Shown one piece after another: positions 1 through 63,531 of a DNA stretch of 63,531 bases; the stretch's first letter is position 1; each line of letters starts with the position of its first letter. The stretch comes from Candidatus Poribacteria bacterium (GTDB taxonomy: Bacteria > Poribacteria > WGA-4E > WGA-3G). Location of the stretch: the NCBI GenBank assembly GCA_012270795.1, contig JAAXHO010000253.1, positions 1-63,531 of the forward strand, in the 5' to 3' direction. The position numbers and the translations under genes are program-made. Below the pieces are notes generated by a model, which ran no database searches, was not told where the DNA came from, and saw nothing but the letters and a program-made list of their open reading frames with translations.

Positions 1-1619
1 GCTGGGTCTAATATCTTGAGTTCGGATATTGTTTTGATAATAGCGTTTATTTCATTGTCATCAAACCAGATGCTTGCATCGTCAAACATCTTTGCATAGT
101 CAAACAGGTATCGCAGTCGTTCGTTGTAATATTCCGTATCGCCATCAGTCGGTTGGCATTTTTGCGATAGTGATGCGACTAACGCCTCCTCCACCATATA
201 GTCTACGATGGCGCGTGGCGTGTAGTAGGAGCCGGTCTGTTTTCGTGCTGTTTCGCCCGTTTCTGGGTTGATAGTGGCGAGTAGGTTCTCAAATGCCCTG
301 CCGAGTAGTTCGGGGTCGAGTGCGACTTCTTGGTCTATGGGTGTGTTTTCCTCAACGGTGAATTTGTAGTGTTCAAGTAGTGGGATGAGTCCTTGCTGTG
401 GATGAAAAAAGAGTTTGTTTGGGATGGATAATTTATGGTACTGATTATCAGAAAAGCAGTCTATTCTATAACCCTGTTCGCCTGTAGCCTTGAAACTATC
501 GAGGCAATCGAACAGTCCGCCGTTGATGAAGGGTGTTTGTGCGAAGCGTTTTAATAGTTTATGAGGGTCGCGCATCTGTGTTTTATAGCGATATACTGAG
601 GGATTACGATGATCGGCATTATTCGCTTTGCTAAATCGACGTTTGTCTATTTCGGTGTTGAGTGTAGCGAAAAAGAGGTTTTGTAGCACGGCGCGATAGT
701 AGGAGTCACCGTTATCAAAGTCATCCTCTGTCAATAGGTCTTTGATTTGTTCTTCGTTGAACAGGTCATCTGCTATCCATGCCTTTTCTTTTATGAACCA
801 GATAAAGAGCAGACGGGTGATGAGACGTATCACATGCTCCTCCGGTTTTATGACGCGGTTTTCGTCTGTGGGGAAGGTTGCTGTTTCTATTGCCCATTGA
901 TACCATTTGAATAGTTTTCTATAGAATTTTTTGTTGAGTTCTTCGGTATTGAGAATCTTTTCCCACTCATCGTGGAGCGTGTCAAAGTTTTTAACCTCTT
1001 GAGTCAGGATGAGATTGCGGAGGTATAGGTCATAGATTATTTCAATATGGGCGCGTATAGGTTTGTTAAGGTTTATATCCTTGATAAGTGTAACCTTTTC
1101 CAAAACCTGTTTTTTAGGATCACGTTTGTGATGTCTACGGTTGATGATTGCAAGGGAAAGATAATCACTATATCGGAACATTACCATTATTGAATATGGT
1201 GATTTTCTACAAATAAAACGGGTAATGTCTGCAAGCTGGGTGCGTGTAAAGGCATCACCATCAAGTTCAACAGCAACGAACATATAAGAGGTTCTGAGGT
1301 TTTCGTTTATGTCCGTGCTTTCAAATGAAAATTGCTTTTCGGGTGTTTGTTGCTGCTTTATCTCTTCATCTGTTATCTGCATGATGCGCCTGTAACTTTG
1401 CCATCTTTCAATACAGAGTTTCTTGGATGGGTTAGCAGTTTCAAGCGCAGATTCAAGGAGATTGTCGTATTTCTCATTATCGAACGCATCATTACTGATC
1501 CGCTTACTACGATAGCCGAGGATGTCTAAGAGATGTGTTGCAGCGTCTCTTATCGGTTGGTTATCAAATTCTTTTAGTGCATTCTCAATGTTCTGTTTAA
1601 TTGCTATTTCTGAATTCAT
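1..1619 (-). CDS. Eco57I-type adenine-specific DNA methyltransferase, N-terminal part (runs off window edge)
   Basis: An open frame runs without a stop from an ATG at 1619 to the window edge (539 codons). The visible part is the target-recognition/N-terminal region of a large N6-adenine methyltransferase. Near residue 455 it has the family stretch LGRAFENLLA, then ARKQTGSYYTPR, typical of Eco57I-like and type I HsdM-like enzymes. The last visible residues, KILDPA, are the start of SAM-binding motif I (DPACGSG), so the catalytic half lies outside the window. It follows the helicase gene by 19 bp on the same strand, which suggests one restriction or anti-phage operon. The frame and motifs are seen; the defence role is inferred. 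Confidence 0.85.
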   Translation of the reverse strand, partial: MNSEIAIKQNIENALKEFDNQPIRDAATHLLDILGYRSKRISNDAFDNEKYDNLLESALETANPSKKLCIERWQSYRRIMQITDEEIKQQQTPEKQFSFESTDINENLRTSYMFVAVELDGDAFTRTQLADITRFICRKSPYSIMVMFRYSDYLSLAIINRRHHKRDPKKQVLEKVTLIKDINLNKPIRAHIEIIYDLYLRNLILTQEVKNFDTLHDEWEKILNTEELNKKFYRKLFKWYQWAIETATFPTDENRVIKPEEHVIRLITRLLFIWFIKEKAWIADDLFNEEQIKDLLTEDDFDNGDSYYRAVLQNLFFATLNTEIDKRRFSKANNADHRNPSVYRYKTQMRDPHKLLKRFAQTPFINGGLFDCLDSFKATGEQGYRIDCFSDNQYHKLSIPNKLFFHPQQGLIPLLEHYKFTVEENTPIDQEVALDPELLGRAFENLLATINPETGETARKQTGSYYTPRAIVDYMVEEALVASLSQKCQPTDGDTEYYNERLRYLFDYAKMFDDASIWFDDNEINAIIKTISELKILDP

Positions 1620-1638
1620 ATAGGTATTGCCTTTCACT

Positions 1639-4600
1639 TTAGCGAGCGATCACGAGCCACGTAACCAACTCAAATTCAGTTTCCTCTGTAATCTGACTAT
1701 CGGCAGTGGGTAGGAGTGCATCAGGACTTGAATCCAGCTGATCATTGACCTTCCGAATATACTCTTTCTGAATTGACGCTAACGCAGCATCAGAAAATAT
1801 CTGATAGATTGTCATGTCGTTGCCATTGTCGGTATCTTCGTTGAACTTATCACAGAGAGCGGTATCAGATGTAGATTTTCCAACACAGAGCGCGCTGAGC
1901 CGTTCTAATATCCGTTTCGGATTGGTGAACCCGATAGAAACCGCTTCATTCTCGGTGACATAGACGAGATAATATGGATGTAATGGATTCAGTTTTTCGC
2001 CTTCTTTGTTGTCCTCTTCCGAAAAGACCTGCTTTAAACAGAAGATAACACCCGGCTTTATATCAACAAGTTTTCCATGCTGATCAATTGGTTCGGTTAC
2101 AGCATATAACCCCAAATCCGCTTGGCGTAACTCGTCTTCTCTGGTCTGTAAATAGTTGAGGAGTTGTGCGCGGAAATCGTCCAGTGTAAACTGATTGATA
2201 TTCAGTTGCTCATCCAGATCATCAAAGTCAAGGATATCGGTTTGCATACGTCGGAGTTGTTCGTCTCGGTGCGACCAGACGCGTTCCAAGTTCTCATCTC
2301 TATTTTCAGGTGTGAGCGGATTGTCATAGCCAGTAGCCGTCAGATTGACAAGTGCCATGCGTGCCTCAACCCGAACTTTCAGATTGATGTACTCGTCAAG
2401 TTCAGGTGTAGGCCAAAAGTTTACCATACGGATTGTTGTGTTCTTACTGCCGATTCGGTCAATTCGTCCGAAACGTTGAATAATCCGCACAGGATTCCAG
2501 TGTATATCGTAATTGATGAGATAATCACAATCTTGTAGGTTTTGCCCTTCAGAGATACAATCCGTTCCGATGAGGAGATCAATTTCTGGGATTTCTTCAT
2601 CTGTGTCATCAGTTGTGCGTTCTTTGGAGATAGGGGAGAAGTTCGTCAAAATCTCATTGAAATCAGCAGTGCCATTGGTCGTTTTATTTGCTGAACCTGT
2701 TACGACAGCACACTCAATGCCAAGTGTATCTTTTGCCCATTTATTGAGAATTTCATATAGATAATTGGCAGTATCAGCGAAAGCAGTAAAGACAAGGATT
2801 TTGCGGTTTAGTTTTCCTTCCACTTTGTTTGTCGGGTTTTGCACCTTATTGGATATAAGCTCCTTGAGTTGCTTTAATTTTGCATCTCTGTCGGGAGTAA
2901 TGTTTTCTGCAGCCCGTTGTAATCCTGTGAGTTGTTGTTTATCGTTCTGTAGGTCTTCCAACCACTTTTCAAGGTCGAGGTGTTCATACTGGTATATATC
3001 ATTTTCCGCATCTTCAAATCTATTCAGCAGGTCTTCATCTTCTCCATATTCTGCTTCTGCTTCTGCAAATGCAGTGTAATTGTCATCACTTTCAGTTTGT
3101 TCAAGTAAGAAACCTTCTATTTCAATTCTAAGTTCATTTATTTTTTCAATGGTGCGTTTTAATGTTGAATCGAAGGAATGCACACTACTCTCAAGCCGTT
3201 TGAGAAAGTTCACCTTCATCATACCGATAAGGTTACTCTCCCGATGCTGTAGTACTCTATCATCATAATGGTTCAGACAATCCGGTTTGATATAAAAGGA
3301 TGGGTTGAAAAGTGCAAGTTTATATCCATCAATCTGTGTGCTAATGTCTTGGAAACTGGGGAATATGCCATCCGTATCAATATCAGGATAGACAGGTACC
3401 GGTTTTTCTCTATCGGGGAACTTGATCTTTGCATCATCAGTCCCATGATAGAATTTAATGATATGTTCTCTGGATCGTGCGATGGTGAGTCTATCTAATA
3501 AATTGAAAAAATCAGCATTCAGGCTTTCAGCAAGACTATCCTGTCTCTGCGCTTGATTAGAAAGTTCACCGTTCTGTTCTGTCCATTTTTCAAACCGACT
3601 TTGAGCGTTTCTCAGTGTTTCTCTAACGCTATTTATACCAGTCCGTTGAAAAGCATTGTCATTGTCCTCTGTAATGAACCGTATCTGGTTTTCGAGGTCG
3701 GTCAGTTTATTGTTCACAGGTGTTGCAGATAGCATAAGCACCTGCGTTTGACACCCATTCTTGATAATCTCCTCCAATAGTTTGTTATATCGACTTCTTC
3801 GGATTAGGAGACCATCTTCATACTTGTCAGCGGGTCTGTTTCGGAAGTTATGAGATTCATCAATCACGACGAGGTCGAAATTTTCCCAATCAAAATCTGA
3901 TGTTCCTCTGTCTGTCAAGTCTGAGTGTGCACGGACGGTGTAACGAAAGTTATCTTTTCTTAACGGATTATTCTTTCTTTGATAGTTTAATGAATAAAGT
4001 GTCCAGTTCTGTTCTAACTTTTTGGGGCATAACACCAACACATTTGCACCTCGTATTTCAAAGTATTTTATGATGGCGAGTGCTTCAAAGGTTTTACCTA
4101 ACCCGACACTATCGGCAATAATACACCCGTTATATGCCTTGAGTTTTTTGATGCACGCCTGAACACCGTGTTTTTGAAATTCGTATAGTTTTTTCCAGAT
4201 TTCTGATAGCTGGAACTTCGGATTTTCTTGTGCGAAATCTGCATCCGTTGCATTTTCCAAGAAGTCTTCAAAGACATGGTACAAGGTCTTGAAATAGATG
4301 AATTCCGGATCTTTGTCTATATATATATTTTCAAGGTATCGTTTAACAGCTTCTTTGACATCTTGCACCTGATCCGATTCCCACAAGTTATCAAACCATG
4401 CTTTGAGGTCTGCACAGTCGCCTTTGCTGTCTACTTCAAGGTTGAGCTCAATATTGCTTGCTTTTTCATTCAATCCCAAACCGCGCACGGTAAAGTTGGA
4501 ACTGCCGAGGAGTGCGTCTTCACTCCCGTCCTTCTCAATATAATACATCTTGCCGTGTAAGAAATTGGATTTAGCGACCGACTTGATTTCTACCTTATCT

Positions 4601-4929
4601 TCAATCCAATCGTAACATGCTTTAGCAATCGCATTTTGGGGCAAATAATTCTTTAGTTCTAAACCTTCTTCTGTAAGACGAAAGACTTTGCTTTCGGTTT
4701 TGCTGGGATCCATACCTTGGATAAAACTCGGTTCGCCGAATAGAAATCGGAGTTCCTCAATGCCTGTAAGAGATTCTTTTAATGCGTGATATGCGTAAAT
4801 TGTAAAGTATGCAGAAACAATAGAGAGTGATGAATTGTCTTTAATTTTGTCTTTTAAAAAATCCCCAACGCTTTTCCCAAGGTAGTTGTCTCGGATACTG
4901 GAGTTAGAAAACGGTTTTTTACCTGACAT
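1639..4929 (-). CDS. PLD-nuclease/SNF2-like helicase fusion (defence-type)
   Basis: The product has 1096 residues. The N-terminal ~200 residues form a phospholipase-D-like domain with HGKMYYIE followed by GSSNF, an HKD motif with Glu where Asp is usual. A superfamily 2 helicase follows, with Walker A in ADSVGLGKTFEAL near residue 270, a DESH box in LVVIDESHNF, and motif VI in QRFGRIDRIGS near residue 870. An acidic insertion lies between the two helicase lobes. The start ATG has GAGG seven bases upstream. It is paired with the Eco57I-type methyltransferase downstream, as in DISARM-like or related restriction systems. DISARM normally encodes the PLD protein separately, so the exact class is uncertain. 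Confidence 0.9.
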   Translation of the reverse strand: MSGKKPFSNSSIRDNYLGKSVGDFLKDKIKDNSSLSIVSAYFTIYAYHALKESLTGIEELRFLFGEPSFIQGMDPSKTESKVFRLTEEGLELKNYLPQNAIAKACYDWIEDKVEIKSVAKSNFLHGKMYYIEKDGSEDALLGSSNFTVRGLGLNEKASNIELNLEVDSKGDCADLKAWFDNLWESDQVQDVKEAVKRYLENIYIDKDPEFIYFKTLYHVFEDFLENATDADFAQENPKFQLSEIWKKLYEFQKHGVQACIKKLKAYNGCIIADSVGLGKTFEALAIIKYFEIRGANVLVLCPKKLEQNWTLYSLNYQRKNNPLRKDNFRYTVRAHSDLTDRGTSDFDWENFDLVVIDESHNFRNRPADKYEDGLLIRRSRYNKLLEEIIKNGCQTQVLMLSATPVNNKLTDLENQIRFITEDNDNAFQRTGINSVRETLRNAQSRFEKWTEQNGELSNQAQRQDSLAESLNADFFNLLDRLTIARSREHIIKFYHGTDDAKIKFPDREKPVPVYPDIDTDGIFPSFQDISTQIDGYKLALFNPSFYIKPDCLNHYDDRVLQHRESNLIGMMKVNFLKRLESSVHSFDSTLKRTIEKINELRIEIEGFLLEQTESDDNYTAFAEAEAEYGEDEDLLNRFEDAENDIYQYEHLDLEKWLEDLQNDKQQLTGLQRAAENITPDRDAKLKQLKELISNKVQNPTNKVEGKLNRKILVFTAFADTANYLYEILNKWAKDTLGIECAVVTGSANKTTNGTADFNEILTNFSPISKERTTDDTDEEIPEIDLLIGTDCISEGQNLQDCDYLINYDIHWNPVRIIQRFGRIDRIGSKNTTIRMVNFWPTPELDEYINLKVRVEARMALVNLTATGYDNPLTPENRDENLERVWSHRDEQLRRMQTDILDFDDLDEQLNINQFTLDDFRAQLLNYLQTREDELRQADLGLYAVTEPIDQHGKLVDIKPGVIFCLKQVFSEEDNKEGEKLNPLHPYYLVYVTENEAVSIGFTNPKRILERLSALCVGKSTSDTALCDKFNEDTDNGNDMTIYQIFSDAALASIQKEYIRKVNDQLDSSPDALLPTADSQITEETEFELVTWLVIAR

Positions 4930-5003
4930 GTAGAAACCTCAATTTGTTATGTAACGTGGATTAGCTAAAAAGAAAGAGCGGCACGGAGACCCCGACAAAT
5001 CAT

Positions 5004-5123
5004 GCAGAATACCATACGGGGAATGCCTAAAGACGAATGCGCCAAATCAACGGTATGAATGCCTGTTGGCATTCCCCGTATGGCATTCGCCATGATTCAT
5101 ACCGTTGATTTGGCGTATTCTGC
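5004..5123. repeat. Cluster of interlocking palindromic repeats (AAATCAACGG family)
   Basis: This lies in the spacer upstream of the helicase. Three inverted-repeat pairs are present: 5004-5012 with 5115-5123, 5013-5027 with 5068-5082 (CATACGGGGAATGCC), and 5040-5060 with 5095-5115 (21 bp, perfect). The last two cross rather than nest. The unit CAACGGTATGAATGCC-N4-GGCATTCCCC recurs at 20.3, 59.3 and 60.8 kb, with a variant at 32.5 kb. Confidence 0.85.
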
Positions 5124-5195
5124 CAAGCGCATTTGGCGTTGATTTGGCACTACAATGAATGGTCCGAAGTTTGTGCCAAAAACTTTACACACCCT

Positions 5196-5519
5196 TTATT
5201 TTGAACTTATTGAATCTGTTTCCACTTTTATTTCCTCATCTTCAACGATAATGGGGTATGTTCTAATTCGTAAACGAGGATCAGTCAGACACTCGCCAGT
5301 TTCTGTGTTGTAGACATACCCGTGAACAGGACAGACAACTGAACCATTCCGAATTCGTCCGCGTCCGAGAGAACCCATTGCATGCGGACAAGTGTTGTCC
5401 ACAGCACAGAACTTTCCGTTTTCATTGAGAATTGCGATACGTCTTCCATTGACTGTATAGGACTTTCCGCGTCCTTCCTTAATATTAGAAGTTTTCGTGA
5501 CTGTGGTATATTCAGACAT
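5196..5519 (-). CDS. Rieske [2Fe-2S] ferredoxin-like protein
   Basis: This small 107-residue protein is a stand-alone Rieske domain, as in the NirD-like and dioxygenase-ferredoxin families. Ligands are visible as CPHAMG near residue 45 and CPVHGY near residue 64, a Cys-X-His and Cys-X2-His pair. No membrane span or signal peptide is seen, so it is probably a cytoplasmic electron carrier. The ATG follows AAAGGAG and begins four bases after the ABC permease stop, so it is the last gene of the operon running from about 10.6 kb. Its oxygenase or reductase partner is not in the window. Confidence 0.9.
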   Translation of the reverse strand: MSEYTTVTKTSNIKEGRGKSYTVNGRRIAILNENGKFCAVDNTCPHAMGSLGRGRIRNGSVVCPVHGYVYNTETGECLTDPRLRIRTYPIIVEDEEIKVETDSISSK

Positions 5520-5523
5520 AGTG

Positions 5524-7227
5524 TTACTCCTTTACGCTTCCAAGCGTAATTCCTTGAACGAATTCCCGTTGCATTGCTAAGAACAGAATGACAATTGGCA
5601 GAAGCGATAACAGTGTGCCTGCCATTAACATCCCGTAATCCTGCCGATAGATACCGATAAGATTTGCCAAACCGATGGGTAACGTATATTTCGCTTCATC
5701 TCGTAAAACTATGAGGGGCCATAGATAACCGTTCCAAGAACTCAAAAAGGTATAGATAGTCAATGCCCCGAGGGCTGGTTTAATAATAGGTAGAACTATA
5801 CGATAGTAGATCCCAAATTCAGAACATCCGTCAATCCGTGCAGCATCAAGCAGCTCCGATGGAATCGTAACAATAAATTGTCGCATGAGAAATACACCAA
5901 ACGCTCCCACTGAAAACGGGAAGATGATCGCATTGTAACTATTAAGCCATCCGATATCATACATCAAACCAAAGAGAGGCACAAGCAATACCTGAAAGGG
6001 AACCATCATAGAGGCAAGCATGATTCCGAATAGAATCGTCTTTCCACGAAATTGATATTTTGCAAATGCGTATCCTGCCAGTGAACAGAAGAACAGAGCC
6101 AGTAGAGTTGAAGCAGTTGCGATAAAGACACTATTGATAAAATAACGATTAAAAGGCACTGCTTGCCATAGCTTACGATAGTTTGAAGTAAGTTTATTCC
6201 ATACAATCGATAGATATGGTGGACGGTGTATAGTTAATGTTAGCACTAACTTATTTTCTTGGTCTGGTGGTGGGACTATACTCTTTGTCAAGTCCTGTTT
6301 TGAAACCAATTGTTGCATAGTAATTTGTGATGCTTCTAACTCACCTGGAATGCCATGTAGTCGCCACATTGTATCCTTCTCTATAGCCGTATCTAAAACA
6401 TAAGGAAATTCCGGTTGATATGTTGTGTCATTCGTTGATACAGATAAAGAGAGATGATGATATGATGCATCACCGCGAACTGGTAGGACAATGCTTCTGA
6501 TCCTATATATTGGAATGGATGACTGGACCGTTACTGTCAAGTTGATTTGATTACTGTCTTGAAAATTGTAGGATAGACCTGCAATAGTAGACGTATCGGT
6601 GTTATCTTGTATTGGGGTAATTGTTGCTGAGTCAGACACCCATTTTACGGATTCTATTTGTCCGCTGTTGAAATCCATGTCTTCAATTTCTATAGTTCCA
6701 ATTGTGACCTGTTTATATATGTTCTTCCATACTGTTTCAATCGTTTCAGGAATAATAGCATTTTCAACTGTTTGAATTATGATCTCTGTTGGTTTGTTCC
6801 ACACTTCAGTTGGTAGTGTTGCAATGTGTTGTTGCCAAACACCTTGTGTCATTTCTGTTTGAAATTCGTTTGTCAGAACTGTAGTTACTAAATGTGGTTT
6901 TGATGAGATGTGTTCTTGCACCTTATTCCAAATCGCACTTTTTAATTCAGCTTGAATCGTATCCCATACATCTTTATTAATTAATGTTGGTTTTTTTATA
7001 TCTGGATATTGGTCAGTCAGGACATAAGGTGATGATGTGATACGTGGTGGTAATTTTGGAAACCATTTAATTGGAACAGCAAATACCTCATTTGCTGTTT
7101 TGAATGAGGAACTAATTAGCCATAGCAGTGGAACCATTGTACAGAATGCTGCAGCAAGAAGAAGTGGATACCCAATGCTAATGGCGATTTTTCTTTGAAT
7201 TTTTTTGTGTTTATTGTTTCGGTCCAT
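5524..7227 (-). CDS. Carbohydrate-type ABC transporter permease with a ~300-residue extracytoplasmic insertion
   Basis: This is a MalG-type inner-membrane permease of 567 residues, where the family is usually about 280. The first membrane span is at residues ~15-40. A long polar, probably beta-rich insert covers ~45-350. The normal permease core resumes at VPFNRYFINSVF (~362), with five further spans. The EAA loop that contacts the ATPase is seen at DAARIDGCSEFGIYY near residue 460. The start overlaps the MoxR gene by 17 bp, so translational coupling is likely. No second permease, binding protein or ATPase lies nearby. The fold of the insert and the substrate are unknown. Confidence 0.88.
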   Translation of the reverse strand: MDRNNKHKKIQRKIAISIGYPLLLAAAFCTMVPLLWLISSSFKTANEVFAVPIKWFPKLPPRITSSPYVLTDQYPDIKKPTLINKDVWDTIQAELKSAIWNKVQEHISSKPHLVTTVLTNEFQTEMTQGVWQQHIATLPTEVWNKPTEIIIQTVENAIIPETIETVWKNIYKQVTIGTIEIEDMDFNSGQIESVKWVSDSATITPIQDNTDTSTIAGLSYNFQDSNQINLTVTVQSSIPIYRIRSIVLPVRGDASYHHLSLSVSTNDTTYQPEFPYVLDTAIEKDTMWRLHGIPGELEASQITMQQLVSKQDLTKSIVPPPDQENKLVLTLTIHRPPYLSIVWNKLTSNYRKLWQAVPFNRYFINSVFIATASTLLALFFCSLAGYAFAKYQFRGKTILFGIMLASMMVPFQVLLVPLFGLMYDIGWLNSYNAIIFPFSVGAFGVFLMRQFIVTIPSELLDAARIDGCSEFGIYYRIVLPIIKPALGALTIYTFLSSWNGYLWPLIVLRDEAKYTLPIGLANLIGIYRQDYGMLMAGTLLSLLPIVILFLAMQREFVQGITLGSVKE

Positions 7228-8104
7228 CTGTTTTCGTATCTAACTCATCATGTTCCACTGTGTAGGCGCGTTCCAAATCATCTTGGTATTTGAAAACACA
7301 GCCCAAAGTTTCAGTAATAGTGTCTGGATCTAATTGTGCTTTCCCGAGTGCTAAAATTGCTAAACCCCAATCTAATGTTTCAGCGATACCAGGTTTCTTA
7401 TAAAAATCCCCTTCTCGCCACAGCTGCATCATCTGGCACAATTGCTGTGCAAGGTTTTCATTGATCTGGGGTAACTTTGTTTGTATGATTGCTAATTCTT
7501 TTTCTACTGTTGGATAATCAATCCATTGATAGAGACAACGTCTTTTGAGTGCTTCGTGAACTTCACGTGTTCGGTTTGAGGTAAGTATAACATAAGGAAT
7601 TTGTTTTGCTCGGATAGTACCAATTTCGGGTATGGTAATTTGAAAATCAGACAAAATCTCAAGCAAAAATGCTTCAAATTCGCTATCACTTCGATCAATC
7701 TCATCTATCAACAGGACGGGTGGGGCATTTCCATCCTCTTGAATTGCTTCAAGGAGAGGTCTTTTGAGTAGAAATTTCTCACTAAATAGGTCTGATCCTA
7801 TTTCCTCTTTATTGCGTCCTTGTGCTTCATCAATCCGCAGTTGCAGTATTTGCCGAGAGTAATTCCATTCATATAGTGCGCTATGGACATCTAATCCTTC
7901 ATAGCACTGTAATCGGATCAATTTTGCGTTTGTTGCATCAGCAAGTACTTTAGCGACCTCTGTTTTTCCGACCCCTGGTTCACCTTCTAAAAAGATAGGT
8001 TTTTTTAGGTGGTGTGCAAGATAAAGTGTTGTTGCTAAACCTTTATCTGCAATGTATCCTTGTTCTTCACATGTGGATTGGACTGTTTCTATTGATTCAA
8101 ACAT
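7211..8104 (-). CDS. MoxR-family AAA+ ATPase (CoxD-like)
   Basis: This cytoplasmic AAA+ chaperone-type ATPase has 297 residues. Walker A is GEPGVGKT near residue 40, Walker B is LLIDEIDRSD near residue 126, sensor 1 is ILTSNRTRE, and an arginine-rich ALKRRCLYQW stretch follows. MoxR proteins remodel or insert cofactors into partner enzymes, often with a VWA protein. The CoxD branch serves aerobic CO dehydrogenase-type molybdoenzymes. The preceding MocA-like gene fits that theme, but no molybdoenzyme subunit or VWA partner is in this operon. The gene overlaps the permease start by 17 bp. Confidence 0.9.
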   Translation of the reverse strand: MFESIETVQSTCEEQGYIADKGLATTLYLAHHLKKPIFLEGEPGVGKTEVAKVLADATNAKLIRLQCYEGLDVHSALYEWNYSRQILQLRIDEAQGRNKEEIGSDLFSEKFLLKRPLLEAIQEDGNAPPVLLIDEIDRSDSEFEAFLLEILSDFQITIPEIGTIRAKQIPYVILTSNRTREVHEALKRRCLYQWIDYPTVEKELAIIQTKLPQINENLAQQLCQMMQLWREGDFYKKPGIAETLDWGLAILALGKAQLDPDTITETLGCVFKYQDDLERAYTVEHDELDTKTDGPKQ

Positions 8105-8138
8105 AGCGTTAAGAGTAGGTAATCAGATATCCCTATAT

Positions 8139-8771
8139 TTACTTGACTTCTTTGATGGCATTCTCGTAATCTTCCTTGTAATCAATGTCGCGTAGGACAG
8201 CATCAGTGTCTACATTCACATAGTAAATATCGTCACTGTAGGAAGCATACAGATCTCGGACTCCACCACTTTGAGTACTTAATGCTAAAATCTTCTCTGC
8301 GTATTTTTTATGGAAGATGACTGGATGCCCGCGACGATTATTATAACTTGGAAGTACGATTCCTTTATTTGTTCCTGCATAAGCATCAATCACTCTGTTT
8401 ATAAGTTCATGTGTAACAAACGGTTGGTCAACGAGCATGAGTGAAAATGCATCTCTATTAGATTCGTTCTTTGCGTTCACAAGGTTTAAAGAGCGGATCC
8501 CCTTTTGTGCTGAGGTTAACATGCCATCTCGGTAATCTGGATTGAAAACGAGCTTGACTGGACGTTGACCTAATACCTGCTTGATTTGGTCGGCACAATG
8601 TCCAACCACTACAACAACTTGAATGAATTTAGCGTTAAGCATGTTGTCAACCACTGTCTCAACGATTGTGCTTTCACCAAAAGGGAGTAGCTGCTTCGGT
8701 TCCTCCATTCGTGTGGAAAGTCCTGCAGCAAGTAGAATACCATGGATATCGGGTACGGATGTATCTGTCAT
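8139..8771 (-). CDS. MocA-like molybdenum cofactor nucleotidyltransferase
   Basis: The protein has 210 residues with the nucleotidyltransferase signature ILLAAGLSTRM...KQLLPFG at residues 11-29. LVDQPF (~112-117), the usual metal-binding aspartate region, and GHPVIF (~146) are also present. Members of this family transfer CMP or GMP to molybdopterin, usually to mature xanthine or CO dehydrogenases. It starts three bases after the YdjY-acylphosphatase gene and precedes the MoxR gene by 34 bp, so it is cotranscribed. A sugar-nucleotidyltransferase role is less likely given the short GLSTRM-type motif and the MoxR neighbour. Confidence 0.87.
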   Translation of the reverse strand: MTDTSVPDIHGILLAAGLSTRMEEPKQLLPFGESTIVETVVDNMLNAKFIQVVVVVGHCADQIKQVLGQRPVKLVFNPDYRDGMLTSAQKGIRSLNLVNAKNESNRDAFSLMLVDQPFVTHELINRVIDAYAGTNKGIVLPSYNNRRGHPVIFHKKYAEKILALSTQSGGVRDLYASYSDDIYYVNVDTDAVLRDIDYKEDYENAIKEVK

Positions 8772-8774
8772 CTC

Positions 8775-9734
8775 TCAAAACCGGACATTAAAAGACTTAT
8801 ATTCACCTGTAAAATCACGTTCTTCTATATCAACATCATCAACTCTTGAAGCGCGGGGCCCCTGTTCAAGTTTTTCTATCAATAAGTCCAAATGTAATAA
8901 ATCACCTTCTGCAACGACTTCCACTTTGCCATTCGCTAAGTTCTTAGCATAGCCATTAACACCAAGCTTTTTTGCGTTATTTCGTGTAAAGTTGCGAAAT
9001 CCTACGCCTTGTACTTTTCCACTTATTAGGACATATAGCTGCATTTTTCGGTTTTCCTCAATTATGAATGTGACGGGTGTGCCCAATTCTGGTAGCAGAT
9101 CGTCATTCTTTTTATACAAGTTTTCTTCTACTGATTCTGGAAGGGGGTTCTGAAATAGTGCTGATCCGTCTGTTTGTTTCAATGCAACGATATGGTTTGA
9201 CATAAATGCATAAGGGATTACTGCATCCTCATCATCACTATCTAAATCGGGTATGACTCGTGATCCTGAATATATCCATGCAACGGGTGGCATAGGTTTT
9301 TTGGTTTTGACATTATATACCAATTCTTCTGCTCGGATTCTTTTCGTTTTTCCATTCTCTTTCCATTCAATTGAAAGGAGAAATGTTGTACCTGTGGGTG
9401 CGACATGTTTTTCTTTTTCCTCATCATAATCAGGTGGGGTCCCTGTCTTTATGCCGAGTAATTCTATTGCTTCATAAATATCTTTGGCAGACGCTTCTGT
9501 CTCAAGGATACTTTCGTATAACTTACCTGTTGGTCCACAAGCGAGATATTCAATTGCCCCTTTTAAGGTGTCGTCGAATTCTCCTAAGGCTTTAGAGATT
9601 GTGCCTTTTAATACTATCTTTTTCTCTTTCTCAATAACTATAAGATGACCGTCTGTCCATGCAATCGGTGTGATTGAAATGATAAACAGACAGAAACAAA
9701 TAAATATTGCTAATGCAAGACATAGATATTTCAT
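8775..9734 (-). CDS. Exported YdjY-domain protein fused to a C-terminal acylphosphatase domain
   Basis: An N-terminal signal or anchor segment (residues 1-~25) precedes a YdjY-like domain of about 190 residues with EYLACGPTGKLYES. The C-terminal ~90 residues are a complete acylphosphatase domain: GKVQGVGFR with the catalytic Arg, then GYAKNLANGKVEV with the catalytic Asn. The start is the ATG at 9734, which has GGAG about nine bases upstream; a TTG six bases earlier is less likely. Acylphosphatases are normally small cytosolic enzymes, so an exported fusion is unusual. An internal ATG (MQLYVLISG) could also yield a free enzyme. Confidence 0.85.
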   Translation of the reverse strand: MKYLCLALAIFICFCLFIISITPIAWTDGHLIVIEKEKKIVLKGTISKALGEFDDTLKGAIEYLACGPTGKLYESILETEASAKDIYEAIELLGIKTGTPPDYDEEKEKHVAPTGTTFLLSIEWKENGKTKRIRAEELVYNVKTKKPMPPVAWIYSGSRVIPDLDSDDEDAVIPYAFMSNHIVALKQTDGSALFQNPLPESVEENLYKKNDDLLPELGTPVTFIIEENRKMQLYVLISGKVQGVGFRNFTRNNAKKLGVNGYAKNLANGKVEVVAEGDLLHLDLLIEKLEQGPRASRVDDVDIEERDFTGEYKSFNVRF

Positions 9735-9765
9735 AAACAAACTCCTTGATATTGATAATCTGTTA

Positions 9766-10596
9766 TCAGAAAGTATAACTTAACCCGTTAAAAATTTCCA
9801 GATCATGTTTACGAATTCCTGTTGGTGGTACGTTATCATACCTGAAATTAACACGTAGTGGAAATCCCAACTTCTTGGTTAGGCTAAACAGAATGCTCCC
9901 TTCAAACAGTATGCGATAATCTTCAAAATCACGAACATGCACTTGATAGTATCCAGTCGCGCTTGTCGTAATACGTTCATCTAAATTTCCTGTCCAATTA
10001 ACATAGTTTGTTGAACGGACAATACGCGTTGTATTTTGTGCAACTTTATGGTCATTGATGTACTCATGTTCCCACATTGTACCTGTTCCCAGATAGAGGT
10101 TCAATCGCGATTTTAGCGGTCGTACAGCAAAACGCACGCCTCCACCAACCAAATTGCGATCTTTGAGTAGAATTGTCTCATTAAATTGCTTCTGCACAAA
10201 GGCTTCCATCAATATGTGATTAGTGAGACTACGGATAAATCTTCCGTGAACCATGCCTTTGTTAGTAAAAAGGTTTCCATCTTTTTTGCCTTGTTGAAGA
10301 CTGCCAAAAATAAAGGTATGGTAGGATTTAGAGATCAAGTCAGAACGGAATCGTGATCTCAGGGTCAGTAGTTCTGTGTTTCCAGTCCGATATGCTAAAT
10401 CAACATTGATACTATTATATAGTCCTGGATTAAATGTTATCTTTTTGATTGTTTCACCAGTAAAAATGTTGACCTGAGCGTTAACTGGGAAGCATGAGAT
10501 AAGGAACATAAATAGAAGCACATAATAATATCGTATATCAGAAATTGGACAAATACGTTTTTTGGGGGTAACATAGTAGTAGTAATGTTTTTTCAT
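9766..10596 (-). CDS. DUF481 (YdiY-like) outer membrane beta-barrel protein
   Basis: Alternating amphipathic strands and the stretch VDLAYRTGNTELLTLRSRFRSDL match the DUF481 family of salt-induced outer membrane proteins. The C-terminus ends in an aromatic residue (GLSYTF), as beta-barrel proteins do. The ATG at 10596 gives MKKHYYYY followed by a hydrophobic signal segment ending in NAQ. A longer upstream frame exists but would bury the signal peptide. It is the first gene of the minus-strand operon and lies 22 bp from a divergent nucleoside hydrolase remnant. Confidence 0.8.
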   Translation of the reverse strand: MKKHYYYYVTPKKRICPISDIRYYYVLLFMFLISCFPVNAQVNIFTGETIKKITFNPGLYNSINVDLAYRTGNTELLTLRSRFRSDLISKSYHTFIFGSLQQGKKDGNLFTNKGMVHGRFIRSLTNHILMEAFVQKQFNETILLKDRNLVGGGVRFAVRPLKSRLNLYLGTGTMWEHEYINDHKVAQNTTRIVRSTNYVNWTGNLDERITTSATGYYQVHVRDFEDYRILFEGSILFSLTKKLGFPLRVNFRYDNVPPTGIRKHDLEIFNGLSYTF

Positions 10597-10618
10597 AACA
10601 AGGTGCGGTAAACAGAAT

Positions 10619-11003
10619 ATGCAGCGAATTCTTATTGGTACAGACCCAGGTCCCAGGTGTAGACGATGCACTCGCGCTCCTGCTTGCGATGAAATCTTCA
10701 GAATTGCATGTAGAAGCGATAACAACTGTTAGCGGAAACGTGCATGTTGAGCAAGCGACGCAGAATCTACTAACCATTTTAGGTGTGCTGGATTTACCAG
10801 ATTATCCCATTATTGCTCAAGGTGAGGCAAAACCGCTTGTAAAACCTCTCGTGAAAGCAGAACACTACCAAAGATATTATATCACATTTTTCACTGAATG
10901 TTACAAAGATTTTGGGGAGTCTGTCAACACCGATCAACCTAAACTTACAGGTCTTGATCAAAAAACTGACGCACTTCTTGAGCGAACTGACAGGAACGGA
11001 TAA
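10619..11003 (+). pseudogene. Nucleoside hydrolase (IunH-type) remnant, frameshifted and truncated
   Basis: The ATG at 10619 reads MQRILIGTDPG, and a second frame continues VDDALALLLAM. Together they give the IunH active-site motif DPGVDDALAL. The break is a perfect tandem duplication of the 7-mer CCCAGGT (10644-10657); removing one copy restores the frame. The remainder matches the first third of a nucleoside hydrolase (EAITTVSGNVHVEQATQN) but stops at codon ~127, where intact enzymes have about 310 residues. It faces the nucleoside-type ABC permeases, so a nucleoside salvage locus may be decaying here. Confidence 0.8.
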
Positions 11004-11093
11004 TAATCAGAAACAGTTGCCGATGTGTTGTCTTGAAAATGTGAGAACCTTTTTGATGTTGTCAGTTGTCCTCCTACAAATAGCAATGTTGGT

Positions 11094-11148
11094 CAACTTA
11101 ATAATCCCCCTTATCAAGGGGACTTTAAGAGAAAATGCTTAAGTCCTG
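11094..11148. repeat. Dispersed hairpin repeat, copy 1 (GGGACTTTAAGAGAAAATGC family)
   Basis: This ~55-bp block between the hydrolase remnant and the permease gene is closely repeated at 60642-60700. Shared core: CCCCTTATCA, GGGACTTTAAGAG, AAAATGC and TAAGTCCTG. The ends form an imperfect inverted repeat. Confidence 0.75.
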
Positions 11149-11160
11149 CTAAAATCAAAA

Positions 11161-12003
11161 TTAGGTTTCCATCCTACCTAAAGCAGCCGGTGGACGCGAC
11201 TTACCTACAAGACCTGCCAACACTACCATAGTTAATACATAAGGGAGACTTTCAATAAGTTGAATGGGTATACCCCATTGATTTGCAAGACCTATAACAA
11301 TGGAGAACCCAAAAAGAAGGCTCGCAGCTACAGCCGAAAAAGGTTTCCAATTCCCAAAGATCACAGCAGCCAGTGCAACATAACCACGTCCACCAATAAT
11401 CCTTTCAGTAAAATAATGATTATCAGAAATTAGAAAACAGCCGCCGATGCTTGCAAGAATACCACTGAGAATTAGTCCAAGATATTGCCACTTCGCGCGA
11501 CTTAAGCTGAGCGTCTTGAGTGCTTCCATTGATTCTCCAGCAGCCCGTAAACGTAATCCCCAAGGTGTTTTGAATAGCATTATATGACTTGTAATCATTA
11601 ACAACGGTAATAGATACACAAGAATACTAAAGGAACCTAAAATGGGTAACCCGATTTCCGGTAAACCTGGAATGCGTTCTTGTGAGGGTATGATATACTT
11701 GGTAACTCCGAATGTTATAAGGTTGAACGCAATCCCGGTGACAATATGCTCTCCATGAAATGTTATTGTTGCTACAGCAAATAATATTGCAATGAATATA
11801 CCAAAACCTATACCAACACACAATCCAATCCATGCTGACTCCGTTGCGGAAGCACCGACAACATAGCCATAGGCACCAATCAGCATCATGCCTTCAAGAG
11901 CAATATTGATAATACCAGATCGTTCCGAATATATACCACCCAAAGCAGCAAAACCTAACGGTGTTGTCATTCGCAAAGTACTTGAAAAGAATTGTAAAAT
12001 CAT
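11161..12003 (-). CDS. Nucleoside-type ABC transporter permease (YufQ/NupQ-like)
   Basis: The protein has 280 residues and about eight membrane spans. The family stretch GFAALGGIYSERSGIINIALEG occurs at residues ~17-38. The gene overlaps the upstream permease by four bases (ATGA), so the two are translationally coupled and probably form a heterodimer. Relatives import purine nucleosides or other simple sugars with a BMP lipoprotein and a double ATPase. Neither partner is in the window. Confidence 0.88.
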   Translation of the reverse strand: MILQFFSSTLRMTTPLGFAALGGIYSERSGIINIALEGMMLIGAYGYVVGASATESAWIGLCVGIGFGIFIAILFAVATITFHGEHIVTGIAFNLITFGVTKYIIPSQERIPGLPEIGLPILGSFSILVYLLPLLMITSHIMLFKTPWGLRLRAAGESMEALKTLSLSRAKWQYLGLILSGILASIGGCFLISDNHYFTERIIGGRGYVALAAVIFGNWKPFSAVAASLLFGFSIVIGLANQWGIPIQLIESLPYVLTMVVLAGLVGKSRPPAALGRMET

Positions 12004-13070
12004 ACTTTCACTTTCTTAGACATGCCTTCAAGGCATACCAATGCGACAATTAGTAATCCTTGTCCAATTAAAAACAGACCGCGAGGTATTTCCAACATAA
12101 ACTCAATATCCAAAGCAACTTTGTCAAGCAAACCAAATAAAAGCGCAGCTGCAAATACACCAAACGGATGATTTTTTCCCAATAATGCAACAGCAATTCC
12201 CGTAAACCCCCAACCCGATGAGAAACTATCTACATATCTATAGTTATATCCCATGACATCCGCAACACCAGCTAATCCAGAAATTGCGCCGCTGAGCGAC
12301 ATGCCCCACACAATTACGACACGTGGATTGATTCCTCCGTATTCTGCTACTTCTGGTGCTTTACCAACTAAACGAAGTTCATATCCCCAACGCGTCCACT
12401 TCAAAAATATGTATGCAATTATCACACAAACACATGCAAGCAGGAAACTGGTATTCAACAAGTTGTCATCTGGCAGAAAAGTCAATACACCAGCTAAACG
12501 TGGAAGACGTGCAGTTTCTTGAATTGGGGATGTCTGCAGATTCATTTGTCCTGGTTCTTGATAAATTGATGTGACCAGGAAATTCGTAAGAATTGCTGCA
12601 ATAAAGTTCATCATAATTGTATTGATAACTTCGTGTGCACCGAACTTTGCTTTTAGGATGCCTGGAATTGTACCCCAAGTGCCACCTGCAATCATTGCAG
12701 CCACAATACAAAATGGAACTAACAAAACTAACGGAAGTCGCAGATGTATGCCAACCAATGCAGCAGCAAAGGCAGCAACATTTAACTGTCCTTCACAACC
12801 AATATTTAACAGACCTCCCTTGAAGCCAATAGCGACTGCAAGTCCTGTAAAAATAAGGGGTGTTGCATAGAACAGGACACCTCCAAATTCATCAAAACTG
12901 GAGAAACCACTCATATAAATCGTCGTGTAAAATTCTAAAGGATTCCGTCCGCTACAATACAATACAACACCACATAAAAGAAAAAAGCCGCAGATAGCAA
13001 GCAGCGGCGGTAAAAGATCACGGAGTAGTTGTCTAAGTTGAACTACTGATTTATATAAAATCTCTTTCAT
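12000..13070 (-). CDS. Nucleoside-type ABC transporter permease (YufP/NupP-like)
   Basis: The protein has 356 residues, with an N-terminal span at ~20-42 and further spans after it. The family signature is AIGFKGGLLNIGCEGQLNV near residue 80, and VGKAPEVAEYGGI follows near residue 238. It is the larger subunit of the BmpDEF-type permease pair; the smaller subunit overlaps its 3' end. The broken nucleoside hydrolase next door supports a nucleoside substrate, although sugar-type members cannot be excluded. Confidence 0.88.
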   Translation of the reverse strand: MKEILYKSVVQLRQLLRDLLPPLLAICGFFLLCGVVLYCSGRNPLEFYTTIYMSGFSSFDEFGGVLFYATPLIFTGLAVAIGFKGGLLNIGCEGQLNVAAFAAALVGIHLRLPLVLLVPFCIVAAMIAGGTWGTIPGILKAKFGAHEVINTIMMNFIAAILTNFLVTSIYQEPGQMNLQTSPIQETARLPRLAGVLTFLPDDNLLNTSFLLACVCVIIAYIFLKWTRWGYELRLVGKAPEVAEYGGINPRVVIVWGMSLSGAISGLAGVADVMGYNYRYVDSFSSGWGFTGIAVALLGKNHPFGVFAAALLFGLLDKVALDIEFMLEIPRGLFLIGQGLLIVALVCLEGMSKKVKV

Positions 13071-13132
13071 GGTAAAAGTCTAATTAATTCAATAATTACC
13101 CAGAAATAAGTCTGACAGCCTTAAGCAAATAA

Positions 13133-13162
13133 TTGACAATATCTCTTGTATCGTGATATGAT
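13133..13162 (+). promoter_or_regulatory. Sigma70-type promoter upstream of the DegT gene
   Basis: TTGACA at 13133-13138 is separated by 18 bases from TATGAT at 13157-13162. It points at the aminotransferase gene about 200 bases downstream. It sits in the 13071-13344 spacer, which otherwise holds only AT-rich sequence. Confidence 0.5.
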
Positions 13163-13368
13163 ATGTAAATGTAAACTCAGAAAGAATTCAACATGCTTGC
13201 TATTCATCAAACCCACAAGTGTTGTTAGTATAACACAACTCAAGCATAAATACAATTATTACAAAATTTAGTAAATTCTTTATCTAACTATGATCTTTAT
13301 TATCACCTATACTTCTAACCCACGTATTTATTAATACATAAATTTTGGAATCTAAGCAAAGCAATAAT

Positions 13369-14787
13369 ATGAGAAATGAACATCAATCTGCCTCTAAGAT
13401 AGAGAAAAAGAACCTCCCGGCAGTATTAGGTGGTACGCCAGTATTTGAGGTTTCAGAAGAAAAACCGTATCCAAAGCTAGATCAGTGGAGGCAAATCACT
13501 GAAAAAGAAGCTAAGATTGCTTATGATATGACGTTACGAAACGAACTATTTGGGAAATCTTCTACTGTTGAAGAATTTGAACGTGTCTGGCGTGAACGGC
13601 ATCAGACTAAATTCGCTATGAGTCTCATTAATGGCACTGCCGCCATACACAGTGCGATGTTCGGTCTTGGGATCGGTCCAGGTGATGAGGTGATCTGTCC
13701 AACATATACCTGGATGGGATCGATTACACCTGCTCTGATGTTGATGGCAAGACCTGTTTTTTGTGAAGTTGATCCAAAGACGCTTCTCATTGATGTTGAT
13801 GATGTCAAGAAACGGATTACATCGCGGACAAAAGCAATAGTAGCAGTGCATCTTTGGGGTAATGTCTGTGATATGGATGCACTCATGACGCTCAGCGAAG
13901 AAACAAACATCCCAATAATAGAAGATTGTTCACATGCGCACGGGGCATCTTACAAGGGAAAACCTTGTGGAAGTATCGGGCGTGTTGGAGCATGGAGTTT
14001 GCAAGGAAGCAAGGCTGTAAGTGCTGGCGAAGGTGGTATGCTCGCTACGGACGATATTGCAATTTTTGAACGCGCATGTCTATTAGGACAAGTTAATCGA
14101 GGCATAGATAGTATTGGGGAACCCGAATTAGAACCTACTGCCCTAAACTATACCCATCTTCCGCCTATGGGATTAGGGGTGAAGTATCGGGCACATCCAT
14201 TGGCTATAGGGATTGCTTCCATTCAACTGCAAAAACTTGATGAACTCAACGCAAATCGTCGTACATATATTGAAAAAATCACAAACGGATTACAGAATAT
14301 TAACGGGGTTTGTCCTATTGATCGGTATGAGGGTGCAGAATCTGCAGGCTACTTTGGCTTCCCTATCATTTATCGCGAAGAAGAAATGCATGGGTTATCG
14401 GCACAAGTGTTTGCACACGCGCTACGTAAAGAGGGTGTTTTGGCAAATAACAATACATTTCCCTTATTAGTTGGTGATGGTGTACCAGTATTTTCTGGAA
14501 GTTTGCCTACGAATAGCAACCCATATCCACTTTTACATACCTTACCACTCTTTACGAAGGGACTTGATATTTTTATGAATGGACGCGGTCCTCTTTGTCC
14601 CTCTGAAATGAGTGGTGACTATATAGGATACTCGGTTGGAGACTTACCTGTAACGGAAAAAGTCTGTTCACAATTGGTTTTTCTACCACTCTTGACAAAA
14701 CCGAAACCAAAGGCTGCTGATATGGTACTTACGGCTATCCGAAAAATATCAAATCATGCAGAAATGTTAGTCAATACTGTGCACTGA
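13369..14787 (+). CDS. DegT/DnrJ/EryC1/StrS-family PLP-dependent aminotransferase
   Basis: This fold-type I PLP enzyme transaminates keto-sugars or related cyclitols. INGTAAIHSAMFGLGIGPGDEV (residues ~89-110) binds the cofactor phosphate. EDCSHAHGA carries the PLP-binding Asp, and GSKAVSAGEGG contains the Schiff-base lysine. At about 472 residues it is longer than typical members (~370-400), with extra sequence in the C-terminal half. The ATG at 13369 is preferred over an in-frame TTG 24 bases upstream. No sugar-pathway genes flank it, so the substrate is unknown. Confidence 0.88.
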   Translation: MRNEHQSASKIEKKNLPAVLGGTPVFEVSEEKPYPKLDQWRQITEKEAKIAYDMTLRNELFGKSSTVEEFERVWRERHQTKFAMSLINGTAAIHSAMFGLGIGPGDEVICPTYTWMGSITPALMLMARPVFCEVDPKTLLIDVDDVKKRITSRTKAIVAVHLWGNVCDMDALMTLSEETNIPIIEDCSHAHGASYKGKPCGSIGRVGAWSLQGSKAVSAGEGGMLATDDIAIFERACLLGQVNRGIDSIGEPELEPTALNYTHLPPMGLGVKYRAHPLAIGIASIQLQKLDELNANRRTYIEKITNGLQNINGVCPIDRYEGAESAGYFGFPIIYREEEMHGLSAQVFAHALRKEGVLANNNTFPLLVGDGVPVFSGSLPTNSNPYPLLHTLPLFTKGLDIFMNGRGPLCPSEMSGDYIGYSVGDLPVTEKVCSQLVFLPLLTKPKPKAADMVLTAIRKISNHAEMLVNTVH

Positions 14788-14789
14788 AT

Positions 14790-14918
14790 ATTGCCCAATT
14801 TATTGGTGAAAGCAACGACTGGTCACAGGAGAGGATAGAAACAGAAGTTGCAAACTATGTAAACCGAATCAAGTGGTTAAATCAAAACTTGAAATTCATA
14901 AACTTTGACTTTAAATAA
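14790..14918 (+). pseudogene. Orphan C-terminal coding remnant
   Basis: Between the DegT stop and the VWA gene, one frame reads IAQFIGESNDWSQERIE, then a further ~25 residues, to a TAA at 14916. It has protein-like composition and no start codon. The pattern resembles the C-terminal tail of FAD-dependent glycerol-3-phosphate dehydrogenase-type proteins, a tentative resemblance. It may be a deletion scar. Confidence 0.35.
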
Positions 14919-14922
14919 AGAC

Positions 14923-15951
14923 ATGAACTGGCTTCGCTTTGGCAATCCTGATTTTTTCTCTATTTTATTGGTTGGATTTGCTCTTATAATCATTTTGCTT
15001 CTATATGGGATGCGAATGAAGTGGAAAACTATGTTGCAATTTCAAAGCAATGCAAGATCAATCCACATCAAACGATACAGAATCCAAGTAGCGTTGTTGG
15101 GATTATGTTTTCTGTTTGTTTCAATTGCTATCGTGTATCCACAGTGGGGAATAAAACCTGAAACTGTCGTTGAAAGGTTAGATATCATGCTTGCCTTAGA
15201 TGTTTCAACAAGTATGCTTGCAACAGATGACAATGCTACCCGTAGGCTAACCCAAGCAAAGGAAAGCATTGATACCTTGTTGAACCAATTTGAAGGAGAT
15301 CGTATCGGATTACTCTACTTTGCTGAGGCAAGTATTGTCGTATGTCCTCTAACCCCTGATGTCTCGATACTCAGAGAGATACTAACAGCTATCACGCCTG
15401 ATACACTTGTCCACAGAGGCACTAATATCTCAAATGCTATTGAGGTAGCAACTGAACGGTTTACCTCTGAACAGAATGGGTTGATATTGGGAAATACTAA
15501 TGCGGGTGGTCATAAGGTTGTGATTCTTTTCACTGATGGAGAGGATCATGGTATTGATGCAGACAATGTAGCCCGAGAAGCAAAAAGTAAAGGTGTGCAT
15601 GTGTTTTGTGTTGGTTTTGGTATACCTGACAACCCTGTTCCGATACCACTTGCTGATGTAAGCCAAGGATACAAGCGGGATGTCAATGGACAACTTGTTC
15701 TCACTGCTTTAGATGAAGACAAGTTAGGCAAGATTGCTAAAGCAGGAAACGGAAGCTATTATCATTTGGATGCAGGTATTTCTGAACTCACGAAGGACTT
15801 AGCACGGCTCGAAAAGGATAAATATAGGATGCGTTCAGATGGTGAATATCAAGAAAGATTTCAGTGGTTTGTTGCGTTGGCAATAATTCTTTTGATAGTT
15901 GAATTGCTGTTTCAGACAAGGATAAGAAACAATTCAAGGATGCTAACTTAA
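14923..15951 (+). CDS. VWA-domain membrane protein (BatA/BatB-like)
   Basis: Two N-terminal membrane spans (~10-30 and ~55-78) precede a von Willebrand A domain. Its MIDAS motif is complete: DVSTS near residue 97, a conserved Thr in HRGTNIS near residue 168, and FTDGEDH near residue 208. A third span lies near the C-terminus (~313-333). This architecture matches BatA/BatB proteins, which usually work with a MoxR ATPase. The nearest MoxR gene is 7 kb away in a different operon. The ATG at 14923 is chosen over a TTG 18 bases upstream. The stop codon lies at the edge of a palindromic repeat. Confidence 0.87.
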   Translation: MNWLRFGNPDFFSILLVGFALIIILLLYGMRMKWKTMLQFQSNARSIHIKRYRIQVALLGLCFLFVSIAIVYPQWGIKPETVVERLDIMLALDVSTSMLATDDNATRRLTQAKESIDTLLNQFEGDRIGLLYFAEASIVVCPLTPDVSILREILTAITPDTLVHRGTNISNAIEVATERFTSEQNGLILGNTNAGGHKVVILFTDGEDHGIDADNVAREAKSKGVHVFCVGFGIPDNPVPIPLADVSQGYKRDVNGQLVLTALDEDKLGKIAKAGNGSYYHLDAGISELTKDLARLEKDKYRMRSDGEYQERFQWFVALAIILLIVELLFQTRIRNNSRMLT

Positions 15952-16049
15952 CCTAAGTTGCCACCTCTGTAGCACAATCTTCCAGATTGTGTCATAAAGA
16001 CGCAAACTGGAAGTTTACGCTACAGAGAGGGGGCATTTGGGGTAAGTTA
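15946..16049. repeat. Palindromic repeat (TAACCTAAGTTGCCACC family)
   Basis: The imperfect outer arms are ~15946-15973 and 16019-16049, with CTCTGTAGC pairing with GCTACAGAG. Inside is a perfect hairpin CACAATCT/AGATTGTG (15973-15991). The left arm covers the VWA stop codon. The same outer arm flanks the 47383-47545 element. Confidence 0.75.
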
Positions 16050-16069
16050 TTTGGTTGTCAGTCATCTAA

Positions 16070-17101
16070 TCATGCCTTTTTTGGAATTAACCCATCAGGT
16101 CTGTAACGCATCAAGAGTATTAGTATGATGCCAAAGATTAGGTAGCGTGCATCTCCAAACTGGTCAGGCAGGATCCACCGGAGTATCTCCCCTAAAGATG
16201 CCAATACTGCTCCACCCATAATCGCGCCTCTGATGCTTCCCATCCCACCAAGGACGACCATGCACACGATCAGGATGGATTCCCAAAACTCAAATGTTCC
16301 GGCACTTATCCCTGCTCTGAATGGACCTAAGAACGCACCGCCCAGTGCGCCGATGGCAGCACTGATCGCAAAAGCAAGTAATTTATAGCGGCTAACATTG
16401 ATCCCCGTACTTTCAGCTGCCTGTTCATCCTCTCGTATTGCAACCCAAGCTCTACCTACCCTTGAATGCAGCAAGCGATAGGTTACAAAAACAACGATTG
16501 CAAGTAAGATGAAAATCTGATAATAGTAATGCCAAAGTTGATCGAGTTGTATATTGAATATCTTTGGTGGTGGTATCTCATTTATCATACCATCAATATC
16601 ACCAATCAGCCAATCCTCAACCTTCACGATTCGGAAGAGTAGTTCAGCAAAACCAAAAGTAACTATAGCAAAATAATCACCTGTGAGTCGTAAAGTAGGT
16701 ACTCCTCGTAAAAGTCCCCAGAATGCGCCATTTAGTACCGCGATTGGGAGTGCTATCCAATAGCTGATTCCTAACCTTGTCATTAGAAGGCCTGCTGTAT
16801 ATCCACCGACAAGGTAAAACCCGACGTAACCGAGGTCTAATAATCCAGTAAACCCACAAACAATGTTTAAGCCAACAGCAAGAAGCATGTATAAGCATAC
16901 ATCTATGACAGTTCGGAGCATTGTATCTCCACTGGGTATTGGAAGATAAATGCCTTGGTTCGTAAATAACCTATAGATATAATCTATCCCGTACGTAAAC
17001 AGTGGGAAAAGACAAATTAGGAAAAAAAGAGCTATCGTTTTTGAAGTGATCTTATTCCGTAGATTATTTTCTGTAGGATTGAGTGTTATTTTATTTTCCA
17101 T
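16070..17101 (-). CDS. livM: Branched-chain amino acid-type ABC permease LivM
   Basis: The protein has 343 residues and about nine or ten membrane spans. Family marks are GLLDLGYVGFYLVGGYTAG near residue 92 and the coupling-loop region AIREDEQAAESTGIN near residue 220, followed by GALGGAFLGPF. It pairs with LivH, encoded 65 bp upstream. The substrate is probably branched-chain or other amino acids, or amides, fed by the LivJ-type binding protein. The livG/livF ATPases are not downstream; a repeat and an opposite-strand gene follow. Confidence 0.92.
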   Translation of the reverse strand: MENKITLNPTENNLRNKITSKTIALFFLICLFPLFTYGIDYIYRLFTNQGIYLPIPSGDTMLRTVIDVCLYMLLAVGLNIVCGFTGLLDLGYVGFYLVGGYTAGLLMTRLGISYWIALPIAVLNGAFWGLLRGVPTLRLTGDYFAIVTFGFAELLFRIVKVEDWLIGDIDGMINEIPPPKIFNIQLDQLWHYYYQIFILLAIVVFVTYRLLHSRVGRAWVAIREDEQAAESTGINVSRYKLLAFAISAAIGALGGAFLGPFRAGISAGTFEFWESILIVCMVVLGGMGSIRGAIMGGAVLASLGEILRWILPDQFGDARYLIFGIILILLMRYRPDGLIPKKA

Positions 17102-17166
17102 AGGTTTCCGGATAAAAAACTGTATTTACTCTATAAGTATAAGTAAGTAGAATGTCGTCTAAAAAG

Positions 17167-18063
17167 TTAAGCACGGGTCCTCGTAGATTTTCCGAGTAAC
17201 CCAGATGGACGGACGAGAATTACAGCAATCATTATAATATAAGCAAAAGCCACTCTGTAGCTGGAGTCGATATAACCTGCGCCGAGTGCTTCTGCAAGTC
17301 CAATTAATAGCCCTCCGAGCATTGCTCCGGTGATATTGCCAATGCCGCCGAGGACTGCGGCTGCAAACGCTGCAACCCCTTTATAGTATCCCATCATAGG
17401 TTCAATTACCTCGCGTAGTCCCACCATAACTCCAGCAACTGCCCCTAAAGCAGAACCGATAGCAAATGTAATTAAGATTACTTGGTTTGTATTGATACCC
17501 ATTAGATTTGAGGCGACTTTGTTTTGAGCGCATGCTCGCATCGCCTTGCCAACTTTTGTCAGGTGGATCAAGCGATTCAATCCAACCATTAAGGCAATTG
17601 CAAGGAGGATGATAAACAGATCGCGGTAGGGTAATACTGCGCCATCTGGTAGGTTTATTGCGTTTTGGCTGAGGAAAAATGAGGGAAGCAAATCGCTCTT
17701 GATAGTACGTTGGTCTGCTTTCCAGATAAGCTGGGCAAGATTTTGCAGACCGATTGACATACCGATAGCAGTAATTAATGCTGACAAGCGTGATGCGTTG
17801 CGTAGGGGGCGGTATGCGATGACATCTATAATCATTCCCAACATGGCACAGAGTATCATGCTCATTGGCAAGGCAATCCAAAAGGGCACATTCAAGAATG
17901 TAACAAGTGTGAAAGCGAAATATGCACCGAACATAAAAATTTCACCGTGAGCGAAATTGATCAGTTGTATAATACCATATACCATGGTATACCCAACTGC
18001 GATTAGCGCATAAATTCCACCAAGGACTAACCCATTCATTATTTGCTCTAAAAATTGAGCCAT
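17167..18063 (-). CDS. livH: Branched-chain amino acid-type ABC permease LivH
   Basis: The protein has 298 residues and about eight membrane spans. The LivH signature YGIIQLINFAHGEIFMFGAY is at residues ~29-48. The coupling segment MRACAQNKVASNLMGIN is near residue 183, followed by GVAAFAAAVLGGIGN. It lies between the binding-protein gene and livM and forms the permease heterodimer with LivM. The 164-bp spacer to livJ holds a fragment of the GGGGTTAGAAACCCC repeat. Confidence 0.93.
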   Translation of the reverse strand: MAQFLEQIMNGLVLGGIYALIAVGYTMVYGIIQLINFAHGEIFMFGAYFAFTLVTFLNVPFWIALPMSMILCAMLGMIIDVIAYRPLRNASRLSALITAIGMSIGLQNLAQLIWKADQRTIKSDLLPSFFLSQNAINLPDGAVLPYRDLFIILLAIALMVGLNRLIHLTKVGKAMRACAQNKVASNLMGINTNQVILITFAIGSALGAVAGVMVGLREVIEPMMGYYKGVAAFAAAVLGGIGNITGAMLGGLLIGLAEALGAGYIDSSYRVAFAYIIMIAVILVRPSGLLGKSTRTRA

Positions 18064-18227
18064 ATTTATATTTCCCTCATGTTTTCTTTACGGTAAAAAG
18101 ACAATTTGTAACGATTTTACAGTGTATCTCATAAATGCGAATTTTTCCAAATTAACAGAATTGCTTGTGTAGTCAATCGGGGTTAGAAACCCCTCCTACG
18201 ATTTATGAGATAGGTATTAGCAAGAAC

Positions 18228-19385
18228 TTATTCCAACATCTGCTGTTCAGCTGTATTAAATTTACCATCTTTGACGATTTTGACATAAGCAGGTTTGTTG
18301 ACGGTATCACCATTTATGTCAAAGTAGGTGAGTCCGGTAATTCCGGTGTACCCTTCTTCTGGTGTATCTATATCAGCCAAATAGTCTCGGATAGCTTTTC
18401 GCTTGTCTTCGATAGAATTCTCTGTTTTGTATGTCTTTTCAATTGCTTCGGCAATCATACCAACAGCATCATAGGACAAGGCAGCCCATGTATCAGGGTC
18501 AACCCCGTATTCTGTCTTGAATGCTTCTGCGACCTTTAATGCTTGGTCTCCCCCTGCCCCAAATGTAAAGGGTGTAGTAAGAAGCGTGCCTTCAGCTGCT
18601 TCCCCGGCAATTTCTAAGAAATCGGGTGAATCCACACCATCTGCCCCAAAGAATCGCGCAGTAAGTCCCGACTCCCGTGCTTGCTTGACGATCAAACCTG
18701 CTTGACTATATAATCCAGAAATAAAGATTATATCAGGGTTTTTGGCTTTAATACTGGTAAGTTGCGCTTTAAAGTCTGTGTTATCTCGGTCATAAGATTC
18801 TTTAGCAACGATGCTGAGTCCAAGTACTTCTGCTTCGGCTAAGAATGCGTCTGCTAATCCTTTCCCGTAAGCATCATTATCATAGAAGACTGCCACCGAA
18901 GTCAGGTCAGTCAATTTATTTTTTATGTATTTTGCGATAAATGCTGCTTGAAAATCATCACGATACAGGTTCCTAAACATCCAGTCGCTACCTTCACAAA
19001 CTGTGACGTTTGTAGAACCGGGAGACAATGCTACGATTCCTTTCCTTCCGTAGATTGTTTTACCTCTTAAGGAACAGGCACTGTTAAAATGACCGACAAC
19101 AGCAAGGATACGAGGGTTTGTAGAGATACGGGTTGCAACTGCAATTGCTTCTTTTTCTTTGCCAGTATCATTTTCGAAGTCCAGGAATAGTTCCATCCCG
19201 TTGATTCCGCCAGCATCATTAATTTCTTTTGCCTTAAGGCTTGCTCCGCGTTTAATCATCTCACCAAACGCAGCATTGCTCCCTGTAAATGGTCCTGCAA
19301 CAGCAACCCTTACTTGATTTCCGGCATCACAACCCCAAACAGATGCCAATGCCAATAATAACAATCCTATCAACCAATTTTTCAT
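18228..19385 (-). CDS. livJ: LivJ-type periplasmic substrate-binding lipoprotein
   Basis: The protein has 385 residues. An N-terminal signal segment ends in SVWGC, a plausible lipobox, so it may be anchored in the membrane. The type I periplasmic binding fold is recognised by AGPFTGSNAAFGEMIKRGA, GGINGMEL and VAVFYDNDAYGKGLADAF. These proteins deliver branched-chain amino acids, amides or urea to LivHM. The sequence alone does not settle the ligand. It begins four bases after the upstream lipoprotein gene, so they share a transcript. Confidence 0.92.
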   Translation of the reverse strand: MKNWLIGLLLLALASVWGCDAGNQVRVAVAGPFTGSNAAFGEMIKRGASLKAKEINDAGGINGMELFLDFENDTGKEKEAIAVATRISTNPRILAVVGHFNSACSLRGKTIYGRKGIVALSPGSTNVTVCEGSDWMFRNLYRDDFQAAFIAKYIKNKLTDLTSVAVFYDNDAYGKGLADAFLAEAEVLGLSIVAKESYDRDNTDFKAQLTSIKAKNPDIIFISGLYSQAGLIVKQARESGLTARFFGADGVDSPDFLEIAGEAAEGTLLTTPFTFGAGGDQALKVAEAFKTEYGVDPDTWAALSYDAVGMIAEAIEKTYKTENSIEDKRKAIRDYLADIDTPEEGYTGITGLTYFDINGDTVNKPAYVKIVKDGKFNTAEQQMLE

Positions 19386-19389
19386 TTTA

Positions 19390-20187
19390 TTAGTACTCCC
19401 TTTTTTCTATAACAGGTTTTTCAGCAATGACCTGTCTAAAGTCAAAATTAAATTTTAATTTTTCTTGTTTACCATCTGAGTTGACTATAACAATTTCGGG
19501 TATAATAATCCTCATATCTGTCGTATCACGGTGTAGGCGATCAAAAACGATAAGACCACGCCGCTTAGCACCTTTGAACAGTTTACCACTTTCAAACAGA
19601 CTTTGTGCTAAGATTTCTTGTCCCTCCTTCAATGCTGCCACATCCACGTAAGTTTGATAATATGGATAGTATCTATGATAAGGGATATGGTACTGGGGAT
19701 AGGGTCGTGGAGTATGAGGGGTGTTAAGTTTTGGGTTTTCTGTGTTTCCGTAAAGGTCTTCAAAGTAATTGAAATGCAGGTTTGCGTATTGTGCACCATT
19801 CTTATCAATGAGCATTGCACTCTCTTCTACCAATACTCGTGATGTTTTCAAATTGTGAACCGTTAGTTCAAAGACCGTATAAATAGGTTCAACGTTTCCG
19901 TTTTTGGTAACAAATTGATACGGATTGATGTATGGGTCATCTGTTAACGCAAAAATCTCTGCTTCATCAAGCGGTTCAATTGTTACTGCTACACCTTTTT
20001 GCTCAATGGTGACAGCACCCGTTTCGGGATGAATATTAGTGTTTGTTTGCCCTTCAATTGGTTCAATGTATATGTCAACAGAGGGTTGTGGTACAACAGC
20101 ACAACTCACACAGATTCCACAAACTAAAACAAGAATGACTATATGTGCAATCTTTGTTTGATTTCTTCTCAAGAATTGGTACGTCAT
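19390..20187 (-). CDS. Putative lipoprotein of unknown function, cotranscribed with livJHM
   Basis: The protein has 265 residues. A hydrophobic signal at ~14-30 ends in CVSC, a lipobox-like site. The mature part contains a charged region and a Tyr/Pro/His-rich stretch around residue 170 (PYPQYHIPYHRYYPYYQ). No domain was recognised. It has a strong Shine-Dalgarno (GGAGGA) and a near-consensus promoter just upstream, and its stop is four bases from livJ. It may be an accessory lipoprotein of the transporter; that is inference from position only. Confidence 0.75.
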   Translation of the reverse strand: MTYQFLRRNQTKIAHIVILVLVCGICVSCAVVPQPSVDIYIEPIEGQTNTNIHPETGAVTIEQKGVAVTIEPLDEAEIFALTDDPYINPYQFVTKNGNVEPIYTVFELTVHNLKTSRVLVEESAMLIDKNGAQYANLHFNYFEDLYGNTENPKLNTPHTPRPYPQYHIPYHRYYPYYQTYVDVAALKEGQEILAQSLFESGKLFKGAKRRGLIVFDRLHRDTTDMRIIIPEIVIVNSDGKQEKLKFNFDFRQVIAEKPVIEKREY

Positions 20188-20226
20188 GGGTTGTCCTCCA
20201 TATACTTTAAAATATATATAATATAT

Positions 20227-20255
20227 ATTTTACACATTGGATGTTTAAATGTCAA
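20227..20255 (-). promoter_or_regulatory. Sigma70-type promoter for the lipoprotein-livJHM operon
   Basis: On the minus strand, TTGACA (20255-20250) and TAAAAT (20232-20227) are separated by exactly 17 bases. The start codon lies about 40 bases beyond the -10 element, with GGAGGA in front of it. Confidence 0.65.
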
Positions 20256-20284
20256 CGTTTTTATTAATAGTGTAAAGTTTTTTT

Positions 20285-20445
20285 CATTTGTCTGAACAAG
20301 GATTTTCAAATCAAGAAATCAAGAAATCAACGGTATGAATGCCTTTTGGCATTCCCCCAAATCAACGGTATGAATGCCTTTTAGCATTCCCCGGGATTAT
20401 CAGATTTCCAGGATTTTTCTCATCAAGGTTTTTTGATGTGGTAGG
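20285..20445. repeat. Composite repeat: two tandem AAATCAACGG units inside a TCTGAACNAGGATTTTC element
   Basis: The outer sequence (TCTGAACAAGGATTTTC on the left; CAGATTTCCAGGATTTTTCTC and a CATCAAGGTTTTTTGAT hairpin on the right) matches the element at 60074-60239. Two 35-bp palindromic units lie in tandem at 20324-20358 and 20359-20393, apparently inserted into it. The spacer 20188-20813 holds no gene beyond this, the promoter and the hairpin at 20508. Confidence 0.75.
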
Positions 20446-20507
20446 AAGTCTTAAGACTAAATACCTGCCTTCTAAATAGGATAATTTTCGTTAATTCGCT
20501 CCTATTT

Positions 20508-20536
20508 AAAAACCGTACCAAATGGTACGGTTTTTT
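20508..20536. terminator. Perfect palindrome with T-run, possible bidirectional terminator
   Basis: AAAAACCGTACCA pairs perfectly with TGGTACGGTTTTT across a two-base loop, with A and T runs on opposite sides. It could end transcripts from either direction. Two more half-copies of TTTTTGGTACGGTTTT follow at about 20539 and 20635. Confidence 0.5.
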
Positions 20537-20813
20537 CGGTTTTTGGTACGGTTTTGTTCATTACCTATGGGTCCAGTGTGCATAAGGGTTGATCGGTATT
20601 TTTTGAGGTGTTTTTGGTTAATTTTTTTTCATCGTTTTTGGTACGGTTTTTTTGTGATTATTTTATGTAATTTGTATTGTATATATTCTACATGGTTTTC
20701 GGAGGAGTTAGTCGTATTTTGAGTGTTTCTGTATTGTGATTTCCAATAAGTTTAATGTGTATTTGGATTTATTCAAAATAAGAACGGAATTTGTTAAAAT
20801 TTGCACAAGCGTT

Positions 20814-22055
20814 TTATTCATCTTTTTTTTCAGTTGTTGCTAATTTCTGATATTGTGAGGACAAGTTTTGAACAATTACGCCCCAAATACATGATGCTAC
20901 CATTGCAGTAATAGAGAAGGCTATACCGGGTATAGTTTTCACAAAGAGGCGAATTAATTCAATGACTCCTGCACTACTTCCTTTAGCGGAACGGTATCCA
21001 AATGAATCTATTATCTGTTTAGCACGGTACCGTTCGTCATAGGAAAGTGGCATGTAGAATAGTTCTTTACCAGCGCGAAAGAGCGAGTAGTCAAGTGCTT
21101 TAAACGTTATATAAGAAATTGCTCCTGTTTGGAGCGATGGTCTTAGTGTGAGGAAAAACCCGTTAATGAGATGTACAAGTGGAATGAATATGTGTATAAT
21201 GTGAACAGAAATCAATCGGAGTGCTAAGGGAACAACGATCAATTGCAGGACTGCGGAAATGGCACCGAGCCCAGCATAGAAATTACCGTAATACGCAGTC
21301 ATTTCATCCTCATGGGTTATCTCTGTTTCAACTAATGCATTGAATCGAAGGTCAAGTACTGTAGAAATTAGTTGTGTAGTTAGGATCAGTAGTCCAATGA
21401 AAACGAGGTATTTTGAATTAAAAAATGTCTTAACACCTAAGTGTCCACGCCTTCCCCCTTCTTCAGCAACACTCGGTTTTGGTTCACCTGCAAATTTATA
21501 AGCGATAACACCAAAGATTGCAGTAGGAATTAAAGATGCAGCGGTGAAAACGAGAAAGATTTCTGAACCTAATGATGTTGCCCATCTCCCTACAAGCAAT
21601 CCTCCTATGACCGACCCGACTGAAGCAATTGCACAAAAAGGTCCATTTATGGTTTTTGCTTGTTTTGAGGAAAGGGTGCTATTAACAAATGACCAAAATT
21701 GTTCAATGATGACTACAATGTATGCTTCACGAAAAACATAGATTATGGCAGCAGCGAAACGGTAACCTTTTGTAAGAGCAAAGTAACTCCCTAAAATCAA
21801 TGCCCCAGATAGAATAGAGGTTATTGCCAATGTGCGTGTTGCACCACACCAAGAAAGCAAACGGCCATAAAAGTAAAGCAGCAGGATGAGACTGGGTGAG
21901 ACTGCCACCATTACCCGTGGAAGGTTCTCGGCTGTGTATGCAACAATGAATAGTGAATTTGATACAGCACGGATAAACTCATATCCACATAAGAGAAAAC
22001 TTGCGGCAGCAGAGATTGCAACAGCAGCAAAAAGGATACGTCTTGGAAACATCAA
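20814..22055 (-). CDS. NTT/Npt-like nucleotide transporter-family (MFS fold) membrane protein
   Basis: The 413-residue protein has about 11-12 hydrophobic spans. The most telling region is DYSLFRAGKELFYMPLSYDERYRAK, followed by FGYRSAKG near residue 360. These match the conserved C-terminal half of ATP:ADP antiporter-like proteins. Free-living bacteria carry distant members of unknown substrate, so ATP exchange should not be assumed. It is the last gene of a minus-strand run that includes the PhyH and LamG genes, 80 bp after PhyH. Confidence 0.75.
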   Translation of the reverse strand: MMFPRRILFAAVAISAAASFLLCGYEFIRAVSNSLFIVAYTAENLPRVMVAVSPSLILLLYFYGRLLSWCGATRTLAITSILSGALILGSYFALTKGYRFAAAIIYVFREAYIVVIIEQFWSFVNSTLSSKQAKTINGPFCAIASVGSVIGGLLVGRWATSLGSEIFLVFTAASLIPTAIFGVIAYKFAGEPKPSVAEEGGRRGHLGVKTFFNSKYLVFIGLLILTTQLISTVLDLRFNALVETEITHEDEMTAYYGNFYAGLGAISAVLQLIVVPLALRLISVHIIHIFIPLVHLINGFFLTLRPSLQTGAISYITFKALDYSLFRAGKELFYMPLSYDERYRAKQIIDSFGYRSAKGSSAGVIELIRLFVKTIPGIAFSITAMVASCIWGVIVQNLSSQYQKLATTEKKDE

Positions 22056-22135
22056 AGAACTCTATGAAGTAGCAGAAACACCTATAACGTTATATTTCAA
22101 CAGCAGTAAAAGATTGGATTTGTGGCAATTTCTGT

Positions 22136-22957
22136 TTATGAAAATGCCTCTTCGTTGGGACGTGGGTTGTGTACCCAATGCCCGTTTGGATCGCTGCCTC
22201 TGGCAATGATAGCCCGTTGGTTCCAGTTGTTTGCAGCGTGTACATCTGGTGGCACAAATCGCATTGTCAGTCCGCACCGTCTTCTATCTGAGGTATTCGG
22301 TTCTGAACCGTGCAAGAGCAGATCAGAATGCAGTGACATCTGTCCGGCTTTCATCTCAAAATGCACAGGTGTATCACCATACTGTTGAGGTTCAAGTACT
22401 GTTTGGCTCAGTACATTTTTTTCTTCAGCGGTACTGCGTTCGAATGCTATCTGTCCGTGAAGGTGTGATTTTGGAATAACAGTCATTGCCCCGTTTTCAA
22501 TAGATGTGTCATCAATCGCCAACCACACGGTGACTGTCTTACTCGGTGAAAGTGGCCAGTATGATGCGTCTTGATGCCAACTTACCTGTTTGTCTTCCCC
22601 TGGTAGTTTACAGAAGTAATGCGTTCCCCAACAAATTAGATTCTCACCCAGTAGGTCTTGGACATAATCAAGTATTCTGTCCTCAGTAATGAGGTCGTGA
22701 ATTCCCGCACAACGTGTATGCCAACCGTTTATGGAGTAACTATTTCCACCATCTGCTAAGACTTTTTCCATCAATCTATTGAAATACACGCGGTGTTGTG
22801 TGATTTCTGACTCTGAGAACACATCTAATGGACAGATATAACCTTTTTGATTAAACTGCTGGATTTGTGTTTGCGTTAATTTTGATGGATTTTTGTTTTC
22901 AACGGGAAAGAATTGTAGTTTCCGCTTGAGGTCAGGTAACGCATCAGCGATCGGCAT
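22136..22957 (-). CDS. Phytanoyl-CoA dioxygenase (PhyH)-family Fe(II)/2-oxoglutarate oxygenase
   Basis: The protein has 273 residues with the double-stranded beta-helix metal site. The HxD motif is in SWHQDASYW near residue 127, the distal His in LLLHGSEPN near residue 225, and the 2-oxoglutarate-binding Arg in DRRRCGLTMRFVP. PhyH proteins hydroxylate diverse small molecules; the substrate is unknown. The ATG follows AAAGGA. Such genes are abundant in poribacterial genomes, which supports the lineage guess. Confidence 0.92.
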   Translation of the reverse strand: MPIADALPDLKRKLQFFPVENKNPSKLTQTQIQQFNQKGYICPLDVFSESEITQHRVYFNRLMEKVLADGGNSYSINGWHTRCAGIHDLITEDRILDYVQDLLGENLICWGTHYFCKLPGEDKQVSWHQDASYWPLSPSKTVTVWLAIDDTSIENGAMTVIPKSHLHGQIAFERSTAEEKNVLSQTVLEPQQYGDTPVHFEMKAGQMSLHSDLLLHGSEPNTSDRRRCGLTMRFVPPDVHAANNWNQRAIIARGSDPNGHWVHNPRPNEEAFS

Positions 22958-23019
22958 TTAGAAATCCTTTCAATTCATAAAGAAAAAGGGGTGGTTATTT
23001 TCAGCTATCAAGGCTCAAT

Positions 23020-23799
23020 CTATTGATGTCGGTTTGCTTTAATCGCACCCCATTTTGTTGCGAGTTTGTTAGCGGGTTCCACAGAAGCAAAGTCACCCGC
23101 TATAATATCGGTGATTTCTGCTTCAGGTAGTATTCTGTTAAACAGATACACTTCATCAATAATTCCAGTGAAGAATTCCCGGCCGGGATGCCTTGCCCCT
23201 ACCATAATTGAACCTCCAATCTCAATAATTGCAGGAGGTTTTGTCCCTCCACCTGTCTTTTTGCCATCATAATAAATAACCACTTCTGAATCTATGTCGT
23301 GGGTTACTGTAATATGGACCCAGTCTTGGGGTTGATTTTCAGTCGTAATGGCTTTCTGTTGCCAACCCGGTACTTTAGACCAGAGGTAGGTTTTCTGTGA
23401 ATTGTTGTTAAATATAGTTGCCCATACGAGTTCGCCCGCTGCAACCATGTAATTCCATTCTGCAACCTGCGAGTCTCCGCGTTTTACCCAAAAAGCGATT
23501 GTAAATTTTTCCCTCAGCTGCAAAGTGTCAGTGATTGGAATTTTAACATGCTGTCCCTTTGAGCCATCAAATTCAAGTGCTGTTCCACCGAATTGTCCAT
23601 CGACCCATGATAGATTTGAGATAAGATCGCCATCATGGTTGTAAGTAGAACCGTCCGCAGCTTTATCTCCTGATCCCTCCTCGAAGGATAAGTATAATAC
23701 TAATGATTCATCGTCCAGAGCTGCATTTGATGTTGTGTTAAGGACAAACAGTAGTAATAAAACAGTGAGAATCGTTGTTGTTTTTGTTATTTTTAACAT
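23020..23799 (-). CDS. Secreted LamG (concanavalin A-like) domain protein
   Basis: A signal peptide (MLKITKTTT..., cleaved after SNA) precedes a LamG-type jelly-roll domain: LVLYLSFEEGSGDKAADGS, then FTIAFWVKRGD and a terminal IIDEVYLFNRIL. The tail EPANKLATKWGAIK is a recurrent ending of poribacterial LamG proteins. The ATG at 23799 is preferred because GGAGG lies eight bases upstream; the frame also extends 15 codons further. It probably binds glycans outside the cell. It lies between the radical SAM and PhyH genes. Confidence 0.9.
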   Translation of the reverse strand: MLKITKTTTILTVLLLLFVLNTTSNAALDDESLVLYLSFEEGSGDKAADGSTYNHDGDLISNLSWVDGQFGGTALEFDGSKGQHVKIPITDTLQLREKFTIAFWVKRGDSQVAEWNYMVAAGELVWATIFNNNSQKTYLWSKVPGWQQKAITTENQPQDWVHITVTHDIDSEVVIYYDGKKTGGGTKPPAIIEIGGSIMVGARHPGREFFTGIIDEVYLFNRILPEAEITDIIAGDFASVEPANKLATKWGAIKANRHQ

Positions 23800-23871
23800 T
23801 AGAGAATCCTCCCATAAGTTAGGTGTAAAAACTTGTATTGCCAAATTACATAAGAAATAATTGAAAATTGT

Positions 23872-25614
23872 TTAGCAAGCACCACATTTCTTGCAAACTG
23901 TAGTATCACACGGACTTGTCATATAGCCTTTTTCGTGTTTGTTGAATTCAAGTTGTAGGAATTGGGGTTTTACGTTTAGGTCAAGATGGTCCCAAGGATT
24001 GATTTCGTTGAATTCGCGTTGGCGTAGTGCATAAAAGTCGGGTAATAAGTTATTTTTTCTGAATGCGTTGTTCCAAGATGTGCCGCGTGCAATGTCCAAT
24101 ATTACCTTACCGAGTCTTCGGTCACCTCGCGCGAATGCTGCTTCTTGATGTGCCATACGCGCACTTGCAGATGATACTTTGATACTTCCGAGGCTATTGA
24201 TTTCACGTTTCAAATAATCCAATTTTTTCGCTATTGTTTTAGGCGGTTCCATTGCAACCCATTGAAAAGGTGTATGTGGTTTTGGAACCATAGGTGAAAT
24301 AGTAAAACTGATACGGCCAATTTTTCCAGTGCGTTTGGCATGCGGTAGTAGGATTGTCCGCATCTCTTTTGCCATTTCAGCAATTGCAGTCACATCTTCA
24401 GGTGTCTCGTGGGGAACGCCGATGAGGAAATACAATCGCAGATTAAGGATGTCACGCTTGAGTGCTTCTTCAAAAACGTAGTAGAGACGTTCTCTGGGAA
24501 TTGCTTTATTTACGACCTTTTGTAGTTCTTCGGTAGCCACTTCGGGAGCAATTGTGATTGTTCCTTGTTCACTGTCAGCGAGGGCATTGAGTAACGGTGC
24601 TTCGACCGTTTCTGCTCGGAGGGAGGCACATGAAATACGGAATCCGTTTTCAACCAATCCAGTAGCAATTTCATTTATCTGGGGGTGGTCAGATATGGAT
24701 GCGCCGACCAACCCTATTCTATCCGTGATACCCCTTGCTTTTTCTGCAAGTGCAAGTGTATTCTCAATAGAGCGGTGTCTCGGCCATCGACGTGCGTAAT
24801 CTGCTACACAGAAACGACACTGTCTGCCACACCCCCGAACAATTTCAATTAGATGAGCATTTGAGAATTCTGTATTCGGTGTATGAATCTGTGTGCAAGT
24901 CTGGACATCATCAAGAACTGGGACAGCAGCGGAACGTATTTTTTCAGGGAAATCTTTTTTTGGTGTAACCTTGTTAACTTTTCCATTTGAGTTGTAGGAG
25001 ACATCATAGAAACTTGGTACATAGAATCCAGGTTCTTTTCCAAGAATTTTCAATAGGTCATTTTTTGGGGCATTTGACAATTTCCATTCGTGGAATTTAT
25101 CCATGAGATCGTGGATGATCGATTCAGCTTCACCTACGACAAAGACATCAATGAAATCCGCAATTGGTTCGGGGTTGTACGAGATGTTTATGCCACCGGC
25201 AATGATAAGTGGATCCCAATCTGTGCGTTCTTCGGCAAGTTCTGGAATGTTACCTAACGCTAATGCACGCGGGATATTGACATAGTCGGATTCAAAAGAA
25301 ACTGAGAAACCGACAACATCAAATGCATTAAGGGGTGTTTGGGTTTCCAGTGAGAAGAGGGGTATCTTCTTTCTAATAAGTTCACGAACATATTGAGTTT
25401 CTGGAATAAAAACGCGTTCACAAGCAGTATCCTTCCGCGAGTTTAGGGTAGCATGAATTACCTGCACACCTAAACTTGACATCCCGAGTTGGTATGTACC
25501 CGGGTAAACAAGGGCAAATTTATTATGTTTCCGAAAGTGTGTCAAGGAGTATTCGTTTTCATACGTGCTTTTTTCTGAATTTAGTAGTTCATGCGCGTGT
25601 TCACGTAAGTCCAA
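23872..25614 (-). CDS. B12-binding domain radical SAM protein (TIGR03960-type)
   Basis: The protein has 580 residues. A cobalamin-binding-like N-terminal region (FALVYPGTYQLGMSSLGVQ, GEAESIIHDL) precedes the radical SAM domain with CGRQCRFC near residue 262, which holds the three cluster cysteines. The C-terminus is a Cys-rich CDTTVCKKCGAC, possibly a second cluster site. Relatives often occur beside or fused to a DUF2344 domain; none is seen here. The reaction is unknown. It lies about 90 bp beyond ftsZ on the same strand. Confidence 0.9.
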   Translation of the reverse strand: MDLREHAHELLNSEKSTYENEYSLTHFRKHNKFALVYPGTYQLGMSSLGVQVIHATLNSRKDTACERVFIPETQYVRELIRKKIPLFSLETQTPLNAFDVVGFSVSFESDYVNIPRALALGNIPELAEERTDWDPLIIAGGINISYNPEPIADFIDVFVVGEAESIIHDLMDKFHEWKLSNAPKNDLLKILGKEPGFYVPSFYDVSYNSNGKVNKVTPKKDFPEKIRSAAVPVLDDVQTCTQIHTPNTEFSNAHLIEIVRGCGRQCRFCVADYARRWPRHRSIENTLALAEKARGITDRIGLVGASISDHPQINEIATGLVENGFRISCASLRAETVEAPLLNALADSEQGTITIAPEVATEELQKVVNKAIPRERLYYVFEEALKRDILNLRLYFLIGVPHETPEDVTAIAEMAKEMRTILLPHAKRTGKIGRISFTISPMVPKPHTPFQWVAMEPPKTIAKKLDYLKREINSLGSIKVSSASARMAHQEAAFARGDRRLGKVILDIARGTSWNNAFRKNNLLPDFYALRQREFNEINPWDHLDLNVKPQFLQLEFNKHEKGYMTSPCDTTVCKKCGAC

Positions 25615-25707
25615 TTGACACCTCTTACCAAAAGCATTTAACCAGTTATATCACATACGATTGTGAAGTTTTAGAGTTTTGAATACGCAAGTATACAATA
25701 TAATTGA

Positions 25708-27051
25708 TTAGTTTCTGCGTTTATCCTTTTTCTGTTGAACGCGAAGAAATGTCGGAATATCCCACTGTTTTCCACGGTTCTGTTCTTGTCCATCTTCGGG
25801 TTCTTGTTGGTTATTCTCCACTTCTTCCTGTCCTGCCCGTTGTTGGGTATTGGTTTGGCGATTAGGAGGTGTTCTTGGATTGGAAGGACTTTGTGCAGCT
25901 TCGTTCCCTCTACCTTGAGACTGACGGTCCCAAGGTGGACGTGAAGTACTTGGTTGTGTTCGTCCTTCGGTACTCCGAACACGACTCCCCTGTAACATTG
26001 GATTGGGTTGGCCGCCTTGGGGAGAATAACCACCAGTTTTTGGGGTATATCTACTTGCTGAATTTCTCATGATACTGGCATCAGCAGGAGGATCGAAACC
26101 AGTTGCGATCACTGTTACCAACACTTCATCGTTGAGTTCTAACTCGTCCTTATACACTAACCCAAAGATCGGTTGTGCATCTTCTGATGCTTCCACTATG
26201 ACCTTCATGGTTTCATCCAATTCGTGCATTGTAAAATTAGGAGGTGAAGTTATATTGACGATCATACCGACAGCTCCGGAAATGCTGGTTTCTTCGAGCA
26301 ATGGTGAAGAAATTGCTTCGATTGCGGCGGCTTGAGCTCGATTGTCACCAACCGCTCGTCCCATTCCCATGAGTGCGGTTCCGGCATCTCGCATCACTGT
26401 TTCTACATCAGCGAAATCAACATTAATTTCACCGGTTTCCCTAATGATATCGGAAATACTCTGAACGCCATGTAGGAGGATTCGATCTCCCTCTTTGAAT
26501 GCGTCGGGGATTGGAAGTTTTCTATCAAATGTGTCTATTAGGCGTTGATTAGGAACGACAATGACAGAATCTGCGCTGTCCCGTAACTCTTTTAACCCGA
26601 TTTCTGCTTTTTCAGCACGATGCCTTCCTTCAAAATCGAATGGTCGAGTTACGACAGCGATTGTTAAAGCTCCTTTTTCTTTTGCGAGCGAAGCGATAAT
26701 TGGAGCTGCGCCTGTGCCTGTGCCTCCGCCCATACCGGCAGCCACAAAAACCATGTTTGCGTTGTCAACGATTTCCTGCAAACATTCTCTGTCTTCTTCT
26801 GCTGCGCGTCTGCCAATTTCGGGATCCGCACCTGCTCCTAATCCCTTAGTTGTGTTCATACCAATCTGTACCGGCTTGGCACCATGGCATGAATTGAGTG
26901 CTTGGGAGTCCGTGTTCACTGCATAGAATTCTATGCCAGTGAGTGCTGCTTCGATCATCCGTCTGACAGCATTGCCACCCGCTCCCCCAACACCGATAAC
27001 TTTGATTATTGCACTCGTATTGTCAAACTCTTCTTGTTCAAAATGAATCAT
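25708..27051 (-). CDS. ftsZ: Cell division protein FtsZ
   Basis: This tubulin-like GTPase forms the cytokinetic ring. IKVIGVGGAGGNAV opens the GTPase domain, and the tubulin signature GGGTGTGAAP is near residue 110. The globular core ends near residue 320. A long Gln/Pro/Arg-rich linker (~330-430) follows, then the conserved C-terminal peptide DIPTFLR, which binds FtsA and other partners. At 447 residues it is long because of the linker. It is the last gene of the cluster but is separated from ftsA by ~500 bp, so it may have its own promoter. Confidence 0.98.
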   Translation of the reverse strand: MIHFEQEEFDNTSAIIKVIGVGGAGGNAVRRMIEAALTGIEFYAVNTDSQALNSCHGAKPVQIGMNTTKGLGAGADPEIGRRAAEEDRECLQEIVDNANMVFVAAGMGGGTGTGAAPIIASLAKEKGALTIAVVTRPFDFEGRHRAEKAEIGLKELRDSADSVIVVPNQRLIDTFDRKLPIPDAFKEGDRILLHGVQSISDIIRETGEINVDFADVETVMRDAGTALMGMGRAVGDNRAQAAAIEAISSPLLEETSISGAVGMIVNITSPPNFTMHELDETMKVIVEASEDAQPIFGLVYKDELELNDEVLVTVIATGFDPPADASIMRNSASRYTPKTGGYSPQGGQPNPMLQGSRVRSTEGRTQPSTSRPPWDRQSQGRGNEAAQSPSNPRTPPNRQTNTQQRAGQEEVENNQQEPEDGQEQNRGKQWDIPTFLRVQQKKDKRRN

Positions 27052-27554
27052 AATAAATTTCAGTCACCTTTGAACGACATATCCTTTGGTGCATTACTGC
27101 AGTATTCCTACAGATTGATTTGTCATTAGTACGTTGTTTAACCAACGGCAACCTATTTCCTCCTTTTTCATAAGCACTTCAATCAAATCACAACAGTCTG
27201 CGTGAATCTTACACACTGATGGTCTGTCACTCTTATATAATTTCTTATCCCAAAAAGCATACTACTATGAATGTTATTGTATTATATTTTGTAATCACAA
27301 TTGCAAAAAACATATAATACTACAGTACTTTGTGAATTGTTTTTATTCCTTTTATTTCGTCATGTGAGTTGTATGCATTCTCAACTAAAGGAAATTGCAA
27401 AGTAAATAACATCAACTTGTATATTTATACTGTTTATTATACATTTAATACATAATTAAATCAATACTATGAATGAACAATTCGCAAATATTGCTTCACT
27501 TCGGCATTTTCTGTTATAACATAAAAGTCTGAATTCACTTGTGTACCTATTTTT
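27052..27554. other. Long AT-rich ftsA-ftsZ spacer
   Basis: This 503-bp spacer holds no plausible ORF or strong inverted repeat. It is AT-rich with several TATAAT-like hexamers but no convincing paired -35. It probably contains the ftsZ promoter and leader. Confidence 0.5.
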
Positions 27555-28790
27555 TTAATATCCAAACCATTCTTTAATACGTCTGAAGAACCCTCCCATA
27601 GCACTTGAACTACGTCTTAATGCTTGTTTCTGTTTTTCTTCACGTCGCAAAGTTTCACCATACATTGCCAAACCAAGGCTTGTAGCGTACATTGGATAAT
27701 TTACACGGTCTGACAGTCCCTTTAATTCCATGGGGTATCCGACCTGTACGCGAAGTTGTAATACCTGTTCAGCTAATTCTGTTAAACCGTCCATAAGTGC
27801 GGTACCGCCTGTCAACACAAGTCCTCCTGGTAGCTGCATTTCACCGATTTCCATGGCTATTCCCTCCAAGATTTCGACGGTGCGGTATTCAATGATCTGA
27901 GCAAGTTCATAACGACTAATAAATTTCGGGGGTGTAGAACCTGTAGTAATCGGTACGGGGTTTGTATCATCTTCTGGCACCCATGCTGTCCATGCACAAC
28001 CGCGGTGTAGTTTGATTTCTTCCGCCATGGGTAAGGGGACTTTAAGGTATTGGGCAATATCGTTTGTTACATGTTGTCCACCGACAGGTAGTACGATTAC
28101 ATGTTGTATTGCATCTTCTTTGTAGATGATGATGTCTGTTGTTTGGTCTCCGATATCGGCAAGTGCTACACCGACTTCCCGTTCATCCCGCTGTAAGACA
28201 GATTTAGCGGATGCAAGAGGTGACACTGCAATTGTTTCTACACTTGGAATTTCCGCACTTTCCGCACTATTCAATAAACTTTGAATCCCGCTTGTGTTAC
28301 CAGTGATTATATATACATTCGCTTCTAAACGAGAACCGGACATACCAACTGGTTCTTTGATTCTATTGTCCATGTCAATTACAAAATTCTGCTCAATTAC
28401 ATGAAGAATGTCTTGTCCATCAGGGATCGCAGCAATTGTTCTTGCAGATTGTACTGCACGGTCTACATCATCCTTAGTAATTTGTGATGGGTTCTTTACA
28501 GTTACGACACCGCGGGATGTTTGTCCAAGTATATGTTCACCCGTAATACCTAAGCATACGACCTCAATGTTTATACCTGCCATAAGTTCTGCTTCAGTTA
28601 TTGCTTCCCGAATTGCTTCTGCCGTCAGATTGATGTCAACCACTACTCCCCTACGCAAGCCTTTTGAACTTGCAGAGCCAACACCGATAATTTCCATCTG
28701 CCCATCTAAACTCGGAAGTGTATGACACACAACCGCGGAGATTTTACTTGAACCGATGTCTAACCCGGTGATTATGGTTCCTTTTGCCAT
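27555..28790 (-). CDS. ftsA: Cell division protein FtsA
   Basis: This actin-like ATPase tethers FtsZ to the membrane. Phosphate 1 is GLDIGSSKI near residue 9, phosphate 2 is ALADIGDQTTDIIIY near residue 210, and the adenosine motif is LVLTGGTALMDGL near residue 336. The C-terminal FFRRIKEWFGY is the expected amphipathic membrane-targeting helix. Its length of 411 residues is normal. Its start overlaps the end of ftsQ by 19 bp, indicating translational coupling. Confidence 0.97.
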   Translation of the reverse strand: MAKGTIITGLDIGSSKISAVVCHTLPSLDGQMEIIGVGSASSKGLRRGVVVDINLTAEAIREAITEAELMAGINIEVVCLGITGEHILGQTSRGVVTVKNPSQITKDDVDRAVQSARTIAAIPDGQDILHVIEQNFVIDMDNRIKEPVGMSGSRLEANVYIITGNTSGIQSLLNSAESAEIPSVETIAVSPLASAKSVLQRDEREVGVALADIGDQTTDIIIYKEDAIQHVIVLPVGGQHVTNDIAQYLKVPLPMAEEIKLHRGCAWTAWVPEDDTNPVPITTGSTPPKFISRYELAQIIEYRTVEILEGIAMEIGEMQLPGGLVLTGGTALMDGLTELAEQVLQLRVQVGYPMELKGLSDRVNYPMYATSLGLAMYGETLRREEKQKQALRRSSSAMGGFFRRIKEWFGY

Positions 28791-29725
28791 TTAATTACTG
28801 TCCCTCCTAAATAAAGTGTATCTTCATATCGTGCATCTATGTATTTATATTTTTTTGGTGTTGTTTTTTTTTGCGTACCTACAAGCGGTTCTACTGATTC
28901 TGACATAGTATTTTGCTGGATTCGGTGAGCTTGTTGTTTTGCAAACAAGCCAACTTGTCGAATTCCAGTTTTGATAGAATCAGCAGCAATCCAAACTGGG
29001 ATGTGCATGTTTTCAAAATGTAGTGTAATTTTTTGGATGATACGTGCATCAATTTTCCTAAGATGCTTTGCCAGTTTCGGTTCTTTTGACCTTATATGTT
29101 TCAGAATTTCTATTCCTGTTTGTGTCGCAGCGGTACTCATCTGTTTGCCAATTTCAGGTAAATGTTCTCCTTCGTCTACAATTAGAATCGTCTGTTCAAA
29201 TTGTGTAGGTATTATAGATTCTAACACATATCCCTTATCATCTATCAAGTAAAAATGTTTTTTGTTGTTCGTTTTTTTATGATAACTTTGCTTCTTGCTG
29301 GATTCTGAGGGATTTAATAGAAAAAATTCTAATCTTGCGTAAACTTTTCTTTCTGTTACTTCAATAGTAAGTTGACGTTTGGCTAAATTTTTAGATACTT
29401 GAACATTTTTTAAGTAACTTAGATTTTCCTTTAAGTATAACGCTGTTTGATATTCTGAATCTATGACGATATTATCTAAATTTTCACCAAGAACATCATA
29501 TATCTGTCCTTCAGTATAATGCAAATTCCCAAAAAGTGCAAATGATACATTTTCTATATTATAAAACCCCAATATGATTTTTCCAATAAACAGCAAAGTA
29601 ATCAATAATATACCTAAAATGACAATACGTCTGGCACGGAATTTAGACGTACGAGCGCGTTTTGGCTGAAATATTCTATGGTTCGGACCGCGATGATTTG
29701 CTTTTTTTTTCTTTAGAAATCTCAT
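28772..29725 (-). CDS. ftsQ: Cell division protein FtsQ/DivIB
   Basis: This is a bitopic division protein of 317 residues. A basic cytoplasmic tail (~1-35) and one membrane span (~36-54) are followed by a POTRA domain (IENVSFALFGNLHYTEGQIYD). The beta domain, around FYLIDDKGYVLE, comes next. A low-complexity Lys/Thr/Gln segment lies near the C-terminus. It is flanked by murC (6 bp) and ftsA (overlap), the standard position. Confidence 0.92.
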   Translation of the reverse strand: MRFLKKKKANHRGPNHRIFQPKRARTSKFRARRIVILGILLITLLFIGKIILGFYNIENVSFALFGNLHYTEGQIYDVLGENLDNIVIDSEYQTALYLKENLSYLKNVQVSKNLAKRQLTIEVTERKVYARLEFFLLNPSESSKKQSYHKKTNNKKHFYLIDDKGYVLESIIPTQFEQTILIVDEGEHLPEIGKQMSTAATQTGIEILKHIRSKEPKLAKHLRKIDARIIQKITLHFENMHIPVWIAADSIKTGIRQVGLFAKQQAHRIQQNTMSESVEPLVGTQKKTTPKKYKYIDARYEDTLYLGGTVIKWQKEP

Positions 29726-29731
29726 TGCCTA

Positions 29732-31120
29732 TTAACTTATATCCGTTGCACGTCTACCTAAAAAATCATGACCAACATTTACAATGTCTCCTGCCCCAAG
29801 TGTGATTACCAAGTCATGGGGCTGTGTAATATCCATGAGGCATCCTACAACACACTTCTCGTCAGAAACATACATGACATTCGGATGTCCATGTGCTTTG
29901 ATAGCTTTAGCTAAGTTTTCTCCTGTTACGTTTTCTATAGGTTCTTCGCCTGCGCCATATATTGACGTAACAATCAATATATCTGCTTGATAAAATGAAC
30001 GAGAAAATTCATCGGCAAGGTCACGCACCCGGGCATACCTATGCGGTTGAAATACTGCTACAATACGCCGATTGTATCCTTCTCGGGCAGCACGTAGGGC
30101 AGCCATCAATTTCGCAGGATTATGTGCATAATCGTCAACTACCACTATATCATCTACTGTTCCTAATACCTCAAAACGACGGTGTACCCCTTGAAAGGAT
30201 TCAAGTGCTTGTTGAATTTGGTCAAATGAAATATCCAATTCAATTCCTACTGCTATTGCTGCTAATGAATTTGATATGTTATGCCGTCCAGGCATTTTCA
30301 GATGAATTTTACCACACACTTCTCCATGGTAACGAATCTTGAAATGTGAAGAGGGCCCATCAATGGTTATTTCCTCTGCAATCAAATCTGCACGTGTATC
30401 AAGACCATACGTCGTAAATTTCTTTTTTACTTGCGGGATTAGTTTCTGAATGTTTTCTTGATCGAGGCACAAAACAGCTCCTCCATAGAACGGAACTTTG
30501 TTGATAAATGTTAGAAACGTTTCTCCAATTTCTTCTACGTTCGTGTAATAGTCAAGATGATCAGCATCTACTGAAGTAACTACAGCGATAGTAGGATAAA
30601 TCAATTTAATTGAACCGTAAGCTTCATCTGCCTCGATCACCATCACTTCGCCATGTCCACTTCGTGCATTACTACCATCAACCAACTTTCCACCAACAAC
30701 TACCGTTGGGTCAAGAGAAGTTAATACTGCAGCTGTCATTGCTGTTGTTGTCGTTTTACCGTGTGTGCCACTGACTGCAACACTATACCGCATCCGAGTA
30801 ATTTCATTTAACATCTCTGCTCCCATTATAATGGGAATTTTAGATAGCAATGCAGCTTGCAGTTCTGGGTTGTTATCAGGAATAGCAGGTGACCTTACAA
30901 CTACATCCGCCCCATTTATATAAGATGCGTCATGTCCATACCAAATTTTAGCACCACATGATTTCAAATGCTCTGTGGTCGCAGTCTTCTTAATGTCTGA
31001 ACCCGATACGAGAAAGTCAAAGTCAAGAAGTACTTCCGCAATACCGCTTAAACCTGCTCCACCAATACCTATGATGTGAATATGTTGGGTTTTGCCAAAC
31101 AACGCAAGTCTCCATTTCAA
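29732..31120 (-). CDS. murC: UDP-N-acetylmuramate--L-alanine ligase MurC
   Basis: The protein has 462 residues and adds the first L-Ala to UDP-MurNAc in the cytoplasm. The Rossmann motif IGIGGAGLSGIA is near residue 16, and the ATP-binding P-loop SGTHGKTTTTAM is near residue 115. VVDDYAHNPAKL carries the Mur-ligase C-terminal catalytic region. It lies 43 bp after murG and 6 bp before ftsQ. No murB follows it, unlike many clusters. Confidence 0.97.
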   Translation of the reverse strand: MKWRLALFGKTQHIHIIGIGGAGLSGIAEVLLDFDFLVSGSDIKKTATTEHLKSCGAKIWYGHDASYINGADVVVRSPAIPDNNPELQAALLSKIPIIMGAEMLNEITRMRYSVAVSGTHGKTTTTAMTAAVLTSLDPTVVVGGKLVDGSNARSGHGEVMVIEADEAYGSIKLIYPTIAVVTSVDADHLDYYTNVEEIGETFLTFINKVPFYGGAVLCLDQENIQKLIPQVKKKFTTYGLDTRADLIAEEITIDGPSSHFKIRYHGEVCGKIHLKMPGRHNISNSLAAIAVGIELDISFDQIQQALESFQGVHRRFEVLGTVDDIVVVDDYAHNPAKLMAALRAAREGYNRRIVAVFQPHRYARVRDLADEFSRSFYQADILIVTSIYGAGEEPIENVTGENLAKAIKAHGHPNVMYVSDEKCVVGCLMDITQPHDLVITLGAGDIVNVGHDFLGRRATDIS

Positions 31121-31163
31121 ATCAATATTTCAATTTTCCAACGAAAGAAATTGATACTAAAGT

Positions 31164-32393
31164 TTACTTTATTTTTACAAGTTCATAAATTGATTTAGCA
31201 ATCGTATTCCCTGCATAAGGGCGACCCAAATTTAAACTTGATGATCGCATTTTTTGATATATTTCTGTGTCTGTGATGATACGAAAAAGTTCATTGACAA
31301 GTTCGTCAGGGTTTAACGTATCCTGTTTAAGCATAGTCGCTGCGCCAGCATTTGCGACTGTCTTTGCATTTAGCACTTGATTGTTTCCAATTGCCGCGGG
31401 TAATGGTATGAATATTGCTGGAATACCACATGCTGTGACTTCAGAAACTGTCATACCTCCTGCCCTACATATCATCAGGTCTGCAATACTATATATCTCT
31501 TCTACCTGATTGTAAAAAGCCTGAACATGGTGTGATATATTGTGTGATGTATAAGCTGCCTTAACATCCTCAACATCTGATTTTCCTGTCTGATGTACTA
31601 TTTGTATCTGCGTTGTTTTTGAAACATCATTAGGCACAAAGTGTTTATTATGTTTGTCCTGTTGTCCGTTTCTCGTATGTTCTGCTATTAATGCAGACGC
31701 ATTAATCATTGCTGCGTTTATTGCCCGTGCGCCTTGACTGCCTCCCATTACAAAGACAGTTTTCAGATTTGGATCTAACCTATACTTGCTATATATTTCA
31801 TTTCTACGTGAATATTCTGTAATTTCTGGGCGTATTGGATTACCTGTAATCTGTACAATGTTTTCTGGAAATCTATGAGTATCAGGTGGTAAAGCGAGAA
31901 ATGCCACCTTGGCAAAACGCGAGAGAATACTATTTGTCAGACCAGGAGATACATTCTGCTCTTGTATAGCAATAGGGATATCCAGCAACCATGCAGCAAA
32001 TAGAACTGGACCGGAAACGTATCCGCCAGTGCCAATGACGACTTCTGGTTTAATTTGTTTCAAATGCTTGATTGACTGAAATAATCCTTGTAAGACTTTG
32101 ATTATAACCGGAATCCACTTCAAAGTCAAGCTGCGTGGGAATCCTTCTACTTTAATAGGTAAAAACTGGAAACCTTGTTGTGGTACAAGGGTTGATTCTA
32201 AACGGTCCTCCCCACCAATAAACACAAGTTCTACTTCAGGATTTAGACGTTGAAGGGCTTGTGCGATGCCGATTGCAGGATAAATATGACCCCCTGTTCC
32301 TCCACCAGCAAGGACAATTCTATTGGCGTACTTTTTGCCATCTAATTTAACTTTGTTGTTTTTTGGTATAATTTGTTTTTCTTGTTTAGTCAC
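31164..32393 (-). CDS. murG: UDP-GlcNAc:undecaprenyl-PP-MurNAc-pentapeptide transferase MurG
   Basis: This GT28 glycosyltransferase makes lipid II at the inner face of the membrane. The acceptor-site loop is AGGGTGGHIYPA at residues ~29-40. GTGGYVSGPV and MGGSQGARAIN are the second and third glycine loops, and the donor site is in ICRAGGMTVSE. At 409 residues it is longer than the usual ~360 because of a Lys/Asn-rich N-terminus and a polar insert (~230-255). A palindromic repeat separates it from ftsW. Confidence 0.96.
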   Translation of the reverse strand: MTKQEKQIIPKNNKVKLDGKKYANRIVLAGGGTGGHIYPAIGIAQALQRLNPEVELVFIGGEDRLESTLVPQQGFQFLPIKVEGFPRSLTLKWIPVIIKVLQGLFQSIKHLKQIKPEVVIGTGGYVSGPVLFAAWLLDIPIAIQEQNVSPGLTNSILSRFAKVAFLALPPDTHRFPENIVQITGNPIRPEITEYSRRNEIYSKYRLDPNLKTVFVMGGSQGARAINAAMINASALIAEHTRNGQQDKHNKHFVPNDVSKTTQIQIVHQTGKSDVEDVKAAYTSHNISHHVQAFYNQVEEIYSIADLMICRAGGMTVSEVTACGIPAIFIPLPAAIGNNQVLNAKTVANAGAATMLKQDTLNPDELVNELFRIITDTEIYQKMRSSSLNLGRPYAGNTIAKSIYELVKIK

Positions 32394-32478
32394 ATCTACA
32401 TTTTTGTAGTAAATATTACTGGTTGACTTTTTTACAATAATATTATGGTGAATTATTGAAATAATTATACACCTTTTC

Positions 32479-32580
32479 TGTAGGAGCGACTTTTGGTCGC
32501 GCCCGGCAAATCAAAGGTATGAATCATGGCGAATGCTATGCGCGCATTCGCCCAATGGCATTCCCCGGGTCGCTCCTACA
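32479..32580. repeat. Nested palindromic repeat between ftsW and murG
   Basis: The outer 12-bp perfect arms TGTAGGAGCGAC (32479-32490) and GTCGCTCCTACA (32569-32580) enclose a diverged AAATCAAAGGTATGAAT unit with CATTCCCCGGG at its end. The element sits inside the cell wall cluster without disrupting a gene. Confidence 0.8.
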
Positions 32581-32665
32581 ACTCAGAATGTAAAATTAAT
32601 TGTATAATCTACCATATTTTGTAATATTGTTGTTTTGTAAATAGATTTTTATGGCACGTATTAGT

Positions 32666-33862
32666 TCATCTCGATTTAAGTGAGGATCTACTGGCACTCC
32701 GTGAAATGTTCAAAAGTATTCCAACACTTACCAAACTAATTACAAGAGAAGATCCACCGTAGCTTAGAAAAGGAAGTGTTATTCCCTTTGTGGGGAGGAT
32801 CCCTGTCACAACACCAATGTTTATGAATGCCTGCAATCCAAGAATAATAGTTAGTCCCGTTGCAAAAAGACCACCAAACCGATTTTCAGTTCGTCTTGCG
32901 ATTGATATACCTCGCCAAATGAAAATCATAAAGAGGATTATTACCACAGTCGCCCGAAAAAATCCTAATTCTTCACCTAATATAGAAAAAATAAAATCTG
33001 TATGGGGATAAGGTAGATAGTTGATTTTGGCGGCACTGTCATCAAGTCCAACTCCGAATAACCCACCCCATCTCAGTGCATCTAATGAACGACTCAACTG
33101 ATAACTGGCGGCCTCAGGCGATTGCATAGTTGCCCAATAGTCTGTTAAACGCTTCAAACGGTAGGGACTGCTAATAATAAAACCTGTTAACAAAGCACTT
33201 CCACTGCCAACTAATAAAAATGTATGTGACAAACGAATTCCACCGATGAAAAGTAGACATCCCGCTGTTGCAGCTAAAAGTACTGCAGAACCAAAATCAG
33301 GTTGCTTTGCAACTAATGCAAACATAATGCCTATAATCAAAACATTTGGGAGGACTCCATTAAACAGATTCTTTATACGTTCTGGGTTACGGGCTAAGAA
33401 ATGGGCTGTATGTATAATTAAAGCAATTTTAGCAAACTCTACGGGTTGGAAACGGATACCCTTGAAATAAATCCAACGTCTAAAACTACCTCCTTCTGCT
33501 CCTTGAACGCTGCTCCCAATGGGTGTAAACACGAGAACCAGTAAGGCAAATGCAAGAAAGAGTAACTTATTACTATGCTTTTCGTAAAACTTATATGGTA
33601 TATAGGAAGCCACACCCATTCCAACTAAACCGATAAGGCAAGCTACCACCTGCACCTTTAGATAATGGTAATTGTTGTCGTACTGCTTTGCAGAGAGGAC
33701 ATGTCCAGAGCTATATACCATCATGATTCCAAAACTGACCAAGACGAGTGTCACAGTAAGTAAACCTGCGTCTACTCTCCCGAGATTCCTAATCTGAGGG
33801 CGTTCTCGCTCAACTGGAATTGAAGATGGATTGGCATAACTGATTGTACTTTGAGTTTGCAT
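32666..33862 (-). CDS. ftsW: Lipid II polymerase FtsW (SEDS family)
   Basis: The protein has 398 residues and about ten membrane spans. SEDS family marks include RRWIYFKGIRFQPVEFAKIA near residue 132, KQPDFGSAVLL near residue 194, and LPYPHTDFIFSILGEELGF near residue 290. The C-terminal LPFLSYGGSSL is also present. It works with FtsI as the septal peptidoglycan synthase. RodA is a formal alternative, but the cluster position supports FtsW. Repeat elements flank it on both sides. Confidence 0.95.
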   Translation of the reverse strand: MQTQSTISYANPSSIPVERERPQIRNLGRVDAGLLTVTLVLVSFGIMMVYSSGHVLSAKQYDNNYHYLKVQVVACLIGLVGMGVASYIPYKFYEKHSNKLLFLAFALLVLVFTPIGSSVQGAEGGSFRRWIYFKGIRFQPVEFAKIALIIHTAHFLARNPERIKNLFNGVLPNVLIIGIMFALVAKQPDFGSAVLLAATAGCLLFIGGIRLSHTFLLVGSGSALLTGFIISSPYRLKRLTDYWATMQSPEAASYQLSRSLDALRWGGLFGVGLDDSAAKINYLPYPHTDFIFSILGEELGFFRATVVIILFMIFIWRGISIARRTENRFGGLFATGLTIILGLQAFINIGVVTGILPTKGITLPFLSYGGSSLVISLVSVGILLNISRSASRSSLKSR

Positions 33863-33918
33863 TTTTCGTTTGTTCTCTTACAATATCTGTAATAGACATT
33901 GTAATGATTTAATCAATC

Positions 33919-34005
33919 TTGTAGGTCGGGTTGAGGCATGAAACCCGACATGTATTGCTTTATTATTGGTAAAAGTCGGGTTTCGTGCCTCAACCCGACC
34001 TACAA
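33919..34005. repeat. Large hairpin repeat between murD and ftsW
   Basis: 31-bp arms at 33919-33949 and 33975-34005, with one mismatch, carry GTAGGTCGGGTTGAGGC and its complement around a 25-base loop. It ends seven bases from the murD stop, so a terminator or mRNA-end role is possible. There is no clear T-run. Confidence 0.85.
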
Positions 34006-34012
34006 AATAAGT

Positions 34013-35497
34013 TTAAAGGGCATTCACTATTTTCTTAAACACTTCCCCACGTTCTTTGTAATCTGTAAACATATCAAAACTTGCATTTGCTGGAGACAAA
34101 AGAACGACGTCACCTTGAATTGAATGCTCGAACGAAAATGTAATAGCTTCGTTCAATGTTAATGCATGATACATATCAGCACAACCTGCAAATGCCATTT
34201 CAATGTTTTTCGTGTGTTCACCAAGCAATACTAAACATTTTACTTTGCTACGGACTAATTCAATAAGAGGTGTGTAGTCGTTACCTTTATCGTACCCTCC
34301 CATGATCAAAAAAACATTTCTTGCATGGCAATTAGAATTTGTAGGACTTTCAATAGATTCAAGAGCAGCGCATGTTGATATGACGTTGGTAGCTTTTGAA
34401 TCGTTTATGTAATCTACTCCATTGATAACACACACTTTCTCGTAAGCATGTTCAAGTGCAGGATGTGTCCGTTTAAATCCGCGAATAGCACTTTTCATTG
34501 TCTCTGGTTTCACACCGAAAATGTTCCCAACAACTACAGCGGCAAGTAAATTTCGAATATTATGTGCTCCCGCCAACGGCACATCAGCAATATTGCAAAT
34601 CCAGTTTTCTTTACTATTTTTGAATGTATAAATTCCTGTGTTGTTTTCTGAATCATTCTTTAGACATGCATAGGTCTCGCTGCCTAAGGTCTTACAAAAT
34701 GTCTTTATCTCATTGTTCGCTGCAAGTGGAAAGTCTGTGAAATATGCGATCTTCGCGTGAGTGCAATCAGTAAGACTCCTAACTTTTTCATCGTTTGCAT
34801 TGAGTACTAACCAATCAGTTTGCTTCTGGTTTTGACAAATCTTTTTTTTTGCTTCAAAGTAAGATGCCATCGTTTTGTGTCGGTCCAGATGGTCCCGGGA
34901 CAAATTTAATACGACACTAACATCAGGCTTAAAAGTAACTGTAGTTTCCAATTGGAAACTACTTGCCTCAACGACTGCAACATCCTCACTGGTTAAGGTG
35001 CTGACTTTACTTGCTAATGGGACACCGATATTTCCCGTTACGGCAACATTAGAAAATTTATCATGTTCCTTAAGAATTGCTGCTGTTAACAAAGTTGTTG
35101 TAGACTTGCCCTTAGTTCCGGTAATTGCTATGATAGGGGCGTTACAAAGGTATGCTGAAACCTCTAATTCACCTAAAATCGGGATATTCCTCTTCTTGGC
35201 AGCAACCAAAATCGGTAAATCCAAGGGGACTCCAGGAGATACAACAATCAATTCAGCATCCGCGATACAAGCGTTTTCATGGCATCCAAGGTAAAATTGG
35301 ATCGGGACATCGTCCAATTGGGCTATTTCATCTGACAGTGAATTTGCATCACGCCTATCGGTAAGCGTGATATGCGCACCTTGTTCATGTAGTAACGTAG
35401 CAATTGCTGTGCCACTCCGATTAGCCCCAAATATAGTGACCCGTTTCCCCAAAAAATTCGCTAAGTCCGGCTGTTTCAAAACATACACCTCAATCAT
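34013..35497 (-). CDS. murD: UDP-N-acetylmuramoyl-L-alanine--D-glutamate ligase MurD
   Basis: The protein has 494 residues and adds D-Glu to the stem peptide. VTIFGANRSGTAIA is the N-terminal nucleotide-binding fold (~21-34). The P-loop ITGTKGKSTTTLLTA is near residue 128. NLSRDHLDRHKTM and NDSKATN are family motifs of the central and C-terminal domains. It is somewhat longer than E. coli MurD (438) because of polar loops. It lies 37 bp after mraY. Confidence 0.97.
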   Translation of the reverse strand: MIEVYVLKQPDLANFLGKRVTIFGANRSGTAIATLLHEQGAHITLTDRRDANSLSDEIAQLDDVPIQFYLGCHENACIADAELIVVSPGVPLDLPILVAAKKRNIPILGELEVSAYLCNAPIIAITGTKGKSTTTLLTAAILKEHDKFSNVAVTGNIGVPLASKVSTLTSEDVAVVEASSFQLETTVTFKPDVSVVLNLSRDHLDRHKTMASYFEAKKKICQNQKQTDWLVLNANDEKVRSLTDCTHAKIAYFTDFPLAANNEIKTFCKTLGSETYACLKNDSENNTGIYTFKNSKENWICNIADVPLAGAHNIRNLLAAVVVGNIFGVKPETMKSAIRGFKRTHPALEHAYEKVCVINGVDYINDSKATNVISTCAALESIESPTNSNCHARNVFLIMGGYDKGNDYTPLIELVRSKVKCLVLLGEHTKNIEMAFAGCADMYHALTLNEAITFSFEHSIQGDVVLLSPANASFDMFTDYKERGEVFKKIVNAL

Positions 35498-35534
35498 AGT
35501 ACTTGAATTATATAAGGAGTTGAACGCAAAACTC

Positions 35535-36653
35535 TTACCCCAATCTTAACGTGCTCAACGCTATCAGCATTAAGATCAGTGCAACAATCCAAAAACGAAT
35601 CACTACCTTCGATTCTTTCCAACCCGACAATAAGAAATGAAAATGAAGAGGAGACATCTTAATGACACGTTTGCCAAAGGTTCTATATGATATGACTTGT
35701 GCAATGACAGAAAGTGCTTCTGCTACGAAAATACCACCAACGATAATTAATAGAAATTCCTGTTTTATTAGGAGTGCACAAGTGCCAAGAGTCGCACCAA
35801 GTGGTAAAGAACCTGTATCCCCCATGAACAACTGTGCAGGATGCCCATTATACCATAGAAAACCCAAACCAGCCCCTACTAACGATGCACAGAATATTGC
35901 TGTAACTTCGCCGCCAACAGGTAAGTGAGAAAGGTTTAAATGTTGAGTTATCGTCTCATGACTCGTCATATATCCCAATGCTCCTATGGTACCTGCGACG
36001 AACAGAGTACATCCAATTGCTAATCCGTCCATACCGTCGGTTAAATTTACTGCATTAGAAGTACCTACGATCACAATTGTGGCAAAAGGAATAAAGAAGA
36101 AATGTAAATTAGGTTGTATCGTTTTAAAGAAAGGAAGAAATAGGACAGTCCGACTTGCGGGGTCGTCTTCTTCCATAGGTCCCCATTGATAGAGATAAAC
36201 CGCGATAACTAATGCTCCTATTGTTTGGAGTAAGAATTTCTGCCAACCTCGTAAACCGAGTGATTGGTTTTTACTAATTTTGCATATATCATCCAAAAAG
36301 CCAAGACCGCCAAACCAAAGTGTCGTGAAAATCATCAAATAGATAAAGGGTTGATCTAATCTTGCCCAAAAGACTACCGAAATCAATACCGCAACAATGA
36401 TCAGGATACCTCCCATAGTTGGAGTACCCGCCTTACTTTGATCCTCATTGTGTTGTTGCGCTTTTTCTACCTCTTCCTGTATGTGTTCACCTATACGTAA
36501 CTGTTTCAACTTCCTTATCATAAACGGCCCCAATACCAAAGATATGACAAGTGCCGTTGCAGTAGAATATACTGCACGGAAAGTAATTGCCTTGAAAACT
36601 TCAAAAGGCTGAAAAAAGTTTACTAGGTTTTCAAAAAATAGGTGATAAAACAT
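35535..36653 (-). CDS. mraY: Phospho-MurNAc-pentapeptide translocase MraY
   Basis: The protein has 372 residues and about ten membrane spans. It makes lipid I from undecaprenyl phosphate. Diagnostic motifs are GTPTMGG near residue 75, GFLDDICKISKNQSLGL near residue 117, and the catalytic NAVNLTDGMDGLA near residue 200. The C-terminal MSPLHFHFLLSGW matches the HHH-containing loop region. It is encoded between ddl and murD. Confidence 0.97.
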   Translation of the reverse strand: MFYHLFFENLVNFFQPFEVFKAITFRAVYSTATALVISLVLGPFMIRKLKQLRIGEHIQEEVEKAQQHNEDQSKAGTPTMGGILIIVAVLISVVFWARLDQPFIYLMIFTTLWFGGLGFLDDICKISKNQSLGLRGWQKFLLQTIGALVIAVYLYQWGPMEEDDPASRTVLFLPFFKTIQPNLHFFFIPFATIVIVGTSNAVNLTDGMDGLAIGCTLFVAGTIGALGYMTSHETITQHLNLSHLPVGGEVTAIFCASLVGAGLGFLWYNGHPAQLFMGDTGSLPLGATLGTCALLIKQEFLLIIVGGIFVAEALSVIAQVISYRTFGKRVIKMSPLHFHFLLSGWKESKVVIRFWIVALILMLIALSTLRLG

Positions 36654-36745
36654 TATACAGACTTCTTTTTTATTAAAAGCGGAAGGTAATTTACTGAAAA
36701 GATTCTAATAACGTATTGCGGTAATTCCTTCAATAATTCGCAATT

Positions 36746-37969
36746 TTAATCGGTTTGCAAATCAGTTTTTAATTTTGAGAAACTTGCTCCAGCTTGACTC
36801 AACAAATTTGTTGAATAGGAATAGATTAAACTATTCTTTTCCTGATGTGTCTCTTTGGCAAGTAAAACCAATTTTGAAACCAACTCCGGAAATGACAATC
36901 CTGCGGGTTCCCATAAATAAAAACTAAATGACCCAGGTATAGTGTTGATTTCATTAACATATACCTTTTCATCTTCACCCACCAAAAAGTCTATACGTGC
37001 GAGTCCTGCACAATCAAGTACTTGAAAAGATAGAGTAGCAAGGTTTTGAATATGTAACGTCAATTCCTCAGATATTGGTGCAGGAATTTCACGTTGTGCC
37101 CCTGCCATGCCAGATGCAATTTCTGTCTCAGATGAATCACCAGATTGGTCTTCAGGGTCAGTAGTATCTTGGTGGATATACTTGTCGTCAAAACTAAGGA
37201 ATTCAGTGCTTGCAATCGGTTGTTCACAAACCGATGCGGTCGGGGGGTGAGTTCCCAACACAGAGCAATTGATCTCATAACCATTTCCAATTCCCTGTTC
37301 TACAATGATACGACGACAATATCTACACGCAAGTTCAATTGCATCCTTAAGTGTATCTACATCTTGAACTTGGCTTACACCAATACTTGACCCGCTAATC
37401 GCTGGTTTTACATACATAGGATACGAAATCTTTTCTTCAATGACTTTGAGAATATCCTCACTCACAGAATCCCAATCCTGTTTTGTAAACGGCACATAAG
37501 GTACAATTGGAAGACCATTCTCATTAAGTATTGCTTTCATCATTGTTTTGTCCATTCCTACTCCCGAACCTATGACCCTTGCACCAACATAAGGTATATT
37601 CATCAATTCAAGAAGTCCTTGAAGAGTACCATCTTCGCCATGCACACCGTGAATTGCAGGGAATACGACATCAACTAAGAGTTCTCTCTTTTTAGAAAAC
37701 AGGCCGGTGCGTTTTGGTATAACACTGAATTTTGCGTATGAATCGAATTCTATACAGACCTTGTCATAGTCAGCTGCGTGGGGTAAGTTGCCTTCGGTAA
37801 ATGTTTTCAGCTCAGATAGTTTATCTCCTGTTAACCAAGTCCCCTCCTTTGTAATATAAATTGGTGTGACATCATGCTTTTCTTCCAATGCGGCATTGAC
37901 CTGATGAGCAGTGATAATAGATACTTCATGTTCAGGTGATCGTCCACCAAAAATTAGTGCTATATTCAT
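36746..37969 (-). CDS. ddl: D-alanine--D-alanine ligase
   Basis: This ATP-grasp enzyme makes D-Ala-D-Ala. FGGRSPEHEVS is the N-terminal signature, VKPAISGSSIGVS the ATP-binding loop near residue 190, and FLVGEDEKVYVNEINTIPGS the metal-binding segment near residue 340. At 407 residues it exceeds the usual ~310-360. An acidic Asp/Glu/Ser-rich insert (~270-295) occupies the loop after DDKYI. Its place between murF and mraY is unusual, since in many clusters ddl follows murC or murB. Confidence 0.96.
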   Translation of the reverse strand: MNIALIFGGRSPEHEVSIITAHQVNAALEEKHDVTPIYITKEGTWLTGDKLSELKTFTEGNLPHAADYDKVCIEFDSYAKFSVIPKRTGLFSKKRELLVDVVFPAIHGVHGEDGTLQGLLELMNIPYVGARVIGSGVGMDKTMMKAILNENGLPIVPYVPFTKQDWDSVSEDILKVIEEKISYPMYVKPAISGSSIGVSQVQDVDTLKDAIELACRYCRRIIVEQGIGNGYEINCSVLGTHPPTASVCEQPIASTEFLSFDDKYIHQDTTDPEDQSGDSSETEIASGMAGAQREIPAPISEELTLHIQNLATLSFQVLDCAGLARIDFLVGEDEKVYVNEINTIPGSFSFYLWEPAGLSFPELVSKLVLLAKETHQEKNSLIYSYSTNLLSQAGASFSKLKTDLQTD

Positions 37970-38015
37970 TTTACTTATCCTTTACAGCGAGATCTAATTA
38001 CGAGTAGAATGTCTC

Positions 38016-39647
38016 TTAAACTGTTTCGTCATAATTGTCGGGTAGGTCATTCTCAAAAAGAACTACATCTCCTGGTTTTAATCTTTTTTCAAGGTGTTTT
38101 TGTGCTTCTGTTAGGTTGTTAACGACTAATATTTGTTGCTCTGGGTAGTTTGCCTCTTTAAGTCCAGCTTTAATCGGGACAGTCCTTGTTGGACCAACAA
38201 GTATTACAAGATCACACACCTTCGCTGCTTCATAACCAAAACGCTTATTCTCTTCATATTCAAGTTCACCAAGTTCTATCATACCTGGAGTAACCAACAC
38301 CTTTTTTCCGTTTTTTTCACTTACAAAATCTGAAAGAACTTCAAGGGCTGCTTTAGCACCTTCTGGATTAGAATTGAAACTGTCATCAATTACGGTTACA
38401 CCAGTACCACCAGCAATCAACTGCAGACGATGGGGAACAGGTTCTAAACGTGTAAGTGCATCCTGAATTTCTTTCAATGACATTCCACAATTGAGTGAAA
38501 CTGTCACTGCTGCAAGGATATTTGAAACGTTATGTCTTCCAAGAAGTCGGGTTGTGATTTCAGCAGAACCCTCATTTTCATCCTCTACTGTAAATGTAAG
38601 TCCTTTCTCGCTCTGTTTGATGTTACTGGTTTTCAACCTAATTGTTGAATTTCCATTCCTGTTCCATTCTAAACCATAACGGATTACAGGGACACTATCA
38701 GTTTTGTCTGCTAAACCTGCACAAATTTCATTATCTGCATTGATTACCGCAAGTCCGTCTGTTGGTAACGCTTCAATCAATTCATATTTTGCGCGTGCGG
38801 TATTTTCAATACTCTTGAAGCGTTCTAAATGCTGCGGACCTACAGCAGTGAGAATACCAATTTCTGGAGGGGCAAGCCGACACAATTCTCTAATATCACC
38901 ACGTTTATATGCTCCCATTTCTACAATAAAATACTCGTGGGATGGTAACAAATCGCCTCTGATTACCTTACAAATCCCCATTGGTGTATTGTAACTATCT
39001 GGAGTCATCAAAGTGTTATATTTTTGAGACAAAATCTGATGAAGAATATATTTAGTACTTGTTTTACCATAACTTCCAGTAATTCCAATAATTTTCGGTT
39101 GCAGGTTTTTTATCCGTTTTCTTGCATCGTGTAAATATGCACCATTGATTATTTGTTCTAAAGGCCAAATAAAATAACTACTTATCACAAGAATGGGAAC
39201 AGTCAGTTCACTAAAGAGAAAGACACCTATACGCCAACGGTTTTCCGTTACAAAAACTACAAGCAATGCTGTAACAACAACCTGAAATAAAAGTGCTAAT
39301 GTAAATAGACGTTTTGCACGTGCAGTGAATACGAGAGGCTTTTTTGCTGTAGTCTTTTTGCGCCAAAAAACTCTATAGGCTTGCAATGTTGACCAAATAA
39401 GACATAAAACTACAAAAAACCAATTGGGTAAGACATTAAGGAAAATCAACACAACCGAAAGCAAAAATACGACACTTAGAATCTCAATGATTTCAAAGCA
39501 TTGTCTTATATGTGTTGTTATCCATTTCAAGTATCGACCCGGTTTATACCCATCAAGTTGTAATATATGTAATCCACCAGTTGTCCTGATGACAGACCTT
39601 ACAAGACATGTAACAATGAGAATATAAAAAAATATATTGCTAACCAT
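38016..39647 (-). CDS. murF: MurF-type ligase with an N-terminal multi-span membrane domain
   Basis: The C-terminal ~350 residues are a Mur ligase that joins D-Ala-D-Ala to the UDP-MurNAc-tripeptide. The P-loop is GITGSYGKTSTK near residue 190; NTPMGICKV, VEMGAYKRGDI and VIDDSFNSNPEGA follow. The N-terminal ~175 residues contain four or five hydrophobic spans and no MurF substrate-binding domain of the E. coli kind. The ending GDVVLFENDLPDNYD fits membrane-type MurF-like ligases. That the membrane form carries MurF activity is inferred from the cluster, which has no other murF. Confidence 0.88.
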   Translation of the reverse strand: MVSNIFFYILIVTCLVRSVIRTTGGLHILQLDGYKPGRYLKWITTHIRQCFEIIEILSVVFLLSVVLIFLNVLPNWFFVVLCLIWSTLQAYRVFWRKKTTAKKPLVFTARAKRLFTLALLFQVVVTALLVVFVTENRWRIGVFLFSELTVPILVISSYFIWPLEQIINGAYLHDARKRIKNLQPKIIGITGSYGKTSTKYILHQILSQKYNTLMTPDSYNTPMGICKVIRGDLLPSHEYFIVEMGAYKRGDIRELCRLAPPEIGILTAVGPQHLERFKSIENTARAKYELIEALPTDGLAVINADNEICAGLADKTDSVPVIRYGLEWNRNGNSTIRLKTSNIKQSEKGLTFTVEDENEGSAEITTRLLGRHNVSNILAAVTVSLNCGMSLKEIQDALTRLEPVPHRLQLIAGGTGVTVIDDSFNSNPEGAKAALEVLSDFVSEKNGKKVLVTPGMIELGELEYEENKRFGYEAAKVCDLVILVGPTRTVPIKAGLKEANYPEQQILVVNNLTEAQKHLEKRLKPGDVVLFENDLPDNYDETV

Positions 39648-39910
39648 TTTTCAGAAAACACTAATGTTGTGCAAATTCAGGGTTTAAATTCAAGGTTTGT
39701 TGACTTTACAGAATATTCTTTCACAACCTACAACAGATAAAACTGAATTACCGTTAATTACGTTTCAATATTACTGAAATTAGATAACAAAAACGCAATG
39801 AATTATAGTGCTACAGAAAATATCAGGAGCAGCATAATTTATTGCGTGCTATGTCCTTTACAAAGACTTCAAGAACAAAACCTAATGTATCAATGAATGC
39901 AAAGGTTCGT

Positions 39911-40657
39911 TCATGCTAAAAAGTTTTCCACAATTTGACAAAATCGTGGAAATTGATCCAAATACGAGAAATGTCCAGCATCCTTTAGAACGACTAACGC
40001 AGCATCAGGTATTTCCGCTTCCATGATTTTGCCGTAAGATCCCGGTGTGTCCTTGTCATTTTCTCCCCAAATTAATAACGTAGATGATTTGATCTTGGGT
40101 AAATATGGTCTTAAATTTTGATTTACAGATTTCATCATTGTTGGTCTCATCTGTCCTGCTTCTCTATAGTCTTTTGAACCTGCGTGTCGTGAGATGCCAT
40201 CTGCTAATCGGTTTCCAACGGAGCCCAAACAGCGCAATAAACGTCCAATCTTTGCTAAACCGACCCGTACGTAGTATTTCAATGAACGAGGAGGAATAAT
40301 TCCTGCGCTATCTACTAAAATCAACTTGTCAACTTTTTCTGGTTCCGTAGATGCCATTACAATAGAGATTCTTCCTCCATAAGAATGTCCTATTAGATGA
40401 GCTTTGTTAATACCATGTTTATTGAAGAATGAAGAAAGAAAACTTGCATAGTCACAAGCGTCCCAGGCTTGCGGTGGAAGCTCACTTAATCCAAATCCAG
40501 GCAGATCCAATACAAATACTTGATAAGATTTTGATAACCTGTCAAATACGGGTTTAAAACTGTTCGCTTCGCCACCCCACCCATGCAGTAATACAACGGG
40601 AGGACCGCTCCCTTTTACTTGATAGGCAACCTTTAAACTATCGATTTCTGTAAACAT
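39911..40657 (-). CDS. Alpha/beta-hydrolase inside the cell wall cluster
   Basis: The protein has 248 residues. The oxyanion HGWGG is near residue 25, the nucleophile elbow GHSYGG near residue 92, the acid is Asp in GENDKDTP near residue 200, and the catalytic His is in DAGHFSYLD near residue 228. The triad is complete. No signal peptide is seen, so it should be cytoplasmic. It begins 24 bp after the murE stop and is transcribed with the cluster, before murF. The substrate is unknown. Confidence 0.9.
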   Translation of the reverse strand: MFTEIDSLKVAYQVKGSGPPVVLLHGWGGEANSFKPVFDRLSKSYQVFVLDLPGFGLSELPPQAWDACDYASFLSSFFNKHGINKAHLIGHSYGGRISIVMASTEPEKVDKLILVDSAGIIPPRSLKYYVRVGLAKIGRLLRCLGSVGNRLADGISRHAGSKDYREAGQMRPTMMKSVNQNLRPYLPKIKSSTLLIWGENDKDTPGSYGKIMEAEIPDAALVVLKDAGHFSYLDQFPRFCQIVENFLA

Positions 40658-40681
40658 GTCAATTTGTGTCTTCGTCTACCG

Positions 40682-42214
40682 TCAAGATGTTTGCTGTAAA
40701 TGGAACGGTTTCTGTTGCAATAATTCCAATGCAACTTTTCTGTCATCAAAGGGATATCTTTTTCCATGTATTTCTTGATAATTTTCATGTCCTTTTCCTG
40801 CAATTACGACAACATCGCCCAAATTTGCATCATTAATTGCCTTTCGAATTGCTTCACGTCTCTCTGAAATACACAAATATGCTGCATCATGTGGCAATTT
40901 TGACACAATTTCTGATATGATTTCATCAGGATTTTCAGTTCGGGGGTTGTCCGAAGTAATCACGCTAATATCAGCAAGTTGTGTGGATATTGCCCCCATT
41001 TTCGGACGTTTTCCTCTATCACGGTCACCTCCGCAACCAAACACAGATATTAATCTACCTTCAGTGATACTACGCGCCGCCGTTAAGACATTTTCCAAAC
41101 CGTCAGGTGTATGTGCATAATCAACAATAACTGCAAAATCTTTGTTTTCAGTTCCATTCAAGTTTATACATTCAAAACGTCCTGGAACCACTGTCTTTGC
41201 AAGACCTTCTCTAATAGACTTATCACTGCAGTTATATTGTACACCAACACCTATCGCAGCAAGTGCATTGTAGATATTATACTCACCCAATAATCCCATT
41301 TTTGTTTGTATTTCTCTTTTTGCTTCATTCAGAACCGCAGTGAATGCCAACTTTCTTAAAGTAACTTCCAAATTCTGTGCGGTTAAATCCGCTTTCTTTT
41401 CAAGTCCATAAGTTAAAATATTTGCGTCAGAAATATTTTGTCTTATCTGTTCTGTAACAGAAGAATCAGCATTTAATATGGCTAATCCTCCTTGCCGTAA
41501 CTGCTTAAACAACATCATTTTGGCAGCAAGATATTCTTCCATTGTACCGTGGTAATCAAGATGATCTTGTGTTAAGTTCGTGAACACTGCTGTGTCAAAT
41601 CTAAGTCCGGCTAATCGGTGTTGAGCAAGTCCTTGAGATGAGGTCTCCATCACTACATGTTCTATTCCAGAATCGACAATTTGTCTTAGCATAGCATGCA
41701 GCTGGAATGCATCGGGTGTAGTCAATAGTGCTGGTATCTCTATTTTGGAAGGTTGGTTCTCTCCTGAAGTCTTATCATCTATGCCAATGGTATGACCAAT
41801 AGTGCCTAATACTGCGGCTTTTAATCCTTGTGCTTTTAGAATTCCATAACTTAAATGTGCCGTTGAGGTCTTTCCATTTGTTCCAGTAATTCCGATTAAC
41901 TTTAAGCTTTTCGAAGGATTTCCATGCCAATTGGCTGCACAAACGGCTTGTGCTATCCGTCCGTTAGGAGTGACTACACTTGTCACATCTTGTGGTAGGT
42001 TCTGTATGCGTTTCTCAGAAACAATTACTCTTGCACCGTTTCTGATTGCACCTTCAATAAAACTGTGACCATCAACATTCAAACCTTGGTAACAAATGAA
42101 CACATATCCAAGCTTAACTTTTCGATGATCGCTAACAACACCAGTAATTTCAGGATTATGATTTCCAGTGAGTTCTCTAACTTCTATTCCTTCAAGAAGC
42201 TTATTGAGTTTCAT
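40682..42214 (-). CDS. murE: UDP-MurNAc-L-Ala-D-Glu--meso-diaminopimelate ligase MurE
   Basis: The protein has 510 residues. Marks are the N-terminal GVVSDHRKVKLGYVFICYQG, the P-loop GITGTNGKTSTAH near residue 108, and TNLTQDHLDYHGTMEEY. The specificity motif DNPRTENP is near residue 420, and its Arg is characteristic of meso-DAP selection rather than lysine. The start overlaps the ftsI stop by four bases (ATGA). Confidence 0.97.
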   Translation of the reverse strand: MKLNKLLEGIEVRELTGNHNPEITGVVSDHRKVKLGYVFICYQGLNVDGHSFIEGAIRNGARVIVSEKRIQNLPQDVTSVVTPNGRIAQAVCAANWHGNPSKSLKLIGITGTNGKTSTAHLSYGILKAQGLKAAVLGTIGHTIGIDDKTSGENQPSKIEIPALLTTPDAFQLHAMLRQIVDSGIEHVVMETSSQGLAQHRLAGLRFDTAVFTNLTQDHLDYHGTMEEYLAAKMMLFKQLRQGGLAILNADSSVTEQIRQNISDANILTYGLEKKADLTAQNLEVTLRKLAFTAVLNEAKREIQTKMGLLGEYNIYNALAAIGVGVQYNCSDKSIREGLAKTVVPGRFECINLNGTENKDFAVIVDYAHTPDGLENVLTAARSITEGRLISVFGCGGDRDRGKRPKMGAISTQLADISVITSDNPRTENPDEIISEIVSKLPHDAAYLCISERREAIRKAINDANLGDVVVIAGKGHENYQEIHGKRYPFDDRKVALELLQQKPFHLQQTS

Positions 42215-44067
42215 AAACCCTCTCCATTCCTCACCAGAGTATCGTCAGAGAGTGGTGTAGTCTTACGTCTTGAATTCTCTTTATCTGTTTTAATCGGTTT
42301 CTCAGTTACATTACTTATGTTTCTGTTATTTCTTTTTCTTTCACCGGTGTCAAGAAAACCAGTCCTTTCAATATATTTTAGCGATTGCGTTGCAATCCGC
42401 TTGAAAACAGGTCCAGCAACTTGTCCACTAAATCTCGCACCAGTAGGTTCGTCAATCGTAACAATAATTGCTATCTTAGGATCGTCAGCGGGAAGAAACC
42501 CCATAAACGACATGACCTCTTTACCCGCACTATATCCTTTACCTTTTTCTGCTTTCTGTGCAGTACCGGTTTTTCCTGCTACACGAACTCCCTCTATTCT
42601 TGCCCTCTTGCCACTGCCTTCTTCAACCACACCAACAAGGATCTCTGTCATCGTTCTGGCAATTTCTGGACGCAATACTCTTTGCACATTTACCGGTTTG
42701 TTCTTTTGGACTATACTACCATGGGCATCCCGAATTTCCTTTGTAATATACGGACGCCGTAATATGCCACCGTTCGCTATGACGGCTAATGCGTTCACCA
42801 TCTGTAATGGAGTCACTGAGATACCTTGACCGAATGGAACAGCACCAAGAGAATTAGTATCCCAATTCCTCAACGCATAAAGGTTACCCAATTTTTCATA
42901 AGGTAGATCTACACCAGTTTTTTTACCGAAACCAAACTTATACACATAATTTTGGAACGAATCTATACCCAATTTTTGAACAATTTTTATCATGCCAATA
43001 TTACTTGATTTCTGGACGACTACCGAAAGAGGCAACCATCCTTTTTTTGACACATCCTTTATGGCACGACCGTTCGAAAGACGAAAACGACCGTATTCAC
43101 AGAATACAGTAGATTCTGGTGTCATAATAGCTTCATTAAGCACTGCTGAGGACGCAACAATCTTAAATATAGAGCCCGGTTCAAATACATACCATATACC
43201 TAAATTACGTTTTGCTTCTTCACTTGCGTTCGTCTGGTCATTTATGTCGTAAGATGGACAACTTGCCATCGCTAAAATCTCTGAAGTATCTACTGCTAAT
43301 ACTATAACAGTTCCCCTTGGGGCATTCCATTCTTTGCAACCTTGTTCAAGTTCCTTCTCAGCGACTCGCTGAATGTATTCATCAAGGGTGAGAACCACAT
43401 TACAACCACTGTTATTAAGGGCGTTTGTCGTAGATTGTGTTTGTGCTGAAACAGTGGTTAAAGTAGAAGCATGTTCTATAAACGAAGGATGAAGATTCTC
43501 AAGATATTTGTCATACAGAAATTCAATACCTTCCCCCTTCTTTTCATCATTGAGATAGCCAATAACTTGCGATGCCAATGTCTTTTTCGGGTAAACTCGT
43601 CGGGATTCAACTGAAACCTTCAGTCCGCGATGATTGCTAGTAACGCTTCGTAGATCATCATACTTTTCATAATCAACATCCTTTTTGAGCCACACAAATT
43701 CTACATATTGATCGTTCTGTTTACGTTTTAACTTATCAAGCAGCTCAGTTTTAGGTTCTTCCAAAATAGGTGCTAATTCCGTTGCGACACTATACGCATT
43801 TGATTTACGATTAAAGGTTTTTGGATCTGCAGATACCGAGAGCGTATCTTGACTGATACCTAACACACTTTGATGACGGTCAAGAATCTTACCACGTTTG
43901 ACATCCTGTTTTGCACGAGATCGCCAATCTTTCCGTGATAATAACTCCTCATTTAGTCCAGAATATTGAATTGTAAACAGTTTTCCTATCAATACAAGAA
44001 AACCTATCTGCAAAACAATAAGTGTAAATACAAGCCGTCGAATTGAGAGAGGTGTGTTGTTTTTCAT
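42211..44067 (-). CDS. ftsI: Division transpeptidase FtsI (class B PBP)
   Basis: This membrane-anchored D,D-transpeptidase has 618 residues. One N-terminal span (~10-30) precedes a dimerisation domain (~55-220) and the penicillin-binding domain. The catalytic SxxK is in PGSIFKI near residue 305, SxN in QKSSNIGM, and KTG in VAGKTGTAQ near residue 500. The C-terminal tail is basic and polar, with no PASTA domains. It is overlapped by murE at its end. Confidence 0.96.
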   Translation of the reverse strand: MKNNTPLSIRRLVFTLIVLQIGFLVLIGKLFTIQYSGLNEELLSRKDWRSRAKQDVKRGKILDRHQSVLGISQDTLSVSADPKTFNRKSNAYSVATELAPILEEPKTELLDKLKRKQNDQYVEFVWLKKDVDYEKYDDLRSVTSNHRGLKVSVESRRVYPKKTLASQVIGYLNDEKKGEGIEFLYDKYLENLHPSFIEHASTLTTVSAQTQSTTNALNNSGCNVVLTLDEYIQRVAEKELEQGCKEWNAPRGTVIVLAVDTSEILAMASCPSYDINDQTNASEEAKRNLGIWYVFEPGSIFKIVASSAVLNEAIMTPESTVFCEYGRFRLSNGRAIKDVSKKGWLPLSVVVQKSSNIGMIKIVQKLGIDSFQNYVYKFGFGKKTGVDLPYEKLGNLYALRNWDTNSLGAVPFGQGISVTPLQMVNALAVIANGGILRRPYITKEIRDAHGSIVQKNKPVNVQRVLRPEIARTMTEILVGVVEEGSGKRARIEGVRVAGKTGTAQKAEKGKGYSAGKEVMSFMGFLPADDPKIAIIVTIDEPTGARFSGQVAGPVFKRIATQSLKYIERTGFLDTGERKRNNRNISNVTEKPIKTDKENSRRKTTPLSDDTLVRNGEGL

Positions 44068-44175
44068 TTATGGCCCTTCTTTCTAAAAACTATGTCTTCA
44101 GGCTAACAGACATTCATTGACATTAAGTAAACTGATATGGGTTTCTAAGCGTTCAATATACAACTGACAAACAAA

Positions 44176-44499
44176 CTACTTATCTAAGAGTTCTATCGGT
44201 TTTCCTGTGGGTTCAACCAAACCTAATTCTTGAGTTAACTTACGGACTCTTTCAACATCAACTAACGCGTTTTCCTCCAACTCCAATGCTTGAATCTCAT
44301 ACTGAATTTTACCTCTTGCTTCATCAAAAGCTGGTCCCTGTTGAAGAACGACATCCTTTGCATACGATGAAAACCAGATGCTCGCAACCAATACACATAA
44401 GGACAATCCAAGCACGATATAGACAAATAATATCGCCACTTTCGGTTCAGTTTGCGGCGGTTCTTCAAACAGTTGTGTATAATTTCCCGAATTACGCAT
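44176..44499 (-). CDS. ftsL: FtsL-like division protein
   Basis: This small bitopic protein has 107 residues. A single span (~22-42) is followed by a short coiled-coil segment and the FtsL-type ending VERVRKLTQELGLVEPTGKP. FtsL sequences are poorly conserved, so the call rests on architecture and on its position between rsmH and ftsI. It would recruit FtsQ and activate FtsW-FtsI. Confidence 0.82.
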   Translation of the reverse strand: MRNSGNYTQLFEEPPQTEPKVAILFVYIVLGLSLCVLVASIWFSSYAKDVVLQQGPAFDEARGKIQYEIQALELEENALVDVERVRKLTQELGLVEPTGKPIELLDK

Positions 44500-44561
44500 G
44501 ATATAATTTTATACGAAAGTTTTAAAATTTTGATACACATTATTTAATCAAAAATGTGTCT

Positions 44562-45530
44562 TTATACTCGGGTTGCTACACGCAATTTAGCACTACGTGC
44601 TCGCGGGTTAGAAGCAACCTCATCTTCTGATGGAACAACCGGACGGTTTGTAACGATATTTAAACGCTTCTTATGTTCACATATACAGATAGGTGTCTTC
44701 GGAGGACAGATACAACTTTTCGCACACTTATGAAAATGACGCTTCACTATTCTATCCTCAAGTGAATGAAAACTAATAACACAAAGAACGCCTCCCGGTT
44801 TCAATACTGCAACGGCACCATCCAAACCTTCTGAAAGGTTGTCAAACTCCATGTTCACCGCAATACGTATTGCTTGAAATACTCGCGTCGCTGGATGTAT
44901 ACTCCTATTCCTCACCTTGCGTGGCTGCTTTAATTTTGACCGAGTGTTGTTGTAAGAATATACATTTTCAATGATTCCTGCAAGTTGATGAGTGGTTTTT
45001 ATCGGTTTTTTCTTGCGCTCTGAAACGATTTTATCCGCAATTCGCTTTGCAAACCTTTCTTCACCATACTTTCTGAAAATATCTGCCAACCTTTCTGAAG
45101 TCCAGTCGTTGATAATGTCTGCAGCACAAGTAGACACCCCAACATCCATTCGCATGTCTAAAGGTCCTGCTTGTTGAAAACTGAATCCCCTCTCAGGAGA
45201 ATCCAGCTGCAACGATGACACTCCCAGATCCAACAATACACCATCTACCTCGCTGATCCCAAATTCCAATAACAAACCCTGAATTTGGGCAAAGTTACCT
45301 TGTACTAGACTAAAACGTTCCTTGAATATTTTCAACCTTTTTTCAACGATTGCAAGCGCATGTGCATCAAGGTCAATACCAATCAACCTACCACTTGGAG
45401 ATGACTGTTCTAATATCCACCAACTATGTCCACCTAAACCAACAGTGGCATCTACATAAACACCCTCCGATTTTGGCTTGAGAAAATCAACTACCTCATT
45501 TCGCAAAACTGGAATGTGCGTTTCAGACAT
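44562..45530 (-). CDS. rsmH: 16S rRNA (cytosine-1402-N4) methyltransferase RsmH
   Basis: The protein has 322 residues. HIPVLRNEVVDFL opens the family, VDATVGLGGHSW is the SAM-binding loop near residue 27, and LLDLGVSSLQLDSPERGFSF is near residue 100. CVISFHSLEDRIVKRHF and the C-terminal NPRARSAKLRVA complete it. A Cys-rich insert (KSCICPPKTPICICEH) is typical. It is the first gene of the cluster; the usual mraZ is absent. Confidence 0.97.
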   Translation of the reverse strand: MSETHIPVLRNEVVDFLKPKSEGVYVDATVGLGGHSWWILEQSSPSGRLIGIDLDAHALAIVEKRLKIFKERFSLVQGNFAQIQGLLLEFGISEVDGVLLDLGVSSLQLDSPERGFSFQQAGPLDMRMDVGVSTCAADIINDWTSERLADIFRKYGEERFAKRIADKIVSERKKKPIKTTHQLAGIIENVYSYNNTRSKLKQPRKVRNRSIHPATRVFQAIRIAVNMEFDNLSEGLDGAVAVLKPGGVLCVISFHSLEDRIVKRHFHKCAKSCICPPKTPICICEHKKRLNIVTNRPVVPSEDEVASNPRARSAKLRVATRV

Positions 45531-45565
45531 ATTCTAACCTCACCATTCTAACTATTGTATAGCAA

Positions 45566-45594
45566 TTTTTATGCCAATATTTTGGGATTGTCAT
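45566..45594 (-). promoter_or_regulatory. Candidate promoter of the division/cell wall cluster
   Basis: On the minus strand ATGACA (45594-45589) and TAAAAA (45571-45566) are 17 bases apart, with the rsmH ATG about 35 bases downstream. The match is moderate. The spacer 45531-45796 separates rsmH from divergent nadD. Confidence 0.4.
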
Positions 45595-45644
45595 ATTCAC
45601 TTTGAAGTGTTACAAAAAAAGAAAAAATACACACTATTTTTCAA

Positions 45645-45673
45645 TTGTATTTTATTAACGATATTGTTATAAT
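45645..45673 (+). promoter_or_regulatory. Candidate nadD promoter
   Basis: A perfect TATAAT at 45668-45673 has TTGTAT 17 bases upstream (45645-45650). It lies about 120 bases before the nadD start. Confidence 0.45.
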
Positions 45674-45796
45674 GCTTAATATAAAATAACTTGAAAACTC
45701 AACAAAAAATATATTGTATGAATCAAACGGTTTCTACGTTTGCAATTACACAAACATTGTTTATTAGATTTAAATGGTTTACATGCTAACAATACG

Positions 45797-46387
45797 ATGA
45801 AAATCGCTATCATGGGTGGCACATTCAATCCTATACATTACGCACATTTGTTGAGTGCCGAACAAGTACGTGAAGGATTAGAATTCAACAAAATTATCTT
45901 TGTTCCTGCTGCTCGCCCACCACACAAATCAAATCCAGATATCATCGCTGCAGAGCATCGATTTCAAATGGTATTGTTAGCAACTGAAAACAATCCATTT
46001 TTTGAAGTGTCGCGAATTGAATTGGAACGTAAAGGTCCCTCATATACTTTCCAAACAATAAAAGCATTGCGCAAAATATATGGGGAAACAAACGAATTGG
46101 CATGGATCATCGGAGCAGATTCACTCATTGAATACAAAATATGGAAAGACTTTGATGAAGTACTAAAACAGTGCACTCTAATTGCTACAACACGACCAAA
46201 TTACAACTTAGAACAAGTTCCATTAGAAATACTAAATCGGGTTAAAACTTTTCAAATCACTGGGTTTGATATGTCCGCAACCGAAATTCGGCACCGTATC
46301 CGAAACAATATGTCAATCCGTTATCTTGTTCCAGAAACAGTAGCAGCTTATATTCACAAACATCAATTGTATAGTGATAGGTCATAG
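45797..46387 (+). CDS. nadD: Nicotinate-nucleotide adenylyltransferase NadD
   Basis: The protein has 196 residues and converts nicotinate mononucleotide plus ATP to deamido-NAD in NAD synthesis. GGTFNPIHYAHL holds the nucleotidyltransferase T/HxGH-like motif at residues ~7-18. PPHKSN, WIIGADSL and MSATEIRHRI (ISSTxIR-type) are present. The ATG at 45797 starts the protein right at MKIAIMGGTF; a longer frame from 45740 would add an unconserved tail. It opens the nadD-yacG-yqeK-rsfS run. Confidence 0.95.
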   Translation: MKIAIMGGTFNPIHYAHLLSAEQVREGLEFNKIIFVPAARPPHKSNPDIIAAEHRFQMVLLATENNPFFEVSRIELERKGPSYTFQTIKALRKIYGETNELAWIIGADSLIEYKIWKDFDEVLKQCTLIATTRPNYNLEQVPLEILNRVKTFQITGFDMSATEIRHRIRNNMSIRYLVPETVAAYIHKHQLYSDRS

Positions 46388-46464
46388 TAAAAAAACAAAA
46401 AACAGGGCATTAGATAAAATTAAGCAAAATCTCACCTATCCATAAACCTTGAAAGGATTTGACA

Positions 46465-46698
46465 ATGAAACTAAAATGTAGTTTATGTGGTACACCTTAT
46501 GAATTTGTCTATAAAAAAGAGGAAACATTGCCAACACACTTCCCATTTTGTAGTAACAGGTGTAAGGCAATTGATTTAGGAAAATGGCTGAACGAAGAAT
46601 ACCGTATCAGTACTCCCCTACCCGATGCGGAAGAATTAACTGATATTCAGCGACAAGTTCTTGATGAATTAAAGGAAAAATCTGAAAAAAGTTACTAA
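46465..46698 (+). CDS. yacG: YacG-like zinc-binding protein (DNA gyrase inhibitor family)
   Basis: This 77-residue protein has a four-cysteine zinc site, CSLCG near the N-terminus and FCSNRCKAIDLGKWL. The WLNEEYRI tail is diagnostic of the YacG family. In E. coli YacG binds GyrB. The start ATG at 46465 has AAGGA upstream. Its stop codon abuts the yqeK start with no gap. Its place between nadD and yqeK is uncommon; yacG is often near coaE. Confidence 0.9.
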   Translation: MKLKCSLCGTPYEFVYKKEETLPTHFPFCSNRCKAIDLGKWLNEEYRISTPLPDAEELTDIQRQVLDELKEKSEKSY

Positions 46699-47382
46699 AT
46701 GATGAAACAAACAAAAATGACGATAAATAAAACAATACCTGTAAACGGAAAAATACACGCAACGTTTCCAAAAATAATGGAACTGAGGAAACAACCAAAA
46801 TCAATCGCAATTCAGAATTATCTAATTGAAAAACTTGAACCTAAACGCTACACTCATGTCCTTTCTGTTCAAGAGACCGCAGTAGCATTAGCTATGTTAC
46901 ATAATGCTGATGTTCAAAAAGTCAGTCTCGCCGCACTCCTACATGATGTCGTAAAATGGATGAGTGACGAACAATTGTACGCTGCTGTATCTCAATACAA
47001 AATAGAACTTGACCCAATCGAAAAGAATATGCCCGCTTTATTACATGCAATTGTCGGCGTGAATTATGCAATTGATTTGTTTGAAATTACCGATTTAGAT
47101 ATACTTGAAGCAATTCGATGCCACACAACAGGTAACACTTCAATGGGTATTATCGCAAAACTGATTTATGTCGCAGACTTTGTTGAACCTACTCGAGAAT
47201 ACATTGAAGCTGCTCAGGTAAGAAAAATTGCTGAAAAAGATCTGAACCAGGCAGTACATCATGTCGCACTTACTAAAATCAAGTTTTTATTACAAAAGGG
47301 TACTATAATACATCCAAATACTATCCATACATACAACAGCACACTTACAACAATAACTGAGAAAAACTATACACTTTACTAA
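46699..47382 (+). CDS. yqeK: YqeK-like HD-domain bis(5'-nucleosyl)-tetraphosphatase
   Basis: The protein has 227 residues with the HD phosphohydrolase metal site: HVLSVQETA (first His), LLHDVVKWM (HD pair near residue 81), HAIVGV, RCHTTGNTSMG, and YVADFVEPTRE near residue 157. YqeK proteins hydrolyse Ap4A symmetrically. The N-terminal ~35 residues are a basic extension beyond the family norm, and a downstream start is possible. The gene follows yacG without a gap and sits in the conserved nadD-yqeK-rsfS context. Confidence 0.9.
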   Translation: MMKQTKMTINKTIPVNGKIHATFPKIMELRKQPKSIAIQNYLIEKLEPKRYTHVLSVQETAVALAMLHNADVQKVSLAALLHDVVKWMSDEQLYAAVSQYKIELDPIEKNMPALLHAIVGVNYAIDLFEITDLDILEAIRCHTTGNTSMGIIAKLIYVADFVEPTREYIEAAQVRKIAEKDLNQAVHHVALTKIKFLLQKGTIIHPNTIHTYNSTLTTITEKNYTLY

Positions 47383-47545
47383 GATAACCCGAGTTGCTAC
47401 CCGTTATTTGTTGGAGGAGTTTCTAACCCCGATTGATAACAAAAAACAGAAAAACAACGAATGCTGATGCGAATTATCATAAATCGGGGTTAGAAACCCC
47501 TTCAACAAGAGTGTTTTGAAGTAGGTGGCAACTTAGGTTAAGATA
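47383..47545. repeat. Nested palindromic repeat between yqeK and rsfS
   Basis: Outer arms GATAACCCGAGTTGCTACC (from 47383) and GGTGGCAACTTAGGTTAAGAT (to 47545) are imperfect complements of the family also seen at 15946. Inside lies a second inverted repeat, 47408-47433 with 47483-47508, carrying GTTTCTAACCCCGAT and its complement. Confidence 0.8.
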
Positions 47546-47581
47546 AATTAACAATCATGCACCATAATTGGGAGAAAAAAT

Positions 47582-48034
47582 ATGGCGGGAAATAATAATA
47601 CATTAGAAATTGTAAAAGCAGCCGCTGCCGCTGCTGTAAGTCGTCGCGCACAAAATCCTGTGATACTTGACCTACGTAAACTGGACTGTTTTACCGACTA
47701 TTTCGCCATTTTTAGCGGAATCTCTGACGTACAAGTTGAAGGAATCTCGGAAGCAGTATTAGAGGAACTTGAGGAAAACTGGAATCAAACACCTTGGCAT
47801 CGAGAGGGAACAAATAAAGCTGATTGGATTCTGTTAGACTATGTAGATTTTGTTGTGCACATTTTCATAGATGAAAGTCGTTCATACTACAACTTGGAAC
47901 GGCTGTGGGCAGAAGCTCCACATATCCAACTCCCTGAAATGGACACACTTCCAACTATAGACGAACCAGAAGTTTACGATGAGGATGAAGTCGTATTAGG
48001 TCTTGTTTCGGCTGAAGAAGGGGAACAGGTCTAA
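47582..48034 (+). CDS. rsfS: Ribosomal silencing factor RsfS
   Basis: The protein has 150 residues and binds ribosomal protein L14 to block subunit joining. The family region is DLRKLDCFTDYFAIFSG followed by WHREGTNKADWILLDYVDFVVHIF, then YNLERLWAEAP. An acidic C-terminal tail of about 35 residues extends past the core. It completes the nadD-yqeK-rsfS context, separated from yqeK by a repeat element. Confidence 0.95.
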   Translation: MAGNNNTLEIVKAAAAAAVSRRAQNPVILDLRKLDCFTDYFAIFSGISDVQVEGISEAVLEELEENWNQTPWHREGTNKADWILLDYVDFVVHIFIDESRSYYNLERLWAEAPHIQLPEMDTLPTIDEPEVYDEDEVVLGLVSAEEGEQV

Positions 48035-48078
48035 AGGATTTAAAGATGGTTTGATGTAATCATAATTGACAAACCAAC

Positions 48079-48813
48079 TTAATCAATATTACTTAAAAGA
48101 ACTGTTACATTATCAGTTCCGCCATAAGCAAGTGCTCGACTAATCAGGTTTTCACTTGCTGTTTCAAGCGATGGGGCTGAGGATATTATATTACGCGTTT
48201 CTGTGTCATCCGTAATAAGGTCATGCAAACCGTCAGTACAAGCCAACACAATATCCCCAGGCGCAAGTGGAAATACATCTGACGCAAGTTTTACTTCAGG
48301 TGCTAATCCAATGGCTTGCGTTATGATATTACGCCTCACATGAACACGCCCCTCTTCAGGCGTAATTTCACCCTTCTCTATCATTTGTTGTACTAAAGAA
48401 TCGTCTGTGGTAATTTGGGTGAGAATATCATTATGGAGGACATACAACCGACTATCACCAACATGCACATAAGCCAAATAACTCGGGGTTACAAAACCTG
48501 CGGTCAAAGTCGTACCCATCCTTTGGTATTTTAATGATTCTTGACCCATGGCGTAGACACGTTCATTTGCTTCAGTTGCGAGTTTTTCCAAAATATTAAG
48601 GCTATTAATAGGGCCCAAATCACTTATAGGATTAGCAGTTTCTGCTGCCCACTCCTCAAAGGTTTGAAGCGCAAGTCGACTCGCTATGTCGCCACGAACA
48701 TGCCCACTCATGCCATCTGCGATCGCAAATAAACGCTTGGATTCGTCAAAAAAATAGCAATCTTCGTTTCTTTCTCGGAGATTCCCTATATCTGTTTTGG
48801 CTATAAAGTTCAT
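48079..48813 (-). CDS. PP2C-family Ser/Thr protein phosphatase
   Basis: This 244-residue soluble phosphatase has all PP2C metal-binding motifs: NLRERNEDC near residue 13, FAIADGMSGH near residue 30, AYVHVGDSRLY near residue 113, ACTDGLHDLI near residue 190, and GGTDNVTVLL at the C-terminus. It is of the Stp1/PrpC type, which usually reverses Hanks-type kinases. No kinase gene adjoins it. It is convergent with rsfS and divergent from the dipeptidase gene. Confidence 0.94.
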   Translation of the reverse strand: MNFIAKTDIGNLRERNEDCYFFDESKRLFAIADGMSGHVRGDIASRLALQTFEEWAAETANPISDLGPINSLNILEKLATEANERVYAMGQESLKYQRMGTTLTAGFVTPSYLAYVHVGDSRLYVLHNDILTQITTDDSLVQQMIEKGEITPEEGRVHVRRNIITQAIGLAPEVKLASDVFPLAPGDIVLACTDGLHDLITDDTETRNIISSAPSLETASENLISRALAYGGTDNVTVLLSNID

Positions 48814-48900
48814 CAGGTAATAGTCCTTCCCCTTAAAACATTACAATATTATAACGATGATTATTTCATTTTGTTTCATAATGAAAAAAGGAACTTTCCG

Positions 48901-49953
48901 ATGTCAACTTCTAAAGCTATTCTTGATTTCCATAAACAGTCCCTCGTGATTGATTCTCATAACGATTCCATCGTCGCACACATCCGTCGACGCAACTTGA
49001 GTCTTACAGACGAAAGCAAAAAGAATCCAAATCAACATAGCGGTACAATTGCTTACCTACGTGGACGAGTCCCACCAGAAGAGGACATTATCGGTATTCA
49101 GCTCAATATACCGAAAATGCGCCAGGGGGGAATAGACGCTGCGTTCTTTGCTGTAGATGTAACACGCGCATGGAAAAATCATCTCTCCTATGCATTAGAT
49201 GCTTTTGGGTGGTTTGATGCAGAAGTGGAAGCCAAACCCTCCGAAATTTGTATCATTCGTAACGCTGCAGATATTCAAACTGCTAAGTCTGATGGAAAAA
49301 TCGCCGCAATACTCACAATAGAAAACAGCGAAGCAGTGGAACGCAGCCTAAATATCCTAAGATCACTATATCTCCTCGGTGTTCGGTCTATTGGACTCAC
49401 ACACAACCCAAACACATGGGCAGCTTCAGGCAATGATGAAGGAGAAACCGGAGGCGGATTGACAAATTTTGGAGTTCAGTTAGTAAAAGAAATGAATAAA
49501 ATTGGAATGCTTGTAGATGTATCACACATTAGCGAACGCGGGTTTTGGGACGTATTAGATATTTCTGATGCACCTGTCATCGCCTCACATAGCAACTGCA
49601 AAACATTATGCAACCATTCTCGAAATCTAACTAACGAACAACTAAAGGCGATTGCAGCCAATGACGGTGTCGTAGGAATCACATTTGTACCTGGTTTCAT
49701 CACAGTAGACGGTTGGAAAAAAACACCAACATTCACACAACTACTGAATCATATTGATTACGCAGCAGATATCGCAGGAATTGATCATGTGGGAATCGGT
49801 TCAGATTTTGACGGTGGCGGCGAGCTACTCAAAGACGCAACAGAATACCCCAGAATCACTGAAGGTCTCAAGGATAGGGGTTATTCAGATACAGCTATAC
49901 AGAAAATATTGGGAAGAAATATACTACGTGTCTTTGAATCCGCATGCGGATAA
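48901..49953 (+). CDS. Peptidase M19 (membrane dipeptidase family)
   Basis: This is a zinc amidohydrolase-fold dipeptidase of about 350 residues. VIDSHND holds the first metal ligands. GLTHNPNT, MLVDVSHISERGFWDVLD (metal His), APVIASHSNC and DHVGIGSDFDGGG (Asp) follow. No signal peptide is seen, so it is likely cytoplasmic. The ATG at 48901 is preferred because AAGGAA precedes it; an in-frame TTG lies 30 bases upstream. Substrates may be dipeptides or dehydropeptides. Confidence 0.93.
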   Translation: MSTSKAILDFHKQSLVIDSHNDSIVAHIRRRNLSLTDESKKNPNQHSGTIAYLRGRVPPEEDIIGIQLNIPKMRQGGIDAAFFAVDVTRAWKNHLSYALDAFGWFDAEVEAKPSEICIIRNAADIQTAKSDGKIAAILTIENSEAVERSLNILRSLYLLGVRSIGLTHNPNTWAASGNDEGETGGGLTNFGVQLVKEMNKIGMLVDVSHISERGFWDVLDISDAPVIASHSNCKTLCNHSRNLTNEQLKAIAANDGVVGITFVPGFITVDGWKKTPTFTQLLNHIDYAADIAGIDHVGIGSDFDGGGELLKDATEYPRITEGLKDRGYSDTAIQKILGRNILRVFESACG

Positions 49954-50027
49954 AATCTTGAAATAGAAATTACGACAAACGTTAACAAAAATGAATTTCA
50001 ACTATTATTCATCTAAGGAAAATTACT

Positions 50028-51314
50028 ATGAAATCAACGGTCTGTACTCTTACTATACTATTACTCTCAATATTCTGTTATACCACATATTCGAATTATG
50101 CAGCTGCACAAGATTATACCAAATGGGGGTTACCTCAAGGGGCAAAGGCACGTCTTGGTAAAGGTATGCTAATTGGAAATATAGCACTTTCTCCTGATGG
50201 GTCACAGTTAGCAGTCTGCACAACCATAGGCGTTTGGATTTGCGACACAGATACAGGAAAAGAACAGCATCTGTTTAATAAACATGCAGATAATTGGGGG
50301 CGATGTGTCACATATTCTCCCGACGGTTCTACCATCGCTGTCGGAATTGATAGAAGCGATAACGAAACATTGCGTTTGATAAATGCTAACAATGGTGAAC
50401 TTATCGCCATATTTAAGGCAGATTACGGAAGCGTTAGATCTGTTGCGTTTTCTGCCGATGGAAAAACCCTCGTCAGTGGCGGAAATCCCTACATACGGGC
50501 CTGGAATATCGCCACAAAGGAACAGATTGCTGAAAATGTACATCCATGGGGTGAGGTTAATTCCATTGCATTTTCTCCCGACGGGAATACTATCGCAAGT
50601 ACCGACGATCGAAATGTATTATTGTGGGATGCTGCCACAGGTGAACGTAAAGCCACACTCAGTGGGCATATTGCTCATGGCCCCGGACATGTCCATTCTG
50701 TCGCGTTTTCACCCGATGGTAAAACAGTTGCAAGCTCAGGTAAAGACAAAACCGTAATATTATGGGATGTGGAAACCGAATCTATTCACCGAGTCCTTAC
50801 TGGACATCGGGATGAAGTACTTTCGGTTGCCTTCTCACCTGATGGGCAAACCATCGTTAGTTCAAGTAAGAACAAGATAATAAGACTGTGGAACGCATCC
50901 ACAGGTAGGGTTAAAGCAGCACTCTCCGGGCATAAAGGGGCAATAAAATCTGTTGTGTTTTCGCCTGATGGAAAAATAATCGCAAGTGCAAGCGAAGAGG
51001 ATGGAACTGTAAAACTTTGGGATGTAAAAACAAGAAAAGTCAAACACACTTTTGATGGATTTATGAGTTCCATTCATGACATCGGTTATTCGCCTGATGG
51101 AAAAATAATCGCAACTGACCATGATGAGAAATTTCTTTGTCTATGGGATGCACAATCCGGGCACCTCATTTCCAAAATTCTTAGTAATGAAAGCGATTCC
51201 CTTGCTTTTTCTCCTGATGGAAAAACTATCATTGTGGGCAGAATCGATGGGTTAGGACTGTGGAATGTAGACACAAAACTTATGAACCAATGCGTATCAC
51301 AAAAAAAGGGATAG
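50028..51314 (+). CDS. Exported WD40-repeat protein, 5' part (zero frame ends at slippery site)
   Basis: A signal peptide (1-~28, ending AAA) precedes LPQGAKARLGKG and a run of WD40 repeats. Each has the pattern VAFSPDG...VSSG...LWD, with about eight to nine visible over ~390 residues. The frame stops at TAG (51312), two codons after CAA AAA AAG, while the WD40 pattern continues in the -1 frame. With that frame the product is about 620 residues. The exported beta-propeller is probably a binding scaffold. Break: one missing A in the seven-A run, or programmed -1 frameshifting at A_AAA_AAG. Confidence 0.88.
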   Translation: MKSTVCTLTILLLSIFCYTTYSNYAAAQDYTKWGLPQGAKARLGKGMLIGNIALSPDGSQLAVCTTIGVWICDTDTGKEQHLFNKHADNWGRCVTYSPDGSTIAVGIDRSDNETLRLINANNGELIAIFKADYGSVRSVAFSADGKTLVSGGNPYIRAWNIATKEQIAENVHPWGEVNSIAFSPDGNTIASTDDRNVLLWDAATGERKATLSGHIAHGPGHVHSVAFSPDGKTVASSGKDKTVILWDVETESIHRVLTGHRDEVLSVAFSPDGQTIVSSSKNKIIRLWNASTGRVKAALSGHKGAIKSVVFSPDGKIIASASEEDGTVKLWDVKTRKVKHTFDGFMSSIHDIGYSPDGKIIATDHDEKFLCLWDAQSGHLISKILSNESDSLAFSPDGKTIIVGRIDGLGLWNVDTKLMNQCVSQKKG

Positions 51315-51907
51315 TCTATTCAATTGCATATTCTTCAGATGGCAAAATTGCCGTGAGTGGCAGCGGGAATGAGTTATGCTTGTGGGATATGACAACAAAG
51401 ACACACATAACCGTCCTTTCAGGGCATACAGATACAGTGCGTTCAGTTGCGTTCTCCCCCGACGGTAATACTATTGCATCTGCAAGCAATGACAAAACCG
51501 TGCGTCTATGGAACGTATCAACTCAAAATGAAAAAGCAATTCTGAATGGACACAGTGAGAGGATTCAAGCAGTCGCTTTTTCTCCTAATGGAAAAATGCT
51601 CGTGAGTGGTGATATGGAAGGTGAAGTGCGATTATGGGACGCAAAAACAGGAAATGCAATCTCTTTACTTACTAAACATAATTCGTTTGTCCATTCTATC
51701 GCATTCTCTCCCGATGGAAAAACTATACTTGGCGGCGGGAATAGTCTTACCACAGTTTTATGGGATGCAAAATCGGGTGAAATAAAAACTACTTTTGAAA
51801 AACATATCGGAACTGTCTTTCATGCAATCTTCTCTCCTGATGGAAAAACCATAGCAAGCACCGGTCGGGATGGGGTAGTACTCCTATGGGATTTGCCAAA
51901 CGAATAG
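51260..51907 (+). CDS. WD40-repeat protein, 3' part in the -1 frame
   Basis: This frame carries five or six more WD40 repeats (GIVYSIAYSSDG, VRSVAFSPDGNTIAS, VQAVAFSPNG-like units) and ends LLWDLPNE at a TAA. It has no signal peptide, no Shine-Dalgarno and no credible own start. The real join is at 51302-51308, giving SQKKGIVYSIAYS. It is therefore the second half of the preceding gene rather than an independent one. Confidence 0.8.
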   Translation: MECRHKTYEPMRITKKGIVYSIAYSSDGKIAVSGSGNELCLWDMTTKTHITVLSGHTDTVRSVAFSPDGNTIASASNDKTVRLWNVSTQNEKAILNGHSERIQAVAFSPNGKMLVSGDMEGEVRLWDAKTGNAISLLTKHNSFVHSIAFSPDGKTILGGGNSLTTVLWDAKSGEIKTTFEKHIGTVFHAIFSPDGKTIASTGRDGVVLLWDLPNE

Positions 51908-51937
51908 AATAAATACAGGTCAATTCTAAACGAAAAT

Positions 51938-52933
51938 CTATCTCTCAATCATTTGACAAATTGACTCCCATACTTCATCAACCGTGATCTTTTTCATACA
52001 GATATTATCTTTACACTTGTCCGTAAACTGCTTGCAAGGACTACACGGCACATCATGACGAATCATTTTATGTTCATTATCAATAGGTTGGAATTTTATG
52101 TGATTACCAGGACCGAACAAGGCTAACGTAGGTATCTTAACTGCAGTCGCAATATGCATTGGACCGGTATCGTTTGAAAGAAACAGGTCACACTTTTCTA
52201 TACACGCAGCTAACTGACGAAGCTGAAGTATTCCTGCAAAAGCATAAGATCGGTGTCGCATCAGACTAGAAACGCTTCGGACAAGTTTCACCTCTTTCGG
52301 TCCACCAAACAGAATTACCTGCGCGTTGTATTTTTCAACAAGTCTATCTCCTATAGCAGCAAAACGTTCTGGCATCCATTCCCGTAACTTCCAACCTGCA
52401 CCTGGGAATAGTCCTATCTTTAGAGGAATCTCTGAAATACCTGCTTCTTCAAAGGTATGACACGCATCAGCACGTTCAGAGTTAGATAGAAATATCTCTA
52501 ATTGACGATCTTCTGCTGGAATACCTGCAGCACGCAATAAGTCAAAATAGTGTTCTGTCGCATGTTTATTCCCCTGAACAGGAACCCGAGTGGTACAAAG
52601 CATACCCTTACCAATACGCTCAGACGCACCACTAAAATACATAAGGAGTTCTGTCCGAAACCGCCGCTGAAAATCAAATGAAACTGCAAATTTACGTTGA
52701 CGCAAAATACGGACAACCCGAAGCATCTCTTTTGTATCCCTGTCTTTGGCTGTCCGATTAAATTGGATGATCTCATTTAAATGCGGATTATTTCTAAGAA
52801 CATCTGCTGATTGCTTAGCAACAAGCATCGCCAAATAAGCGTTAGGGTAGTGGGCACGGATCGCCCGAATCGCTGGTGTTGTCAACACAATATCGCCAAG
52901 TGAACTAAGCCGAATCAGTAAAATCTTGTCCAT
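51938..52933 (-). CDS. Glycosyltransferase family 9 (LPS heptosyltransferase-like)
   Basis: The protein has 331 residues in a GT-B fold. The opening ILLIRLSSLGDIVLTTPAIRAIR and the C-terminal donor-site FLSNDTGPMHIATAVKIPTLALFG are the GT9 marks. Members transfer ADP-heptose to lipid A core, which implies LPS biogenesis at the inner face of the inner membrane. Heptosyltransferase I, II or III cannot be told apart. It stands alone, without other LPS core genes nearby. Confidence 0.93.
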   Translation of the reverse strand: MDKILLIRLSSLGDIVLTTPAIRAIRAHYPNAYLAMLVAKQSADVLRNNPHLNEIIQFNRTAKDRDTKEMLRVVRILRQRKFAVSFDFQRRFRTELLMYFSGASERIGKGMLCTTRVPVQGNKHATEHYFDLLRAAGIPAEDRQLEIFLSNSERADACHTFEEAGISEIPLKIGLFPGAGWKLREWMPERFAAIGDRLVEKYNAQVILFGGPKEVKLVRSVSSLMRHRSYAFAGILQLRQLAACIEKCDLFLSNDTGPMHIATAVKIPTLALFGPGNHIKFQPIDNEHKMIRHDVPCSPCKQFTDKCKDNICMKKITVDEVWESICQMIER

Positions 52934-53030
52934 ACTTCTGTGTCCTCCTTTGTTGGTAAAAAAATCACAACTTATGAAAACGCAAAATAATGAATAATTT
53001 TATACAAGCGACATCGGAACTATAATCTGG

Positions 53031-54209
53031 TTACTCATAAGAAAAGCTGACAACCTGTTTCTCAATACCTTTCATCGTTGCATCAACAAGTGCAGAAATA
53101 TCAAGAACCGCTTCAGCCTTATCTAATTCTGAAACTGATGCATGTGTGGCAGGATGCTTCGGAACAAAGAGTGAACAACAATCCTGATGTGGTTGTGTAG
53201 AAATATCAAAAGTACCGATCTCTTCTGCTTTAGCAATGATTTCAACCTTATCAAAACCAATAAGCGGACGCAAAATCGGAATTTCAGCAATCGCTTCAAT
53301 CGACCGAAGGTTCGTTAGCGTTTGTGACGCAACCTGTGCAAGACTTTCACCTGTAACAAGTGCCTCCGCTTCAGCAAGTGCAGCAACACGTTGCGCAATC
53401 CGAGTCATCATTCTACGATACAACAAAACCCTAAACGGAGTCGGTGTTTCTGTTACAATCGTCTGTTGGAGTTCGGCAAACGGAACTAAATAGACTTCAC
53501 TTCTATAATTTGACTCTGATAAGATACAAGCTAACTCGATAACCTTTTCCAAAGATGCTTTATCCGTATACGGATAACTATAGAAGTGGATAAATACCGC
53601 TTTCGCACCACGTTTTATCATTTGCCAAGCAGCAACAGGAGAATCAATACCACCAGATAACATCACAAGCACTTTACCACTAACACCAACGGGTAGTCCG
53701 CCTATCCCTCTCTGTTTATCTGTATAGATATATGCATCGTTGTGGGATATATTCACCCAAAATCTGAGGTCAGGATCGTACATATCTGCTTTTGTACCAG
53801 TCTTTTGGATTAAATATCCTCCTACTTCGCTGCTGACCTCAGGAGAAGTCATTGGAAATGTCTTATCTGTGCGTTTCGTTTCTACCTTTAGTGTCTCATA
53901 AGTCTTATCTGCTGCTAACTGTAAAGCGGTTTCTTTTATGGCTGTGATCTCTTTTTTAGTGCGATATACAAGTTCAAAATGTGCAACACCCATGACGCGT
54001 CGCAGTCGTTTCTCAATTTCTTTTATATTCGTGTTATCATTTACATAAACAATAATTCTATCGTGTAATCTTTTGACTTCAGCATAGTCAGTACCCTGCA
54101 ATGAGAGTCTTATATTACGGGCAAGTTTCTTTTCGAAAAATACTCTATTCTTGCCTTTAAGTCCTACCTCAGCGTAATGAATTACAAAATACTTATCGGA
54201 TAAATTCAT
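53031..54209 (-). CDS. thiI: tRNA 4-thiouridine synthase ThiI (without rhodanese domain)
   Basis: The protein has 392 residues. An N-terminal ferredoxin-like plus THUMP region (~1-165) precedes a PP-loop ATPase with VMLSGGIDSPVAAW near residue 183. GESLAQVASQTLTNLRSI and LRPLIGFDK complete it. The enzyme adenylates and thiolates tRNA U8 and may feed thiazole synthesis. It lacks the C-terminal rhodanese domain of E. coli ThiI, as many bacterial forms do. It lies 23 bp after the RNase HIII gene. Confidence 0.95.
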   Translation of the reverse strand: MNLSDKYFVIHYAEVGLKGKNRVFFEKKLARNIRLSLQGTDYAEVKRLHDRIIVYVNDNTNIKEIEKRLRRVMGVAHFELVYRTKKEITAIKETALQLAADKTYETLKVETKRTDKTFPMTSPEVSSEVGGYLIQKTGTKADMYDPDLRFWVNISHNDAYIYTDKQRGIGGLPVGVSGKVLVMLSGGIDSPVAAWQMIKRGAKAVFIHFYSYPYTDKASLEKVIELACILSESNYRSEVYLVPFAELQQTIVTETPTPFRVLLYRRMMTRIAQRVAALAEAEALVTGESLAQVASQTLTNLRSIEAIAEIPILRPLIGFDKVEIIAKAEEIGTFDISTQPHQDCCSLFVPKHPATHASVSELDKAEAVLDISALVDATMKGIEKQVVSFSYE

Positions 54210-54232
54210 GGGAATATACCTGTCCTGTTAGT

Positions 54233-54922
54233 CTATTGTTCCAGAACAACCTTTGTTAAACGAAAATGCAACTTCGCAACATTTCTTAAGGCATCGGTTC
54301 CATGTAATTTCACAAACTCTTTTCCAGTATCAATAACTTTGTATGATCCTCTTGGCAATTTGATCTTATATTGTTGTGACAATGCTTCTATTCCTCTCAG
54401 GAACGCATCACGCGCAATTATGGACGCAGCAGCAACTGCGATATCCCTTTCTGCCTTTGGAATTTCTCTTATCTTAATCTTTGAGTTAGATTGTGATTTT
54501 TCTGAATGATACGTATTCATCAGCTGTTTTTCAATCAAACCGTTTTTTGCAAACTGATCTACAAGTCCATACTTTGCATCGGTTATGTCTACAAGTTTTT
54601 GAATTACCTCAGCATGAAGGTTTACAAGCATAGTATTGAGATTGTCGCCATTTTCTTGTAAGGTTGAATAGTGGGAATTATATTCGTGTGGCATCTTTTC
54701 TATTACTACAATGTGTTGTTCGTGATGGTTCCACATCCAGTTTGCCAATTTTCGGATACGTTGTTTTGAGACCTTTTTGCCATCAGTTATTCCTTGAGCC
54801 AAAAGTTGATTGCAAATTTCACCATCAACATATACCCCCGCAACAACGAGAGGACCGAAATAGTCTCCTTTGCCAGCTTCGTCTGTACCTATCCAACTCT
54901 TCCAATTATGTATTTCTTCCAT
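54233..54922 (-). CDS. rnhC: Ribonuclease HIII-type enzyme without the N-terminal domain
   Basis: The protein has 229 residues. GTDEAGKGDYFGPLVVAGV (residues ~12-30) is the HIII form of the type 2 RNase H signature and holds two acidic catalytic residues. LVDQFAKNG and AERDIAVAAASIIARD supply the rest of the site. Canonical RNase HIII has an extra N-terminal TBP-like substrate-binding domain (~80 residues), which is absent. It starts two bases after the FMN reductase gene. It should cleave RNA in RNA-DNA hybrids. Confidence 0.9.
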   Translation of the reverse strand: MEEIHNWKSWIGTDEAGKGDYFGPLVVAGVYVDGEICNQLLAQGITDGKKVSKQRIRKLANWMWNHHEQHIVVIEKMPHEYNSHYSTLQENGDNLNTMLVNLHAEVIQKLVDITDAKYGLVDQFAKNGLIEKQLMNTYHSEKSQSNSKIKIREIPKAERDIAVAAASIIARDAFLRGIEALSQQYKIKLPRGSYKVIDTGKEFVKLHGTDALRNVAKLHFRLTKVVLEQ

Positions 54923-54924
54923 AT

Positions 54925-55527
54925 TTATTTCAACTTCTTTCCAGATTTACAAAGCGCAGCGAACTGCGTGACCTGCCGACCCACCGCTTTTACACGCGCT
55001 GATAATTCAGCATCATGTAGGTTGCCATTCTCATCAAATGCTTCAGACGCACGCGCAATGGATACCTCTGTCGGAATAACCCAGGCGCGTAATGTAGCAC
55101 CAACGGTCCTTAGCATAGATAACGCATTTCCTGCACCTAATCTGCCACCAGAAACACCGATTAAACCAACAACCTTATTCTCAAATTCATCATACCACAT
55201 CAAATCTAACGCATTCTTTAGAACACCACTAAAACTCCCATGATACTCAGGTGTACCAAGCAGGATACCATGTGCATGTTTAACTTTTTCTCTAAGTTTG
55301 AATACATCAGCAGGATACTCGGACATATCAGGAACTGCACCATAAAATATGAGCTGATATTGACTCAGATCAATCAACTCTACTTTTGCACCCACCTCTT
55401 TCGCACCAGCAAGTGCTATTATCAGGGCGGCATGTGTGGTACTCCCTTTCCGCAGACTCCCACACAGGGCAACAACATTGATCTGTTCAACATCGAATTT
55501 CAGTTTATCGCAATTATGTTTACTCAT
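54925..55527 (-). CDS. NADPH-dependent FMN reductase-family flavoprotein
   Basis: The protein has 200 residues with a flavodoxin-like fold. VVALCGSLRKGSTTHAAL is the FMN phosphate-binding loop near residue 18. ILLGTPEYHGSFSGVLKNALD (~90-110) is the second flavin-binding segment, and GLIGVSGGRLGAGNAL follows. Relatives reduce quinones, FMN or chromate. It heads a tight run with rnhC and thiI; the link is probably only cotranscription. Confidence 0.92.
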   Translation of the reverse strand: MSKHNCDKLKFDVEQINVVALCGSLRKGSTTHAALIIALAGAKEVGAKVELIDLSQYQLIFYGAVPDMSEYPADVFKLREKVKHAHGILLGTPEYHGSFSGVLKNALDLMWYDEFENKVVGLIGVSGGRLGAGNALSMLRTVGATLRAWVIPTEVSIARASEAFDENGNLHDAELSARVKAVGRQVTQFAALCKSGKKLK

Positions 55528-55745
55528 GATATGACTATAATGTTTCTTATAAAAAACACAGATGCCTTAATGATGATATATCCACTCTGATTATCTACCT
55601 ATTATATACGATACAATAATAAAAAACAAGGTAGTGGTTAGTTATTTCAGTTGTAAAAAGTGTTGATTCCTGCTAATATAAAACAGTCAGGTACGAAAAC
55701 AGGTGTATCATAGATTGTTATTATCAAGACTTAAGAGGAATATAG

Positions 55746-56534
55746 ATGAGAAAAAACACCTTTCGGGAACTACTCAATGATGGAAAACCGACAATTGGAA
55801 CACGTATCCACACAACTTGGCCCTCAATAGTGGAAGCAATCGGTCATACGGGTATGTACGACTATGTTGAATTTGTAGGTGAATATAGTCCGTACGACCT
55901 ACACGATTTAGATAACTTATGCCGTGCCGCTGAACTTCACAATATCTCTACAATGATCAAAGTTGACCAAGAACCACGTGGGTTTTTAGCACAACGCGCC
56001 ATCGGTTCTGGTTTCCAAAGTATACTATATGCAGATTGCCAAAACGTTGAAGATGTGAAGGAATGTGTCCGTACCACGCGTGCGGATACACCTGAAGATG
56101 GTGGTAGTTATGGCGTAGCAATGCGTCGGTTCGCCTATATGGGATACGGTGGTGGACCTGAGTACGTACAAGCTCTCCGAGATGTCGTCGTTGTCATCAT
56201 GATTGAGAAAAAAGGCACCGTTGAGAATCTTGAAGAGGTGTTATCTGTTAAAGGTATTGATATGATTCAATGGGGTGGATCAGATTATTCTATGAGTGTT
56301 GGAAAGGTAGGACACGGTGGATCATCTGAAATACAGGAAGCAAAACGGAAGGTGTTTGAGACTGCACTAAAAATGGGGGTCCCACCGCGCGCCGAAATTG
56401 AAAGTGTTGATGGTGCAAAACGATTCCTTGATATGGGAGTAAAACATTTCTGCATCGGCACAGACATTTCAATACTCTATAGTTGGTGGCGACAGCATGG
56501 CGATGGGCTGCGAAAAGCACTTGAAGGACATTAG
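55746..56534 (+). CDS. HpcH/HpaI-family aldolase
   Basis: The protein has 262 residues in a TIM barrel of the class II 2-keto-3-deoxy acid aldolase type. YVEFVGEYSPYD near residue 41, VVIMIEKKGTVENLEEVL near residue 145 with the metal-binding Glu, and IQWGGSDYSMSVG near residue 178 with the second metal-binding Asp are present. GVKHFCIGTDISIL closes the barrel. Substrate unknown; it stands alone. Confidence 0.92.
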   Translation: MRKNTFRELLNDGKPTIGTRIHTTWPSIVEAIGHTGMYDYVEFVGEYSPYDLHDLDNLCRAAELHNISTMIKVDQEPRGFLAQRAIGSGFQSILYADCQNVEDVKECVRTTRADTPEDGGSYGVAMRRFAYMGYGGGPEYVQALRDVVVVIMIEKKGTVENLEEVLSVKGIDMIQWGGSDYSMSVGKVGHGGSSEIQEAKRKVFETALKMGVPPRAEIESVDGAKRFLDMGVKHFCIGTDISILYSWWRQHGDGLRKALEGH

Positions 56535-56548
56535 AAAAAGGCAATTTG

Positions 56549-56570
56549 TCGGCGCGGTTTTCAACCGCGC
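56549..56570. repeat. GC-rich hairpin after the aldolase gene
   Basis: GCGCGGTT (56552-56559) pairs with AACCGCGC (56563-56570), starting 17 bases after the stop. There is no T-run, so it may be a repeat rather than a terminator. A related GTGCGGTTT hairpin is at 60738. Confidence 0.5.
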
Positions 56571-56600
56571 ACAATAACATACCCCTACAACAAGAATAAA

Positions 56601-57332
56601 TTACGACATCATCTCTTGCATTTTTTCTGCTACCCAATCCACAGCAACATCAATCATAACCTGACCTTTTTCTACTGTGGCAAGTTTCGCATGATGATGA
56701 TATTTACGGTCAGATTTTGCTTGATTTTCATCCGATATAGTAAGTTTTGCACTATCGTAGTCAACGCCGTTCCAATCAACGTTTTCAGCAAATGCAGCCA
56801 GTGCAAATGCCGTCTCAAACTCTGCTGCATGCCCAGGACATTCACCGGATTCCATCTGTTCTTTGACTAACTCACTGCCATAAGCTTCCCAATAGGAATG
56901 AAATGCAATGTTAACACCAAGTTTTTCGCGGTATTCATCTAACACATTTCGGACTGGCGCGGAATTGCCCGCGTGACCATTGCAAATCAGAATATTACTT
57001 ATACCATGTCTACGCACACTATCTGCAACATCGTAAAGCACCTCACAAAACACCTCTGGACGTAGGGTAAGTGTGCCTTTGTGATCCATCCAGTGTTCCG
57101 AGACACCGATTGCCAGTGGCGTTGTAACAATCACCTGTGGAAACAACTTTTCTGCTGCCAGTTTAGATACATACACTGCACTCTGCGTATCGTGGTACAT
57201 TGCCAAGTGTTCGTTATGTTGTTCAGTGCTACCAGTTGGAATTATTGCACCTATGAGGGTACCTGCATCTATCGCTTCACGGATATACCGCCTTTGATTT
57301 TCCCATAGCAACACCGATTTAATTTGAGACAT
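56601..57332 (-). CDS. Creatininase-family metal-dependent amidohydrolase
   Basis: The protein has about 243 residues. AIIPTGSTEQHNEHLAMYHDTQ supplies the metal-binding Glu, His and Asp. ICNGHAGNSAPVRNVLDEY and GHAAEFETAFALA complete the active site. The ATG at 57332 (MSQIKS) is chosen because GGAGG lies eight bases upstream and the fold begins there; the frame extends 29 codons further to a GTG. A perfect 13-bp tandem duplication (57341-57366) places two GGAGG copies in front of the start. The substrate is unknown. Confidence 0.9.
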   Translation of the reverse strand: MSQIKSVLLWENQRRYIREAIDAGTLIGAIIPTGSTEQHNEHLAMYHDTQSAVYVSKLAAEKLFPQVIVTTPLAIGVSEHWMDHKGTLTLRPEVFCEVLYDVADSVRRHGISNILICNGHAGNSAPVRNVLDEYREKLGVNIAFHSYWEAYGSELVKEQMESGECPGHAAEFETAFALAAFAENVDWNGVDYDSAKLTISDENQAKSDRKYHHHAKLATVEKGQVMIDVAVDWVAEKMQEMMS

Positions 57333-57384
57333 TAATTTTCCTCCAAGTCGTTCCTCCAAGTCGTTCATACCATAATTTGTAGTT

Positions 57385-57641
57385 TCAAAAGTATCTTTCA
57401 TTTGACCTAACCTTTTCACAATGTACGTTTTTTATATGAAATATAGTTTCTGAATACGCTGACTCACGATTTTTTTCTGTCCGGTTTAAGACAGGTCGCT
57501 TGTGTTGATTAACAATGTGCATTCCTGCCATCTCAGCAATAGTCGGATACACATTGAACTTATCATTTGCTACAACAAAAACATCGTAATCATCAGCCAA
57601 AAAACGCTTGCAGTTTTTGAAGACCTGCGCAATACCTTAGT
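57385..57641 (-). pseudogene. Detached 3' end of the HTH-DNA methyltransferase gene (shifted frame)
   Basis: This frame reads GIAQVFKNCKRFLADDYDVFVVAND and continues with KRPVLNRTEKNRESAYSETIF, the usual C-terminus of SPPY-type DNA methyltransferases. It has no own start. Removing one base near 57640 joins it to the upstream frame after ESYI. Confidence 0.8.
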
Positions 57642-58990
57642 ATATACGATTCTCTTGCTTCTCTACCTTTTCCTCTAAACAATGGTCCAATTTCTAATTC
57701 ATCTAATCTTTTGAAACCGAAGAGATCATAAGCATAGGCGTGCTGCTCATGATAGTTAATGAGACCGACATAAGGTGGACTTGTAAAGATTCCTTTGATC
57801 TTTTGTTTTTCAGCAACCTTCGCGAATTTGGGATCTACTTGGCTCAACATCTTAAAAACATCAATCGTTCGAGAATCACCTGTGATGCAATGTTGAAATG
57901 TTTCCGTTCTTAACTTACTGAATTCAATCCATCTTTGTAAACTATCTTTACAATATCTTTCCCACCATCCTAATATAGAAAAGAGAGGTTTACATATTTT
58001 TCCATGCTTCCTGCAATAGTAGGTTGTTGTAACAGGTTTTCGTAAAGTTCCTAAATCCGCATGTGTTGTCGCTCTGCACGAATGGATTGTCCTACTTAAG
58101 ATTAGTCTCAAAGCATTCTGCGTAGGTGAGTCTTCTATTTTACGAATTTGGCTGTGGATAAAATCTATTTCTGCTTTGACCCCCGGTAGATACCACTGTT
58201 TCATAAAGCGAGTAGAGTCCTTTGGCATCTGTATATCAATTTGATGCGCTGCTATTAGTTGCCGGTACGTATCCAAAAAAGCGTTTTCTTTTTCAGCACC
58301 ATACTTTTTCTGGTCTATTTCACCATTTCTCACTTTTCGTTTGAATGAAATTGGGAAGTACTTATTGTTGAATTCTTTTAGTTTTTCAGCAAGTTGGTTT
58401 TCAAACGCAATTACATCAGATTGTGCAACACAATTCTTAAGTGATGCTGTAAGCTGCATTCCTTCATCGTATAACTGAACATAGTTGAATGTGCTTACCT
58501 TTGCATTGCTTATGAAAGCATTAAAGGCAGACACATCAATTCCAATTGCATGCATACTGAGTTCGTTGGCTTGCACCAACGTTGTTCCACTGCCGCAAAA
58601 CGGATCAAGTACAATATCTCCCGCATGGAAATATGCTTCCTTTTTATAAACGTCAATATGTACATCTAAAAAGTATTCAACCAATTGCGGAATGAATTTG
58701 CCTTTGTAAGGATGTAGTCGATGCACATGCTTTGTTGTTTCTGCTTCTTTGAACTCTTCAAAAGACAGTGCCCAATTTAGGTCATCACCAAGTTCATTTT
58801 TCCATCGGTTTTCGCGATTACTTTGTCCATAATATTCTTCAAGACTCTCCAAGGAAACCAACGTTGCCCCATTTTTCAGTACAGATTCAATATGTCCATA
58901 CTGAATTAAGTAGGAAATGTTAGCGGTGGTAACGTTCTTTTTGAGCAAGTCTGATGCCCATAGGCTTGCTTGTTTGAGTGTAAGAAACAT
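57593..58990 (-). CDS. Orphan DNA methyltransferase with N-terminal helix-turn-helix (frameshifted near 3' end)
   Basis: The visible frame has 465 codons. Residues ~1-55 resemble a MerR/excisionase-type DNA-binding helix-turn-helix (SLESLEEYYG). SAM motif I is IVLDPFCGSGTTLVQ near residue 128, and catalytic motif IV is FTSPPYVG near residue 408. The C-terminus LRYCAGLQKLQAFFG is out of frame; the true tail lies in the next frame. No restriction gene is adjacent, so it looks orphan. A perfect consensus promoter sits about 90 bases upstream. It modifies adenine-N6 or cytosine-N4; which cannot be told. Confidence 0.87.
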   Translation of the reverse strand: MFLTLKQASLWASDLLKKNVTTANISYLIQYGHIESVLKNGATLVSLESLEEYYGQSNRENRWKNELGDDLNWALSFEEFKEAETTKHVHRLHPYKGKFIPQLVEYFLDVHIDVYKKEAYFHAGDIVLDPFCGSGTTLVQANELSMHAIGIDVSAFNAFISNAKVSTFNYVQLYDEGMQLTASLKNCVAQSDVIAFENQLAEKLKEFNNKYFPISFKRKVRNGEIDQKKYGAEKENAFLDTYRQLIAAHQIDIQMPKDSTRFMKQWYLPGVKAEIDFIHSQIRKIEDSPTQNALRLILSRTIHSCRATTHADLGTLRKPVTTTYYCRKHGKICKPLFSILGWWERYCKDSLQRWIEFSKLRTETFQHCITGDSRTIDVFKMLSQVDPKFAKVAEKQKIKGIFTSPPYVGLINYHEQHAYAYDLFGFKRLDELEIGPLFRGKGREARESYILRYCAGLQKLQAFFG

Positions 58991-59081
58991 AAATTTCCTT
59001 TAATATCCACAAATTGATAATCGTTGGGTGATCATTATTGTGCCTCTTCTGTCAATACCTTCAACTTTGACCATCAGGAAT

Positions 59082-59110
59082 ATTATACCTGTTTACAATG
59101 AATATGTCAA
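59082..59110 (-). promoter_or_regulatory. Perfect-consensus sigma70 promoter for the methyltransferase
   Basis: On the minus strand TTGACA (59110-59105) and TATAAT (59087-59082) are separated by exactly 17 bases. It points at the methyltransferase start at 58990. Confidence 0.75.
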
Positions 59111-59184
59111 CCGCCAGGAGAGGGAGGCAGGGTTATTCAGTTTTGGTATTTTTGCAGATATTTATAACATTCGTGAATTAGATG

Positions 59185-59456
59185 CGTAGGTTGGGTAGAG
59201 CGCAGCGAAACCCAACACGTTTCGTTCCTGTCGGGTTTCCCAAGCTCTACCCATAAATCAACGGTATGAATGCTATATAGCATTCCCCGGGTGTCAATTT
59301 AGGAGCTACTCTACCCTATTTCCCTCTTGTTGGCGGGGTTTCTAACCCCGATAGCAGAGGGGAATGGCATAAAATCGGGGTTAGAAACCCCGCCAACAAG
59401 AGGTTCATTTCTTAAATTGACGCTTATGGGTTTCGCTGCGCTCTACCCAACCTACG
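59185..59456. repeat. Triple-nested palindromic element
   Basis: Outer perfect 30-bp arms (59185-59214 with 59427-59456, GTAGGTTGGGTAGAGCGC). The middle pair GTCAATTTA/TAAATTGAC is at 59293-59301 with 59413-59421. Inner perfect 30-bp arms (59323-59352 with 59374-59403, GGCGGGGTTTCTAACCCCG). An AAATCAACGG unit (59257-59292) lies between the outer and middle layers. The rest of the spacer 58991-59599 holds only the methyltransferase promoter. Confidence 0.9.
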
Positions 59457-59599
59457 ATATAAACCAATAGTAACACAAATAAACGGAAAACTCTTAAAAC
59501 TGAATAACCCTGAGAGGGAGGAGTGTGTAAAGTTTTGAATTGAATTTGCGATACAATTCTGCTATACTTTCAACAGATTAGAACTCATGAGGTTACCTA

Positions 59600-60064
59600 A
59601 TGGAACAGATTATAGTTTTCATCACATTAATGCTGGTAATTGTATTATTTTCAGAATGTACTTCAAATGTTAACCAAGATTTGCATGAAGACATCAACAA
59701 AGAACCCACTGAAACCGTAGAATCGCAAGACATTTCACAACCAGAGGGTCAAGAGGAGATGGAAAAATCAAAAGCATATATTGGCAAACATCTGCTGGCA
59801 GGACTCACATATCGCAATAGCGATGGAGAAGTCGTCAAACGTATCCAAGTGCATGGAAAGATCACACGTATCACCAAAGATGGTATCTTTTTCAATAGGG
59901 CAGATGACAAAGGAGAGTTTTCCTTGCCACCCGACCTCGATTCTCTTGAACCTGCTATACAAGGTGCAGAGTATAAATTGAAATCTACGGGAGAGGTTGT
60001 CCGTGATGTTGACTATATAAGCAATTGGATAATTGATATGCCTTCTGATGAAGCAGACGAGTAA
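59600..60064 (+). CDS. Conserved-looking secreted/lipoprotein-like protein of unknown function
   Basis: The 154-residue protein has an N-terminal hydrophobic signal (~3-19) ending in FSEC, an imperfect lipobox. An acidic Glu/Gln-rich linker (~25-58) and a compact C-terminal domain (GKHLLAGLTYRNSDGEVVKR, then HGKITRI, FSLPPDL and KSTGEVVRDVDYISNW) follow. The second half looks like a small beta domain. The ATG has GAGG eight bases upstream. It stands alone between two repeat blocks. No function is claimed. Confidence 0.75.
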   Translation: MEQIIVFITLMLVIVLFSECTSNVNQDLHEDINKEPTETVESQDISQPEGQEEMEKSKAYIGKHLLAGLTYRNSDGEVVKRIQVHGKITRITKDGIFFNRADDKGEFSLPPDLDSLEPAIQGAEYKLKSTGEVVRDVDYISNWIIDMPSDEADE

Positions 60065-60073
60065 TTGTTATTA

Positions 60074-60239
60074 CTTGTCTGAACCAGGATTTTCAGGATT
60101 TCCAGATTACCAGGATTACCTCATCAATGTTTTTTGATAAGCATTTATGTTAACTTTCGAATGGCAATCTAATGCACCAAACTCATAATCCTGAAAATCT
60201 GGAAATCCTGAAAATCCTGAAAATCCTGGTTCAGACAAG
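60074..60239. repeat. Long inverted repeat with AATCCTGAA iterations
   Basis: The left arm CTTGTCTGAACCAGG... (60074-60108) pairs with the right arm ending CCTGGTTCAGACAAG (60239). The right arm carries an extra AAAATCCTG iteration. The homologous element at 20285-20445 has lost this symmetry and contains inserted units. Confidence 0.85.
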
Positions 60240-60278
60240 AAACCAAAACTCTACACAACCACAATTTAATAATTTAAC

Positions 60279-60308
60279 TTGACAAAATATAACCTATTAT
60301 GTCATAAT
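60279..60308 (+). promoter_or_regulatory. Upstream member of a tandem sigma70 promoter pair
   Basis: TTGACA (60279-60284) and CATAAT (60303-60308) with an 18-base spacer, on the same strand as the perfect promoter that follows. Confidence 0.55.
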
Positions 60309-60322
60309 TAGATATTATATAG

Positions 60323-60351
60323 TTGACATTTTTTGCAACCAATATTATAAT
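60323..60351 (+). promoter_or_regulatory. Perfect-consensus sigma70 promoter
   Basis: TTGACA (60323-60328) and TATAAT (60346-60351) with exactly 17 bases between. The expected start is near 60358. The first ORF is nearly 490 bases downstream. Confidence 0.75.
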
Positions 60352-60357
60352 TTAGTA

Positions 60358-60540
60358 GCGTAAATTAAAAAATACAACATTCGGTTTGACATAAACATCA
60401 GGGATTTCCATATTGGTAAGGTTTTTAATCCCAAGCACACAAACCGAATTTCAAATACGAAGGATCTGAGCAACGGCAATATGCACGGATCCGGCACTTT
60501 TATAGGTTAGTTGAATAGATTCCTACCGAACCCTGAATCT
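60358..60540 (+). other. Candidate structured RNA or long leader without ORF
   Basis: The region after the strong promoter contains a 10-bp stem ATTCGGTTTG (60379-60388)/CAAACCGAAT (60440-60449). It encloses GGGATT/AATCCC (60401-60406 with 60427-60432). GGATC/GATCC (60462-60466 with 60488-60492) and GATTC/GAATC (60518-60522 with 60534-60538) follow. It matches no riboswitch, 6S, SRP, RNase P or tmRNA pattern I know. It could be a small RNA or the leader of the secreted-protein gene. Confidence 0.4.
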
Positions 60541-60641
60541 GTTCCACATTTTTCATTAAAATTACTATTAGGTGTGAACGTGCAATAAAACGCACATTAA
60601 CCCTGAAATGTTAACGTGATACCAACATAACGCTTATTATT

Positions 60642-60700
60642 CAGAACTTACGCCTCTCCCCTTATCAGTGGGACTTTAAGAGAAAATGCGTAAGTCCTGA
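60642..60700. repeat. Dispersed hairpin repeat, copy 2 (GGGACTTTAAGAGAAAATGC family)
   Basis: This copy closely matches 11094-11148. ACTTACGC and GCGTAAGT form the terminal inverted repeat. Confidence 0.75.
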
Positions 60701-60737
60701 TAATTTATAGTGAAATCTAAAATTACTATTACATTGC

Positions 60738-60810
60738 GGAGGTGCGGTTTCCTAACCGCACCCTCCCCAGTAGGTAGGGAATGCCTAAATGGCATTCATA
60801 CCGTTGATTT
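60738..60810. repeat. GTGCGGTT hairpin plus inverted AAATCAACGG unit
   Basis: GGAGGTGCGGTT...AACCGCACC (60738-60762) is followed by GGGAATGCC...GGCATTCATACCGTTGATTT (~60776-60810), the reverse orientation of the dispersed unit. Both precede the secreted-protein gene. Confidence 0.75.
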
Positions 60811-60843
60811 TATGAGTTCATACTTACAAAGGTGAAATTTGAA

Positions 60844-61428
60844 ATGCGAAAAAATATGTACGTTTTACTTACCACACTCATTGTTGGTGTTTATTTTAGC
60901 TTTGTTCCTGGTACAGTTAGGGCACAAATATTTTATGGCGTATTATTAGATACGGATGATGACACAGATCCTATAACTATTCTGACTGATACTAATGACT
61001 TGACTTTTACCATGACAGTAACAAATGAGGGTGAAGCTTCAGATACAGTAACCTTTGAAATGGATCTGGAAGACCCTACCGGCGGGTTAGTGCTTGGTTT
61101 GACCTCTCCCAGCGAGGGAGACGATTCGACTCCGACCTTAAATAAATGGTCGGTGGAACTTGAAGCAGGGACTGATGAAGAAATAACATTGACGATCCCA
61201 CGTAGAATGTTATCAAAGGTTGGTGAGTATAATGTTAGCGTCTATGCGTGGTCTACAGGTGATCCGGATTCATATTCTGAAATAACCTTTCATATCATGG
61301 TCAAAGATACTGTAACTAAACCTTATGAAGTAGCAATAATAGGTGTAACTTATACAAGATGCTGGTACGTATACCATTGCTTTCAAAGTACAACTAATTT
61401 GGAATGTGAAAATAACAAAAATAATTAG
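60844..61428 (+). CDS. Secreted Ig-like domain protein, truncated tandem paralogue
   Basis: The signal peptide MRKNMYVLLTTLIVG...VRA is nearly identical to that of the next gene. An Ig-like or NPCBM-associated beta domain follows (LTFTMTVTNEGEASDTVTFEM, ITLTIPRRML). The copy ends soon after TKPYEVAI. In the next frame, DAGTYTIAFKVQLIWNV continues from 61358 to a TAG at 61430, so the end is frameshifted and the gene is probably decaying. The ATG at 60844 is chosen by comparison with the paralogue. Confidence 0.75.
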   Translation: MRKNMYVLLTTLIVGVYFSFVPGTVRAQIFYGVLLDTDDDTDPITILTDTNDLTFTMTVTNEGEASDTVTFEMDLEDPTGGLVLGLTSPSEGDDSTPTLNKWSVELEAGTDEEITLTIPRRMLSKVGEYNVSVYAWSTGDPDSYSEITFHIMVKDTVTKPYEVAIIGVTYTRCWYVYHCFQSTTNLECENNKNN

Positions 61429-61550
61429 TTAGCTGACACAAGTCGTTAATTATGGATTTTACCATTTAATGTGGATATACCACTAAATGAGGTTATAAAC
61501 ATGTATCAAAATTTCTAAAGTTTACTATACTTACCAAGGAGAAATTTGAA

Positions 61551-63014
61551 ATGCGAAAAAATATGTACGTTTTACTTATCACACTCATTGTTGGTGTTTT
61601 GTTTACTTCAGTTTTTGGTCCTGGCACAGTTAGAGCACAATTCCCACCATATTATGAGGTATTTTTAGATACGGATGATGAAACTGATTTGATAACTCTA
61701 CTGACTGATACTGATGACTTCACTTTTACCCTGTTATTAACAAATTTCGGTGACACTACAGATACGATAATCTTTGAAATAAATATAACAAACCCTGCTG
61801 GCGAGTATGAGTTTTTGACCTCCCCCGACGAGGGAGGCGATTCGCCTCCAACCTTAAATAAATGGTCGGTGGAACTGGAATCATTTGCTGAGGAAGAAAT
61901 AACTTTGACGGTCCCTCGTGGAATGCTCTTGGAGACTGGTTATTATGATATTACCGTCCTTGCGCTTTCTACAGGTGATGACAGTTCATATTCTGATGTA
62001 ATCGTTTCTATCAAGGTCAACGCTCCTGCAACTAAACCTTATGAAGTAGCAATAAGAGGTGAAACTTATGATATAAGTTACGGCCCAGCAGGCTTATTCG
62101 TTGATGGGTGGCCTTTCCGAATGTCTGATACTAGAGATGCAATTTATATCTTATATGTAGAAAATAAAGGCTCAAAATTAGATCAATATTTCTTAACAGT
62201 ATCAGGCGAACTTGATAATGCAACATTAACCCCAACTGCTATCTTAGTTGACCCAGGGTATGATGGGTATGTGAAATTGACGATTCCACGCGCTTCATTT
62301 TCGAAGCATGGTATATTTGATATGACCGTCGTAGCGGAATCTGTAAATGATGCCACGGCAATCGCTGCTTTCTCCACTAAGGTCTATGTCACAGATGATA
62401 GGGAGTCTACACCAGAGCCAACGCCACCTACACCCAATCCAACGCCACCTATACCAGATCAGTCGACCCAAAAAGTTATATTCCTTAGCGAATTTATGTT
62501 CGAGTCTGAGGATGGAAAAGACTCGCTTCCGCAATGGATTGAAGTCTATAACAGTGGCATCTCAGCAGTAAACCTGAATGGATGGAAACTCCACTGGAAA
62601 CGTCTACAGCCTTCGCTTTTAGAAGCGACAACTACGTTTAAAGAGGACTTTATCATTCTGCCCCAACAGGCGAGATTGATTGTTACGACTTTGGGAAGAC
62701 GTTCAGGGAGCAGCAACCTTTCAGATAACGCTGTCTATCAACTGGACGTTTTGCATGCACAGGAACTTGCACAAGATGATATAGCAAATCACAATCGCCT
62801 TATTACCCGTGGCGGTTTCTCCCTCAAACTGCTAAATTCTGAAGGTGTCCTGATTGACCAGATCGGCACGCTTAGCGGTGACGAGAAGACATGGGAACTC
62901 TCAGAAAGCTTGATTGACGGTGTTCGTAGTTCTCTGATACGCCGTTTTGATGAGAGTGTGCCCCGTGCAGGGATAGAAAGGCGCGGTTGGATTCGTGCTT
63001 TTGATGCGAAATGA
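61551..63014 (+). CDS. Secreted protein with Ig-like domains and a lamin-tail domain (in-frame stop before C-terminus)
   Basis: The signal peptide ends at VRA (~29). Two beta domains of the NEW3/CARDB-like kind (~35-270) are followed by a Pro/Thr linker (TPEPTPPTPNPTPP). A lamin-tail domain (KVIFLSEFMF...WIEVYNSGISAVNLNGWKL) follows to about residue 470. AAGGAG precedes the ATG. A TGA at 63012 ends the frame, but clear coding continues in the same frame afterwards, so the ancestral protein was about 630 residues. It is probably cell-surface or matrix-associated. Confidence 0.85.
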   Translation: MRKNMYVLLITLIVGVLFTSVFGPGTVRAQFPPYYEVFLDTDDETDLITLLTDTDDFTFTLLLTNFGDTTDTIIFEINITNPAGEYEFLTSPDEGGDSPPTLNKWSVELESFAEEEITLTVPRGMLLETGYYDITVLALSTGDDSSYSDVIVSIKVNAPATKPYEVAIRGETYDISYGPAGLFVDGWPFRMSDTRDAIYILYVENKGSKLDQYFLTVSGELDNATLTPTAILVDPGYDGYVKLTIPRASFSKHGIFDMTVVAESVNDATAIAAFSTKVYVTDDRESTPEPTPPTPNPTPPIPDQSTQKVIFLSEFMFESEDGKDSLPQWIEVYNSGISAVNLNGWKLHWKRLQPSLLEATTTFKEDFIILPQQARLIVTTLGRRSGSSNLSDNAVYQLDVLHAQELAQDDIANHNRLITRGGFSLKLLNSEGVLIDQIGTLSGDEKTWELSESLIDGVRSSLIRRFDESVPRAGIERRGWIRAFDAK

Positions 63015-63443
63015 CTCGTCGCAGGCATTTACTACGGAAATCCGAACGATCTCGGCACGCCAGGGTATCGGCGTGGCAAACCTTTACCTGTTCAACTCTC
63101 GCAATTCTCTGCAAAATTTGTTAAAAATGAGGTGATTATCAGCTGGACAACGGAATCTGAACTTGATAATGCGGGGTTCAACATATACCGCAGCATCTCT
63201 CCAACAAAGAACTTCCAACGCATCAATACCAAGTTGATCCAAGGTGCCGGCACTACGGGTGAACGAAACACATATCAATTCATTGACAAAACCGCTAACC
63301 CCGATGTCGCGTACTACTATCGCATTGAGGACGTAGACTTCTCAGGCACGCGTGGCATCCTTACAACGTATCGGCTCCGAGGTGTTATTACGCCAACTGG
63401 AAAACACACAACTACATGGGGAACACTCAAAGATGTCCGATAG
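63015..63443 (+). pseudogene. C-terminal continuation of the lamin-tail protein beyond the in-frame TGA
   Basis: In the same frame as the preceding gene, 63015-63443 reads IYYGNPNDLGTPGYRRG. A fibronectin type III-like region follows (FVKNEVIISWTTESELDNAG, then YYYRIEDVDFSGTRG), to a TAG at 63441. This is a common C-terminal module of such secreted proteins. It has no start or Shine-Dalgarno. Confidence 0.75.
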
Positions 63444-63531
63444 TTCGTCCGTCGGGAAGAGCAAAGCGAACCCCATAACTGTAAACTTAAGAGAATACAT
63501 AGTAAAGCATAGAGATATAACGACTTGTGCC

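Follow-up and report, generated by a model that had tools for sequence, protein, structure and literature searches.

Organization of the repeat nest

The window (i.e. the whole 63,531-nucleotide stretch analysed, contig JAAXHO010000253.1 or C140 of a Candidatus Poribacteria bacterium) belongs to a 5.18-Mb assembly of 298 contigs that is 95% complete. The nest is intergenic, with a DNA methyltransferase gene (57593–58990, minus strand) on one side and a gene for a small predicted lipoprotein (59600–60064, plus strand) on the other. A preliminary description had noted two perfect 30-bp inverted repeats, one within the other, with a third pair between them and a further inserted unit. All of these were located, the outer pair at 59185–59214/59427–59456, the inner pair at 59323–59352/59374–59403, the third at 59293–59304/59410–59421 (12 nt, 92%) and the inserted unit, AAATCAACGG, at 59255–59264. 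The inverted repeats are not chance matches, as 2 matches were found for the outer arm and 5 for the inner arm core against 0 expected for either in 100 shuffles. A fourth, outermost pair (59128–59163/59477–59512, 78%) had been overlooked and is the terminal repeat of a further element, whose target duplication is 9 bp long and exact. The nesting of mini-elements was resolved into four sequential layers, A to D, one more than had been noted (Table 1). Searches of the whole genome for Y1 transposases and for the IS4-type and ISAs1-type partners returned 0 matches on the window contig, in agreement with the reported absence of a transposase. Repeat densities and contexts were obtained from ~0.84 Mb of genome stretches that form an unbiased sample.

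Table 1. Features of the nested repeats in the window
Feature	Position	Strand	Description
Left target duplication of layer A	59119–59127	.	9 bp, AGAGGGAGG; exact direct repeat with 59513–59521
Layer A, outermost MITE	59128–59512	.	385 bp; terminal repeats CAGGGTTATTCAGTTTT; ISAs1-type ends
Layer B, left REP arm (outer arm of the preliminary description)	59185–59213	+	GTAGGTTGGGTAGAGCGCAGCGAAACCC; 91 arm matches genome-wide with ≤2 mismatches
REP loop	59214–59232	+	AACACGTTTCGTTCCTGTC; common to un-nested REPs
Right REP arm, also left copy of the layer-C target duplication	59233–59252	-	GGGTTTCCCAAGCTCTACCC
Layer C, second MITE	59252–59428	.	IS4-type ends CATA..GGTGTCAATTTA / TAAATTGACGCTTATG; sits in REP arm
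Layer D, ~34-bp hairpin unit	59256–59289	+	AATCAACGGTATGAATGCTATATAGCATTCCCCG; breaks left end of layer C
Hairpin inside layer C (inner 30-bp pair)	59323–59403	.	CTCTTGTTGGCGGGGTTTCTAACCCCGAT and complement
Right copy of the layer-C target duplication plus outer REP arm	59428–59448	-	GGGTTTCGCTGCGCTCTACCC
Right target duplication of layer A	59513–59521	.	exact 9-bp copy of AGAGGGAGG

Other repeats were present in the window. An inverted repeat of CAGGATTTTCAGGATT type (60071–60242, 34–35 nt, 94%) is situated between the gene for the lipoprotein and its next neighbour and has further copies in the genome. The gene for a predicted secreted protein is tandemly duplicated (60820–61353 and 61527–62069, DNA 77–88% identical), with an LTD domain in the longer copy. 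The contig itself terminates (63454–63489) in a further REP arm and, after it, an end of layer-C type (ATAACTGTAAACTTAAG). Repeats of this kind terminate several contigs, and the nests are therefore a probable cause of assembly breaks.

The outer MITE and its REP cargo

In the window, layer A is bounded by CAGGGTTATTCAGTTTT...AAAACTGAATAACCCTG, and its terminal inverted repeat gave 128 matches genome-wide. Among 24 paired MITE-A copies in the fetched sequence, 11 had exact 9-bp duplications and several more had duplications with 1–3 mismatches. Both arms of the type-B REP were present in 17 of the 24 copies, and at least four further copies carried other palindromes (e.g. GTAGGTGCGGTTTCC or GTAGTAGGCAC). 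An autonomous insertion sequence (IS) with layer-A ends was found in a genus-mate with a closed genome (i.e. G009, matching OY282386.1). This IS is 1316 bp (~1.3 kb) long and present in four copies, three of which differ from each other by 3–4 bases while the fourth has diverged. It encodes a transposase of the ISAs1 family (207 bits, cut-off 70). Flank inspection of two of the G009 copies revealed no simple target duplication, so the 9-bp figure comes from the MITEs. The duplication range of the ISAs1 family is about 8–10 bp, and both this length and the shared ends identify layer A as a MITE of an ISAs1-family IS. In the window's own genome no intact ISAs1 partner was found, the one trace being a broken fragment with stops.

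Layer B is a stem-loop with a GTAG tag in high copy, i.e. a GTAG-type REP, with the layout GTAGGTYGGGTAGAGC-core-GAAACCC-loop-GGGTTTC-core'-GCTCTACCCRACCTAC. In the window, 59428–59448 together with 59449–59456 pairs perfectly with 59185–59214. Identical cores on both arms were seen in 21 of 33 complete REP palindromes against ~16% expected from random core pairing, a figure that pools any matching of arms with the shared descent of whole palindromes, which also feeds the excess. One loop (acacgtttcgttcctgt) occurred with the core pairs GCAGC/GCAGC and TTGG/TTGG and with the mixed pair GCAGC/TTGG, which suggests that arms have repeatedly been made to match within a palindrome.

The second MITE and the hairpin unit

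The end sequence of layer C (CATARGYGTCAATTTA) is the third pair of the preliminary description, and members of its family were followed across the genome. Direct flanks were tabulated for 34 insertions, the element being defined as 5'-C...G-3', and 23 of these had unambiguous duplications; boundaries are uncertain by ~1 base because the edges are G/C-symmetric. The target duplications of these 23 clean MITE or IS insertions were 17 bp (two), 18 bp (four), 19 bp (twelve) and 20 bp (five), with a mode of 19. Exact duplications were observed in unique DNA at four loci (GGTGTTTGAGTTTTTATTC at L004, GGTACAACACTATTAACC at L006, GTAAAGATAAAAACCTTGC at L007 and GGGCATCAAATCTGTAAC at L127). Autonomous-IS ends, a lack of coding capacity and target duplications identify layer C as a MITE of an IS4-family IS, with a non-identical target pair in the window copy. 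The cores of this pair are CCCAAG on the left and CGCTGCG on the right, so that a later conversion must be assumed. In ~12 of 56 layer-C elements the flanks are inverted and the element lies between two REP arms; inverted target copies flank layer-C elements or ISs at L015, L022, L025, L062, L125, L143, L272, L275 and L277. Simple insertion does not explain these inverted flanks, which could derive from deletion across the REP hairpin after insertion.

The hairpin inside layer C gave ~95 half-site matches per Mb of sampled sequence, many of them outside MITE-C. This GTTGGAGGGGTTTCTAACCCCGAT-type hairpin also stands alone at 47408–47508 and 18165–18199 of the window, and at L114 a MITE-C variant is inserted beside one. 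A search of Rfam with the perfect inner hairpin gave sub-threshold matches to microRNA precursors only, which were judged to be chance.

Unit D (AATCAACGGTATGAATGC...GCATTCCCCG) splits the left end of layer C between CATA and GGTGTC. This unit occurred in 82 distinct contexts of the sampled sequence, including REPs (between GTAGGTC and GGGTAGAGC), MITE-C ends, other repeats and the unit itself. Neither a target duplication nor a constant 5' context or tetranucleotide was detected among the 82, the left contexts being as varied as GGTC, CCAT, TTAC, CTCC and CCGC. Elements of IS200/IS605 type insert 3' of a constant short target and make no duplication; unit D likewise makes none, but its left contexts vary. 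Some MITE-C copies that carry unit D have perfect duplications (L011, L131), so D may have come in together with C. More AAATCAACGG hairpin units, some tandem or self-inserted, lie at 5039–5111, 20304–20395 and 60785–60830 of the window.

An IS4-family partner with long target duplications

Layer-C ends bound an autonomous IS of 1459 bp (~1.46 kb) in the genus-mate (G009:611292-612750), which encodes one 439-aa transposase and is flanked by the duplication GTGCGGTTAGAAAGCTACAC. The protein belongs to the IS4 family (NF033592 transpos_IS4_1, 211 bits against a cut-off of 115; PF01609, DDE_Tnp_1). No copy of this partner was found in the window's own genome at its 95% completeness. Further Poribacteria copies had 17-bp duplications in REP arms (L271, L273) or a 20-bp duplication in a palindrome (L248). 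Two relatives on Chloroflexota plasmids have proteins that are ~33% identical; the duplication is 20 bp for the Candidatus Chlorohelix plasmid (GGGTGCTAAAACCAGTGCCC) and, as read by eye, ~17 bp for the Herpetosiphon plasmid (GGGTGTCTGCGCAATCC). In a Bacteroidota relative (L274) the duplication is 11 bp long (GATGATTATCC). No clear duplication was discerned for IS4 relatives on Priestia and Klebsiella plasmids. The IS4-type transposase appears to duplicate ~19 bases, twice the usual IS4 length; the 23 clean insertions (17–20 bp, mode 19) all exceed the ~10 bp (7–13) of the family. In the C1 region the R, E and K of the YREK motif are present in the expected spacing; the Poribacteria copies have A, F, V, T or I in place of the Y, and the Bacteroidota relative keeps the Y. 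The element ends (CATAGGTGTCAATTTAA) fit the IS231-subgroup consensus CAT-------AA--TAA. A search of PDB sequences gave nothing useful.

Layer C might also have had its autonomous partner in a larger CTATAAGTGTCAATTTAGG family (L132 and others), but this proved to be a different repeat with GTGTGTAAAGTTTTTGTCA ends; in its members (L132, L134, L135, L140 and L150), CTATAAGTGTCAATTTAGG lies just inside the end and resembles the layer-C terminal repeat. IS4 relatives of Chromatiaceae/Thiocystis with CATAGGCGCCAACTTAAG ends (L277, L281 and L282) also adjoin GGACGGGGCATTCGCCC-like palindromes.

Autonomous partners of both MITEs occur in genus-mates and none is intact in this assembly; the earlier suggestion of mobilization in trans is supported. 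Recent mobility, offered together with arm homogenization as an explanation of the perfect arms, is doubtful in this genome since searches gave no IS4 partner and just a broken ISAs1 fragment; some homogenization is supported by the excess of identical REP cores.

Target choice of the IS4-type element

At least 20 of ~41 layer-C insertions in the window's own genome (counts read by eye) lie in REP arms; such arms account for 0.15% of the unbiased 0.84-Mb sample (binomial probability of the excess, ~1e-45). The edges of REP-arm insertions are always G^GGT...ACC^C whatever the length of the core, so that the duplication follows the arm (17, 18, 19 or 20 bp). Outside REPs, twelve insertions have a short half-site, G^G(G/T), on each side. 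The target of IS231A is GGG-N5-CCC.

These data bear on whether the IS4-type transposase reads the folded hairpin or cruciform of the REP or a linear symmetric sequence. Folding would suit the palindromic nature of most targets, the ~12 elements with inverted flanks between two REP arms and a duplication length that tracks arm length with constant edges. The twelve non-REP targets, however, follow the half-site consensus, and no extra pairing between their two sides was detected (29 against 27.4 expected, P 0.37), which argues for two sequence half-sites and makes recognition of a folded structure unlikely. The preliminary proposal that the hairpin itself is the target is not needed to account for these insertions.

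A second alternative is that the nest arose by single-strand transposition of RAYT or IS200/IS605 (Y1) type, for which the hairpins would have been substrates. The REP does begin with GTAG, three Y1 transposase loci are present in the genome and unit D is a hairpin lacking a target duplication. For layers A and C this explanation is contradicted by terminal inverted repeats, duplications of 9 and ~19 bp and DDE partners; the search for RAYT or IS200/IS605 movers proposed at the outset led instead to MITEs of the DDE ISAs1 and IS4 families. The best Y1 gene has a palindrome of another kind at its flanks, with no layer-B-type REP found near it, while another, IS200-like Y1 gene (L163, G000:C186:11826-12411) is interrupted by a different MITE with ends GAGGGGTGTGCATAA and an intact REP. 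As unit D also lacks a constant 5' tetranucleotide, construction of the nest by Y1 enzymes is improbable.

Variety and history of the nests

The proposed search for un-nested versions was positive: throughout the genome every layer has copies that stand free or are nested in another way, and the nest is therefore not one fixed repeat. MITE-A with a REP only occurs at L207, L045, L159 and other loci, and MITE-C with exact duplications at the four unique sites listed above. It is accordingly very improbable that the whole 272–385 bp block was copied as a single repeat family whose nesting is an ancient accident: several loci share sub-blocks, among them MITE-C plus unit D at one left-end point with a perfect duplication (L011 and L072; L131 at the other end), so some composites may move as units, but full-length identity to the window block was confined to the window, other copies were parts in different orders, 76 clusters had many different architectures with MITE-A without C and C without A both common, and un-nested copies had their own target duplications. 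The genus-mate repeats the nest order, with an intact IS4 element in a GGTGCGGTT-type palindrome, MITE-A-like ends (CAGGATTATTTAGT...) around it and near-matching 9-bp flanks (cccaaaaag/ccgaaaaag). The flank of the window nest had no match in the 20 relatives searched, so a cross-species empty site is lacking.

The right target copy of layer C in the window matches the far REP arm, and an un-nested MITE-A in contig C211 (L159) holds a REP with the mixed cores and loop of the window. Layer C may reasonably be taken to have entered the CCCAAG arm, after which the two outer arms came to match; conversion in the opposite direction is equally parsimonious. The matching outer arms of the window are best taken as a sign of REP arm homogenization, which they suggest and do not prove.

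From the directly observed ends, duplications, variety of nests and autonomous partners in relatives, the segment is interpreted as a stack of non-autonomous DDE transposons forming a self-seeding nest, with a probability of roughly 0.86. Partner transposases would have moved the window copies in trans. A MITE with ISAs1-type ends and a REP as cargo would have landed between the genes and generated the 9-bp duplication, a MITE with IS4-family ends would then have entered one REP arm, creating a second copy of it, and the left end of this second MITE would have been interrupted by a short hairpin unit. The IS4-type transposase is proposed to recognize two inverted G^G(G/T) half-sites ~19 bp apart, a pattern that REP arms (GGGT...ACCC) would fit, such that the palindrome cargo of each MITE would serve as a landing pad for the next. 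Frequent nesting may be explained by this fit of REP arms to the half-sites together with the palindrome that each MITE carries. More generally, it is somewhat favoured that in an IS4 subgroup of Poribacteria and Chloroflexota the two strand transfers lie two helical turns apart, a stagger set by the spacing of the inverted G^G half-sites, so that whole REP arms are duplicated and REP-carrying MITEs thereby build self-seeding nests.

Comparison with known systems

Nested MITEs in REPs are already known in kind. Unusual here are the identification of both autonomous partners and an IS4-type partner with duplications of about two turns centred on REP arms. Layer A resembles ISAs1-family ISs and IS-derived MITEs, its ends and its 9-bp duplication agreeing with an ISAs1-family IS of the genus-mate, and differs in its cargo, an exchangeable REP palindrome that is mostly of type B and in some copies GTAGGTGCGGTT or GTAGTAGGCAC.

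Duplications in the IS4 family are ~10 bp (7–13) and those of the IS231 subgroup 10–12 bp; the family is marked by the YREK motif in the C1 region and the subgroup by the end consensus given above (PMC2266710). The Poribacteria element resembles the IS231 subgroup in its DDE_Tnp_1/transpos_IS4_1 transposase, its fitting CATAGGTGTCAATTTAA ends and its size of ~1.45 kb (PMC2266710). It differs in a 17–20-bp duplication, about one helical turn longer than the 10–12 bp of that subgroup, and in replacement of the YREK tyrosine, which the Bacteroidota relative with 11 bp retains. Specific insertion into REP palindromes is shared with ISRm22, an IS4-family element, and with ISPsy8, ISPa11 and ISPpu9 (PMC1525189). 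These REP-targeting ISs make duplications of 0–6 bp at a fixed point (six bp at the palindrome axis for ISRm22; PMC1525189), whereas the Poribacteria element duplicates a whole ~19-bp REP arm. Long target duplications (16–28 bp) are also made by the long-duplication subgroup of the IS1202 family, for which a target preference was not found (PMC10132070); the transposase described here (P0001) clearly prefers certain targets and is matched by IS4 models, not by those of IS1202.

Each transposase family is usually assigned a nearly constant duplication length, which amounts to one turn (~10 bp) for IS4 and to half a turn (~5 bp) for its offshoots. Duplications of ~19 bp in a clade, variable between 17 and 20 bp, would, if confirmed, indicate that the geometry of strand transfer can shift by one whole turn; the close relative with 11 bp makes this switch testable. 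The nests also offer a concrete route for REP spread and mosaic growth independent of RAYT, REPs being carried by MITEs whose transposases favour REPs as targets. Set against the published descriptions compared here, the two-helical-turn, REP-targeting IS4 subgroup looks new.
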